A stretch of 64,000 nucleotides of DNA from Arctopsyche grandis (taxonomy: Eukaryota; Arthropoda; Insecta; Trichoptera; Hydropsychidae): NCBI RefSeq assembly GCF_051622035.1, contig NC_135360.1, forward strand, positions 1,670,001 through 1,734,000. The letters are read 5' to 3'. The position numbers and the translations under genes were made by a program. Each line of letters opens with the position of its first letter. The stretch's first letter is position 1. The notes beneath the pieces are model-generated. The model made no database searches. It saw only the letters and a program-made list of their open reading frames with translations, and had not been told where the DNA came from. Positions 1 to 64,000 of this stretch are shown here, piece by piece.

Positions 1-760
1 CGAATGCCTTTAACTTTTTTTAACTCGTTTCAAAACTGAAAACGAACGTTCGCCATTTGCATTGCTTATAGGATGCGTTACAAATATTCTTAAAATTGTT
101 TCAACATTTGGAAACGTTGAAACAATTAATAATTTGTTTTTAAACCTAAATAATTTATAATTATCGACAGGATTCGTAATATTTTCGCTTTTGATATGTG
201 TCAATATCAATGTTATCTTTTGAAAATATTTTTTCAACAAATTTAACCTATTTCAAAATTAATGAAAATCCATAAGTAAACTATCATAAACTGATCTCCT
301 TCTTGATACTTCTGAAATGAATCCATCGCTGATAATTTTATGAATATTTATTATAAAGTTTTCTTTTTGACTAAAATTAACTTCATCGCATATCTCTCCA
401 AATTGCAATTTTTTTTTTTTACGTCTAGTGTCCTTTTATTTATGATTTTCAGTAAGAATGTAAGCATCTTTTTCAATTTCACTGAATTCATTTCTCGTAT
501 TTTTAATAAATTCTGAAAGGGATTTTATCAATCTTGTTCTCAACAACAAATGGTGCTGCATATTTTGTAATGATTTATTTGTAGCATTGATGCGCTGTAA
601 CAATTTATCTCACAAAGTAGTTAGTAATGCAGTCTCATACTAATCAAAATAAACTGCCAATTTTTTGCCTCCAGTTTTCTCATAGGTTTTTAAAATACGG
701 ACGTACTAATTTTAATAAGAGCTTCTTTAATATTTTGATTTTAATGCAAAAACAGCCTCT
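1..760 (-). pseudogene. hAT transposase, C-terminal fragment (broken)
   Basis: Read on the minus strand, several frames joined by frameshifts and stops resemble the C-terminal half of hAT transposases of the KIAA1586/ZMYM-like kind. The best piece is 10-240, which ends with the hAT dimerisation signature (FPNVETILRIF, then an ERSFSVLKRVK-like stretch). Upstream pieces at about 430-760 contain RLIKSLSEFIKNTR-like and ALKSKYKEALIKI-like segments. Poly(A) runs and multiple stops make it non-functional. It continues past the window edge. Confidence 0.6.
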
Positions 761-1198
761 GCTCTAGACGCCTATCGCGTACTATTTATTCTTTAAAAAT
801 ATTCCACCGTCGAGTAGATCATGAAAAAAAAAACATACAAATTTGGAAGAAAATCAAAATAATATAACGCACCTGAATATTATTATTTGCTTTTACACAA
901 TTAAAATTTGATTCAGAGATATTTCTATAATACATATGTTCGGTTTCTCTCTGTATACTCTACTTTGATTACTTTATCTATGTACGTCAGCGGTTTCCAA
1001 ACTTTATGCTACTAGGCCTCCCCAAAAAATAATTTTATTTTATTTTATTTAAATAATAAACCTTTATTTAAAAAAAAATACTGAACACTACAATAGACAG
1101 AATAATAAAAAGGTTTTGCTATAACATAAATTTATACGAACACGTATATTTATTTTTATATTAAATTACTAATTAAACTACATCTAACACATCAAAAT

Positions 1199-1440
1199 TT
1201 AATGCGAAGGATGTTGTTGTTTACTGGCGCAAAGTTTATCAAATCTTGGGGGAAATATGGAGAGTGCCACTCGTAACTCCTTTTCGAATATTAACCTGGC
1301 TCGATATTTGGTTTTCATTTCAGCTATGTACATAGTGCCGAAAACCCCGTTTCGCATAAATAAGACGTTACACACGGTAGAAGCACTTGCATTGCTTTGC
1401 AATACAAAGATTCATACTCTCCACTAAGATTCATCCAAAA
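1199..1440 (-). pseudogene. ZBED5-like hAT transposase, C-terminal fragment
   Basis: Two overlapping minus-strand frames carry the hAT C-terminal signature: SYLCETGFSAL followed by KTKYRARLIFEKELRVALS and PRFDKLCASKQQHPSH. This is the typical ending of ZBED5-like transposases (CExxFSALxxIKTKYRSRLxxExDLRxALS). The frame changes between the parts, so it is broken. Confidence 0.75.
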
Positions 1441-4423
1441 TTTTATTATAATAATAATAATAATAATAATAATAGCTTTTATTCCAGACGATGAGGAGAA
1501 TAGTTCAATCCCCAACGCCCATATAAATAATATATAGATAATAAAAAAAAAGTATTGAAAAATAGTAAACAAAAAAATGAATAAATATATAAATATTACT
1601 GATAATAAATAATAATAATAATAAATAATAATAATAATTATAATTATAATAATAAATAAATAATAATACTATTAAGTCTAATAATAATAATTTAATGTCT
1701 ATTCAAGGCGGTCGGTGTAGCAGTTCCATCCATCGAACATACATACAATGAAGAATGCAAATCAGAAGATGCAGCAGCAAGAAGACAATTAGGCGATAAA
1801 AATATACGAAGACGTAGAGAGGCCGCTCTTATCCTGAGAATGGCTTCAAAGTGAGGCACATGCCCTTTTACAAACATTTGCGACGCGCTACAGCTCCTAG
1901 GTAACCCGAAAAGAGCACGGTAACAGTTGTTGTATTGTACCTTTATCTTCCTCATCGTCTCCCGCTTGTATCTGGTCCATAATTCACTAGTATAGAGGCT
2001 AGTACAAAAGGACATAAATAATTGTCTCTTAACCTCTACACTGGAGTGGAAAAATCGTCTAGCCAGCATATTTGCCCTTACACAAATGGCTCTTCTTTGT
2101 CTTTCGATGTCACGGTCATCAGATAGATCCTCCGTCAGCAAGTGTCCCAGATACTTGACTTCCCTAACAGTTTCAAGATTACGCCCATCTAAAATAATAT
2201 TGGGGACGAAATGAGGACCTCGACCGTATCGGAAAATCAATACCATGGATTTACTCGTATTATACCGCATATTATGTTCTGCAGCATAACTCGAGCAAAC
2301 TTCCAGGAGGCGATTCAGAGCTGACGGAGAAGGCGCCAAGATCACCATGTCATCCGCATAGCTGATGTGGTTACTGCATATTCCTCCTATGTGGCAACCA
2401 ACTCCAGTCTGTCGAAGGCGATGTGAAAGTTCATCCATGTAAAGGTTGAATAAGCCAGGAGACATTGACCCACCCTGTCTAACCCCGCACTTCAAAGAAG
2501 CGGGATCAGAGTATGAATTCCCCCAGCGTACATGGCTGAACTGATTCCGGTGCCAGGATGCTAAAAACCTCACGATTTGACTTGGAGCTCCCCTTTTTAA
2601 CAGTTTGGACCAAAGTAGATCATGATCCACTCGATCGAAGGCCTTGGATAAGTCTAGAAAACAGGCGTATACGGAAGTTTTTCGCGATGTATAAAAATCC
2701 ACTACCTGTTTTAAAGTGTAGATGGCCATGTCCGTCGACGAGTGCTTCTTGAATCCAAACTGCTCATCAGCTGACAAAAGGTAGCCACTTAATCTGCAAC
2801 TCAATATCTTCTCTAGAATTTTAGATAAAATGGTGGCTAGAGCAATAGGACGATAGCTGTCAATGACTGAAGCATCAAGCTTTGATGACTTGAGGACAGG
2901 AACAATAGTCGTCCTTGAAAACTCTTCAGGTACATGTTCATGCAAAATCATCACATTGAAAAGCCTTGCTAATATGATGAAGAAATTCTTACCACTATGC
3001 AGAACATGATCCGTACTAATGCTATCCCAACCAGTTGCTTTCCCTCCAGACATTGACCTTAACGCAGTTTCAACTTCGTCGCCAGTTATGACGAAAAACG
3101 AATCTTCTGAGATAGACATAACCACATCAGCCCTGCCCATCAAATCCGAAACAGACTCTTTGAAATGCTTGCTAAACATATTGGCAATACTCCGATGGTT
3201 GTAGATTCCATTAATATGTACCGGGATAGTACTGTTTACTGCTAAAATAGCATTTGTAGCATTCCAAAATTGCTTGAAGTCTTTATTTCTATGATATAGA
3301 GCTATCTTGTCCATAACACTTTGATTAGCGTTGCGTTGACATACCTTCAGTGCAATTTTAAAAACATGCCTAGCATGACGACGTCGGTCGGCAATTTCTC
3401 CTGTAGAAGGGCGGCCCGCTGCAACCCATTCTATGAATGAGTTCCTCGAATCTAGGTAGCATGCCGCTACCTGATCGTTCCAACCAGGAACCACCTTAAA
3501 CCTCTTATCATTATACTGATGCGTTGGTGAAGAAAATGATGTCGAAGCGGCATTTCTCAACACATCTACAATCGAATGATAGAGGTAATTAATGGAAGTC
3601 CTATGCTCAGTATCAGTGCATTTTCTCAAATTGCAATTTTGAAGATTATTATCACATACAATACGATCCAAAGAGTTAATTATTTCTAGTGAATATGCAA
3701 TTATGTCGGAAGGGTTGCGTGGCATCCAAGTTGCAATGTCGCGATGACGATAATTGTGATATGGTCTCGAACGATTCAGACCATTCGAAGCAATTATAAC
3801 AAAAAGCGGACGATGATCTGACCATACTACGTCAGTGTGGTCTTTAAAATCTTGAATGGATCCTAAAATTGCTTCAGATGTGATACAGTGATCCAACCAC
3901 CGTAAGGAGCCGTGTGCGTCACTAACATATATAAATGTATCAGATGGAAGACACGCATAATCTTGAATCCTCAAATGATTTTCTTCACAGAAGGATAGTA
4001 GTTCGTTCCAAAATAAAGAGCCAGGATGAGCATTAAAATCACCCATGACAATAAAATTCGAGCGACTATGATCTTCGATAGCGGCATTAACAATGCCCAA
4101 GCAAGTAGTAAAATCTTCAAAGTTTTCTGGTTTTGCCGTCGGCATATATACATTAATAATTAACAATTCAATATGACCTTGCTGAAGTTTAATGCAAAGT
4201 AATCTCGGATTAAGAAGGTCAATTTGGGTGACTGTAAAAGTTTTTTTGTACAATATACCAACACCACCATAGGGACGTCCAACTAAAGGTCCATTACCGC
4301 TGTCCACTGCAGATGTACCAGTGCCTTCAAATGATGGATGGAATCTTCTCAAGTATACAGTTTCAAATTCTAAAAACCATGTTTCTTGTAACAAAATAAC
4401 GTCGGCCTCATTACATAGTTAGG
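1440..4423 (-). mobile_element. 5'-truncated CR1/L2/Rex1-like LINE
   Basis: The insertion lies between two halves of a hAT transposase. Its coding strand is minus. The 3' end (low coordinates) finishes in an (ATT)n microsatellite at 1443-1474, the kind of short-repeat tail used by CR1/L2-type LINEs rather than a poly(A). At the 5' side similarity starts at the endonuclease motif (about 4423), so ORF1 and the 5' UTR are missing. The clade assignment is from motif style only. Confidence 0.7.
1692..4394 (-). CDS. LINE ORF2: APE endonuclease plus reverse transcriptase
   Basis: This open frame of 900 codons has no internal stop. Residues 1-200 form an AP-type endonuclease: the start matches the LLQETW motif (one further codon run upstream, before an in-frame stop near 4430, completes NEADVILLQETW), GDFNAH is at about 118 and SDHRPLF at about 192. 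The reverse transcriptase covers about 490-750: SYRPIAL near 513, FLDLSKAFDRVDHDLLW near 579, GVRQGGSMSPGLFN near 637 and the catalytic YADD at 679-682. A C-terminal part (about 760-900) has the usual KVQYNNCYRALFGLPR-like segment. It would nick DNA and reverse-transcribe its own RNA during target-primed insertion. The frame is intact but the element is 5' truncated, so the copy itself is probably dead; the intact frame suggests recent insertion. Confidence 0.85.
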   Translation of the reverse strand: MLQETWFLEFETVYLRRFHPSFEGTGTSAVDSGNGPLVGRPYGGVGILYKKTFTVTQIDLLNPRLLCIKLQQGHIELLIINVYMPTAKPENFEDFTTCLGIVNAAIEDHSRSNFIVMGDFNAHPGSLFWNELLSFCEENHLRIQDYACLPSDTFIYVSDAHGSLRWLDHCITSEAILGSIQDFKDHTDVVWSDHRPLFVIIASNGLNRSRPYHNYRHRDIATWMPRNPSDIIAYSLEIINSLDRIVCDNNLQNCNLRKCTDTEHRTSINYLYHSIVDVLRNAASTSFSSPTHQYNDKRFKVVPGWNDQVAACYLDSRNSFIEWVAAGRPSTGEIADRRRHARHVFKIALKVCQRNANQSVMDKIALYHRNKDFKQFWNATNAILAVNSTIPVHINGIYNHRSIANMFSKHFKESVSDLMGRADVVMSISEDSFFVITGDEVETALRSMSGGKATGWDSISTDHVLHSGKNFFIILARLFNVMILHEHVPEEFSRTTIVPVLKSSKLDASVIDSYRPIALATILSKILEKILSCRLSGYLLSADEQFGFKKHSSTDMAIYTLKQVVDFYTSRKTSVYACFLDLSKAFDRVDHDLLWSKLLKRGAPSQIVRFLASWHRNQFSHVRWGNSYSDPASLKCGVRQGGSMSPGLFNLYMDELSHRLRQTGVGCHIGGICSNHISYADDMVILAPSPSALNRLLEVCSSYAAEHNMRYNTSKSMVLIFRYGRGPHFVPNIILDGRNLETVREVKYLGHLLTEDLSDDRDIERQRRAICVRANMLARRFFHSSVEVKRQLFMSFCTSLYTSELWTRYKRETMRKIKVQYNNCYRALFGLPRSCSASQMFVKGHVPHFEAILRIRAASLRLRIFLSPNCLLAAASSDLHSSLYVCSMDGTATPTALNRH

Positions 4424-4559
4424 GATGAAACTTAGGTAAACACGTCCGTCTGTGTATACCACACAACGCGTACTATGGCGAATGGTTTCATTTTGAAACT
4501 TTTGTTTTAGTGAGTTGTTTTACGATGGTTGTCAACTCGAATTCGTCTTCTTCGTTGTA

Positions 4560-4960
4560 GTTAAATGGATTCTATATCCACAAAAACTTGAAATAATTGG
4601 AAAAATACAGCACTAAGCCATCCGAGTGGTCAATAAAAAGATTTTTACTTGCTTCAATATTGGCTGTGGCCCAGAAATCTTTGGAAAGTGAAATATATCC
4701 AACTCATTCTTTTGTAAATTTGATTTCCATAACATCAACTTTTAAATGAAAGTTTTTACTTTGTTTTTTTGAACATGCGGATGTATTTGTGATTCCTGCA
4801 TTGATTTATTGAAACCGCTCAATTTTCCAAAAATTTCAACCAAATAGGCAAGTTTAACAATAAAATTATCGTTCGTCCACAAATTTGCCTCTTCGTGTTG
4901 GTTTTCTTCGAGAAAGGTTGCTAATTAAATGTGTATATAAAAATAAACATATGAAGTTTT
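4560..4960 (-). pseudogene. ZBED5-like hAT transposase, upstream fragment
   Basis: The minus strand reads LATFLEENQHEEANLW, then KLAYLVEIFGKLSGFNKSMQ and, after a stop, KLMLWKSNLQKNELDIF. These match the central region of ZBED5/SCAND3-like hAT transposases (known pattern: LAYLADIFxKLNELNLSLQG, then a KLxLWK segment). Stops and frameshifts are present. The downstream part resumes at 1440 after the LINE insertion. Confidence 0.65.
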
Positions 4961-5115
4961 ATTTATTTGTAGATATTATGGTATGAAAATTATTTTTTTA
5001 TTAAAAAGTTTTGGCGCCTCCCCTGGCAATAGTCCGCGCTTCTCCAGGGAGGCGCGCCTCCCAGTTTGGAAACCACTGATGTACGTAGTAACAGTAGATG
5101 AAGTTTTGTGATCAT

Positions 5116-5197
5116 TAGAGGTAGGATAGTCACAGTGCTATCCATTGTTCGGCAAACCTTTAACAATGCATTTACAACCTTTGAACAACCTTAAACA
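5116..5197 (+). mobile_element. hAT mini-element (TAGAGGTAGGA family), 82 bp
   Basis: It starts TAGAGGTAGGATAGTCAC and is flanked by GTGATCAT (5108-5115) and GTGTTCAT (5198-5205), an 8-bp duplication with one mismatch. Comparison with the uninterrupted copy near 38690 confirms that these bases are an insertion. Relatives lie at 45339-45705 and 51055-51156. The right end lacks the CCGGTGACTA terminus of the other copies. Confidence 0.6.
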
Positions 5198-6420
5198 GTG
5201 TTCATGCGAAAATTCGAACTCGGGATTTTGACTGATTCGAACTCAGAATCGATCACTGATCACGTTTTAATGATGTAGAAAAAAGTGTGTGCCTGTATTT
5301 CTGTGTGTTTGTGTGTCTGTGTGTCTGTGTATTTTGGGGATTTTTTGAACACCGTTAGTCATAGAACTGAAACTTAGTATCCGTTTCTGAAATTCTTATC
5401 GACATGACATAAATTTTTTTCCAATTTTTAGGTTGACCGGAAATGATACCTCCCCTTAAAGGTGTCCTCTTTTTTATGTTTTTGAATTCAATTATCTCCC
5501 AAACCGCTGACTGCATCGGACTAAAGTTTTTTTACATGTAATAGAAATAATAATACTTATAAACTTATATATTTTAAATATTTTTATCTAAACCGGAAGT
5601 AGTACTTTTACTCTAGAGAATCGAGGTTTTTTTATGTTTTTCTCAGAAACTGTTCGGTTTATTCAACTGAAATTTCATATCTAGAAGTTTAAGCTTAATA
5701 ACAAGTGATTTCTAAAATTTGGTAAGTATCTGTCAACCATAAGTGGTAGTTTACTCTTGTTCGATTTTTCTTCCACTATTTTTTTCGACCCTTTAAACAT
5801 GTGTGATCTTCACGAAAAAATTTAAGTATAATTCTTGTATCAATGTGATGAAAATAAAATGTCACTAAATTTTATTAACCGGAAGTGGGATTTTTTCCTC
5901 TTTGAAAGGTCAAAGATGTTGTGCCCACTACTCTGTCCACACTCCTCAACGTATCAAGCTGAAAATTTATATTTCTATTCTTTATGTACTAACTTAGAGC
6001 TGATAAGGTTTTGGTCAGAATTCGTTAACCGGAAGTACTATTTTTTTTAAAACAATATTTCATTATTTTATTTTGACCTTAAATTATTTTTATTTTCTTG
6101 ATATTCGATATAATATAATACTGATAGTGATTTTAAGTAATTAAAAAAATTTGAACAAAATCTGACAACCGGAAGTAGAACTTTTGTCTTGTGCAAGTTT
6201 CCATACATTTGCACTCAATTTGTATCGAAAATGCTGTCATTCATAGTTATAAGTATTTCATAATCTGTCTATACGGTTCAATATCGAATTTTGTTTTGTA
6301 ACCTTCTTATATTCCTCAAATACATAGATAAAGTCATGGGTCGGTCACATCCGAATTTTTTTTTACGTCTCCAGTATGGCACGGTTTATTTATTAAAAAA
6401 AATGAATCATCTTTTCAGAT

Positions 6421-7380
6421 ATATGTATGCTCTGACCACAATGCTAAATCCATAGGATAATCATTAGGAGCCATTACAGTATCATTTTCACCTTTGCTTT
6501 CTTCCTCATTTTCTTTTTCAGAAAACTGTTCTTCAGTCCTTTCAGGAGTCTGTTCTTCAGACGCTTTAGGATGCTGCTCATTATTTTTTCCAAAGGGGTT
6601 TGTTCAGACTATGTTTGATGATCGGCTTTCATGGCCTTACGACCCACGATTTGGCCGATATATTTTTGTGCTGGCCACCCTGACAGCGGTGTGCCCACAG
6701 ACTGACAGTTGTCGATAACGGTTTGGCGCGTAAACACTGGGTGTTTGCGTGGCCCTCGCTCCTTGCCACCGACCACCAACTGGAGACTGGTGGGTTGAGA
6801 TGATACTTGGAGACCAGCTCCAGTATCCGTCCGGTGTGCACCAGAGGAAGCCTGGTCTGTCTTTGTCCAGAAGGCAGACAACTGAGCTACGCGTGGCTAA
6901 CCTCAAAAGGCACGCGTGGTTACTTTGTTTACTCCCCCCTTTCCCCCCTGCTTGATCTCTGTATAACTTATACAAAATACAGTCGCAATACATAAACAGA
7001 TTTACGCCCTGTTTTCATTGGTTTACAATTTCCCGCCTTTTTTCCACATCACGCATCCCACGCACACTGTACGAAAGAGAAAGGGACAGAGCAGAGCAGC
7101 CATCATCAGCAGAGACCAGACCACCGACGACGAAGGAAGGCACCTTGAGGAAACCAGCCCCACCCACACTTACCACGAGCTATCTCACAAACCGATTTCA
7201 GGGGGCTCTCGAGTTGAGGACCCCTGGCGTCTGTACAGGGTTCTTATCAGTTCTTCTACAGGGCTGCTTTTCGATCCTTTCCAGTGGTTGGTCTTCGTTC
7301 CTTTCAGAGATCTGCTCTTCAGTTCTTTCAGAAGACTGTTACTCAAGTTGTTCCGATATTCTGGCATTTTTATGTAATTA
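6421..7380 (-). pseudogene. hAT transposase, N-terminal fragment (broken)
   Basis: The minus strand at 6421-6612 encodes a Glu/Lys-rich segment followed by NDYPMDLALWSEH, similar to the start of ZMYM/TTF-type hAT transposases, which often read YPxDPALW. A related Glu-rich stretch lies at about 7250-7365 and is separated from the first by roughly 640 bp of unrelated sequence. Together with the 1-760 fragment this gives N- and C-terminal parts of one broken gene. The family match is from memory of the motif only. Confidence 0.5.
6610..7248. other. Unidentified insertion inside the hAT fragment
   Basis: This GC-richer block interrupts the Glu-rich frame of the hAT N-terminal fragment. It contains overlapping open frames on both strands (for example 6637-6993 minus, 118 codons) that match nothing I recognise. 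No clear terminal repeats or target duplication were found. It may be a piece of another transposon or LTR. Confidence 0.3.
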
Positions 7381-7861
7381 GTTAGCGAATTCTTTTGTAG
7401 CAGTGAAATTTATCTAGAAAGGCCAAACAATCGACGACGGTGAGAGCAATTATCGCAAAGCTTTGTACTTAACATAAAAAAGTAGTCGTAAATTCCAATA
7501 TTGAATGGAAAAATGCATAGGAATTTCCGAATTATAATATTTCTCAGAACGATTTGGAGGCCCCTTAAATTTAGAGGCCACAGATATGCGCCAATTTTGC
7601 TGTTCGATAGTCCGCCACTGGGTATGTGGCAGTGGTCGTGAAGTGAAGTGGCGTTACGGCCAAATATCACAGAATTGTCGGTCGTCCACAATGTGATGAC
7701 TTTTGACGTTAGCAGCTGTCAAATTTGGTGAATTGCTAGACAGTCGGATGGGGTGTCGATTTCAAATCTATACGATCCAAAATCTCGAATTACCTTCATG
7801 AACTTCCCCCACGATATTTGGAATAAGAGCAGCAGTGGAAATTCGTGATAGGCGAGGCTAA

Positions 7862-8518
<657 letters not shown>

Positions 8519-11440
8519 CGTCTGCTTCATTCAATACCAACATTGTTTTTAATTCCCTCTATAAAATAGAGTTTTTATATATGTACCTATATCTATATTT
8601 ATATGTATGTAAGCTTATATAGTGTATATTTAATTTAATTGTGCTAAATATAATACAATATTTTAGCACCGATGAAAATACAATATAAATTTTAAACATC
8701 AAATAGCGCGTCTCTTCTTTCCCCATTATCCGTTGCATTGAAAATCTTTTAAAAATATTTCCATTATCTACATAAACACACACAGCACAAACTTAAATCA
8801 ACAGAAGCATATATGTATAATGTAAAATCAATCAATTACAAAAAGTTAATAAACTCGTACCTATAATTATTATTTATAAATTATGTAAATTATTACATAT
8901 TTGTAAGTAATGATTTTTTAAGAAATTCAGTGTCCAATTGTGGATTATTTTGTCACCATCTTACTCACATACATAATATATTGATGAAATGAATAGTATG
9001 TATTAAAATACTTACAATTACATATTCTCAATTAATTCCTATCTATCTATTTATCGAGTCAATTCGGTTGTGACTGTGAAATACTTTCCGACTTATATAA
9101 CATTTTTTTCTTATAGCATCCATTTTTACATAACACTTTGACCAATGTGATCAAGATCATTAGAAAATGTGATCAAGTTTTTCTCTATTTGCAATTATAC
9201 ATACATACATACATCCATATGTACGTGCATGCACTTTGATTGTAAGCCGATGTTCTATAAACCTACATTATCCATTCCCAACTCGTTTACCCACAAGTTG
9301 TAATATAAAATTGTATAGTAACCTGTTTCAGAGAAGAGAAGAGATATCACGTCGTTATATTCTTATAATTTCAGTATACACGTACATACATGTTTGATTC
9401 AATTGAAAATACTTTTCGGTTCAAGTGATTTATTGGAAAGGTGAGCGTGAAAATTTTTAGCCTAACACAAACACCATGAGAAAAAATGAAAAATGTTCAC
9501 CTGCGAAAAGTCTCACGCTTTTGAGTTTCACAGCTAGCCGGATAGCTGATAGCTGATACAATTCAATTTATCATACACACCTACATATATTATAATTGAG
9601 ATACTCTGTAATTTCGTTTTCGCACATGCGAGTATGAACGTATTATATTGTACGTACATATGTATGTATGTACATATATTCCGATACAATTTTCGATGTG
9701 ATTATTTTTTTCATATTCCGGCCATTCGATTGTTTTCGCCAAACCTACAACTATAAAAATATTTTATATTTATTATGTATGCTTTCACACTTTCTTTTTT
9801 CTATGGTTTTTATATGTGTACATATGTATGTATGTATGTATGTACGTTCCACGAGTATGCATTTTGAATTAAATATTGTATTGATTACATTAACTTAAGA
9901 GGTATGGGAAGTAAAACTTGACAATTTAAACAGCATAGTTTACGCTTTCCTTCGTCCTATTGTCGACTGTAATTTGAAAACAAATTTACACATTTATTGC
10001 TTTGCACAATAGTAAAGACCCACTCAAAATTAAACACCGCAAAATCCATTGTCTTGAATTTGAGACAAGTCTGCACGGGCTTTCTAAACGACACATTCGA
10101 CCCAAAATACATTTAGTATGTACTACATATGTAATAATAATCATTTCTGTTGACAGATTTTTCATAGGAAGTGGGGAGGGGCCTCTCCCTTGGTCGGTCG
10201 CTGAGAAAGTCGACGAAAGTTTTTCTAATTACTACTATTGTGCATACCAATGCTATGTACATACAATACGTTTTTGAATTCACGAAGTTGTATGTTGAAT
10301 AAAAGTTTGTGTGCATACGTGCATACATATGTATTTACAGCGGTAGATATGATATGATATTTTGAAGATACTATCACATATGTACATATGTTGTGGTAGG
10401 TGTAATCGTAATGTAGTATGTAACATAAATGCATAGTGTAGGTATGTATGTACATATAGAATCTGTAATACACGGTCTGGTCCACATCGGCGCATAACGG
10501 ACAACTGCATTTAATACAGGACGTTAACCTTCTTCTCTTCTTGTTGATTCCTTTCAATGGCCTCCACTCAGGCGCATTTCCATACAAAATGCATTTTCCG
10601 TATTCGATTGACTTCCTTCGACCGCAACACGAAAAATTTTCAATGACGAACACGTCTCGATTGTAGTATGTATGTACATATGTATCTGCGATATAATAAA
10701 AATAATATTGTTTATTAAAAAGAAAAAAAAACTGACAAATATTTGCTGAAACCGCAATAGAAATTCGTAAAATGTGTTTTTATGTGTTAAGCGAAAGTTG
10801 AAGATTGATCTGCGTAATAAATTTGAACACAAATTTGAGTACATACGATACATTCGTATTATTTTGATCTTTTGAACACATTTTCAGTTTGTAAGTATTA
10901 TACATTTTTTTATTGATCCGTGAATCTAAAATAATTGGCATAACTAAAACAATTCACTTAGAAGACGCATACGTATTTGCATATATGTACGTAAATACAA
11001 TAATAATATTGTATTGTGTGTATTGTGAACTTTCTCGCACTTGATGATTTTCACGGTCTACCAAACCCATAGACTTCCATTACGAACACACTCACTGGAG
11101 CTTATCATCATCGCTCGTTTCAATCACTGCGAATTTCTCGAACGCTGTTTCGTGAAAAATAATAATTTTCGATGTACTATTTTGATATTTCAACTAATTT
11201 TAATAATCAACCTAAAATATTTATCCTATAACTGATCTCAATCTACACTTAAATAAGTCGTCACGTCTTTTTTGCGAATATTACATAAGGTATTAATCGT
11301 CTTGTTATGTGTGCATACATACATATGTATATAATTATTACAAAAACCACAAATGCAACCATAACTGTAAGTTTATAGTATACATATGTACATAATTTGA
11401 AGTGTTTATATGTAAGTGGAGAAAGGGGTAGGAGAGCCGA
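8519..11440. other. Intergenic, no gene seen
   Basis: This AT-rich sequence separates the SOSS-B gene from the secreted-protein promoter. It holds many TACATA/TATGTA palindromic runs (for example near 9190, 9660, 10310 and 10450). Short open frames here lack family motifs or coding character. The sequence before 8853 is probably SOSS-B 3' UTR. Confidence 0.6.
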
Positions 11441-11476
11441 TATAAAACTCGACATTGACCTAATTGCTAGTCAAAC
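11441..11476 (+). promoter_or_regulatory. Candidate TATA box and initiator for the secreted-protein gene
   Basis: TATAAAA begins at 11441 and an AGTCAAAC initiator-like sequence lies at 11469-11476. That spacing of about 30 bp is right for a TATA promoter. It would give a 5' leader of about 260 nt before the ATG at 11731. This is inferred from sequence only. Confidence 0.45.
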
Positions 11477-11730
11477 GCGTTGTGAAATTCGAGTGAACGC
11501 ATCGCATCGTCTACTTCTACTGCTTAATCTATCCAATATTTTTCTTCTAACTTGTGTGTATTTTCTCTTAGACCATTCAAATTTCTTATATTTCATCATT
11601 GTACCTTCTATTTTGTTATCGTTATTTTTTTGCATATTTTTGTGTTCAGTGTCATTAATTAGCATGTGCCGCGAATAAGTTGCATCAACTATTTTCCAAT
11701 ATTGAAAATCTTTAACTATTCGAGATAAAT

Positions 11731-14700
11731 ATGAAGGTAAGAAATTGTACCTTTATTTGTAATAATTTAAAGTTGCAACGAAATCGACGAAAGCGTGTAA
11801 ATATCTATATACATACATATGTACATATGTACGATGTTTAAGTTGAAACTATTCATAAATAACATATTTTTACTATTTATTTAAATCAAAAGAGGATAAC
11901 GCCATCCACATAGAATTTTATAAAAACAAAATTTGTATAATATGTATACATATATATAATTTATTTATTTTATTCTAAACAGACCATTGTGGCATAACAG
12001 GAATTCCTAAAGCGCCACAATGGTCAAAATATAATATTAAATTATGGCAATATATAAAAAATCGTATAGGACTATACATTAATTACATATGTATGTAGGT
12101 AATTTTTTGAAAAAGATCCGAAAACACAATAAAAGTTTCTTGTATGGCTTAAAAATAAATTGAACATTTGAAAATTCATTGATATTCAAAAACATAGTAT
12201 AAGTTATACGTAATTGAAAATGACCGAAAACAACTTTTCGCGTAGTAAAAATATGATTTTTTTGATTTACTGCTTTGACGTACATACATATGTACGGTTA
12301 AAATTTTGCCATTTTTTTAATTTTAAAAAATATCAATCAGTTGAATACGTAATTATTTATCTCTTAAGTAAAAACTAGATTTCATATTATATGTACATAT
12401 GTACATGTAAGTATTCAACGAAATTCGCAATCCGTGGTCATACATATGTATGTACGTATATGTATTATGTATAATAATTACAGGAACCTCTGTATACCTA
12501 TAATATACGTAAATCTTATTTGCATTTGCTTTTTCCATTATACCTTTGTATAATATGTAAATACTTATTTGAGGTTTGTCTTATTTAAATAGAGCTACAT
12601 ATATGCATTCATTTTTAGCAAAACATAAACATTTACATATTATATTGAAGTGCTTGAATAAAAATAGATATTTTACACAATGTACATAATATTATGAATG
12701 GAATTGATACCATTAGAATATATTTTCAATGCACGATCTCTGAATTTGACTGTGTATTTTAAAATCTGTGGAAAGTAGACGTGCGCTACTCAAATATGTA
12801 TGTACATACATTTTTGCTAGCATGAAAATGAAATAAAAAGTGAAATTGAAAATAACGGCAAAAAGAGGTGCTTTATTGTACCATTATAACGCTCGATTAA
12901 ATCCAACAATAATAATCAACAATTATCGGATTATGTACATACGTAACTACATACAAACATTGGTACATGTGTATATTTTATCGTTAGAGAGCACTATCGT
13001 TAGAGAGTGTTGTCGATCATCATCATTATCATCATCGTTGTCGTCTACTTCGTAGAAACCATGCGTGAAGTAGAGAAAAATGAAAATGCATCCGTCTTAA
13101 ATTACCGAGATGAAGGTGAAAGTGGTACTCGTACACTAAATAAATCAAAAATAGTCTTTCGGTTCTTATTCTCACGATTTAATTGAAAATATTATACTTA
13201 CATATGTATGTTTTACACACATACATGTGGTATGTTTTAAGCAATTAAATTGATATCATATTTGCATCTCTATCGAATGTTAAAAAAACAAATTAAACCA
13301 GCGGAGAGACGCTTCGTGTCATGAATATTTTATTTTTAAAAGAACTTTTTACCACAGTGTCTTTATACTTGCCCAAAACGACACTGGCCAAACATTTAAA
13401 TAACAAAAAATATACATAAATTGTAATGTAAAAATAAATTAATATAAAAAGTAATTCAATTGGATACGTATCTATAAGTTGATAATGAGCACGAACGATA
13501 ATTGTTTCCAAATGATATAATGCATCAAAGTCGATAACCACGACTTCCACAGATTTTCCAATTTCAAAGAAATCGTCAGAAAAGAGAGTAGAAAACGATA
13601 GAAATAACGCGACGCTTGAAAACTTGTCTTTCTAAGTATGTACGCAACGTGTTTCAATCAAATAGAACACACTGATCATATCGCTATTAACTTTTGTATC
13701 CACCTACTATGTATTTACATAAGTATCATACATATAAGATACATACATATGTATATTAATACGCTATACTTCTTTTTCACGGTCCTAATTCCTAATTCGG
13801 CTTGTATTATGTAGAATCAAAAAATGTTTCAAATAGTCATTTGCTGTACTTCCTCATCCCTCCATGTATGTATTATCAATGTTTTGTTTTTTTTTTGTGT
13901 TTTGCAGTGGCTATCAATATTAGTGGGAGTATGGAGTATGATGGGTGTAACGTTTTGTCAATATCAACACACGATGCAACTTCAATATCCAGGAATGCAA
14001 CGAATCGCTCCAGCCAATATGATAAGAACTCGGACACCGATGGTTGGAAATCGTCCCCGTTGGCCATTAGCAGGAAATCAAATACATGTACCTCAACGGC
14101 CTCACAAACCTTTCTTTACGTACATGAAAGGGCCACCAAATGCGTTCCGGTACAACATCTATATAGCCTCAAGATACAATATATACATATTATGTTATAT
14201 TTGAACGATCGTGATTGTACATTTCAGAGGTCAAAAACCTGCACTGAAACATCCCAATGCGTTTGCAAATTACTGGAAGAATACGATGAATTATCATCCA
14301 ACAGTCATCAAAGATATGTTTAGAAATCCACTGACTCCTGCTGTATCGTTGGGAAATAATACCCCACAGATTGTTTCCATGGCGACCTCCGCTCAAAAAC
14401 TATTGGCAGCGTCGTCGCCTGTTAAAAGCATGATCGTTGGGTCATCTCCATCCCCGAATCTTCTGTCGGGACCCTTGACCAAAAACTATTTGGCGGGCTC
14501 AGTACCTACGAACAACGTCTTCCCGGCACACCTGACGCAGACGAGTCGACCTTTGACCGGTCCGGCGACTGCAGCTCCAGCACCACTCGTTTATCCCATT
14601 CGAGTAGATGGTGATGGAGGTTCAGTGACATTTCACTTGTATATATTGTGCACGAATAATATATAATATATTTTATAATATGTACATAACTCAGATTTAA

Positions 14701-16614
14701 TCTATGTTTATTGAAATTGACATGTTTTAAACAGGTCCGATACACACAATACCAGCACCTAATTTGAGCTTAGCAGACAAACCAATCGTCGTTCCAGATT
14801 ATCAAAATTACGTAGACGATCATGCAAACAAAGTACATATGTAGTTTAAAAATAAAAAAAATCACCACATTTTAAATGCCCATTGTATATGCATATAGAT
14901 TATTCATTTTATTCTCAATTCCAAAATATAGATTAAATCTGGCCATACATATGAAGTGACAGAGGACACTAACGATAAAAATGCATTATTCACCGATGTC
15001 GATTCCATTTCTCCGTCCAACAATAATTACTTTTCTGCATACCCTCAACAATCTCAACTCCCACAAGCTTCAGCGTTGAGGGCCCAGGTATTGATTTCTA
15101 TATTTATGTACACGTAGATGTTTTTAAAAGTGTGCATACAGTTAAATTGCTTCCACGTTACAAATTTAAGCCGATGGCGCCATCACTTACATCTGAGGAA
15201 TTATTTGCTTTACTAAGTGACGGACAACAACAGCAACAATTAGCAGACGCTTATTCATTTCCATTGTTGCAACAGCCCCAACTTCAACAGCATTATATAC
15301 ATCAATCGTTCGATCACCTGAAACCGATACAAGTAACGCAACAACAGGTCATATGATCCTATAATTTAATACTTTCTTTAATTGAAATGCATGTTAAACG
15401 AACACATATGTATATTCCCTCAGGCGTTTAATGCGATGATTCAACCAGCAAGCGGAGGTCCGAGTAGTGTACAAAACATCTTATTCAAACCAGATCCTAA
15501 ATATATGGAAAAACTTCAAGAGCAAATTCTACGGCAATCTATCGTACAGCCTGTATATCAAAGTTTTAATTACCAGGAACCGGTATACACAACCGGTGGA
15601 CACAATGCGGAAAAATTAAAAACTGAATTGAAAGCACTGCGTGAAGATTTTGATTTGGACTCGGTTCACTACAACGTCGTAAGAAGCACGAAAGAAAGTA
15701 TACCACAAGCGGTCAACGACAAAGAAAACAACAGCAGTATAGTACATGATTCAGCGGCTGAAGCATCTCATTTTGTGCCGTCGAATGCTGTCAGCAATGG
15801 TGCCATGGAATCTACATATCTCGCTGAAATCGATAACATTGCCAGCAGCTCAATTTCACCTGCTTATTATGCTCCTGTGCACGGCAAAGACACGGCCAAT
15901 ACGTTGGCAACGTTACAAGCGGCAGGAAATTTAATCAACGTTGCACAAAACGAAAAGAACTTCAAAGCGATACCACAAGAGTATTTCGCCAATATGAATC
16001 AATATTTTGTCGATAGCTCTGCATCTGAAAACGACAATCCGGTGTATGGTCAACAATACGACGGTGAATATATGCCACAGTTTCCCAACGATGGCAATCA
16101 GAAAGGTGGATCTCCAATTAGGATATTTGTGCCAGAAGACTACGATGACGACATAAACACCCAGCCCACAGAAAACATTAGAGTATCCGCCTCGATGAAT
16201 ACTGACAAAATGCCAAAGAATGACATGACAATTATATTTGACAATGAGGAAACTGACGATGCAGCATTACAACAATATTACGACGATCTTACTCAGGCAA
16301 GTCGCATTGATAGCACGCGTTAGAAAAATTAAAATCACTCTCACCTCTCACCTCTTTACTTTTAGGAGGCACCTTTGGAGACCAACTCGACATTCTCTAA
16401 TTTACAAGAACTGCTTAAAGAACACAACGTGCATGCACCTAGTGAGAGAAAGAAAAATTCGAGAGACCTGGTGGTGATGGTGCCACAGAATGCAACCAAT
16501 CCAACCCTCGACATTCTCACGAAAGATTGGAAAACCAGCATAATAATTAATAGTAAAACAAACCAAAATCAAGTATCTGAATTTGGTAATAGAATCAGAC
16601 CAAAGAGAGATTGA
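11731..16614 (+). CDS. Secreted protein of unknown function, eight coding exons
   Basis: I do not recognise the family. Exons: 11731-11736, 13908-14149, 14228-14610, 14735-14832, 14932-15087, 15171-15347, 15424-16296, 16366-16614, giving 727 residues with every splice phase consistent. The first coding exon is only ATG AAG, then GTAAGA. Joined to exon 2 it yields MKWLSILVGVWSMMGVTFC, a good signal peptide, so the protein is probably secreted. Residues about 50-130 hold the most conserved-looking part (KPFFTYMKGPPNAFR, then LKHPNAFANYWKNTMNYHP). Exon 6 is Gln-rich; exon 7 has acidic patches (PEDYDDDI, NEETDDAALQQYYDD); the end is basic (RIRPKRD). No membrane segment follows the signal peptide. 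The last intron (16297-16365) uses a GC donor, AG|GCAAGT; reading through it ends the protein at 16321-16323. The exon 6 acceptor (15170) is the least certain. Poly(A) signals AATAAA lie at 16720 and about 16730. The gene is convergent with MetAP1. Confidence 0.75.
11960..12035 (-). repeat. LINE 3' tail with conserved hairpin (intron 1)
   Basis: GACCATTGTGGC and GCCACAATGGTC form a 12-bp inverted repeat around a second palindrome, AGGAATTCCT. The same unit recurs at 41203-41250 and, with one arm broken, at 63530-63570. At 41161 it abuts a poly(T) and a LINE endonuclease fragment, which identifies it as a LINE 3' end on the minus strand. Confidence 0.6.
12040..13900. other. Intron 1 of the secreted-protein gene
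   Basis: The rest of intron 1 (11737-13907) is AT-rich with many TACATA/TATGTA palindromes. Nothing else coding was seen. The 3' splice site has a T-rich tract ending TTTTGCAG at 13907. Confidence 0.6.
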
Positions 16615-16719
16615 TACATTTAAAATAATACGTAGTATGATAACTGTGAAACGTATAAAGAAAAATTGCAAAAATGCCTACGCTAAAAAATAATTTATTA
16701 CAACCAAGCATTAAGCATA

Positions 16720-16735
16720 AATAAAAACAAATAAA
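16720..16735 (+). terminator. Polyadenylation signals of the secreted-protein gene
   Basis: Two overlapping-range AATAAA hexamers lie about 105 nt after the stop codon at 16612-16614. The region up to 17400 then holds no gene and would include the MetAP1 3' UTR on the other strand. Confidence 0.55.
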
Positions 16736-17400
16736 ACGTTTGAAAAATATATCAGCTTTTATTGGGCACTTTGTGGCGATTTACAAAATTCAACCCGATT
16801 TAAAAATAATACACCAATATAAAACATAAACAGGCAACAAATACATTGTTCGGTAAATATTACTATATATGTATGATACATTTTTTACTTATCAACACAT
16901 TTAGAAACTTTTCATCCAGTTTTGGTTAAATTTTAGAATTCAATCGTTACAATCAATTGCAAGTACAAAAATGTAGAAAGATAGTGTGTCATAATGACAA
17001 TTCCATTATATGTAAATACAAAATGGATGTCTGCTTATTGCTTTCGTAATATTATATACTAATATCTATTTAAAACAAAAAGAAATTAACGCAAAATGAG
17101 ATTTTTGAACAGATATTATTAGGGTACAATACAATAATATTAAATGAAATATAAGAAAAAATCATCAGAAAATATGTACATACACTCGTACCAGTATGTA
17201 CTCAATTTTTTTTTTTTACTTTTATGGACACGCGCTAAAATGACTAGTTAAATAATATGATAAACCTATGCATGTTATAAAAAGAAAATCACAAGTTAAT
17301 TAAAGAGGTTTGTAAAAAGAGGGGAGGGGGAGGCGGGCGGAGGAGTCGAAAGATTTAAAAAAGTTTACAACATGTGCAATTTATGTGTTGGCCAATGGAT

Positions 17401-20400
17401 TCATTTCATGTGATCCATAAAATGTGGTTGTCCATTATTTACGCGACGTTTAGTGAGAATATCACATCCCGTTTCTGTCACCAGCAAAGTTTGTTCAAAC
17501 TACAAAAAAAAATAATCTCATTAGCATGTGACAAAGTCATGAAGAATGGGTGCCACTTTAGCATGCGATCTACATTTGAATCGCAGTCGACTATTTATTA
17601 TTATTTGTATCGTAGCAACTACCAACCTAACTTAACCTAACCTGACCCTTAAATAAATAGGTGTTGGCTGCTAAGATATCTTTTTTTTTTCAAGGGTCAG
17701 GTTAGGTTACGTTAAGTTAGTGTCACTGTCACACGCGAGAACTGAGACCGCATATTAAAGTAAAAAGTGAAGGTAGATCGCATACTAAAGTGGCACCGAA
17801 GAATATGTACGTAATTGAAGAGATATAGCATACCTGTGCAGACCACGAGCCGTCACATGTGACAGCCGTCCAATTATCCGGCCACTGACTATCCCGCCAG
17901 CCACCCTCGTTAATCATAGGCTCGATGGTGAAACAGTGGCCCGGTTTCATTACTCCGATGGCTTTATTCTTGGCGTAATGTGGCACACTAGGCGCAGTAT
18001 GAAACAGTCTGTGGATTCCGTGTCCGCAGTACGTTCGCACAATGCTCAAACCGTTAGCTTGAGCATGCTTTTGGATAACATTTCCAATTTCCCTGAAAAA
18101 CGACAACATAATATACATATATAATGGGGACGTGTACTGTTGTACGATAATGCGAAAAACCAAACTCAAATCCCATTTTCAAAATACCTATATTTTTCAC
18201 CTGGCTTTACAATATCGATCGCTTTCATGAGGCACTCGTGAGTAATCTGCACTAATTTTTTATGGTTCTCCGACACTTCACCGACGAAGAACGTTTCGTT
18301 GAGGTCTCCGTGGAATCCTCGGTGATACACTGTCACGTCCACGTTACACAGATCTCCATTCTAACGGAAATATCGGCAAATTAAAAACGGCTAAATTGAA
18401 CATGCGGGTATAATTCAACAATCGAACTGACCTGCAGCGGTCTGGTGTCCGGTATACCGTGACAAATAACTTCGTTGACCGATGTACAACAACTAGCTGG
18501 AAATTCATAGTAATTCAACGGGCTAGGATAACAATCGCGTTCAATGCAGGCTTCGTGAACGATACGGTCTATCTCGTCAGTCGTCACTCCGACGTCACAT
18601 ACTCTACAAAAATTAATAGTCAATATTACACACAAAATATAGTCAACACACAGTCAATATTACGGCAATATTGGAAATGTACCTGGCCGCTTCGTCTAAC
18701 ACTTCTCTGCCGAGTTTGCTAGCCACTCGCATGCCTTCAATTTCTTCATCGTTTAGAACGATGATTTGCGTCGTTCCTTTGAGAGCTTTTTCCGACAGAG
18801 GATACCCTTGAGGATGGTCAGCATAATCGGGCCTGCCGATCGATTCTGGGACGGTTCTTTTGGTGCTCTGTGGATACGGTCTCAATTTACCCGTGAAAGA
18901 AAAATTCGGCCACGGAGTATAAACATCTTTCTTTTCATCAGAGTTTACACCTTCTATAAAAAAAAAAAAAAAAATTACATATATATACAATTTTTCGAAA
19001 GTTGCAGATATGAAAATAGTATATTGGAATGGATGAACTTCTATTAACCCTTTGAATGCCGACCAACAAGTCCATGAGCTTGAAATACGCCGATAGAGAT
19101 TATATTTTGAGTATGTAAAAAATTAACAAGAATACTACCTGCTAAGCCTTTCCACATAACATTGAAAAAAAAATGCATTGAACATGGGTCTTGTAATCCG
19201 TGTCAATGTTTATAAAGACTGGTGTACACCGGAATTTCTGAATTTATAACCATAGCAGAATTTATCGATGGAAATCCCCAACTGCTGAATATTTTAAGTT
19301 GTGGCTTGGCATTCAGATTGTGAGCATTACATTTTAACAACAATGAAGAAGATGGAAAAATACATTCATTAATAAACTTGTTTTGTTTATTTTATATTGT
19401 TGCAAGATATATTAGATATCTAGGGTTTGTTTGAATTAAACTATTATTTTTATACCTGCTTTCTATTGAATTTCGAAATAATTCTAGTTGGAAATGTTGG
19501 CTAAATTTTCAGAGTTGCGGGCTTTTAATAGAAAAGACGTCAGCACTCAATGGGGTTAAATTGAAAACTTTAGATTAACATTGTGGGCTTTTATTCACCT
19601 TTAGAAATTATATTAGATGGATATATGGGTTAAAGCCGAGACGTGGGACCACTTGCTGCTTTTATATGTGTGTTAGTGTAAAGTATTGCCAGTGCAGAAG
19701 AAAACGGCTTGGTCGACACTGTGCAGTTATATTATACATTATTTAGAACTTAAAGCAATCATATTCAGTATACATAATTAAAATTATTAGGTAAACGTAG
19801 TAATTGTATCGGTAAATATCTTTTACATTTTAATAATGTGCACGATTATTTAAAATTCTAAATATTGTATCTTCTGCACTGGCAATACACTAACACAAAT
19901 ATAAAAACATCGAGCGGTCCCGTATCTCGGCTTTAACCGATATATGTATTTAGTGTATGTATGATATCAATTTGTAGAGGAAAATGTAATGAAAATGTAT
20001 TGGGCGAATGAAATATGTATTAACCCTTTCAGGAGTACGACCGTACAGGTACGGGCAAAGTAAAATGGCCCCGCCAAAATATGACCGTACCCGTACGGTT
20101 TGACACGTTCAATCACTCAAAATACTCTACCTCTCTCATTGTTCGACATATTTGCATCTCGTTTTTTTTTTCAAGTGTTGCTGAGGTTTCTCTTTCACTC
20201 TTGTATATATATTTTTGTATTCGAATAAAGAAACCAAATTTAACGAGGCGTGAAAGCCAGTTAAATTTTTATGACTGAACATGATGACAATTTTTTTTCT
20301 AAAGTAATATTTTCCACATGTAAAAACTATAAAATATGTTCCGAACGAATAACATTGAAACTTCTGACTAAATTTATTTCATTTGACCCTCATAAAAGTA

Positions 20401-21732
20401 ATTTAGCGTAAAATTATAGATTTATTTTCGAGAGAATTTGGTCCAGGATGCAAGGCAAAGCCTTGCGCCGGGCAATAAATCAATCATATAATCGAGCGAA
20501 ATATGTCAACTTTAAAACATCCCACAAAATAAGAGTGTTCGCTCGGATTTTTCAAGTCAGTTGATTCCGAAAAAAAAACTCACTCCTGGTGTTCAAATTA
20601 ACTCACTACTGAAAAGGTTAAAGTTAAATTAAAATAGTTTTAATCGAAAGAGAAAGTTTTCGATGAATGTACATACATATTTTGGTAAAATTGACAATAC
20701 CTGGGCGTCGAATACCAAAAAATTGTATGAAGTTCTCCTATTCTATTTATCCAATATTTCCAATATTTTTATACTTTAGTTTAGTTATGTAATGTGCTAT
20801 TTAATCATATTATAGCTTTCATTCTTTTCCTTTTCATTTGTTTATTTTGTATTTACCTTTTTCATTTGTTTTATATTTGTAAATTTCAACTTCTTCTTAT
20901 ATTCTATTTTATAACCTTTTCCAAATATTTTAATACTATAGTTTAATTATGCAATGTTCTACATATTTTGTCATGCCTTTATTTTTTACTTTTTAATTTG
21001 TTTTCCTAATATTTATCTTTTTCATTTTTGTAAAAATCTATTATTGGACTCGGATGTTACATATATTATTTATTTACTATTTGTTTTTTTTTTATACATA
21101 TCTATGTACATCCTGTCTGTTGATTTTTCAATTAATAAAATAAAATAAAAATAGACTCTGTAGACAATTGTAGAACATTGTACGTTCGTAAGTATAGATA
21201 TATGAGAGACGATAAGCGAGATGAGTTGAGATCAAAATGTCGCAGTATGGAAAAGTCAGCGAATGGTAAAAAAGTGACGTTGTGAGTAAAATGTGTGAGG
21301 TTAGAGATGGGAATGTCGGTCGGACTAGGTTAGAGTTAGAGTTAGAGCTAGAGTAGAGGCAGCGTCGCGAGCTCAACTACTCGGGATGAAGTATTCAAGT
21401 AGACTTGGATATTCTAAATAAATAGTTGGTAAAAAAAGCACGTGTCGGTGGAGTCGGTAGAACGAGCGAACGTAAAAGTGAAGTCGGTGAGTAGTGAGTA
21501 AATGAGTAGTGCACTCACTGGCCAGTTGATGGATGGGTTTGTGAGCCTTCCAGTAGCTGCGGAAGCAGGGCTGCGAGCAGAAGTAGGAGCCCCTGACTCC
21601 GAGCTGCACGCAAGTGGGGCACTGCAGGCGCGCCGGCTGCCCACAACCCGCCGTCTCGCACAGCCCTGCGATTCCCCCGCTCTCGCCCCCGCCCACCCCC
21701 TCTACCACCGCGCCCGCAGCCACCGCAGCCAT
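17401..21732 (-). CDS. Methionine aminopeptidase 1, six exons
   Basis: It removes the initiator methionine from nascent cytosolic proteins. Exons in coding order: 21732-21519, 18953-18683, 18603-18432, 18360-18188, 18092-17834, 17499-17401, giving 395 residues with all phases matching (human about 386). The N-terminus has the MYND-like C6H2 zinc finger (C25, C30, C38, C41, C52, C56, H64, H68) that binds the ribosome. The pita-bread catalytic domain keeps every known residue: H210 (CHGIP), metal ligands D227 (NVDVTVY), D238 (HGDLNETFF), H301 (CGHGIH), E334 (FTIEPM) and E365 (FEQTLLVT). The numbers are a constant two below human, which supports the model. I started at 21732 (MAAVAAG); an upstream in-frame ATG at 21792 would add 20 residues encoded by a 9-bp repeat. 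Intron 1 (2.6 kb) carries three transposons and the last intron carries one. All splice sites are GT-AG. Confidence 0.95.
17548..17797. mobile_element. Hairpin mini-element in the last MetAP1 intron
   Basis: The ends are inverted repeats beginning GGTGCCACTTTAG and continuing through GCGATCTAC. GAAGAAT flanks both sides (17541-17547, 17798-17804). The inner arms are also inverted: AACTTAACCTAACCTGACCC on one side, its near complement with TTAGGTTA on the other. The core AGCCAACACCTATTTATTTAAG is shared with 59230-59270 and 63193-63250. Confidence 0.75.
19048..19555. mobile_element. TTAA-flanked (piggyBac-type) mini-element
   Basis: TTAA lies on both sides (19044-19047 and 19556-19559). The ends are CCCTTTGAATGCCGAC and the complement of a sequence ending GTCAGCACTCAATGGGG. 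No transposase is present. It lies in MetAP1 intron 1. Confidence 0.7.
19628..19938. mobile_element. Foldback hAT-type element
   Basis: Long inverted repeats of about 80 bp start GGTTAAAGCCGAGA at both ends. An exact 8-bp target duplication GATATATG flanks it (19620-19627, 19939-19946). It is 311 bp, non-coding and lies in MetAP1 intron 1. Confidence 0.85.
20024..20617. mobile_element. TTAA-flanked (piggyBac-type) mini-element
   Basis: TTAA flanks both ends (20020-20023, 20618-20621). The ends are CCCTTTCAGGAGTACGACC and the complement of CACTACTGAAAAGG. An inner duplication of GACCGTAC / CCCGTACGG makes a short palindrome near 20045-20100. No coding sequence is present. Confidence 0.65.
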
Positions 21733-21740
21733 CTTCGCAC

Positions 21741-21808
21741 TCCTCACAATCCCCACAATCCCCACAATCCCCACAATCCCCACACTCCTCACTCCTCACT
21801 CCTCACTC
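21741..21808. repeat. 9-bp and 8-bp tandem repeats at the MetAP1 5' end
   Basis: About five copies of CACAATCCC are followed by four of CTCCTCACT. On the minus strand this could encode Gly-Ile-Val repeats if translation began at the upstream ATG (21792). It is more likely 5' UTR. Confidence 0.75.
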
Positions 21809-21944
21809 CTCGACCCGCCGAGTCCGACGCGCACCACCACCACCACCACCGCCACTGCAATTCGAATTACACATCTCCATACACCCCCTTTAATACGAAT
21901 AGCACTACACTTTCTTTTTATTATGCACGAATGGCTTTACTCGA

Positions 21945-22085
21945 CTAATCTACACTCGGCGCTTTCAATTGACCGCTTTTCGAGATACTCTGGATATCGT
22001 ATTAAAGCGCCCGAACGCGTACACACTCGGCGGTGTGTTCGTGAAGCGTGCACTTCAAAAGCGCCGAATGTGTACGGGGTATTAG
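21945..22085. mobile_element. GC-rich inverted-repeat element upstream of MetAP1
   Basis: The left end reads CTAATCTACACTCGGCGCTTT and the right end is the imperfect complement of CTAATACCCCGTACACATTC with GGCGCTTTT. A further ACACACTCGGCGG unit lies inside. It sits 210 bp upstream of the MetAP1 start, within the promoter zone. No target duplication was resolved. Confidence 0.5.
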
Positions 22086-22190
22086 TAAACATTGTATTCA
22101 ATTTATTTCAATAGTTTTATTCTGTAGTATATAAATTTATTTTTATACTCACTTGTTTTTTTTTATTAAATTGGCCTGCACGTCATGGTC

Positions 22191-23158
22191 CGTACGCACC
22201 AAACCAACGACGATTTCGGGCCAACTTTTAAAACCAGTAGCGTACAAAATATTGAAATAAAAAAATTGAAATTAAATATCAAAATTAAGCTAACGAGCGA
22301 GATTGAGCTAAAATTAGATCATCGTTGATGTTTTGAATTACAACAATGTTTTGAATTACGACGATACGCATTACAACCAGAGAAATATGATGATTATAAT
22401 TACGAGCGAAAAAAACCTTGTTATTGTTTCTTATAAGTCGTCACGATACACTAATGTGTTTCGCCGTCGATGAAATATTTAACAAAAAAAATGTCGGTGA
22501 TTTGTCAAAGGGTTTTTTTTTCTTTCGTCGAAATAAAATTAATAATCACACATTATCCGATAAATTTTACCTCTGAGATGGATTTAATTATTTGATTTAT
22601 TTCGACGAGAGAAACAATTGAAGACATTATCCGATAAAATTTACCTCTGAAATGATTTAATTAATTGATTTATTTCGACGAGAGAAACAATTGAAGACTA
22701 AAAAAATTTCGTTTGATAAACCGACAACGTGTCGGGTTGGGACCATCACTCGGTCACCCATACTAACACATGATATATTCTCAGTAACTGCGCATTACGG
22801 GGAAGTAAAAATAATAATTCTTTGATTTTTTTTTCGATCTTAGTGCGTATCTACGTAAGTCAAAACATCTTCGACAAACAAAAGTCGAGGATTACCTGTA
22901 TGTGATTGTTGATGATCTAATTTTAGGTCAATCTTGAAAATTTATTAAAATTGGGCATGTTCTGTTTTAAATTTAATATATTGATTATAATTTTATTTTG
23001 ATATTTGAATTTAATTTTAATATAATAATAATATTTTTAATTTTGATATTTGATTTCAATTTTTAAATTTAATTTTTATTTCGACATTTTGTACGCTACT
23101 GGTTTTATCCTGCTGGTTAAAACGTTGGACCAAAATCGTCGTTGGTTTGGTCCGTACG
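22191..23158. mobile_element. Foldback element with inverted ends of about 100 bp
   Basis: The ends CGTACGSACCAAACCAACG continue for over 100 bp, including CCAGTAGCGTACAAAAT on both sides in opposite orientation. The inner part is AT-rich and non-coding. It contains a 74-bp tandem duplication at 22551-22698. The family is not identified. Confidence 0.75.
22551..22698. repeat. 74-bp tandem duplication
   Basis: Two nearly identical copies begin CATTATCCGATAAA at 22551 and 22625 and end in GAGAGAAACAATTGAAGAC. They lie inside the foldback element. Confidence 0.85.
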
Positions 23159-23791
23159 CAGCATCACGAACAGAGACATGTTATAATAATAGAAGCGCCC
23201 TTTCGAATACGTTTCTTGTTTCAATAACACGCGTACCGTTTCCATAACTACGCAATATTGTACGCAATATCGTGCGTATGCTACGTATTGCCGAATGCTG
23301 GCTGTCGGCATGACGCCTTCATGAAAACTTTCATATACGATGTTAATTGAATAATATGTTATTTAAATGATCAATTTCCCTGTAAAAATGTATCCCATGT
23401 TATTTATTGTGTTTTTTAATGCATCGTGCAATTTTTAACGATGCACTTGCCCAGAAAAGTTTTTATCGAATATACGTCAACCACCGAGCATCAAATACGA
23501 CTGATGCTAAAATTATTTAGGAACGTCTGTGGACAATCATCACTTGACAACAATATAACGCCTAAAGCCACTTATATTATTATAACATTTCTCTGGTCAC
23601 GAACAAACAAACATATATACTAAGTCTCTTTCGAAAGTATATGTATACCAAAATCCAGCAACCTCCCCCCTCTGACACGAAGCCACTTTCGCCCCCGGGG
23701 CCTTCGAATCCTTTACATCGAAAAAAAAATCGAATGTTTTGTTTATGAATTCCCAACCAATGTTACATATATACATATGTACAAATATACA

Positions 23792-24501
23792 TGTAGGCGG
23801 GGTAGGATGTGTTGACCGTATCCCAGCCTAACGAAACACTGTTGTGCTTGTTTTAATAAAGTTTTATTGTTTGCCTAAATATTGTACAAAGGTATTAGAA
23901 TATGTGGGCAAAAGTATGTCGTTCAGCGGTCTCTGGATATGGTAGAGTGTCGCTGGCTCGGCATTCGGCTATGTTCAGAAGGTCTCTGGATGCGGCAGTG
24001 TGTTGCTGGCTCGGCGTTCGGCTATGTTCAGAAGGTCTCTGGTTGCGGCAGTGTGTTGCTGGCTCGTTGTTCGGCTATGTTCAGAAGGTCTCTGGATGCG
24101 GCAGTGTGTTGCTGGCTCGTTGTTCGGCTATGTTCAGCAGGTCTCTGGTCTGCTGCTGTGTGTCGACGCTTGCTGCTGTGGGTCGACTGGCGTTGTTTGG
24201 GTTGTACCTCCTTTTATAGTATTTCTGGTTGCTGGCTGTTGTTGATGCGTATGCGAGGAATGTGTTTTTGTCGATGGGGTAGACTTTTCTGGAACGATTG
24301 GCACCGTTCCGCTTGAGTTTAGTTTAATGGCTGCAGGTGTGCTTCGACTGGTTTGTTTCCGCTCTACTGGTAGGGGTGGAGCTTTCTAGAAGGTTTTGGC
24401 ACCGTTCCGCTTGAGTTTAGTTTAGTGGCTGCAGGTGTGCTTCGACTGGTTTTGGGAATGTATTCTGCGTCGCAGTAAATGTTGGTGACGAGATTCCCAC
24501 A
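23792..24501 (+). mobile_element. Probable solo LTR, 710 bp
   Basis: It starts TGTAGGCGGGG and ends ATTCCCACA, with TACA on both sides; the flank is low complexity, so that duplication is weak support. AATAAA lies at about 23856. It carries a 53-bp minisatellite (23946-24160) and a second repeated unit, CACCGTTCCGCTTGAGTTTA, at about 24302 and 24402. No gag or pol lies beside it. Confidence 0.45.
23946..24160. repeat. 53-bp minisatellite, about four copies
   Basis: The unit contains GGCTCGGCGTTCGGCTATGT followed by TCAGAAGGTCTCTGG and a GCGGCAGTGTGTTGCT link. Because 53 is not a multiple of three, all three forward frames stay open through the array, which produces spurious ORFs. Confidence 0.85.
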
Positions 24502-24588
24502 TACATACATATAACAAAATTACATATTAGATAATTAGTTTTCTGCCTGTTGTTTTCAACGGGTGAATTAAAATAAAGTTATATGTTA

Positions 24589-24645
24589 CTAGTAGTTTTA
24601 CCCGGCTTCGCTCGGTATTTGTAATATAAACAGCTTAAACATGGC
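24589..24645 (-). mobile_element. Helitron 3' terminus (fragment)
   Basis: On the minus strand the sequence ends CGAGCGAAGCCGGGTAAAAC then CTACTAG before a host T. This is the 3' end of the Helitron family seen complete at 33865-34012. The matching 5' end was not found. Confidence 0.6.
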
Positions 24646-25376
24646 AAAACCAGAGAAATAAGAGTTTTGGGGCTATTTTCCAGTAAAGAGAACAAACTAC
24701 AAAGCTAGAGAGAGAAAAAAAATGGTTCACCATAAAACCATATCAATATGGTTCACGGCTATCGCGATCCATATTGATAGTGTAATAGGTGAGTATCGTG
24801 TTAATCAGTGTATTCGGGCTGTTTTGAAATGTACAGTGTATCCGTATTGATAGTGTAATACCCCCCCCCCCCCCCCCCAATGCGTATTGGTTTATTCTAT
24901 TTTATTTGTTTTGTGGGGACACTACGACATATTTGGATTTGGATTGCTATCCTGCGTGCTGGTTATTTCAAGTTCGAGTACGTTGGTTGGTTGGTTGGTA
25001 GATCGGAAGTCCTACTGCAATTCCTTCCTGCTTGTAGTAGTGCATTAAACCAACCCGTCGTTTCGTTATGTCACCCACAAACATAATTATACATACATAT
25101 ATGTATATGTAGTTTTTGTTTTTGTAATTCTCTTCAACGCCACCATATTGAACAATTCGCATTCGTATTATAATTAATCTTAGGTGCTTGATGGATGCAT
25201 TTGATGGATTTTCGCACAAAAAATCATTCACTTTTATCAATTTCTTAGAAAAACCACGCTTTTTTGCTCTCTTACTTTGAACACCAATGAAGTGGTTTAT
25301 TGTTTTTTTTTTAAGCATCTTTCCAACGCCAATCTTTGGCTATAATACATATAACGATACACTCATCGACCGTTTA
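24646..25376. other. No gene seen; duplicated CATATTGATAG motif and C18 run
   Basis: A uninterrupted run of 18 C lies at 24861-24878. Around it CCATATTGATAGTGTAATA and CCGTATTGATAGTGTAATA repeat 80 bp apart, suggesting a degenerate mini-element. The rest is unremarkable. Confidence 0.5.
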
Positions 25377-25379
25377 GAT

Positions 25380-25763
25380 TTAAAAATTCTGTTTGTCCGT
25401 CACGTATGCGTTCTTATACCATTCAACCGATTGCGATGAAACTTACAGGAGTTATTGTGTGCATTCCCGCGATGGTTTATGTGAAAAAAATTGCCCAAAA
25501 ACGGGAACGGAAACGGGAAAAGCGGGAATGAGTGGCATTTTAACGCAATAATTTCAAATGTTTTCGCGTCTCCACCTGCGTCATTAGGGTAAAATAAACA
25601 AGCAATTGAATAATTTTCAAATGTGTACTGTGCCTGCGTTTTTCCCACAAATAGGAACGAGAACGAAAACTGGAACATGAACGGGAATGGAAATGGGAAC
25701 GAGAACGGGAACGGAAATTGCATACGTTATTGTGGCATTGCAACGCATGCCGGGTTCAGCTAG
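25380..25763 (+). mobile_element. Helitron-like non-autonomous element
   Basis: It begins near TTTGTCCGTCACGTATGCG, with AACCGATTGCGATGAAACTT. It ends GCATGCCGGGTTCAGCTAG before a host T. Inside is a (GGGAAC)-type purine-rich stretch. The same family lies at 29186-29560 (minus) and 34140-34558 (plus). The CTAG/T end supports Helitron; the 5' boundary is approximate. Confidence 0.55.
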
Positions 25764-25879
25764 TTAGGTATAAAAATTCTTCGATAGTGTTCTCCTTCAC
25801 TACATACAAATATGTAGATACATACATATTATATTTACTTACTGAGTGCGATTCGTTATTTTGCTGTCAACCGATGGCA

Positions 25880-26405
25880 CACTGGCGGATCTAAGGGGGG
25901 TGCAATGGGTCCCATGGCACCCACTTTGGATGAATTTAATTTCATATATAATTTTGATTTTTCATATTTAAATATGCATATTATTCACAATATATTTATA
26001 TTTTTACTAATATATTTTAGTTCCATGTTCCCCTTATTGTTTTTGCATATCTGCAATACCCTTTCAGGTAGGGGGGCTAAGTTTAATGCTAGATGAAAGT
26101 AACCGTTCGTACTGTTCAAATTCTCATAATTTACTCGAGAAATCGAGATTTTGACTGATTCGAACAGAAAAAATGTCTGTGTGCCTGTGTGTAGGTGTAT
26201 TTTGGTGATTTTTTTGAACAACGTTTGTCCTATCAAACTGAAACTTAGTATCGGTTACTGAAATTCTTATCGAAACGACGTACATTTTTTTTGCAGTTTA
26301 CTCTTTTTCGATTATTCTCATCACATATATCTTGTATCAATGTGATGAAAATAAAAATCAATTCCAAAATGCCCCCACCTTGACCATTTTCTGGATCCGC
26401 TAGTG
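25880..26405. mobile_element. hAT-type element carrying a ladder-repeat fragment
   Basis: The inverted ends are CACTRGCGGATC. The flanks CGATGGCA (25872-25879) and GGATGGCA (26406-26413) form an 8-bp duplication with one mismatch. Between about 26105 and 26370 lies a truncated copy of the ACCGGAAGT-ladder repeat: its left end plus a TTTACTCTTTTTCGATT segment, with the boxes deleted. Confidence 0.7.
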
Positions 26406-26549
26406 GGATGGCAAGAGCTGGAGCAATGATTGATTTAAAACTTTCAATATTTTTTTTTGACGTAAAAATTCAAAATCGACACATGAACTACTCTTATTTC
26501 TTATTACTCTTCTTACATTAACTTGACGGTCCTCCAAAGCTAATTAATA

Positions 26550-26960
26550 TACAGTATTATCTGACGGTTACCGACCTATTTTGACGTGGGAACACAGGAG
26601 AGAGTATCCGCTGTCTAAGTGCATTCGGGGGTGGACAATAGAGACCCCCGGATTAGGCCAAACGTTACTCAGTAAGGACCTGCTAGAATACACAATCCGG
26701 GCGAGTACGTGAGACACACTTAAACCTGTACGTACAATAGATACATAAATGGATCAGGGAAGCTGTGATGAGCAACGATGAGAAGTCCTTTATAAGGAGG
26801 TACATGCATACGCTATATCAAATTATTCAGGAGCGAGCGCTGGTTACGTGTGGACCTCCTGAGTCGTTCAATAAATGCTGTGCAGCGACTTTGGACTTTC
26901 ATTTGGATCCTGAATACTTTCATTTGGATCCTACACAACACTATTATACCTACATATGTA
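26550..26960 (+). mobile_element. LTR-like segment
   Basis: A TATAAGG box at 26790 and AATAAA at 26870 are spaced like the R region of an LTR. TATTAT precedes and follows the candidate span. No gag/pol is adjacent and the ends are not the usual TG/CA, so this is tentative. TTTCATTTGGATCCT occurs twice near the end. Confidence 0.3.
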
Positions 26961-27005
26961 CATATATAAAGCGTGTCCGGACTTTTCATCGCGGTGGCTT
27001 ATGTC

Positions 27006-27399
27006 CAGGGACGTCATTTCAGCTTTTCACAGGGGGGGAGGCGAAATTTTTGACCAATAAAGAATGACTTTCTAGGGGGAGGGGTATTATATTAAAAAAA
27101 TGAGTGTATATGAATTTTAACTATTTCTTTTAATTATTTTTTTCAGTAATATAAAGCCAATCTTATTCGACAATTTGTTTAGTAGGATAAACAAGTTTTA
27201 CAAATATATTTCGAAGCAAGACAAACAACAAAGCAAAACATATTTGGGAGTTAATATTTTTTTTCTTGGAAAAATCGACGTGTTTATACCTGAAAGTGTT
27301 CTAAAGAATTTAAATATTCTGTTTTTGTTGGTTTAGTATGTTAATTAAAATTCATAATAATACATTAAAGCCCCCCCACCCCCCCAAATGACGCCCATG
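27006..27399. mobile_element. hAT mini-element (CAGGGRCGTCATTT ends), 394 bp
   Basis: The ends are CAGGGACGTCATTT and the complement of AAATGACGCCCATG. An exact 8-bp duplication CTTATGTC flanks it (26998-27005, 27400-27407). A relative with a large insertion lies at 61021-61773. Confidence 0.9.
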
Positions 27400-28255
27400 C
27401 TTATGTCTATATAATACAAACAAATTATACATATGTATATCATCAAACTCAGCGCTATACCTGCAACAAATTGTAACGTCAAAGCGGGTGAGATTTGAGT
27501 CCGATTCAATGGATATTTTCGTCACTTTAGGGGTGGGGGCTATTGTGACAGATTCAAGCTACCAAATTACACAAATGATGTACGTCTGTGTATTGTTTAA
27601 ATTACCTTAAATTTACATGTTGTACGGCAAGAGATAAAATATACATACATATTTATACTAGTATAACTCTACTAGGCTTTTTAATTTACATTATTATAAT
27701 AAACGGATCGTAGGATTTAAAAAGGAACATTTGCTCGAAGATAATTATTCGGCACTTACAAGTATGTATGTATTATACTTGCGACCCCCCTCATCCCAAT
27801 TTTTGCGAAAATATTCCACATGGATATTCGTTCGGGAACCTTTTGTGCTGCTCGCGATGTACCAGTTTTGGGGATTAATCGCGCGTAAGGGAACGTGATA
27901 AGAATTTGTGCAAAATAGAATGAGAAAGATTATTTATTCGTCAATTTCGAGGATTAACGTCGGTCGACGTACAGACGCGTCTTCGAATTTAATTCGTCCC
28001 TCTCACAAATACATACATACATACATATCTATTATACATATGTATGTACAAATGTGCATGTGTATTTGTATTGTATGTATGCATGTACGTACGTAAAAAT
28101 ACTTATGTACATATGTTTCTGTATGCATGTTTGTTAAATTAAAACTTTTACCTTGGGTTCGACTTTTGTTCTCGTACTCGCACAATATGTTTAACTGGTA
28201 AATACATTACATATTTGTGCAAAACACAAATGCCAAAAATAGAATATATTTGCTT

Positions 28256-28284
28256 GGGGGCGGGGGGGGGGGAGGGGGGGGTGG
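28256..28284 (+). repeat. G-rich run
   Basis: Almost uninterrupted G over 29 bases, with single C, A and T breaks. It could form a G-quadruplex. No gene is nearby. Confidence 0.8.
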
Positions 28285-28299
28285 CCTCATGTTGAGGGT

Positions 28300-29180
28300 T
28301 TATGGATCAAATAAATATTTACCGAAGTTCACCGAAAAAATAAATTTTACAATTCAGAGGATCATATGTATGTATATACTCGTACTTCACTCAAAGGACA
28401 TTCAACGGCCAACGAGTGCATATGTATATAAATGTACGAAAAATACCGAAAAGGGCGCTTCGACTAGTAAGATATTTTCGAGTGAGCATTTAATTTAATT
28501 TAAATTAAAATTCTAAATTTATAATTTTCCAATTTTGGATAATCTGTTTTGATCAAATTAAAACGTACATAGTTCAAAAGAGAGTCTGATTTGTCCCGTT
28601 TGTAAAAGAAAGACAATTAGTGTGTGTTTCCGGAAAGAAAAGCTTTTCTGCGTTATGTAAACGGATCAATTTAATTGTGAACAAACGGAAAAACAATCTC
28701 ATTACGAAATTTGTTTCGTGTACATTATTTTTATGCTCTCGACTAAAGCAGTCGTTAATAGTCCGTCTGGTAGAGACGTTAACAAAGAGGATCTCTGGTA
28801 GGTATGTACATACATATATACATATATATATGTATGTACGTTCGTAATAATAGTCCCTTGTAATTACACGACGAGGGGTTAATTGATAGCAAGTAAAGCA
28901 AATCGATCGAATCACTATTGAAATCTAAATCCAAATACCCTCACAAGTACACTTGTATGTATTATACATACATATGTAAGTACATACGATTATATCGTGA
29001 TTTATGGAGAGCGCATCCTAAAGTGCGTGGGAAACAAATAAGTAAGTATGTACATACATATGTATGTATGTAGTATTTTTATTGTCGCGTGTGATCGGAA
29101 GAAACATAACAACACATCACCCTCCCACCCACAATTCCGGTTTAAAATGGCATGAGAAACATTTGTATCTGCCTTTTATT
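28300..29180. other. No gene seen
   Basis: AT-rich sequence with TACATA/TATGTA palindromes near 28805, 28960 and 29050. Short frames on both strands show no recognisable motif. Confidence 0.5.
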
Positions 29181-29185
29181 ATGAA

Positions 29186-29560
29186 CTAGCTGAACCCGGC
29201 TTGTGTTGCAATGCCAGAATAACGCATACAATTCCCGTTCCCATTCCCGTTCTCGTTCCTGTTCCTATTTGTCGGAAAAACGCAGGCAGCGAACATATTT
29301 GAAATTATTGCATTGCAATGCCACTCATTCCCGTTTCTGTTCCTGTTTTTAGCCGATTTTTTTTTACAATAAATCCTGAAAGTTCCATCGTTCCATCGTA
29401 CAATAACGCATGCAATTCCCGTTCCCGTTCCTGTTTCTCGACGCGTTTCGATAAGTGAATGTTTCAGTTTCATATTAATACTTGATAATCAAATTAAATT
29501 ATAGTTAAGTATAGGAACAAATACGTGACAGACAGACAAACATTGATTTATATACATACA
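29186..29560 (-). mobile_element. Helitron-like non-autonomous element
   Basis: Reading minus, it ends AACACAAGCCGGGTTCAGCTAG before a host T, the same 3' end as 25763. It contains purine-rich GGGAACGGGAA-type repeats and ends on the other side near the GTTTGTCTGTCTGTCACG family start. A related fragment follows at about 29775-29860. Confidence 0.55.
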
Positions 29561-29869
29561 TACATATGTAGGATTGTTACGAGTGGTACGTAATGTATTT
29601 GTACGTTGGCATGCGTGCGCACAAGTCGGTTATCAACGTAAACATTTCCTTACTACTACACACTGGCGCTTCATAAATACTTTCCCGTCGATAAAATCAT
29701 AATTACGAATATTATTATTATTAAGAGGTTTTATCCCGTTTTTTTTTTCAAAGTAATCTTCCCGGACATGCATACAACAAATCCTGAAAGTTCCATCGTA
29801 ATCGGTTGAGTGGTTTAGGAGCCTATTCGAGACAGAAAGACAAACATTCAATTTTATATATATGTACAT

Positions 29870-31120
29870 ATGTATGTTTAATATTTGTAATAGAAAGTGA
29901 GGGTTTTTAAGTAGGAGTAAAGTAAAGGGTTGCTCACTAATGATTCGAGGTGGTGCCAGTTTTATTACTTTTTTAGGGCCATCAATGTCCATCAAGTCGG
30001 CTCTAGTGCGACAGGTAGAGAGCTTTACAACTTTCAGACGCGTTTACACGTTTCAATTAAGCTTAAGTTTTATTAATACATCAGCCGGTGTCAGACAGAC
30101 TGAGAGAGAGAAAGATAGGAGACCCACTAAATCTGAAAGCTTTTCATTTCGCGCATTAATCTTTCAAACGCACGCACCCTCAAAGTGGAGTTGAATTTTC
30201 CGCAAACAAAAATCGAAACTTGAACATTACAATATCTGGCGATTATTTTCGAAAATAGATAGTAAATATTTGATTCGGGTAATTCATGGAAATTCTTGGA
30301 ACGAGACGGCCGGAAAAATCAATTATTTTTGTTTGAAAAGGGAAGGCCCGATCTTAATTTGCGTTTCCGTAGTCTTATCACGGAAATATGTTTGAATGCG
30401 CTAAAACGTTTTCGTTTATTTTATCGGAAACTTATAAATAGGTCTGTATGTATTATATGTACGTACATATTTTAAATATGCCTTCCCGTAATTGAATTTT
30501 TCTAAGAAATCTTGTCGTTTCCGATGCGAATTCTATGCCTACCTAATAAACTTCATAATTGAAAAGGACCAAACTTTTAAAAGCTTTTAAATAATCACTC
30601 GTGTTCGATCATGCAAAAGTTTTTCCATTAATAGGAATTTTTTCTCGTTTTAAAAATTTACATAGTACACCAACACACAGTATAATTTGTTCGAAAGGAA
30701 GGCCGTTTAATTTGTAGAGCAATATCAAACAGATTTATCGATAATATTCTGTTCTGAAATAGAATGGCAAAAGAAATGATTGGGGTAAGCGAGTGTTAAG
30801 TATTAAGTGGTGAAACGTGATTTGCGGCTCAAAGATAATTTCGTCCCCTTGTCGAAGAGTAAGTATAATGTGTACACTTATCGTTGCGTTTAATCTCTCT
30901 CTTTCTTTGTCCACAATCGAGCGAAAATCTTATACACCATAAACGCTACTTCAATACTTACATACATACATATGAACATATACGGTACGTAGGTATCAAA
31001 ATTTCATAAAAAAATATTCAATTAAAAGTCATGATCAGTTTTTCATTTCAAGTGATGGACCCAAACAAATCAAAGTAATCATATCTAAAGGTATTATGCG
31101 AAAGTAAAAAAAGAAGTTGC
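29870..31120. other. No gene seen
   Basis: Non-repetitive AT-rich DNA. The longest frames (about 84 codons at 29940 plus) have no known motif. Confidence 0.5.
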
Positions 31121-31129
31121 CATATTTAT

Positions 31130-31590
31130 TTCCATTTGGCAGTGATATGGAACTACATAACACAGAGTGGTCACGGGGTCAAATCCCGCTGTTTCTGCTG
31201 ATCAGACCTTTGATTTGTGACTCCAGGTCGATCGTTTCCTACCAGAGTTTGCCAATTATTCTGATTTTCATTGAAACGGTTCCAACAAATTGGCAACCTT
31301 ATCCATTTTCTCTCAAAGTCTCGAGTTTTCAGCAATCTCGAATTTCGCTAAAATACTGCAAATTCACAAATTTGACCATAAATGTCTCTGTGGATGTTAT
31401 TTCATATGTATTTTCTGAATTTCGCTGAATTGTTTATAGTTGATCATAGATGTCTCTGTGGATATTAATTCATATGTATTTATGTACTTTGTATAATACT
31501 GATAATATTTGTATCAAATTTACAATGTTTCTGGCCAGGAAGGCGCATTGGGGTTACCTGTTATGCATTCCTGGTATAAATTAAAAACAT
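31130..31590 (+). mobile_element. Possible tRNA-derived SINE
   Basis: GGGGTCAAATCCCG at about 31177-31191 resembles a tRNA T-arm with a B box one base from consensus. TGGCAGTGATATGG about 40 bp earlier could be a weak A box. The 3' part ends in a hairpin, CCAGGAA ... TTCCTGG (31535-31574), followed by an A-rich tail. CATAAATGTCTCTGTGGATRTT is duplicated inside. No target duplication was found. Confidence 0.35.
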
Positions 31591-31689
31591 TAAAAAATAG
31601 CATATTGTATGTTCATATAAGTATTATTAAATTTTACGTGGGGGCTCTTTGATTCTGGGCTCCAACCCCTTCTGAAGCTGAAAATTTAT

Positions 31690-32118
31690 ATTTTTTATGT
31701 ACCAGATAAGGTTTTGATGAATAGAAAATGAAATAAAAGTAAATAAAACGGAAGTACATACATATGTAGTATTTTTTTTAATAATATTTCATTATTTTAT
31801 TTTGACTTTTTAAATTATTATCTTATTGGTATTTTATTCTCATAATATGTATTTCTAGTGATATTAAGTTATAAAAAAACTTTGAACAGAATCTGACAAC
31901 CGAAAGTAGAATTTTTGGCATTTTCAGTGTCAATTTCGGGGTCAATTTCAGTGTAAATTTCTCTACTGTAGCGCTTAAAATTGTATAGAAAATGCTTTCT
32001 TAGATGGTATGTGCGAACGTGTATGTGTGTGACATTATCAAATTTTGTTTTCAATACTTCTTAGATTCCTCAAATACACAGATAAAGTCATGGGTTGGTC
32101 ATATCCAAATTTTTTTTC
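31690..32118 (+). mobile_element. ACCGGAAGT-ladder repeat, truncated copy
   Basis: Only the right end is present: boxes ACGGAAGT (31750) and ACCGAAAGT (31897), 148 bp apart. These are followed by the family end, ACACAGATAAAGTCATGGGT, and a poly(T). Orientation is as in copy A. Confidence 0.7.
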
Positions 32119-32262
32119 GCGTAAAAATTAATGGTGGAAATATGTTGAATGCAAATGTGTACCATCGAACGCACTCCGAGCGATGCACGATCTTCCGAAT
32201 TACGTACATATACAGATTCACGAGCTTGTAATTAATTATAATTGACTCACCATAGTATACGC

Positions 32263-32286
32263 GTGTGTGTGTGTGTGTGTGTGTGT
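32263..32286. repeat. (GT)12 microsatellite
   Basis: Uninterrupted GT dinucleotides. Confidence 0.95.
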
Positions 32287-32450
32287 AGATATGTATTGAA
32301 TTGGCGTAAATGAATTGGCGGTGTGTTGTTGACAGTATGCAATTGGGAAATGCAGTGGCGGCACATGGCGATTTGTTGACATGTGTGCATTTGATGTAAG
32401 AGTGGAGTAGAGTATGCATACCTACATGGGCACACGAGTAGAATGAAGCA

Positions 32451-32500
32451 GAGTAGAGTAGAGTAGAGTGGAGTGGAGTAGAGTAGAGTAGAGTAGAGTG
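32451..32500. repeat. GAGTA/GAGTG pentanucleotide repeat
   Basis: About ten tandem copies of GAGTA with GAGTG variants, next to the GAGAG-rich candidate promoter below. Confidence 0.9.
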
Positions 32501-32504
32501 AGAC

Positions 32505-32824
32505 GCAAAGGGAAGAGCGAGAGAGTGGAGTGGAGTGAGCGTCACTCGCCAGTAGGACTCTGTGCGGTGCGGTCGCGTTTCTCCTTTTCGTCACAGACGA
32601 AATCCTTTTTACTTTTTTTTTTTTTTTTCATCACTTTATATATCTCACTTATATTTATCTTATTTCACCAAAACAACATGTTTTGTTCGACTTTTTTCTG
32701 ACCAAACTTTTTTAATGGCACGTTCGGTACTTCGTATCTTCTGATACTACTTTTTCTTATTATTATTTTTTAAATTTTTATTTCTTATCGCTTACTTCGC
32801 ACAGCGGAATTTTCCACATTGTCG
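32505..32824 (+). promoter_or_regulatory. Candidate promoter and 5' non-coding exon
   Basis: GAGAG-rich sequence and a GC-rich patch (GTGCGGTGCGGTCGCG, 32565-32580) in an AT-rich neighbourhood are followed by a strong splice donor, CATTGTCG|GTAAGT, at 32824/32825. It could be the untranslated first exon of a downstream plus-strand gene, the tolloid-like gene being the only candidate in view. This is inference only. Confidence 0.3.
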
Positions 32825-33864
32825 GTAAGTAAAATTTCAATTTTCCCATTTATAATAGGTACACATGTATGTATGTATGTATGTTGCTTTAGTGACAATT
32901 TCCCAAAAAGTGCAACATACAAAGTATAATTTGATAAGCACGGTAAATATCATACGTATGTGCATAAGTGTGTACAAATTTGAAATTGCTCGAAAGATAA
33001 ATTGAAATATATGTATGTACATTATAGTGTCGTTTAACTTGAAATCATGTGACAGCATTGACGTTTGAAAATAGCGTATGTTCAAGTGGAAATGGTCGTG
33101 TAATATGTATGTACATATGTATAATAATATTTATGTGAAGTTTTATAAGTTTAAGATTTTGATGAAAATATTAGACGTGTGGCAGCAGTGAGTGTGTGAC
33201 GCTGACGAGGGTACACACATATTGAAAAGTGAATAAGTGTGGAACAGAATATTGGAACACTTGTAGATATACGTACATACATGTGTATATATATATATTA
33301 TATAATAATATAGTGTGTGTGTGTGTGTGTGAATAATGCAAACAACAATAAGGTTGTTCCGGGTGTGAAATGTGAAATGTGAGGTGTGAAAGTTTGTAGA
33401 GTGGATGGATTGTGGTTTGGCGCTCGGAAGCTTTTTCAGACGCGTCATGCCGACTGAAACGAACGCGTTTCATTACATCGTTAATCATCCGTTTGTCGAT
33501 ACTAAAACTATTATACTCTCTATTCTATTATATTCTACGTCTACTAAATATTATGTATATACGACTACACACATACATACATATATTAGTATAATATACA
33601 AGTACATAATATATGTACATACCTATGCACATATCTCTTTGCTATGTTAACGACCGTGTAAATAATTTCATAGATGAGACTTTACTATTTGTTGTGAAAT
33701 TTGCTTTGTTCCGAGGAATCTTAATGTCTTTACGTACATACATACATACATACATATATAATATAATACATACGTATATGATATCGACAGAAGATTACAA
33801 CGTCAACTACCTACACTTATGTAGGTACATATGTATTACTTTTCCATAGATATACATGTGAATA

Positions 33865-34012
33865 TCTAATATATAATTTCGAAAGAGGCTTTGTATGTAT
33901 GTATGTAAGTTTTGAATCTACAAATAAATTTAATAAAATATTTACTACTAGATTAGCCATGTTTAATCGGTTTATATTGCAAATACCGAGCGAAGCCGGG
34001 TAAATCCACTAG
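33865..34012 (+). mobile_element. Minimal Helitron, 148 bp
   Basis: It starts TCTAATATATAATTTCGAAA after a host A and ends CCGAGCGAAGCCGGGTAAAT, CCACTAG before a host T. This is the A|TC...CTAG|T structure of Helitrons. It has no coding sequence. A near copy is 55702-55837 and inverted relatives lie at 44920-45264 and 46963-48059. Confidence 0.85.
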
Positions 34013-34139
34013 TTTTATATGAAACGATTGTTGTACCTTATGAAATATCATCGCATGGGTGTTGGCAAATTAAGTTATTAAATAAATAAAAAATAAACCA
34101 CTAGTAAACCGGGTAAAACCACTAGTTTATGTATGTTAT

Positions 34140-34558
34140 GTATATAAAAAACAATGTTTGTCTGTCACGTATGCGTTCCTATACCATTCAACCGATTGCG
34201 ATGAAACTTACATGAGCTATTGTGTGCATGTCCGCGATGTTTTCTGTAAAAAAAATCCCCCAAAAAAGGGAATGGCAACTTGAAAACAGAAATGAGTGGT
34301 ATTGCAACGCAATAATTTCAAATGCGTTGTTAGGGTAAAATAAACAAACAATTAAATAATTTCAAATATTTTCGCCGCCTGCATTTTTCCGACAAATTAT
34401 CATTACTGTAATTTACTTTTAAACATTTACTTATCGAGAAGCACAAGCTAAAACGCTGGGGATAAGTCATATTACCACGACTACATTAACTCTGCAACGG
34501 GAACAACGGGAATTGCACGCGTTATTGTGGCATTGCAACGCGTGCCGAGTTTAGCTAG
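34140..34558 (+). mobile_element. Helitron-like non-autonomous element
   Basis: It begins near ATGTTTGTCTGTCACGTATGCG, has AACCGATTGCGATGAAACTT and ends CGTGCCGAGTTTAGCTAG before a host T. It is the same family as 25380-25763. Confidence 0.55.
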
Positions 34559-35492
34559 TATATTATGTATATTTGTGACTACATATGTATGTACATAGGA
34601 TGTGTATACTATCGTTGCATGTATGTACATATGTATGTAGAATGCGGTGTCTGCAACATCAGCCGAAATTTTCACGCGTGTAAAAAGCTCGCAATTTGTT
34701 ACCGAAACTACATACATACATACATATGTAAACATCTGCAATAAAACGACGGTTTTTCCCTTTTCTCGACTGCAAACAAAAACGAATTCGAACCGACGAA
34801 TTTTCCACATTCACCAATCAACACACACGGAATAATTGCGTCGAGTCAAAGGAAAACTCGCACAAAAGACCAAACAAACAACACAGTATTATTATACATA
34901 TATACATACATACGTATGGTTGAGTTGCAAACACTTGATCCATGTGCCTATATAGTACTTACATCAAAATGATAAATGTTCGTAAAAATGATTGTATCCG
35001 ATCCTATTCAATCATTATTTATTATCATGACAAAAATAGCGAGGACAAATTTAATTTATAAAATTTCATGCAAAACGAAAATTGATTTTACTTTCATCAT
35101 CATCTACAGCCATTCACCATCCACTGCTGTATGAAGGCCTTTCCAACACGCTTCCACTTATCTCTGTTTTGCGCCACTCTCATCCATCTCACCCCATACA
35201 GTTTCCTAATTTCGTCTACCCATCTTCCCTGCGGTCTTCCTTTTATCCTTTTGCATTTTCTCTGGTACCATTCAAACACTTCTTTTGTCCATTCTTCTAG
35301 CCATGTGGCCCACCCATTGCCATTTCAATCTCTTTACTCTATCTACTATATCCACTACCCTTGTCATACTTCTCACCCACGTGTTTCGCTTCCCGTCTTT
35401 CCTCAGTATGCCGAGCATACAGCGTTTCATACTACTTTAAGTGCATTGAACTTTGTGTAGCATTTTGGCGTTCAGTGTCCAAGTGTCATCAT

Positions 35493-35596
35493 TAGAGGTA
35501 GGACCGGAAGCGTGCTTTTTCCAGGAAACAGAGCAAACTACAAAGCTAGAGTGCAAAAAATGATCAATAAACGGCATAAAGTTGGTCCACTCTTTA
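35493..35596 (+). mobile_element. hAT mini-element 1 of 3
   Basis: It starts TAGAGGTAGGACCGG. GTCATCAT precedes it (35485-35492) and GTCATCAC follows (35597-35604). It contains an ACAAAGCTAGAGTGCAAAAA segment shared with element 2. Confidence 0.6.
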
Positions 35597-35604
35597 GTCA
35601 TCAC

Positions 35605-35757
35605 TAGAGGTAGGATAGGGAGCGTGCTTTTTCCAGAAATCGGGGTGGTTTGGCTCTATTTACAAAGCTAGAGTGCAAAAAAAGGTTCGGCGAAGCTTTA
35701 ACTAAGCATTTACAACAATTAAACAATGAACGGCACGCTTTGGGTCCGCTCACTACA
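35605..35757 (+). mobile_element. hAT mini-element 2 of 3
   Basis: It starts TAGAGGTAGGATAGG and is bounded on both sides by GTCATCAC (35597-35604, 35758-35765). Its right part (GCATTTACAA, AACAATGAACGGC) resembles the 45339 and 51055 relatives. Confidence 0.6.
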
Positions 35758-35765
35758 GTCATCAC

Positions 35766-35848
35766 TAGAGGTCGGAATCTGAAGGGGCTGTTTATTGTTC
35801 AAAGATTGTAAATGCATTGTTTCCGGCCCCTTCAGATTCCGACCTCTA
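35766..35848. mobile_element. hAT mini-element 3 of 3, near-complete hairpin
   Basis: Perfect 23-bp inverted ends begin TAGAGGTCGGAATCTGAAGG. GTCATCAC flanks both sides (35758-35765, 35849-35856). It is 83 bp. Confidence 0.9.
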
Positions 35849-36321
35849 GTCATCACTGGCAAAACGCATTGATCGAAAACCTTTTTCTTTAGAGAGGGGC
35901 ATTTTTGATTTAAAAAAAAATTCATTCGTCCAAATGCACTCCATCCTAATTTCATACGTCTCATTATCTCTTCATCTTTACTAACGGACATGTTAATTAT
36001 TTGACCTGAATATAAATATTTTTTTACTACTTCTACTGGTTTTTCATCTAATGAGATGCTTACTTTAATCTAATATATAATTTGGAAAGAGACTTTGTAT
36101 ATATGTATGTATGTATGTACATATGTATCCTTCGTTCGTAGAAATCCGTGACGTTATCGAACAAATAATTCACTTTTTTCCGATTCAAAGTTACCGGGGG
36201 CGTAGGCGCCGAGGGCAAAGCCCTAGGGCTCCGCTCCCTAGGGGGTGCAGACGCCGGAGGTGTACATATATTTTTTTATTAGAGACTTACTATATATGTT
36301 TGTTTGTTCGTGACAGTCAAT

Positions 36322-38742
36322 TTAATAAAAAAAATTCGGATGTGACCAACCCATGACTTTATCTATGTATTTGATGAATATAAGAAGGTTACAAAACAAA
36401 ATTCGATATTGAACTGATGACTATGATAGCGATACAAATTGAGCGCAAATGTATGGAAACTTGCACAAAACAAAAGATCTACTTCCGGTTGTCAGATTTT
36501 GTTCAAATTTTTTTTATTACTAAAAATCACTATCAGTATTATACTCATTAAATATCAAGAAAATAAAAATAATTTTAAAGGTCAAAATAAAATAATGAAA
36601 TATTGTTTTAAAAAAAAATACTACTTCCGGTTTACAAATTCTGACCAAAACCCTTTCAGCTCTAAGTTAGTACATAAAGGATAGAAATATAAATTTTCAG
36701 CTTAATACGTTCAGGGGTGCGGACAGAGTAGTGGGCACAACATTTTTGACCTTTCTACGAGGAAAAAAATCCCACTTCTGGTTCATTAAATAAAGTAATT
36801 TTTTTTTTATTTTTACTTAAAATCACTATTTTTATTATACACATTAAATATCAAGAAGCTTAAAACAATTTAAAAGGTCAAAATAAAATAATGAAAAAAT
36901 AATGAAATATTGTTTTTAAAAAAAATACTACTTCCGGTTTACGAATTCTGACCAAAACCCTACCAGCTCTAAGTTAGTACATAAAGGATAGAAATATAAA
37001 TTTTCAGCTTAATACGTTCAGGGGTGCGGACAGAGTAGTGGGCACAACATTTTTGACCTTTCTACGAGGAAAAAAATCCCACTTCTGGTTCATTAAATAA
37101 AGTAATTTTTTTTTTATTTTTACTTAAAATCACTATTTTTATTATACACATTAAATATCAAGAAGCTTAAAACAATTTAAAAGGTCAAAATAAAATAATG
37201 AAAAAATAATGAAATATTGTTTTTAAAAAAAATACTACTTCCGGTTTACGAATTCTGACCAAAACCCTACCAGCTCTAAGTTAGTACATAAAGGATAGAA
37301 ATATAAATTTTCAGCTTAATACGTTCAGGGGTGCGGACAGAGTAGTGGGCACAACATTTTTGACCTTTCTACGAGGAAAAAAATCCCACTTCTGGTTCAT
37401 TAAATAAAGTAATTTTTTTTTTATTTTTACTTAAAATCACTATTTTTATTATACACATTAAATATCAAGAAGCTTAAAACAATTTAAAAGGTCAAAATAA
37501 AATAATGAAAAAATAATGAAATATTGTTTTTAAAAAAAATACTACTTCCGGTTTACGAATTCTGACCAAAACCCTACCAGCTCTAAGTTAGTACATAAAG
37601 GATAGAAATATAAATTTTCAGCTTAATACGATCAGGGGTGCGGACAGAGTAGTGGGCACAACATTTTTGACCTTTCTACGAGGAAAAAAATCCCACTTCC
37701 GGTTCATTAAATTAAGTAATTTTTTTTTTATTTTTACTTAAATCACTATTTTTATTATACACATTAAATATCAAGAAGCTTAAAACAATTTAAAAGGTCA
37801 AAATAAAATAATGAAAAAATAATGAAATATTGTTTTTAAAAAAAATACTACTTCCGGTTTACGAATTCTGACCAAAACCCTACCAGCTCTAAGTTAGTAC
37901 ATAAAGGATAGAAATATAAATTTTCAGCTTAATACGTTCAGGGGTGTGGACAGAGTAGTGGGCACAACATTTTCAACCTTTCTAAGTGAAAAAAATCCCA
38001 CTTCCGGTTTATAAAATTTAATAATTTTTTTTCATTTTCATCAAATTACAACAAGAATTATACTTGAATTTTTTTGTGACGAACACACATGTTTAAGGGG
38101 TCGAAAAAAATAGTGGAAGAAAAATCGAACAAGAGTAAACTGCTACTTCCGGTTGACGGATGCTAACTAAATTTTATAATTAACTTGGTATTAAACTTAA
38201 ACTTCTAGATATGAAATTTCAGTTCAATAAACCAAAAGGTTTCTGAAAAAAACATAAAAAACTTCGATTCTCTAGAGTAAAAGTACTACTTCCGGTTCAG
38301 ATAGAAATATTTAAAAAATATGAAGTTATAAAAACTATTATTTGTATCATATTTAAAAAAAATTCAGTCCGATTCAGTTAGTGGTTTGGGAGATAATTGA
38401 ATTCAAAAACTTAAAAAAAGAGGACACCTATAAGGCGAGGTACCATTTCCGGTCAACTTAAAAATTTGAAAAAAATTTACGTCGTGTCGATAAGAATTTC
38501 AGTAACCGATACTAAGTTTCAGTTCGATAGGACTAACGGTGTTAAAAATATCCCCAAAATACACACCCACACAGACACACACACAGACACACACACACAC
38601 ACACACACACACATTTTTTCTAGATCATGAAAACGTGATCAGTGATCGATTCTGAGTTCGAATCAGTCAAAATCTCGAGTTCGAATTTTCGCATGATCAC
38701 AAAACTTCATCTATTGTTACTACGTACATAGATAAAGTAAAA
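36322..38742 (-). repeat. ACCGGAAGT-ladder repeat, copy B (14 boxes; 307-bp dimer array)
   Basis: On the plus strand the boxes read ACTTCCGGT or close variants (some ACTTCTGGT; 38445 is ATTTCCGGT) at 36481, 36623, 36773, 36930, 37081, 37237, about 37388, 37544, 37695, 37850, 38000, 38145, 38288 and 38445. Spacing is 142-157 bp. Between 36623 and 37850 the array is a nearly identical dimer with period 307, 307, 307, 306. The outer monomers are diverged and match copy A in reverse order. The terminal motifs are ACTTTATCTATGTA (36355) and TACATAGATAAAGT (38727). It is non-coding. Confidence 0.9.
38561..38613. repeat. (AC)n microsatellite
   Basis: AC repeats with AGAC and CCAC interruptions. It lies inside ladder copy B and corresponds to a GTGTGTCTGTGT tract in copy A (about 5295-5330). 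Confidence 0.9.
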
Positions 38743-38869
38743 ACAAACGAGTATTCAAATAAATTTATATAAAATAAAACTTTTGAAATAAATTTAATAA
38801 AATGTTTACTATGTATTAGATTAGTTATGTTTAAGCGGTTTATATTATAAATACCGAGCGAATTATTGA

Positions 38870-41150
<2,281 letters not shown>

Positions 41151-41160
41151 AACAGTCTTT

Positions 41161-41640
41161 TTTTTTTTTTTTTTTTTTTTATTTATTTATTTATTTAAAG
41201 TTTGGACCGTTGTAGCATTACAGGAATTCCTAATGCGCCACAATGGTCAAAAATATAACAGAAAAGACAAGAAACAAAATAATAAATTAGACATAACAAA
41301 AACAAAACATATATATACACAAACAACTAAAAATAATAATTATTATTATTATATATCGTTTATCGTCTTGAATGTTTACAAGGTTTTTGTATTTCGTAAT
41401 ATTCTTTCTCGATTATGATTTTCAAGTTATGAATTCCATAAGTCCTCACCAGATAGAGTTTCAAAATTTGTCATCCGGACTGACCGAAACCAATCACGAC
41501 AAGCAAATAATACACCACCACCACGTCGATCTACTCTATCGCGACGATGCAGCCTCCAGGAAGAATCAAAAATTTCAGCATCAAAGAATGATGAAGTCAA
41601 CCATGTTTCCGTTAGTGCTACCATATCATCACAAAATATA
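41161..41640 (-). pseudogene. LINE with internal deletion: endonuclease start joined to 3' tail
   Basis: The minus strand at 41624-41427 reads ALTETWLTSSFFDAEIFDSS, then RRDRVDRRGGGVLFACR, the N-terminal APE endonuclease motifs of I/Jockey/CR1-group LINEs. After about 180 bp it passes to the conserved 3' hairpin (41203-41250) and a poly(A) tail (T-run 41158-41180 on plus). The rest of the endonuclease and all of the RT are missing. Confidence 0.75.
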
Positions 41641-41935
41641 AAAAAAACAGTAAAAATTAAACAATTTGTTATTGTCTAGCTCCTTTTGGTTTCAAAATAA
41701 GAAAGAGTCTAGATGAAACTTAAGAATTAAAAAAAATGTTAATTTTAGATAACAAAAAAACGTAATAAAAAGACAGTCATTGATGCTAAAATTGGTAAAA
41801 ATATGTAGAGAAACATAAAACATACGTCGAGAAATAAAATATGTATGTATATAATTTCTAATCATTGAGAAGATTTAATTTTAAAATTAACATTTTTTTT
41901 CATATGTACATAGTATTAATTAGATCTCATATTAA

Positions 41936-42196
41936 CCCTTTCCACTCGTATTTTTTTTTTGTGTAGGGGTAGCCCCAGCTCGTAATTAATTTCGTGCGTT
42001 TTTCAGGATTCATAGTCAAAATTTAAAATGAAAATAAACTAATTATAAAAATATTTATTATAGTATGCATATTGTGTAAATATGCACAGTATAATAATTA
42101 GCAAAAATAATTAATCGAACATAATACATGGTATATAGAGTTTAAAGTTTTGGAGTGGAACGCAAAATCAGTTTGGCGACATACGAACGGAAAGGG
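41936..42196. mobile_element. TTAA-flanked (piggyBac-type) mini-element, 261 bp
   Basis: TTAA flanks both sides (41932-41935, 42197-42200). The inverted ends are CCCTTTCCRYTCGTAT. No coding sequence is present. A half-site of this type also appears at 51888. Confidence 0.8.
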
Positions 42197-42200
42197 TTAA

Positions 42201-43080
42201 ACAAAGCTTTTTAAACTGTAGTACAAGTGCTGTCGAAGCAATTAAATTTGCTGTAGATATTCCACTTTGTCATTATTTGCTAATCACTCAATTACATTGC
42301 GGTAAACAAATTTTAAAGCAAACTCTTGCGATGATTTAGCAAACTCTTGCGATGACTCAATAATTTTTGTCGCGGTTGTGGTAGAGAGTGCGTCGTCAGA
42401 TTGAACTGGTCAATGTTTCAAAAAAGTAAACATTGAACACAGACTTCACTCCCTAATTTCTAGTTCGAGTTCATATTTTTCTTTTACGGATCTAGTTTTC
42501 TTGTCACAATTGAAATTTTGTCATATGTTTTCAAATGCTATCGCAAAAACGAATAAACATGGAAAAGATCAGGCCACTTCAATAGAGCGCTTTAAGTCAT
42601 AGATGTATAATACATAGATACGCCCTCACGCTTTATGCCGGTCCTTTATGCTGTGCTGGCGCATGCAAAATACATGGCGCATGCACACTTTCTCTCAGTA
42701 GCTAGTTAGCTTCTAAGAAGTAAGGAGAACTCCTGCCACAGGTGTTATTAAATGCATGCTTGTGGAAGTTACTAATGTTTAAATATTGTAATAGTTAATG
42801 ATGGTTTTATTATACGTAGTAACATACATTTGTAGTTTAATATAGTGTGTATAGCTAAATATTTTTTTCTTAATATGGCTTTATTAGTTTGGTTTACTGT
42901 CACGCGGAATGTCCAATAAAATAAAATTCCCAACTTCCCCGCTAGTTAAACCCCCCGCACCCCTCAGTAAGTAGCGACAAGATCTCCGACCAAAATTGCT
43001 CTTAATGGCTTATCTATGTATTATATATATTAAAGTACAAACCTAGAGAAGCAGCTTCAGCTGGTCGGTTACGGCTTCTT
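42201..43080. other. No gene seen
   Basis: It includes a CATGCGCC/GGCGCATG palindromic patch near 42655-42690. No frame with recognisable motifs. Confidence 0.45.
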
Positions 43081-43092
43081 CAATGATCTCCT

Positions 43093-43781
43093 ATGTCCCA
43101 AAATGTTATTTTTGCGGTGAAATTTCAATCATGGGAGAAGAAAAAAATCACAAGGACCAAAGTTTTAGTGAATAAGGGGAATGTTTTTGCTTTTCAGCAC
43201 CCAGATGTTCTCAATGTTCGGTTTCACACGAATGACCCTTTTTTGGGAATGAAAATGTTGGTTTACAGTTTGGCCTTTAGGCAAAAATTTATGGATGAAC
43301 CCCTGGCTATTAAAAAAGCAAATCAGCATGCTATTGTACTTGGATTTATTTGCTCATTCTGCGAGGTTTATCTTCAATCGAGTTTCGACCTTCCGAGAAC
43401 GCCTTAACCCACCTGAAAACCTTGACTGTCAAGTCACTTCTCCATAGGCCTGTTAAAGTTTTGCAAAAACTTCCATCGCATTGTGCCCGAACTGCCACTA
43501 GTGGTGCCAAAAAAAACTGGTTCATGAAAAAAATTGCTACAGACTACCAACCGACTCTACGGAGTTCAGACTCATTCAGACTCATTCATTTGGATGTCGG
43601 CCTGCCTCGCTTCCAGTGTTGCCAGATCTCACGCTGGTTCAGGGCGAAAACATACAGCGATGAACGGCACATCGCGTGCATGGCTCCTCGCCGTGGGTGG
43701 TCTCCTACATTTCTTCAAATATGGGATACACCGTTACCGATATCGATCGGTCAAGCAAGGATAAATACAAGCATACATTAA
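43093..43781 (+). other. Two overlapping open frames, coding status unknown
   Basis: Frames at 43093-43407 (104 codons) and 43350-43781 (143 codons) overlap. Their composition is less biased than most frames here (for example FLGMKMLVYSLAFRQKF), but I recognise no family. They may be a frameshifted transposon gene. The reverse-strand frame at 43786-44163 lies directly beyond. Confidence 0.25.
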
Positions 43782-43785
43782 ACTG

Positions 43786-44163
43786 TTAATACATTAAACA
43801 ATGGCAGGTTTCTAAAAAACAAAACTGTTTCTTTAACATTAATATTAGATTTTGAACTGCAACAGATGGATTGAATAGTCTACTCGATGTTCGGAAGAAT
43901 AGATTTGTCTCATTTAGACTTGAGTGCGAGTCTAGTTTTAAGAAGCTTTTTTGAGCAGCCTTTTGGATACACAGCTCCAACTGTCTTCTTTTGTTCAGTT
44001 CAGTAGTAGACAAAAGCAGTTGCTTGGTTTCGACAGGAAAAATACCGTCTATGGTAAACTGCAAGCTCTGTTTTATTCCCTCAATTTCTTCACAATGAAT
44101 AAATGGGTTAAGGGATAGGAAGACCCTTCTAAATTGTCTATTAATTTTAGAAATTTTATGCAA
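43786..44163 (-). CDS. Hypothetical ORF, possibly transposon-derived
   Basis: 125 codons starting MHKISKINRQFRRVF. The product is Leu/Lys/Gln-rich with a predicted helical stretch (TTELNKRRQLELCIQKAAQK). No motif is recognised and no splice sites are obvious. The upstream sequence has TTAGCAT repeats (44185-44240). It could be a fragment of a transposase. Confidence 0.25.
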   Translation of the reverse strand: MHKISKINRQFRRVFLSLNPFIHCEEIEGIKQSLQFTIDGIFPVETKQLLLSTTELNKRRQLELCIQKAAQKSFLKLDSHSSLNETNLFFRTSSRLFNPSVAVQNLILMLKKQFCFLETCHCLMY

Positions 44164-44169
44164 ATTTCA

Positions 44170-44919
44170 CTTTTGTTTGTTATTTTAGCATATTTTCACA
44201 TATTTTACGAGTTTAGCATCTATTAGCATGTATTCAGAATTTTACCATCAATTAAGCGTTAATAGCAAAATACGTGTCTCTATATATTACATACATACAT
44301 ATATGTAGCATTGTAATGTATGGAATGGTAGGTAGGTATGTATGTATGTATTTGTAGACATTGAGAATCAGATATCAAAACAAAATCATCTTAACTGTTG
44401 TAAATCATTCGTCCGTTTTATATCCTGCCCACTTGTTGTGTATTTAAGACACTCACTCAATGGAACTCCCCTCCCTCTCAAATAGCATACCTATGCATTC
44501 AATCAAAAATTATATCCTTTTACTTATGTACATATGTACATATTTTATCTACATACTCGTATATGAATATACATGCATACATACGTACGTACATATGTAT
44601 GTTCATAGTTAGGTACATACATATGTATGTATATGTATGTGTAATACTTACAGCCACTTTAATTGTACAATAGCTTAATTGTAGGTACACACTTACCTAT
44701 TAATGAATTTAACGATTCAAAAGTGAGTTACGGCCAAAACGTTCACAAATTAGATTAATTCGCAGTTCAGGGACATTGTCATACACATCGATTATCTCGA
44801 ATGAAGCGTCCATCTATCTTACACTTGTTATCTACATATTTATTACACATGTATGTAATATTGCGTATGATATTGTATATATAACATATTATATGTATGT
44901 AGGTATAATTATTATACTA
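44170..44919. other. No gene seen
   Basis: AT-rich with dense TACATA/TATGTA palindromes at 44520-44640. Confidence 0.5.
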
Positions 44920-45264
44920 CTAGTTGTTTTACCCGGCTTCGCTCAGTGTTTGTAATATAAACAGCTTAAACATGGCGAATCCAATAGTAAATATTCATTT
45001 GTTTTTTTATTAAATTTATTTGAATCGAAAAAAAATATTCAACCAATCGAATCGTCATAGAAACTGACTTGTTTTCGATTTCCAACCAACTATGGTTTCA
45101 AACTTACAAAGTCTCATTCGAAATTATATATTAGATGTATTATACATATATTATACCATAATCCGACGGCTCCCTGTGTCCATGTTGTCATGGAAATTTT
45201 GACTTGTTTTCGAAGTTCCTAACCAACAATACTTACAAAGTCTCTTTCGAAATTATATATTAGA
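44920..45264 (-). mobile_element. Helitron, 345 bp, with a duplicated 5' end
   Basis: On the minus strand it starts TCTAATATATAATTTCGAAA after a host A and ends CGAAGCCGGGTAAAACAACTAG before a host T. A second copy of the 5' start lies inside at about 45118-45134, so it is a fusion or nested pair. Confidence 0.75.
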
Positions 45265-45338
45265 TGTTACATAATATGAACATACATACATACATACATA
45301 TATGTATGTATGTAAAAATATTACACCCATCTTATAAA

Positions 45339-45705
45339 TAGAGGTAGGATAGTCGGGGACGCGACAATTGGTGATATAACATATAATACAATAAAAAGTT
45401 ACTTTTTCCATTAAAATAGGAAAATTTAGGATTTTTGAACATTTTGTCGCTTGAACATTATTTCCGTCGACATTTTGTCGCGTGAACATTTTGTCGCGGG
45501 TACATCTTGTCGCGTGAACATTTTGTCGCAGGTACATTTTGTCAGTGCACTAATTTTCGGGTACATTTTGTCGTTGAACCTTTTGGACTTGCACCAATTG
45601 TCGTGTAACCAGGATAGTCACAGTGCTATCCATTGTTCGGCAAACCTTTAACAATGCATTTACAACCTTTGAACAATACACGGCCCCCACAGGCTCCGGT
45701 GACTA
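45339..45705 (+). mobile_element. hAT mini-element with internal 17-bp minisatellite
   Basis: It starts TAGAGGTAGGATAGTC and ends CTCCGGTGACTA. An exact 8-bp duplication CTTATAAA flanks it (45331-45338, 45706-45713). The centre (about 45434-45606) has about ten degenerate copies of a 17-bp unit GTGAACATTTTGTCGCG. The 102-bp element at 51055-51156 has the same ends without the array. Confidence 0.9.
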
Positions 45706-45713
45706 CTTATAAA

Positions 45714-46962
45714 ACTATTCGCATAATATAGAAAAAAATCGTATACGAGTTACATATATGTACATAGTAGGTACTTATACGATAGGAGAAGTTTAGATCA
45801 TTAGTTCAACTCGAAATGAACCGTATCGGTTAAATCAATCCGGATATAACCAATTAAATAATATTGTCAAATCCCTTCGCTCTTCAATACTTACATTTAT
45901 GCACTTATTCTAGGTATGTATGTATGTATATATGTACATATGTATATATGTACATATGTATGTCACAAGCACATTGTACATATAATTCATAGTTTCTTAC
46001 AGAGTATGCATGATAAATAAAATAATCCCTTACTCTGAATATAAATTTATAGTCATCAATTATTAATATTTATTTATTTATTTATGCATATACGGCTGCA
46101 AGGACCATTAAACCATAATACAATAGAACATTAATATAAGAATAGAAAAATAGGAGTTTTAAACAATGAAGTGAATAAATAAATGAAATGAAAACAATAA
46201 AATAAAATACTTTTAGCCTTTGTAAATATTAGAGAAATGATAATGTAACAATTTTCTTAAATTTTGTTTACTATTATAATATTAAATAGATCAAATTGGC
46301 TAAAGTCGTTTCCCAATTTATGAAGTCTGGGTAACGTTGAATTTTTGTTAAAATTTGTGGTATAATTTTGGATTTGGAATAAATAGTTGCATTTGGTAAA
46401 TCTCCCCGGTGTATGGTAATATGATAATATGTGTATATTACCTACCCCAAATTTTCATTTTTTTTTTGTTGAGCCGTTAACGGCCTTGGTTTCATTGAAT
46501 GGATATAATATAAAACACCATCTAGTGTGAAACTGTGGTTGTTGCGAGGAAATTCGGAGAGAAAAGATTTTTCGTTAAAAATCCAAAGAGTTTCTTCAAC
46601 AAGCGACGCCATTAATAATCCGCCATAAAAATAATTTGAAAAGTTTAAGATCTTTGTTCACGTCTAAGATTTATTTGCCCTTCGATAATACGTACGCACG
46701 TACAAAAAAAAAACATAAAACATGAAACAATAGACATTATATAATACATTTAGTTAGAAAAGAAATGTGAAAAATGTAATATTCGATTATAATTCACAGT
46801 CGTAGATTTTCATGGATGCGAAACGATTACTCAAATCCTGAATAACTGTGCGAAACGCTTCTAACCAAATTCGTAAACTTCACTTTTGTAATTCTTCACT
46901 CGGTGGGTGGAAAAATGTGCAGCTGGGCAAGGCTGTGGCAAATAAATCGTAATTATTATATA
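45714..46962. other. No gene seen
   Basis: AT-rich sequence with palindromic TACATA/TATGTA runs near 45915-45965. No motif-bearing frame. Confidence 0.5.
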
Positions 46963-48059
46963 CTAGCTGTACCCGGCTTCGCTCGGTATTTGTAATATAA
47001 ACCGCTTAAACATGACTAATCTAATACTAAGCCCGCTTTAAAGGTCAAGGACCCTTAACCCTTAAAGCCCTCAACATGATGCCACGACCCCCCCCCCTGA
47101 CGAATACAGTCTAAGAGACCCTTTCGTCGGAGAACGAGACGGTTGTTCATGAATATCGCACAAGAACAACCGCACATCACTGTTCTATCAAAAAAAATCA
47201 CACTGTACATAACCAAGTACAAAATAAACAACAACGCATGAACACATAAAGCGCGCATGCGTTAGGAAATATTACCTGAAATGTGCCGTGCAAATGCACG
47301 CACACCTCAAGTAAACATACATGCATGTATGTTTATGCGTGCATAAGGACGCATACACACACAAAAACAACAAATATATACACACACCTAAACAGCAAAC
47401 GCACACACACACACACACACATTCACAGAATAAAAAAAAATAAAAAATGAACTCATAAATGCTTTTGCAATTAAGTGGAGAAGTAGCATCCAGGAGAACA
47501 CAGCTTCCCAAAGCATTCCGCGAACTTTTCATGACTACTCTAATAGTAAACATTTTACTAAATTTATTTGAATAGTTTTATTTTATATAAATTTATTTGA
47601 ATACTCATTTGTTTTTTTTATTAAATTGACTGTCACGAACAAACAAACATATAGTAAGTCTCTTATAAAAAATTATATGTACACCCCCGGCGTCTGCGCT
47701 CCTTAGGGCTCCGCCCTCGGCGTCTGCGCCCCCTAGAGCTCCGACCTCGGCGTCTGCGCCCCTTAGGGCTCCGCCCTCGGCCTAAGGGGCAGAGCCCTAG
47801 GGCTTCGTCCCTGACATCTGTGTCTCCTAGGGCTCCACCCCCGACGTCTGCACCCCCAAGAAACCCCCCCCGGACGTCTGCTAGGGCTTCGCCCTCCGCG
47901 CCTACGCCCCCGGGAACTTCGAATACTTTGAATGGGAAAAAAGCGAATTATTTGTTCGATGACATCACGGATTTCTACGAACGAAGGATACATACATACA
48001 TACATGCATACATACAGACATATGTATATACAAAGTCTCTTTCCAAATTATATATTAGA
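46963..48059 (-). mobile_element. Helitron, about 1.1 kb, with GC-rich minisatellite
   Basis: On the minus strand it starts TCTAATATATAATTTGGAAA after a host A (48060 side) and ends CGAAGCCGGGTACAGCTAG before a host T. The centre at about 47690-47930 consists of GGCGTCTGCGCC and CCTTAGGGCTCCGCCCTCGG repeats. A block at about 47030-47530 has no counterpart in the copy at 36069 and may be a further insertion. No Rep/helicase is encoded. Confidence 0.75.
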
Positions 48060-48226
48060 TTTATGTGGATATGAGTACATACTTATGCATATTGTAAGAA
48101 ATTACATTCACGATTTTTCTTTCTCGAGTTTCTTGAGAGATTTCACGACGTTAAAAAAATACTAATTAAAGTTGTTTTGAGAACGAATACGAGTCTTCTT
48201 CTTCTTTTTGTAATGCCGAATCCGTA

Positions 48227-48421
48227 TTAGGATGTAGGCGTATTTTTCTTTGGCAAGGGAATAAATGTCGACTGCAACCATTCTTGACGGATTTTACCAG
48301 TCTCATATATTTGATTGAAAAGTATCGTCAATATTTGAATGCATTCAACACCCAATAATTTTAATAATCGAGTACGAGTAGGAAATATTACATGGTTTGC
48401 TCTAAAAATGGATACGTCCAA
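48227..48421 (-). pseudogene. RTE-type LINE reverse-transcriptase fragment
   Basis: The minus frame reads LGVECIQILTILFNQIYETG, then KIRQEWLQSTFIPLPKKNTP. This matches the region just before RT motif 1 in insect RTE LINEs (LFNxIYETGxIPxEWLxSxFIPLPKK). Both sides are truncated. Confidence 0.75.
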
Positions 48422-48429
48422 AAAGAGTA

Positions 48430-50640
<2,211 letters not shown>

Positions 50641-50812
50641 CGGGCCGGAATGTGAAATGCCGGAATACGCAAATATCGGAAGGCAAAGATCGAAAATCGA
50701 AAGATCTTAAGTCGAAAGATCAAAAAAAAAGGGTGCATGGTAAACGGTACATACTCACTTAATTTGCGCGAGCAGGATACATGCGTTTTCCGGTATTTCA
50801 CATGCCGGCCCG
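50641..50812. mobile_element. CGGGCCGG-ended inverted-repeat element, 172 bp
   Basis: The ends are inverted repeats of about 31 bp beginning CGGGCCGGMATGTGAAATRC. TCA flanks both sides, a possible 3-bp duplication. An inner GATCGAAAATCGAAAGATC stretch repeats. The superfamily is not identified. Confidence 0.75.
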
Positions 50813-51054
50813 TCACAGAGACCGCTTTAATATATAAGATTATTTAAATTTTTTCGGATAATAAAAGTAGTCATTCGAGTATATATTTTCAATTCAAATC
50901 GAGAATGAGAATTTGGCGTATATTGAATTAAATCTACATACATAGTATTATTATATGTAATATCATACATATGTATGTATGTACATGCAATATGCATGAT
51001 GGAATATTGCTCGAAATACTTTTACGATATAATTTGTAATTTCATAGTAATGAC

Positions 51055-51156
51055 TAGAGGTAGGATAGTCACAGTGCTATCCATTGTTCGGCAAACCTTT
51101 AACAATGTATTTACAACCTTTGAACAATACACGGCCCCCTCAGACTCCGGTGACTA
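51055..51156 (+). mobile_element. hAT mini-element, 102 bp
   Basis: It starts TAGAGGTAGGATAGTCAC and ends CTCCGGTGACTA. An exact 8-bp duplication GTAATGAC flanks it (51047-51054, 51157-51164). It is the short relative of 45339-45705. Confidence 0.9.
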
Positions 51157-51265
51157 GTAATGACCTAAATTTTTAGGTCATAAAATGAATAGGTCTAAGA
51201 AGCCATCCTATTCAACGTTTGGCGCGGAAATGTTGCTATGTTTTGATTTGTACTTTATACAAACA

Positions 51266-51816
51266 CTAGTGTTGGACCCGTTGATTTCAACGGGTGGTTT
51301 CGAAAAGGAATGCAGGAATATTGAATCGACTGGTTTCGGAAAGAAATTGATGCACGAATTACGAATGACAAATTACGAAGTGATTACGAATTACGAATTA
51401 CATTTTGTGCATCGCCGACGCCTCCGGCACCCCGGGGCCTTCGCCCCCGGCGCTTCTGTCGCTCCGGGGCCTTCGGCCCCAGCGCCGCCGACGCCTCCGG
51501 CGCCCCCAGCGCCCCCAATGCTTTCGGCACCCCGGGGGCTTCGCCCCCAGCGCCCCCGATGCCTCCGGCACCCCGGGGGCTTCGCCCCCAGCGCTCCCAA
51601 TGCCTTCGGCACCCCGGGGGCTTCGCCCCCAGCGCCCCCGAAGTGAAAAAAATGAAAAAACTGAAAAACTGAAAAAAATGAAAAAACTGAAAAAATGAAA
51701 AATATGAAAAAAAAAAATTTTGTTCCCCATACTGGTTGATTCATTATGTTAGGCGAGAGTTAGGGCACACACACACACACACACACACACAGATTACCGT
51801 CTTTATATATATATGA
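51266..51816 (-). mobile_element. Helitron with 41-bp GC-rich minisatellite
   Basis: On the minus strand it starts TCATATATATATAAAGACGG after a host A. It ends with the hairpin ACCCGTTGA ... TCAACGGGT and then CCAACACTAG before a host T, the textbook Helitron 3' structure. The centre at 51410-51645 has a 41-bp GC-rich repeat (GGCACCCCGGGGGCTTCGCC and so on) in AT-rich surroundings. A (GAAAAAACT)-type A-rich tract follows at 51645-51715. Long Ala/Pro frames here are repeat artefacts. Confidence 0.85.
51410..51645. repeat. 41-bp GC-rich palindromic minisatellite
   Basis: The last three clear copies start at 51526, 51567 and 51608 (GGCACCCCGGGGGC); earlier copies are degenerate. Each holds the palindrome GGGGGCTTCGCCCCC, a strong hairpin with a UUCG-type loop. 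Confidence 0.85.
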
Positions 51817-52329
51817 TATGTATGTTATATACATGTTATGTGTTATGTTTACCTTTCTGGCGGAGGGAAACAAAGTCTCCAATTAACCCTTTCGGTTGTT
51901 AGTATGATGATTATCATCAGGAGTATGTAATATGTTTGTATGTATGTATGTAAGTGATGAGCGGGGTATGTCTAGACGCCACATGTTTTTGCTGATTATT
52001 TTTTGTCTGGCTGGTGAAGAGAAAAGGGCCCCACAAAGATCCTATGTAAAACCGAAATAGATTGCATTCCCTTTTCGAAGACTCGTAATGTCGAATACTA
52101 AAATGTCGTTCTCGGATGTGCGCCACATGCTTGGCACACTCATTTTATATTATCTCTGTGTTTGTATGTGTATCATATGGATGTACATATATACATACTA
52201 TGTATATTATACACACTATTGTCCTATCAATCTAGTATTAAGTACATTTACATCAGATAAATATGAATGATTCGAATTGAATATTCATACAATGTTACAT
52301 ATGTACCTATGTTTGTATGAAATATATCA

Positions 52330-53104
52330 CTAGTGTTGTACCCGATGAAATATCATCGCATTGGTGTTGGCATGTTAAGTTATTAAATAAAAATAAATAA
52401 AAGTCATGTGTCGTTCCTGTGTGAGATCCGCACGCGGTCGATTTTTTATCAAATACCTTTTAAATATATTTAATTGTTTAATATGAGAAAAAATGGTAAA
52501 AACTACCTACCTATATATGTACATACATATAAGCAATATAAAACACCGATAAACAAAATAATTAATTAATTAAATAAATTTACAATAGATGGCGGTAAAT
52601 GTTCAAAGACTTCTATTTGTCTATAAATATGTTTACATTGGTAAAAAACAGTATACATATGTATGTAGAAGTTTTTTTTTTATTTTGTTATTATATTCGT
52701 ATACGTTTTGGCAGTGGCTTAGCTGTGACGTATGTATGTCAAATCGAAACGATTGTTATTATGTTTTTAATAAAATTAAATTAAAAGAAACGCGTCGGTT
52801 CAATCTGCACGCAGTCGATTTTTTTCAAAAACCTTTTAAATATATTTAATTGTTTATTTAATTGCTTAGTATGAAAAAAGGTAAAAACTACCTACATATA
52901 AAAAATATAAAACACGAATGGAAAAATTAATAAATTTTCAATAGATGGCGGTAAATTCTGCCAAGAGGAAACATTGGTAGCAAATGGTATATATAGAAGT
53001 TTTTTCTTTTGTTATTGTATTCGTATATACGTTTTGGCAGTGGTTTAGCTGTCACCAGCAGACCGACAGACAGACACACAGAGAGAATAGCGATATTATA
53101 TAGA
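52330..53104 (-). mobile_element. Helitron with internal duplication, 775 bp
   Basis: On the minus strand it starts TCTATATAATATCGCTATTC after a host A. It ends with a GATGA...TCATC hairpin, CGGGTACAACACTAG and a host T. The body is a diverged direct duplication (about 52430-52735 and 52795-53055) marked by CGCACGCGGTCGATTTTTT and CGTTTTGGCAGTGG. Another 3' end of this family is at 55850. Confidence 0.8.
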
Positions 53105-53105
53105 T

Positions 53106-54095
53106 CAGCGGTTCCCAACCTTTTTTAATTAAAATTATACCACCATATAAAAATATACATTGTATTTCACGACATTTGTTATTGCAAGTGTAATTATATA
53201 GTATTTGCATGGTATTGTATGTATTTTGATGTGTTTTGTTAAGAAATTTTGTGGAAAAAAAGTTATTTGCGGAGTCACAATTATAATATGCTCAAAGTTT
53301 AATATATTTATCTACTATTTCGTCATACTCCTATTATTGATAAATGGTTTTAACAAAAACACAAAATTACAAAGTACATATAATATATTTTATTTTCTTA
53401 AGTAAATCTCCTTACAAAATAAATTTAATGAGCTTCTTGTGTTTGTTTCGAGGAACCTTTTTAAAATTTGGTTCAAATGATGCGAGATATTATCCCCTCA
53501 AGTCTGCAGCTGCATTTAATCTACATACATATTTCTGTATTTCTCTTTTATGAAACGGTATCAATTGCCGGATTTTCAATCATCGATTACGATTAATTAA
53601 GATGATGTTTATTAATTTCTTGTTGTTTTACCCGGCTTCACTCACTATTAGTAATATAAACAGCTTAAACATGGCGAATCTAATAGTAAATATTCATTTG
53701 TTTTTTATTCAATTTATTTTAATTGAAAAAAAAAATATTCAACCAATCGAATCGTCATAGAAACTGGCTTTTTTCGATTTCCAACCAACTATACATAGTT
53801 ACAAACTTACAAAGTCTCTTTCGAAATTTTATATTAGATGTATTATATATTATACCAGAATACGGCGGCTCCCCTGGCGCCCCCGGCGACCCCGTACCCA
53901 TGTCTTCATAGAAATTTTGACTTTTTTTCGAAGTTCCCAACCATTTTCCAACCAACAATATTTACTTACATACGAATTCTCTCAAAATTATGTACTAGAT
54001 AGAAAACACATTTCTATTTATGATTATAAATCATTCATTCTTGCATGTCCGCCATTACTGATTTTTTTTCGCGTACCACAGCTTGGGAGCCGCTG
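53106..54095. mobile_element. hAT element (CAGCGGTTCCCAACC ends), 990 bp
   Basis: The ends are CAGCGGTTCCCAACCTTTT and the complement of AGCTTGGGAGCCGCTG. The flanks ATATAGAT and ATATATAT match at 7 of 8 positions. No transposase was recognised. A minus-strand Helitron (about 53628-53838, extended copy to about 53999) is nested inside. Confidence 0.7.
53628..53838 (-). mobile_element. Nested Helitron fragment
   Basis: On the minus strand it starts TCTAATATAAAATTTCGAAA and ends near GTGAAGCCGGGTAAAAC. The terminal CTAG is mutated. A second decayed 5' start lies at about 53982-53999. Confidence 0.6.
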
Positions 54096-54397
54096 ATATA
54101 TATTATGATATAAGTACATAATATACATATGTATGTGCATAGGTATATATGTAAATATAATAATATGTAGTGAGGCAGTGAGTGCAATTACATTACCGCG
54201 AACACGAAGTGCGGCTCTCTAACCGAATTGCGGTTGAAACCGCGCACGTGCATCTCTCTCTCCAACTAATCTGTTTAAAATCGCACCATTCCAAAACAGA
54301 TACATACATGTGTACTATATGCTTCAGCTATACATTCAAAATAAATTGTAGATTAGAATTAGAATAATTTTTGGAATAACTTTCAAAACATACGTAC

Positions 54398-54399
<2 letters not shown>

Positions 54400-54447
<48 letters not shown>
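54400..54447. repeat. (GT)n microsatellite
   Basis: About 24 uninterrupted TG units, 95 bp before the splice acceptor of the tolloid-like exon. Confidence 0.95.
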
Positions 54448-54449
<2 letters not shown>

Positions 54450-54568
54450 CAGGGCCGAGACAGAAACAGAGAGATAAAGAGACCTAATGTGTGACCCCGA
54501 AACGGAACGATTATCTCAGAGTGTGGTGTTTTTTGTTACAGAAACAGAAACGACGTCCGCAGAGGTTA

Positions 54569-54574
54569 ACATGT
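54569..54574 (+). promoter_or_regulatory. Start-stop upstream ORF (ATGTAA)
   Basis: In the 5' leader of the tolloid-like exon an ATG is directly followed by TAA, 56 nt before the main start. Such minimal uORFs are known to stall ribosomes and reduce translation; the effect here is inferred. Confidence 0.4.
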
Positions 54575-54624
54575 AACACGAAGATAATAAAAAGCAAAGC
54601 ATCCGCAGAAACGAGAATCTGGCG

Positions 54625-54880
54625 ATGGCGCCTTCGAGAGTGGTCTTCTTCTTCAGCGCTTTCGTCCTGTGTGGATTTCGTGCTCTCCCCCTTGTTGGTG
54701 GGGACTCCCCACTAACCCACACCCACACCCACACCCACACCCCGCACGCACCTTCGAACCCTCGTCATGGAGACCAGCGGCGGTTCGCCAGGACGACGAG
54801 ATTCACAATCGAAGAGCTGCAAAGCATTCAATTCGATGTCAAGTCGTCCAACGATTTGGATTTGGATCCCTGTAAAGCTG
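54625..54880 (+). CDS. Probable tolloid/BMP1-family metalloprotease, first coding exon
   Basis: The exon runs from an acceptor TTTTTTGTTACAG (ending 54541) to a donor G|GTGAG at 54880/54881 and leaves phase 1. It encodes 85 codons plus one base. Residues 1-20 (MAPSRVVFFFSAFVLCGFRA) form a signal peptide. A Thr-His repeat (about 31-39) comes from CACACC hexamers. The exon ends LDLDPCKAG. BMP1/tolloid proteases start their propeptide with the same DPCKA motif, followed by an FLGDIAL segment that would be on the next exon. These enzymes are secreted astacins that cleave chordin/Sog and procollagen. The catalytic and CUB/EGF exons are not in the window, so the call rests on this short motif and the signal peptide. 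The ATG context (GCG ATG G) is strong. Confidence 0.55.
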
Positions 54881-55701
54881 GTGAGTTTTTCTATATGTGT
54901 ACATTTTCTTTCATATGTATGTCTTTTAAGCTAACACACACACACACACACACACACTGTGTGATTTATGTACATATACATATACGTCACCTACTCGACA
55001 TACACTACACTCTCGATTATCAGGGCTATTGCTAGGGAGGAAGGGCAAGGATAATCCGAATCATAAAATTTGAACTGTTTTTTGGAATATAATATCATAT
55101 TTACAACACAAATTTTTGTTTCATAATTTCAATACTCATTATTTATTAAGAAAAACGCTCATAGTTAAGCAGATATAATGCATATGTATGTACATATACG
55201 TCACCGACTCAACAATAAAGGTATTTTAAAAATGTATTAGACATACATATATAGGTACATAACATATGTGCATATGTGAAGAGGAAACTTTTGATCCTGG
55301 AATAAGTTATCCTTGAAATACTGTGTCGGAGATGTTTCATAAAAAAAATCATCTGCGATGCACCCTAAGTTTATAGCAACAAAAATTAGTTGCTAATTAA
55401 AAAAAAAAAGATTTTCAAAAATTCCTAATATTGTTGCGTGGACGTGAAGAGGGTTTTCCAAGATCAGAGAAAAAATGTGGTGCGCAGTGGTTTTAGAAAA
55501 ATAGTTTATTGTTCTCACTTCAACCAAACGGAGCAATTCGCTGGCCATTTATGTAGATTAGAATTCTCACATATCACTAGCAAAAATATGTGGAGGTGGT
55601 ATCGTGAATTAAGATGCATTTCTTTATTTAAAAAAAAATGTCCTTTATTTTTTTATGAATATGGACAAACCAGTGGGGGGAGGTGGTAAAATACATACAT
55701 A
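54881..55701 (+). other. Presumed intron 1 of the tolloid-like gene
   Basis: No second exon was recognised between here and the window end, so intron 1 probably exceeds 9 kb. This first part holds an (AC)n tract at about 54932-54957 and a 83-codon frame (55438-55689) without motifs. Confidence 0.4.
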
Positions 55702-55837
55702 TCTAATATATAATTTCGAAAGATATTTTGTATGTAAGGTTTGGGTAGTAGAATCCGTGACGTTGTTTACTATTAGATGAGCATTGTTTAAGCGGTTTAT
55801 ATTACAAATACCGAGCGAAGCCGGGTAAATCCACTAG
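55702..55837 (+). mobile_element. Minimal Helitron, 136 bp
   Basis: It starts TCTAATATATAATTTCGAAA after a host A. It ends CCGAGCGAAGCCGGGTAAAT, CCACTAG before a host T. It is close kin of 33865-34012. Confidence 0.85.
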
Positions 55838-55849
55838 TTTTATATGAAA

Positions 55850-56060
55850 CTAGTGTTGTACCTTATTAAGTTATTAAAATATTAAGTTATAAGAAATATC
55901 ATATTAAGTTATTAAATAAATAAAAAAAAAAAGAAATGTGTCGTCGGTCGGTACTGTGCTCGATCCGCACGCGGTCGAATTTTTTCAAATACCTTTAAAA
56001 TATATTTCATTTAATATTTATATTTAATTGTTTAATATGAAAAAAAAATGGTAAAAACTA
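55850..56060 (-). mobile_element. Helitron fragment, family of 52330
   Basis: On the minus strand it ends AAGGTACAACACTAG before a host T. It carries the CGCACGCGGTCGAATTTTTT and GGTAAAAACTACCTACC segments. The 5' end was not found. Confidence 0.6.
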
Positions 56061-56079
56061 CCTACCTACCTATGCATAT

Positions 56080-57979
56080 ATGTATAAACAATATATAATA
56101 CCAATAGTTATATTTATATACATATAGAAAATATGTCGAATCGAAACGACTATTATAGTACGGCGAGCGTTATCTCAGATACACAATCACCAACATATGT
56201 ACACATACTCAAATTGTAAATAAACCTATATCAAAATAAAACTTTAATTTCTGTAGTGACCCTGATTATATTCCGTGCGTTGTGGTGTAGTTATGGAGAC
56301 ATACCGCGTATTATTGACACAAGCAAAGCATTGGTAAAGGCACTTCTATTATTATAACATTTCTCTTGTAAAAAATGTCAACTTACATACATTTCCTATG
56401 ATGCCTTTCTGGAAAACATGAATAGAAACACCGTGTCTCAGATTTGCATCCACTGGGTATTGGCAAGTCGCTCTTAATTATGTAGTCATTCAAAATTCAA
56501 ATATATTATTAAGAAAAGCATTCTGCCGAATAGTTTGAGTGAGATGAAAATACTGTATAGATACATACATATGTATGTATTACAAAACATAATGAGGATG
56601 TCGTTGTATCTATTTGTGGGTTCAAAAACTATGCATGATAAACTTTCGGGTTAAGTTCGGGTTAATTTTCACTTTACTCTTCTAGAAGAGTAGAACTCTA
56701 TTTCAAAGTGAACGCACAAGACAATTCTCGCACTATTGTGGTTTTCAATTCCGAAACCAACTTACACATTAGCAAACGCGTACAACTACAGGCCAAACAT
56801 ATCAAACTGTCGAACTTCCAAACAAGAGTACAACTGTACATATGTATGTACATATGTACATATCTCTGCATAACTTCATATGTACATATGTATGTAATAC
56901 GCATCTGTCACATTATATGTAAGATTTGAATTGAACGCGGGAAAAAAGGTGAGAATTTTTTTGGTACGTACGAATCACACGGCGGATAACATCAAAAGGC
57001 GTCGTTTGATTTGGCATTGTAATGGAATCAAAGGTTTATTTAATTGATTGCTAGAGTTTGAAATTAATGCGGAAAAATACACACAATAGGATAAAATTTG
57101 GGCAACACAATACGAGCAATTTTTCGATTCATTGCGTCCGCCGAAATTCGATTTGGTGACGTTCGTTTAAGCGACATTGTTTTGAGACGACGCGACGCAA
57201 CTCCGAATTCAATTTATTATTATCTTTATACATAAAATAAATGTTTGTTTTATTCGTGTTTGATTCGACAGGGCGATGGCAAGATGACGATCGGTGGACC
57301 GCAATCGGATTTTCTCAAAATGCATGGATTTCAATCAGGGCGACATTGCTGAAAATTGTCGTCGAAATAATGGCCAGCGAACATTGAAATTGTTCTGTCG
57401 AAATGGAATTCTATCTCGCAAATTGAATTTGTGAGCTCGCCAAAGTTATTCGTACACAGTAGATATATGTATGTATGTTATGTACCTACCTACGTACACA
57501 CAATACTTGTACCTACATAATTGAAGACGAGTACTTATGTTATGTATGTATGTGCAAAGATGAAGAGTACATGTGTACATATGTATTAATATATATATGT
57601 ACGTAGAAAGTAGGAATGTTTGAAAGAAGAAAGCTTCCGTGATTATTTGTAGCGCGACGCATCGAGCTTTTAATTAAAGCTCTCGTTTGAAGTCGTTACG
57701 TAGCCAGCCAAGCCCCGTACAAAAACCTGAAACTGCACTAAACTGCTGAAAAATAAATAAAAAAAACCTTTGCTTTCACACACATTCGGAGGCTTGCGGA
57801 AAATTTTTCCCAACGTCAAATGCAATTTCAAATGTGAAAAGTGTTCGCTTTGCTGAAAATGTACACATATGCACATATGTATGTAGTATGATAGAAATGG
57901 AATAAAGTTCAAACAATCAAACACCACCGCAATATAATCAAACATACTTGACGGTTTCAGTTATCACGATCGTGAGTGA
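56080..57979. other. No gene seen
   Basis: AT-rich, with TACATA/TATGTA palindromes near 56565, 56840-56890 and 57480-57600. Frames at 56698-56929 read through such palindromes on both strands and are not credible. Confidence 0.45.
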
Positions 57980-57987
57980 GTGAGAAT

Positions 57988-58704
57988 TAGGGCTGTCAGG
58001 CGTCCCGATTCATCGGAATTGTCACCAGTTTTAAGTCTCGTGTCCCGGTGTCCCGAACACACCTCTCGGTACGGTCAAATGTCTCGGTTTACTGCTTTTT
58101 AAATTCCTACAGAAGTTTTTAACTCAGCATTAACATGAACTATAAACAAAAAGTCGATGTTTGGACCACACACTCTGGTAAATACTGCAGCAATGTTCAA
58201 CAATGAACTATTTGTCTCTGTCTTAGACTTTCTGGAGAACTGTGTGTAGAAGGGAGACAAAAAAATGTTTATCAATTTATCTTAAATCGATAATTTTCTC
58301 ACTCACAATGATTCATCACACGCAGACGCGGAATAGACACCGTCAGAACAGAAAGACTAAAAGATTTCTGTGATTTTGCTAATATTGAATATAAAAATCT
58401 ACCCTCACATTCAAAAACTAGGTGGCTATCACTATTACCTGTAATATAACGCACTCTAAAGCTATTTGAAGCTTTAAAAGCTTTTTTTTTAGCTGAAGAA
58501 AAAGCACCAAAAATTTTATTAGATTTTTTCACTAATCTGAAGTGAAGTCTATCTTTATTTAAAATAGAAGGTAAAAAAAATCAATTATACATATTCTAAA
58601 CATTATCACTTCGATTGAAAATATATCTATACAAAAGTCAAAGATCTGATTTTTTTTGGTTGGGGGGTGTCTCGGTTTGACTTGCATGAAATCTGACAAC
58701 CCTA
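57988..58704. mobile_element. hAT-type element (TAGGGYTGTCAG ends), 717 bp
   Basis: The inverted ends begin TAGGGCTGTCAGGCG and TAGGGTTGTCAGATT. The flanks GTGAGAAT (57980-57987) and ATGAGAAT (58705-58712) match at 7 of 8. A minus-strand frame of 77 codons (58299-58532) may be a transposase remnant but is not recognised. CCCGGTGTCCCGAACAC and GTGTCTCGGTTTGAC mark the inner ends. Confidence 0.75.
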
Positions 58705-59080
58705 ATGAGAATGCATCTTCTACTCCTTCATCCAACGTATACGACCTCTGGCTTCTTGCCAGCCGCTAAATTATTACTTCTTCGAAGAAGAAGACCTCAT
58801 TATTATATTATGCAATATGTACATAGCATGTAAATCTGTATGTACATATGTATGCATATTTGTGTGTCCCCAATATAAATGCACATCTGAGCGCTAAAAT
58901 ACTATTATAAGAAAAATAGGGATAATATTTTTGGCACGGCTGTAAAATAAATTATACAACTGTCAAAACGACATTAAATGTCAAATTAACATCTCTAAAA
59001 TAGCTCGCACGACAGAATCGGCGTTCGCCCGGTAAATCAAACGTCAAACGGGTTGCCGGTAACAAAAATAAAATTTGACG

Positions 59081-59420
59081 TTACAGTGAAATCGTTACAT
59101 TTTCACTGGGTATAGTTCAGTGAAATCACATCCAATTATATTTTCACTGGCCCCTATCAGTGAAATTATAATTTTTGACTCCTGTCCATTCCCACTCACA
59201 TCATGGTCCACACATCGTAATATCTTAGCAGCCAACACTTATTTATTTAAGGGTTAGATTAGGTTAGACTAAGCTAGGGTTGGCCCTATTCATTTAAAAT
59301 TAGGTTGTTAGGGCTAAATTTATAGAGTTAAATGTTGTAAATTCGTTGTTTGATACATTTTCACTGCTTGAATTGGTGAAAATATGTTTTTACTAGTAAA
59401 AATATATGCTTTCACTGTAA
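59081..59420. mobile_element. TTACAGTGAAA-ended repeat, copy 1
   Basis: The outermost ends TTACAGTGAA and TTCACTGTAA are inverted. At least three more CAGTGAAAT and ATTTTCACTGG motifs alternate inside. The core shares AGCCAACACTTATTTATTTA plus TTAGGTTAG-like sequence with 17640-17720 and 63190-63250. A further ATTTCACTG motif lies at 59500. Confidence 0.6.
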
Positions 59421-60468
59421 CATATATACCTGGTTAATGTAATGTAACTGGTTATAATTTCACTGGAACGTCGGTAAAAATATATTTTCACTTGAAATAT
59501 AATTTCACTGTGACATATACATATGTTACATATGTATATATAATCTACATACATACATACATTTCATATATAAAAAAACACATTTCATTTTATTTAACAA
59601 ACATTGATAACAGTCTTCACATGCTACCCAAAATATTTAAACAAACAAAAAATAAAGAAGTAAATAAAAAAAAATAATGGTTTTAAATTAAATTAAAAAT
59701 GAAAAAAACATTTAAAAAGTGGATTAAATATGTATGCACATACATATGCATATGTTATACCGGGATAAAAGTATGTACACATTTGAAAAGTTTTCTTAAG
59801 TACGACGTAATCTAATTTCCTTTTACGAGACGCCAAGCAGGAAAAAATTAAACGGTTTCCTGTTGGCGGATTTTATAAATATGAAAAGACTGTAAAAGTT
59901 TTAGCGGCCATTCTTCAAAGTGAATCTGTTATCTCGTTAAAAGCTCTACAGGGAGCATTCAAAAATTATAGCCGGTAAAACTGTCTGAAATGGTGAGATA
60001 AAACTGAACTGAACTGAACTAGATAGTTCCACGCTAAGCTGAAATATGCACATGAAAACTCGCCTTTTCAAAAATCGATCATAGGATCATACACACATAT
60101 GTACATACATATCATTATATCATACATCATTACGAACTTTCACGAAATAATTGATTGTTATGAGAATAAAATAAAACAAAAAAGTACTAGGCAGGAATCC
60201 TCTCGAGTGGAAGTAGCAAATGAAAAGAAAGCTTTACGAGTCGAGTTAAATCCTCGGTATATGTATGTGAGCCACGTTGTCAGGTTCATTTTTCCCCAAT
60301 TAAATTAATCGCCTTAATATATAATATATTATTATACATACATATGTATGTACGTATATTATACGTAGACTACCTATATATGTATGTATTTATCATGTTA
60401 ATGACGATTAGCATTTATCCGTATCCGCACAGGCATAATATTATGTATGTATGATATACACTTAATAT

Positions 60469-60660
60469 CTATCGTGTAAATAAAAGTAGATGGTTTTCCC
60501 GGTCGGACCGACACCACCTGCTGCTATCGAAGTGAATGTACACATTCACCGGACACTTAAATGCGAAGGGGTTGCCGTATCTCGGGTTCCCATCCCTTGT
60601 GTTTCGCTCTGGCTCTTTACCCTGGCTTAAGCGACCACCGTAGTTTATATTAATATTCAA
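60469..60660 (-). other. Open frame of 63 codons, unrecognised
   Basis: The GC-richer patch 60490-60640 encodes, on the minus strand, GGRLSQGKEPERNTRDGNPR and a YIHFDSSRWCRSDR-like end. It stands out from the AT-rich surroundings but matches no family I know. It may be a transposon or exon fragment. Confidence 0.2.
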
Positions 60661-61020
60661 ATTTTACATTAGGATTGTACATACATACGTTCTATCGATT
60701 AACCGGTTCAATCTAAGTACACACATATGTATGTACATATGTAGTACAAGTACAAAGTGCCTTTACTTCTGACATTATTGAAGCTGAAAATAGTGTAAGC
60801 GGTCTTTGGAGAATATCGAAAAAAGTTTAATTATAATTTATAGCATTAATTATAATATAAAAGGGAATGCGCCTTCACCCAATGAATAGAATTTGCCGAG
60901 TACAAATTTTTGAGTTTAGAAAGTAGAGGCGCCTTTAGCGCATCAAGCGGCGCCCTCACTGTCTGGGTAGAATGTACAATCTCTCTCAGTGCTATATGTC
61001 GAAATCGCAAACACTTACAC

Positions 61021-61773
61021 CAGGGGCGTCATTTCAGATTTTCCTAATGGGGGGGGGGGGGCAAAATCTTTGACCAGTAAGAAATGACTTTCTAGAGGGG
61101 GGGGGGGTGTATTATATTAAAAAAAATGAGTGTATATGAATTTGAACATTTAACATATAATTTGTATTATATTATATTAAAAAAATGGGTGTATATTTCT
61201 TTTAATCCTTTTTTCAGTAGAAGAAAGAAATCCTATTCAACAATTTGTTTCGTAGGATAAACGAGTTTTACAAATATTTGGGAGTTTACATTTTTTTTCT
61301 GGGAAGAATCGTCGTGTTTATACCTGACAGTGTTTTAAAAAATTTAAATATTCAATTTTTGTTGGTTTAGTATTTTGATTCCAACTCATAATAATACTGT
61401 TACGTAGGGGTGGAGGATCCAAGTAAAAGGCCAAAGTCGTTTCACAGAATTTATTGGTGATTGGTTCAGGAGATACACGCACTGGCAGTGCTCCGTCCAG
61501 AATGCCTTGATACCGCCTAAGTACTCGTTTAAAAAGTACAGGTCGCTCCCTGCATCTTCGACGTTCGGTTACTTCCCTATTGTTTAGGCATGCACCCGGA
61601 TATGCATTCCCACGACACTCAGTCCCACGCTTTCGCTGTCAGTTCTGAGAAGGGACCGGGTGCCGTTACTAAGCCAATTCAGTGGTCATTGTTTAGCCTA
61701 CTTGTACTTAGCCTGTAGATAATCCTCGAAACCAATTATAATACACCCCAACCCTCCCCAGATGACGCTCCTG
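61021..61773. mobile_element. hAT mini-element (CAGGGGCGTCATTT ends) with nested LTR-like insertion
   Basis: The ends are CAGGGGCGTCATTT and the complement of AGATGACGCTCCTG. The flanking sequence follows the family copy at 27006-27399 closely on both sides of the insertion at 61398-61739. No clear target duplication remains. Long G runs (61051-61062, 61098-61107) are part of it. Confidence 0.65.
61398..61739 (-). mobile_element. Probable solo LTR inside the hAT mini-element
   Basis: The 342-bp GC-richer block is absent from the relative at 27006. AATAC flanks both sides (61393-61397, 61740-61744), a 5-bp duplication typical of LTR insertion. On the minus strand it ends CTACGTAACA, a common Gypsy LTR end. 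The opposite end is not a clear TG. Confidence 0.5.
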
Positions 61774-62859
61774 GCTAAGAAATATTTTTTTTGCAATAAT
61801 CTTCACTTGAATAAAAAGCATCGTCCATTATTTAATTCGCTGACAATAATATCCAAACTTTGAAAGGTACAGATCGAGCAGTAGTACGCACGCACGGTAC
61901 ATATGTATGTACGTATGCCCGTGTGCATAGGTACAAGAGTACACGAGATATCTGTTTATGGCAGTGAAATACCTACATAGTAGAGATGATTGTTTCGATA
62001 TTCTTTTTTCATGTCACGTTCCGGTGTTTTTCGATGTCCCATTTCGACATCCGTAAAAGTTCATCAGCGATAGGTCCACGTGCACGTCCATTATACTTCG
62101 TCACGTTTCGCGCTAATTCCCTCTCCCCATCCGTTTCAATCTCTGTCATATTATATTATATTTCCTAGATTTTGTTTATGGAAAACGCTCCTCGATTCAA
62201 GTGCTACCAATTCATTTTTAAAATGTAATACATTTAAGCGATTCAAATTTATTGGGGTTAGCGACTATAATTTCTCGAGTTTGGATTTTCTCGCTATTTT
62301 CTGACCTTTCAAATGGCAAAGTTTTAATCGCCGCCTCCCAAATTCGGCATATTGGTGTATGTATGTATGTACTTACAGAAAATACGTTCGAAAGTATGTA
62401 CATATGTATTACGCTTTGGTGACATTTAAGCCAGAAAGCTGAAAGCGGTCAACAGTCAAATGAAAACTTCGCCTTGAACTTTATCGCATTTCTTTATCAT
62501 CTCTTTATACGTATTAAATTTAATAACACATTATATATCGTTGGTTTTATGTACATACATATGTATGTGTGTATACCTACATATACATACATGGAAGTAA
62601 CGTTAGAGGTACTCATTGTTGAAAGTTGTGGTTGGAAATTAACCTCTAAAGTTACAAAGCAAGCTCCGTCGTTTTTGACAAGTTTGGGTGCATTAAGTTT
62701 CGCCGACATTCACATTAATGATAATGACGAGTGGTTTTTAGCTTTTTTGATTCGCATACTTTTTGATAACGTAAAATCAAAAAAAAATATCCGTTAGAAT
62801 CTCGAAAATAGTACGATGACAATTTAATTTTTGTATCTACATACACTTATGTACATATA

Positions 62860-63413
62860 TTACAGTGAAATTATAAATTCAGTGACGTTTCAGTGAAATC
62901 ATAACGGGTTACATTTTCACCGGTTATAGTTCAGTGAAATCATACCTAATTATATTTTCACTGGCCCCTATTAGTGAAATAATAATTTTGACAGTTGGGT
63001 GAAATTGCGTCGCCGATACGAATCGCGCCATTCACGTCACAGCCCCGCTCCTCTCCATCCCCACTCCGATGTTGAGCTCGCGCTCACACGTCCTCCACGC
63101 AACGTAATTCTGTCCATTCCCACTCTTCTCATGGTCCACTATCTCTATTTTGATTTGGCTTTTTTTGATGCCGCATATGTGGGACTGGATGCGGAAGCAA
63201 GCCAACACTTATTTATTTAAGTTTAGGTTAGGTTAGGTTAAGTTAAAGTTGGTTTTATTTATTTAAGGTTAGGTTGTTAGGGTTGGTAGTACGTTGTAAT
63301 TGGAATTAAAAATCCACTGACATTAAGAAGTGAATTTGATATTCTATTGTTATACATATGTATGTATATCCGCACTCACTGCTTGAGTCAATGAAATTAT
63401 AATTTCACTGTAA
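62860..63413. mobile_element. TTACAGTGAAA-ended repeat, copy 2
   Basis: It starts TTACAGTGAAATTATAA and ends TTATAATTTCACTGTAA. Inside are CAGTGAAATCATA motifs and ATTTTCACTGGCCCCTAT, a GC-rich block (63000-63130) and a TTAGGTTAGGTTAGGTTAAG tract at 63223-63243. The frame at 62999-63220 lies wholly within this repeat and is not treated as a gene. Confidence 0.65.
63223..63245. repeat. Interstitial telomere-like TTAGG tract
   Basis: Three TTAGG units and variants, the canonical insect telomere repeat, carried inside the TTACAGTGAAA-ended element rather than at a chromosome end. Confidence 0.7.
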
Positions 63414-63514
63414 CATATACAAAGTATCGATGGATAAAGTATTTTGGCCGTGAGAAAATTCGACCTCTAGATATTTTTTTACGTGTATTACATATATGTC
63501 AAAATAATATGTAT

Positions 63515-63575
63515 ATTTATTTAAAGTTTGGACCATTGTGGCATTACAGTAATTCCTAACGCGCCACATTTTGAC
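63515..63575 (-). repeat. LINE 3' tail with hairpin
   Basis: TTTATTTAAAGTTTGGACCA, TTGTGGCATTACAG and CGCGCCACA match the tail at 41185-41245; the right hairpin arm is broken here. Orientation as at 41161, with no endonuclease fragment attached. Confidence 0.6.
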
Positions 63576-64000
63576 TGGTTTAGTTGTTTAACCGTATCGA
63601 AAATATCTAAGACTCTAAGCCTTAAAATTTAAGGTATTAAAATTAGTAGATACTCAAGATAGTAGTTAGGAAGCCGTCGTATGCAACGTTTGGCAAAAGA
63701 GGCTAATATCTCAGAGAATGGGTGGTGTGCACGATGGGGTGGTTGCTGATGTTTGATGAATGATGTTTCAACTATACATATGTATGTATGTATGTAAATT
63801 TTTATGATACCTTGGATATGTAGACGAATGTTGTTATTTTAAATGCGTACGTTTGTAGTAATAATCTGAAATAAACATTTGGATGAGTCAGATATGTACA
63901 TATGAAGGTAGGTAGGTAGGTATGTTGGTGGGTATTCAAGATAACAATATGGGTTAGATTCAGTTTCAGGAGTATAAATCGGCAGTAACATTGTTCTGGG

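Follow-up and report, generated by a model that had tools for sequence, protein, structure and literature searches.

Introduction

The elements closest to the one described here belong to the DINE-1 and HINE groups. DINE-1 is described as having 13-bp subTIRs, of which the 5′ one sits at the edge of the element, next to a partial inverted repeat, and the 3′ one lies further in; block A contains a GTCY/GT-rich microsatellite, and the central repeats vary, with units of about 50-500 bp. The element inserts into T-rich sequence, has no open frame and reaches a high copy number (PMC2374699). The HINEs of a mite, a mosquito and other species are deletion-type non-coding elements with 12-15 bp subTIRs, 2-5 T at their edges, T-rich targets, a 3′ palindrome, and tandem or simple repeats or microsatellites inside; in the mite the 3′ subTIR lies 38-60 bp from the end and the palindrome measures 5-10 bp (PMC4067079). 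Central repeats of HINEs (Cg_HINE) make up the most abundant dispersed satellite-like arrays of the Pacific oyster, and the commonest monomers of arrays in that genome are 160-180 bp long (PMC7492417). A further helitron-type element, ISX/ISXR of Drosophila miranda, spreads an MSL site, one per element, with selection on the inserted copies (PMC4384637).

Here we examine a ladder of 9-bp boxes in a 64,000-nucleotide stretch of Arctopsyche grandis DNA (the window), together with the repeat that carries it and the copies of that repeat elsewhere in the genome.

Results

The Box Ladder

The ladder consists of 14 boxes on the + strand, from 36481 to 38453 (first base of the first box to last base of the last). 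Ten of the boxes are exactly ACTTCCGGT and four have one mismatch, these being ACTTCTGGT three times (36774, 37081, and 37388) and ATTTCCGGT once (38445). Successive spacings are 142, 151, 156, 151, 156, 151, 156, 151, 155, 150, 145, 143, and 157 bp. Over the whole window there are 25 matches with at most one mismatch against an expectation of 8.26 (sd 2.90), a number reached in none of 100 shuffles; scans of the window for tRNAs and Rfam families gave no match. The 14 boxes at 142-157 bp spacing noted in a first-pass annotation were therefore confirmed in place, with the qualification that they are not independent, because ten of them lie in a recently expanded array of a 307-bp dimer (Table 1), in which the ACTTCTGGT defect was multiplied three times along with the dimer, and only seven distinct monomer types remain.

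Table 1. Positions of the element, its parts, and its copies in the window.
Feature	Position	Strand	Basis or remark
Copy A, whole ladder-carrying transposon	36335..38738	− (DINE-1/Helentron orientation; boxes on +)	Ends common to other full copies; empty site of surrounding repeat
A5 (T5 on −), 5′ edge	38739..38743	−	Exactly A5 in 12 of 17 full copies
5′ subTIR ACTTTATCTATGTA, abutting T5	38725..38738	−	Full-copy consensus; inverted-match search
Block A, 5′ end	38614..38738	−	Consensus of full copies
CA/GT microsatellite with CAGA/GTCT units (GT with GTCT on −)	38561..38613		Microsatellite type as in DINE-1
Recent tandem expansion, 307-bp dimer of two ~150-bp monomers	36508..38032		TRF: 5.0 copies, 96% matches
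Block B, 3′ end, weak GGGT..ACCC hairpin and internal subTIR	36335..36480	−	Full-copy consensus; fold
3′ subTIR TACATAGATAAAGT, 21 nt from T-run	36356..36369	−	14-bp exact inverted match
A8 (T8 on −), 3′ edge, target run and possibly element	36327..36334	−	Empty paralogues A8, A11
Copy B, older, ~85% identical	5079..6355	+	Boxes on − at 6176, 6036, 5886, 5744 (two mismatches), 5600, 5444
Copy C, old partial copy	31766..32117	+	Two one-mismatch boxes on −, the second at 31755-31747, just past the aligned part
Scrap of region after last box	26174..26291	+	89% identical over 118 bp
Empty site, paralogue of surrounding repeat without transposon	47612..47621	−	Copy A flanks continuous there

Copies in the Window and the Genome

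That the ladder lies within a transposable repeat, as had been proposed, is borne out by its occurrence in an interspersed 2.4-kb element with fixed ends. The window contains one whole copy (copy A), an older and an old partial copy (copies B and C) and a scrap (Table 1), and the three longer copies have their start base in common. Copy A is hosted by another repeat (36067-36334 and 38732-38862), whose other copy at 47530-48061 (−) has inside it a GC-rich 30-bp minisatellite (47684-47781). In copy B, foreign sequence interrupts block A (about 5079 and 5115-5198), which is then cut short by a sequence that starts CAGTGGTTTCCAAACTGGGAGGCGCG on the − strand and looks like a hAT-type end. Adjoining copy B at 1692-4418 (−) is a LINE with a 908-codon open frame, apparently intact over that stretch, with reverse transcriptase (PF00078, 3.7e-37) and endonuclease domains. 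A further frame at 7862-8518 (+) had no match in a Pfam search; it reads like the animal OB-fold subunit SOSS-B/NABP.

The genome (475.7 Mb, 189 contigs) was searched with the 3′ part of the element, and 40 of 4871 first-look candidates were scored. Of the 41 matches listed, one is the window itself, 39 are long and end between query bases 601 and 619 (most at 604), and one measures 57 bp. Regions were fetched over 29 of the 39 long matches, the window's own excluded. Copy numbers are lower bounds. At least 23 elements had both ends located (17 and 6 in two sets), two of them in the window. Full copies, defined by the presence of the head, have a spacing series in common (142, 151, then a varying number of 155/151 steps, followed by 150, 145, 143, and 157); departures from it occur at decayed boxes and at lost or inserted pieces. 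The regular spacing predicted for other copies was thus found, but it does not serve as evidence of function, equal spacing among recent copies being simple inheritance. At one locus (L026) the series of boxes is broken by a 1713-bp step, and both this locus and L016 have GC-rich minisatellite frames of type GGPSLMGRSPMGLKRGRHKGRSPVGPR.

At two loci whole elements follow one another head to tail, and each junction has a single A5. One of these (L010) has a unit without a located head and with 11 boxes in its ladder, followed by two full units of 12 boxes, and the other (L072) has a unit with a partial head and 8 boxes, followed by a full unit of 12 boxes.

Structure of the Element

Read on the − strand, the order of parts is T5, subTIR, block A, GT/GTCT microsatellite, box monomers, block B with the second subTIR, and T-run. 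The family of copies is built like DINE-1/HINE elements, i.e., as a non-autonomous Helentron, and would be moved by rolling-circle enzymes made elsewhere. Its subTIRs form an exact 14-bp pair, within the 12-15 bp range of HINEs (13 bp in DINE-1), and none of 5000 shuffles produced such a match. Within the first 35 nt, the 5′ subTIR and the bases inside it fold into a 13-pair stem with one bulge, corresponding to the partial inverted repeat that DINE-1 has beside its 5′ subTIR, and the 3′ hairpin has 4-5 pairs (-2.2 kcal/mol with DNA parameters). There is no open frame of 150 or more amino acids within copy A or copy B. As in HINEs and DINE-1, the central tandem repeats vary in number, with 5 to 14 boxes (at most one mismatch) per full copy.

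The targets of the element are T-runs, in line with the T-rich targets (at least two T on each side) of HINEs and DINE-1. The left A-run is 5-11 long in all 17 full copies, and where the right run is other than A5 it measures 6, 7, 3, or 0 (one base changed) or belongs to one copy that is cut short. In nine clean paralogous comparisons covering three insertions, empty sites have A8-A11 and occupied sites A8-A10 plus A5; a tenth comparison (L015 vs. L012) was not clean, and the unit-against-unit rows of L010 were excluded. Since A5 is a homopolymer, these comparisons are compatible with its being either part of the element or a 5-bp target duplication, a feature that HINEs and DINE-1 lack. In the latter case an element flanked by A5 at either end would suit a MITE-like cut-and-paste type duplicating AAAAA, and an A-run target with a CA-rich tail would also fit a non-autonomous retroelement. 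We nonetheless regard a carrier of either class as improbable, based on a start that all 17 full copies share, where a LINE or SINE would be expected to vary in 5′ truncation and keep a fixed 3′ end (the count covers copies with a located head; five recent loci had no head in the stretch read and one more had a partial head), the internal position of the second inverted repeat, the single A5 common to units in whole-element tandem arrays, and the DINE-1-type order of the parts. The 3′ end of an RTE-type LINE, a class whose tails we take to be similar to that of the element, was set aside on account of the inverted repeats at both ends, the common start, and the whole-element tandem arrays.

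Search for an Autonomous Partner

Matches to the Rep domain PF14214 in the genome amount to 16 rows. Of the Rep loci a single long one was read, C13, and others in part. Its open frame of 836 codons includes the motif VEFQMRGSPHEH (RGSP type) and matches PF14214 at 2.3e-24; the S in this motif is of the Helentron type according to the available part of PMC4067079. The locus also has a PIF1 helicase match (6e-21) and a sub-threshold match to Peptidase_C48; its endonuclease-like frame had no Pfam match, and no second subTIR was found there with up to two mismatches. A ladder copy of eight boxes ends directly before the C13 Rep frame, making this Helentron a candidate partner. This candidacy was not upheld: a relative at C10 runs on upstream from that point into different sequence, and between ladder and Rep remnants at C3 lies a stretch that by eye resembles a LINE reverse transcriptase, so that the ladder copy beside the C13 Rep looks inserted. 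The stretches upstream of Rep remnants at C7, C10, C5, and C6 contained no ladder. Helitron- and Helentron-like Rep remnants also occur in a large tandem array with a 9,032-bp period at C3:20.695-20.738 Mb (loci L030-L033, L035-L037, L041-L043, and L047-L049).

Conservation of the Box Between Monomer Types

Consensus sequences of the seven monomer types were built from 187 monomers, hits covering less than 80% of a monomer being dropped. To keep the cutting point from favoring the box, six of the seven were cut at a distance from it, the exception being monomer M1, which starts 10 bases before its box. In the alignment of the seven types, all from one genome, the mean pairwise identity of the box window is 0.97 vs. 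a median of 0.39 for the 105 9-bp windows, and only a few bases outside the box identity has already dropped sharply. The proposal that the box is far better kept than its flanking bases consequently holds between monomer types. In the joined monomers the box occurs seven times with at most one mismatch, compared with no more than five for the best 9-mer with at least four G/C in 200 dinucleotide shuffles. Among 9-mers with at least four G/C, ACTTCCGGT is one of the commonest, and three others with seven occurrences are overlapping or one-base versions of it.

The consensus site of class I ETS factors is ACCGGAAGT, followed by a purine. This sequence is present exactly in six of the seven monomer consensus boxes, the seventh having ATTTCCGGT, and a purine comes next in all seven. 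The match to the class I ETS consensus named in the first-pass annotation is therefore exact as a sequence, and the box may be regarded as a putative site of this type.

It is conceivable that the box is no binding site and that the monomers are alike there through local history, either by short conversion tracts or by a repeat-forming breakpoint at the box. The monomers of copy A were indeed homogenized by the dimer expansion, defects included. However, the steep fall in identity close to the box is not what would be expected from conversion between monomers, and the bases that are kept match one known type of protein site, leading us to consider this explanation, too, a poor prospect.

Decay of the Box in Individual Insertions

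The box had also been predicted to be better conserved across individual copies, a comparison set beforehand as one that could refute the claim. The comparison covered 280 monomers taken from individual insertions, with the box masked during alignment. Of 315 monomer hits, 35 had been dropped (less than 75% of a monomer or fewer than seven box letters), and duplicate loci were excluded beforehand. Differences from the consensus were found at 60 of 2520 box positions (2.38%) vs. 1075 of 38330 other positions (2.80%), p = 0.23, and 49 of 103 other window offsets were conserved as well as the box, so that this prediction failed overall. A smaller set of monomers had the same outcome (38/1683 vs. 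667/25685, p = 0.43).

By divergence, the box changed at a higher rate than the rest in monomers less than 3% diverged (31/1791, 1.73%, vs. 326/27183, 1.20%; p = 0.059) and at a lower rate in those 3-8% diverged (11/567 vs. 415/8816, p = 0.0011; 11 of 103 offsets as low), a contrast exaggerated by the setting of the bins on non-box bases. The rate was also lower at 8-15% (4/117 vs. 175/1676, p = 0.01; 5 of 103 offsets as low), and above 15% (n = 5) the counts were 14/45 vs. 159/655 (p = 0.29). Another run with fewer loci and the same bins agreed. Old monomers are few (13 at 8-15% and 5 above 15%), as the long genome matches listed are all recent copies. The lower box rate in the 3-8% and 8-15% bins could reflect some upkeep after insertion, the data from old copies being thin.

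The box had further been read as part of a nucleosome-phasing array. The 10-bp AA/TT/TA periodicity between boxes has a power of 0.49 vs. a shuffle mean of 1.07, and phasing thus finds no support. That the host uses the copies as ETS sites, with one site to each nucleosome, in a regulatory or chromatin-phasing array is in our judgment very unlikely: the putative class I ETS match with a purine after the GGAA-type core in all seven monomer consensus sequences, the box spacing of about 150 bp, the lower box rate in the two bins above, and the precedent for host uptake of a helitron-type element (ISX, available part of PMC4384637) would accord with it, but the inserted copies lack an overall excess of box conservation, the 10-bp periodicity is absent, and a defective box was spread by the expanded dimer.

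Searches Outside the Insect Genome

The 3′-end pattern of the element was found in none of the viral contigs and none of the prokaryote genome contigs searched. A three-box ladder pattern (at least three ACTTCCGGT at about 150-bp steps) occurred in 11 viral, phage-like contigs (L061-L071). These were rejected as relatives; in all 11 the boxes are 9n bases apart and are enclosed by an open frame of at least about 190 codons, so they look like unrelated coding repeats.

Discussion

We believe it somewhat probable that the ladder represents the central repeats of a high-copy, non-coding, DINE-1/HINE-like transposon and that its box is a putative protein-binding site useful to the transposon. The retention of the box in every distinct monomer suggests that the need for it lies with the transposon rather than with the host. 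The ~150-bp monomers vary in number by local tandem duplication, as the range of box numbers per full copy illustrates, and each distinct monomer retains its 9-bp box while the remainder has drifted to the low window identity seen between types. Since the constraint is clear between monomer types and inserted copies do not show it in their overall decay, it appears to have acted on elements that were still moving, so that it would be visible between subfamilies and be followed by free decay after insertion; the pattern is that of our data and the cause is what we infer. The box itself would then be a repeated protein-binding site that serves transposition, a role proposed from its sequence.

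As to which protein might bind the box, our first candidate, put forward tentatively, is a host ETS-type activator that would keep the transposon accessible in the germ line; it takes first place because of the class I ETS consensus and the purine in all seven monomers. A protein of the transposition machinery is the second candidate and a rather doubtful one. It is feasible, if still less than likely, to go further and propose that DINE-1-like central repeats, until now deemed species-specific filler, form in this lineage a functional array of ETS-type sites, the transposon having been selected to recruit a host activator to each ~150-bp unit, which would hold it open for rolling-circle copying and would spread class I ETS sites genome-wide.

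The satellite-like middle of a DINE-1-like element with one constrained 9-bp signal amid drift is a clean case, in which the role of central repeats in transposition becomes testable. If an ETS factor does bind, each full copy would add about 5 to 14 sites to the genome and thereby raw material for regulatory change. Our searches of the open-access literature brought up no description of a box conserved among the central repeats of HINEs, and the family may already be named in Repbase-type libraries. For ACTTCCGGT together with transposable elements they returned only papers that are unrelated judging by title and the start of the abstract, and nothing was found there linking CCGGAAGT with Helitron or ETS tandem binding sites with Helentron.

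Compared by plan and not by sequence, the element resembles DINE-1/INE-1 of Drosophila, as far as the available part of that description extends, in its subTIRs (14 bp here vs. 13), which lie at the edge on the 5′ side and internally on the 3′ side, and in its partial inverted repeat, block A with a GT-rich microsatellite, variable central repeats, T-rich insertion, lack of an open frame, and high copy number; it differs in having a strictly kept 9-bp box in its central repeats and a weaker 3′ hairpin. With the HINEs, on the portion of the account available, it has in common the subTIR length, T strings at the edges, T-rich targets, internal microsatellite and tandem repeats, and the absence of coding sequence, whereas its 3′ subTIR is nearer the end (21 nt from the T-run vs. 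38-60 bp in the mite) and its palindrome is shorter. Like Cg_HINE of the Pacific oyster it carries satellite-like arrays as central repeats; a conserved box resembling a protein site is not mentioned in the available part of the oyster report (PMC7492417) and is present in the element here. Finally, it differs from ISX/ISXR, as represented in the part of that report at hand, in that each element has many boxes and its inserted copies give no clear indication of selection; the two are alike as helitron-type elements by which a protein-recognition motif, here a putative site, is spread.
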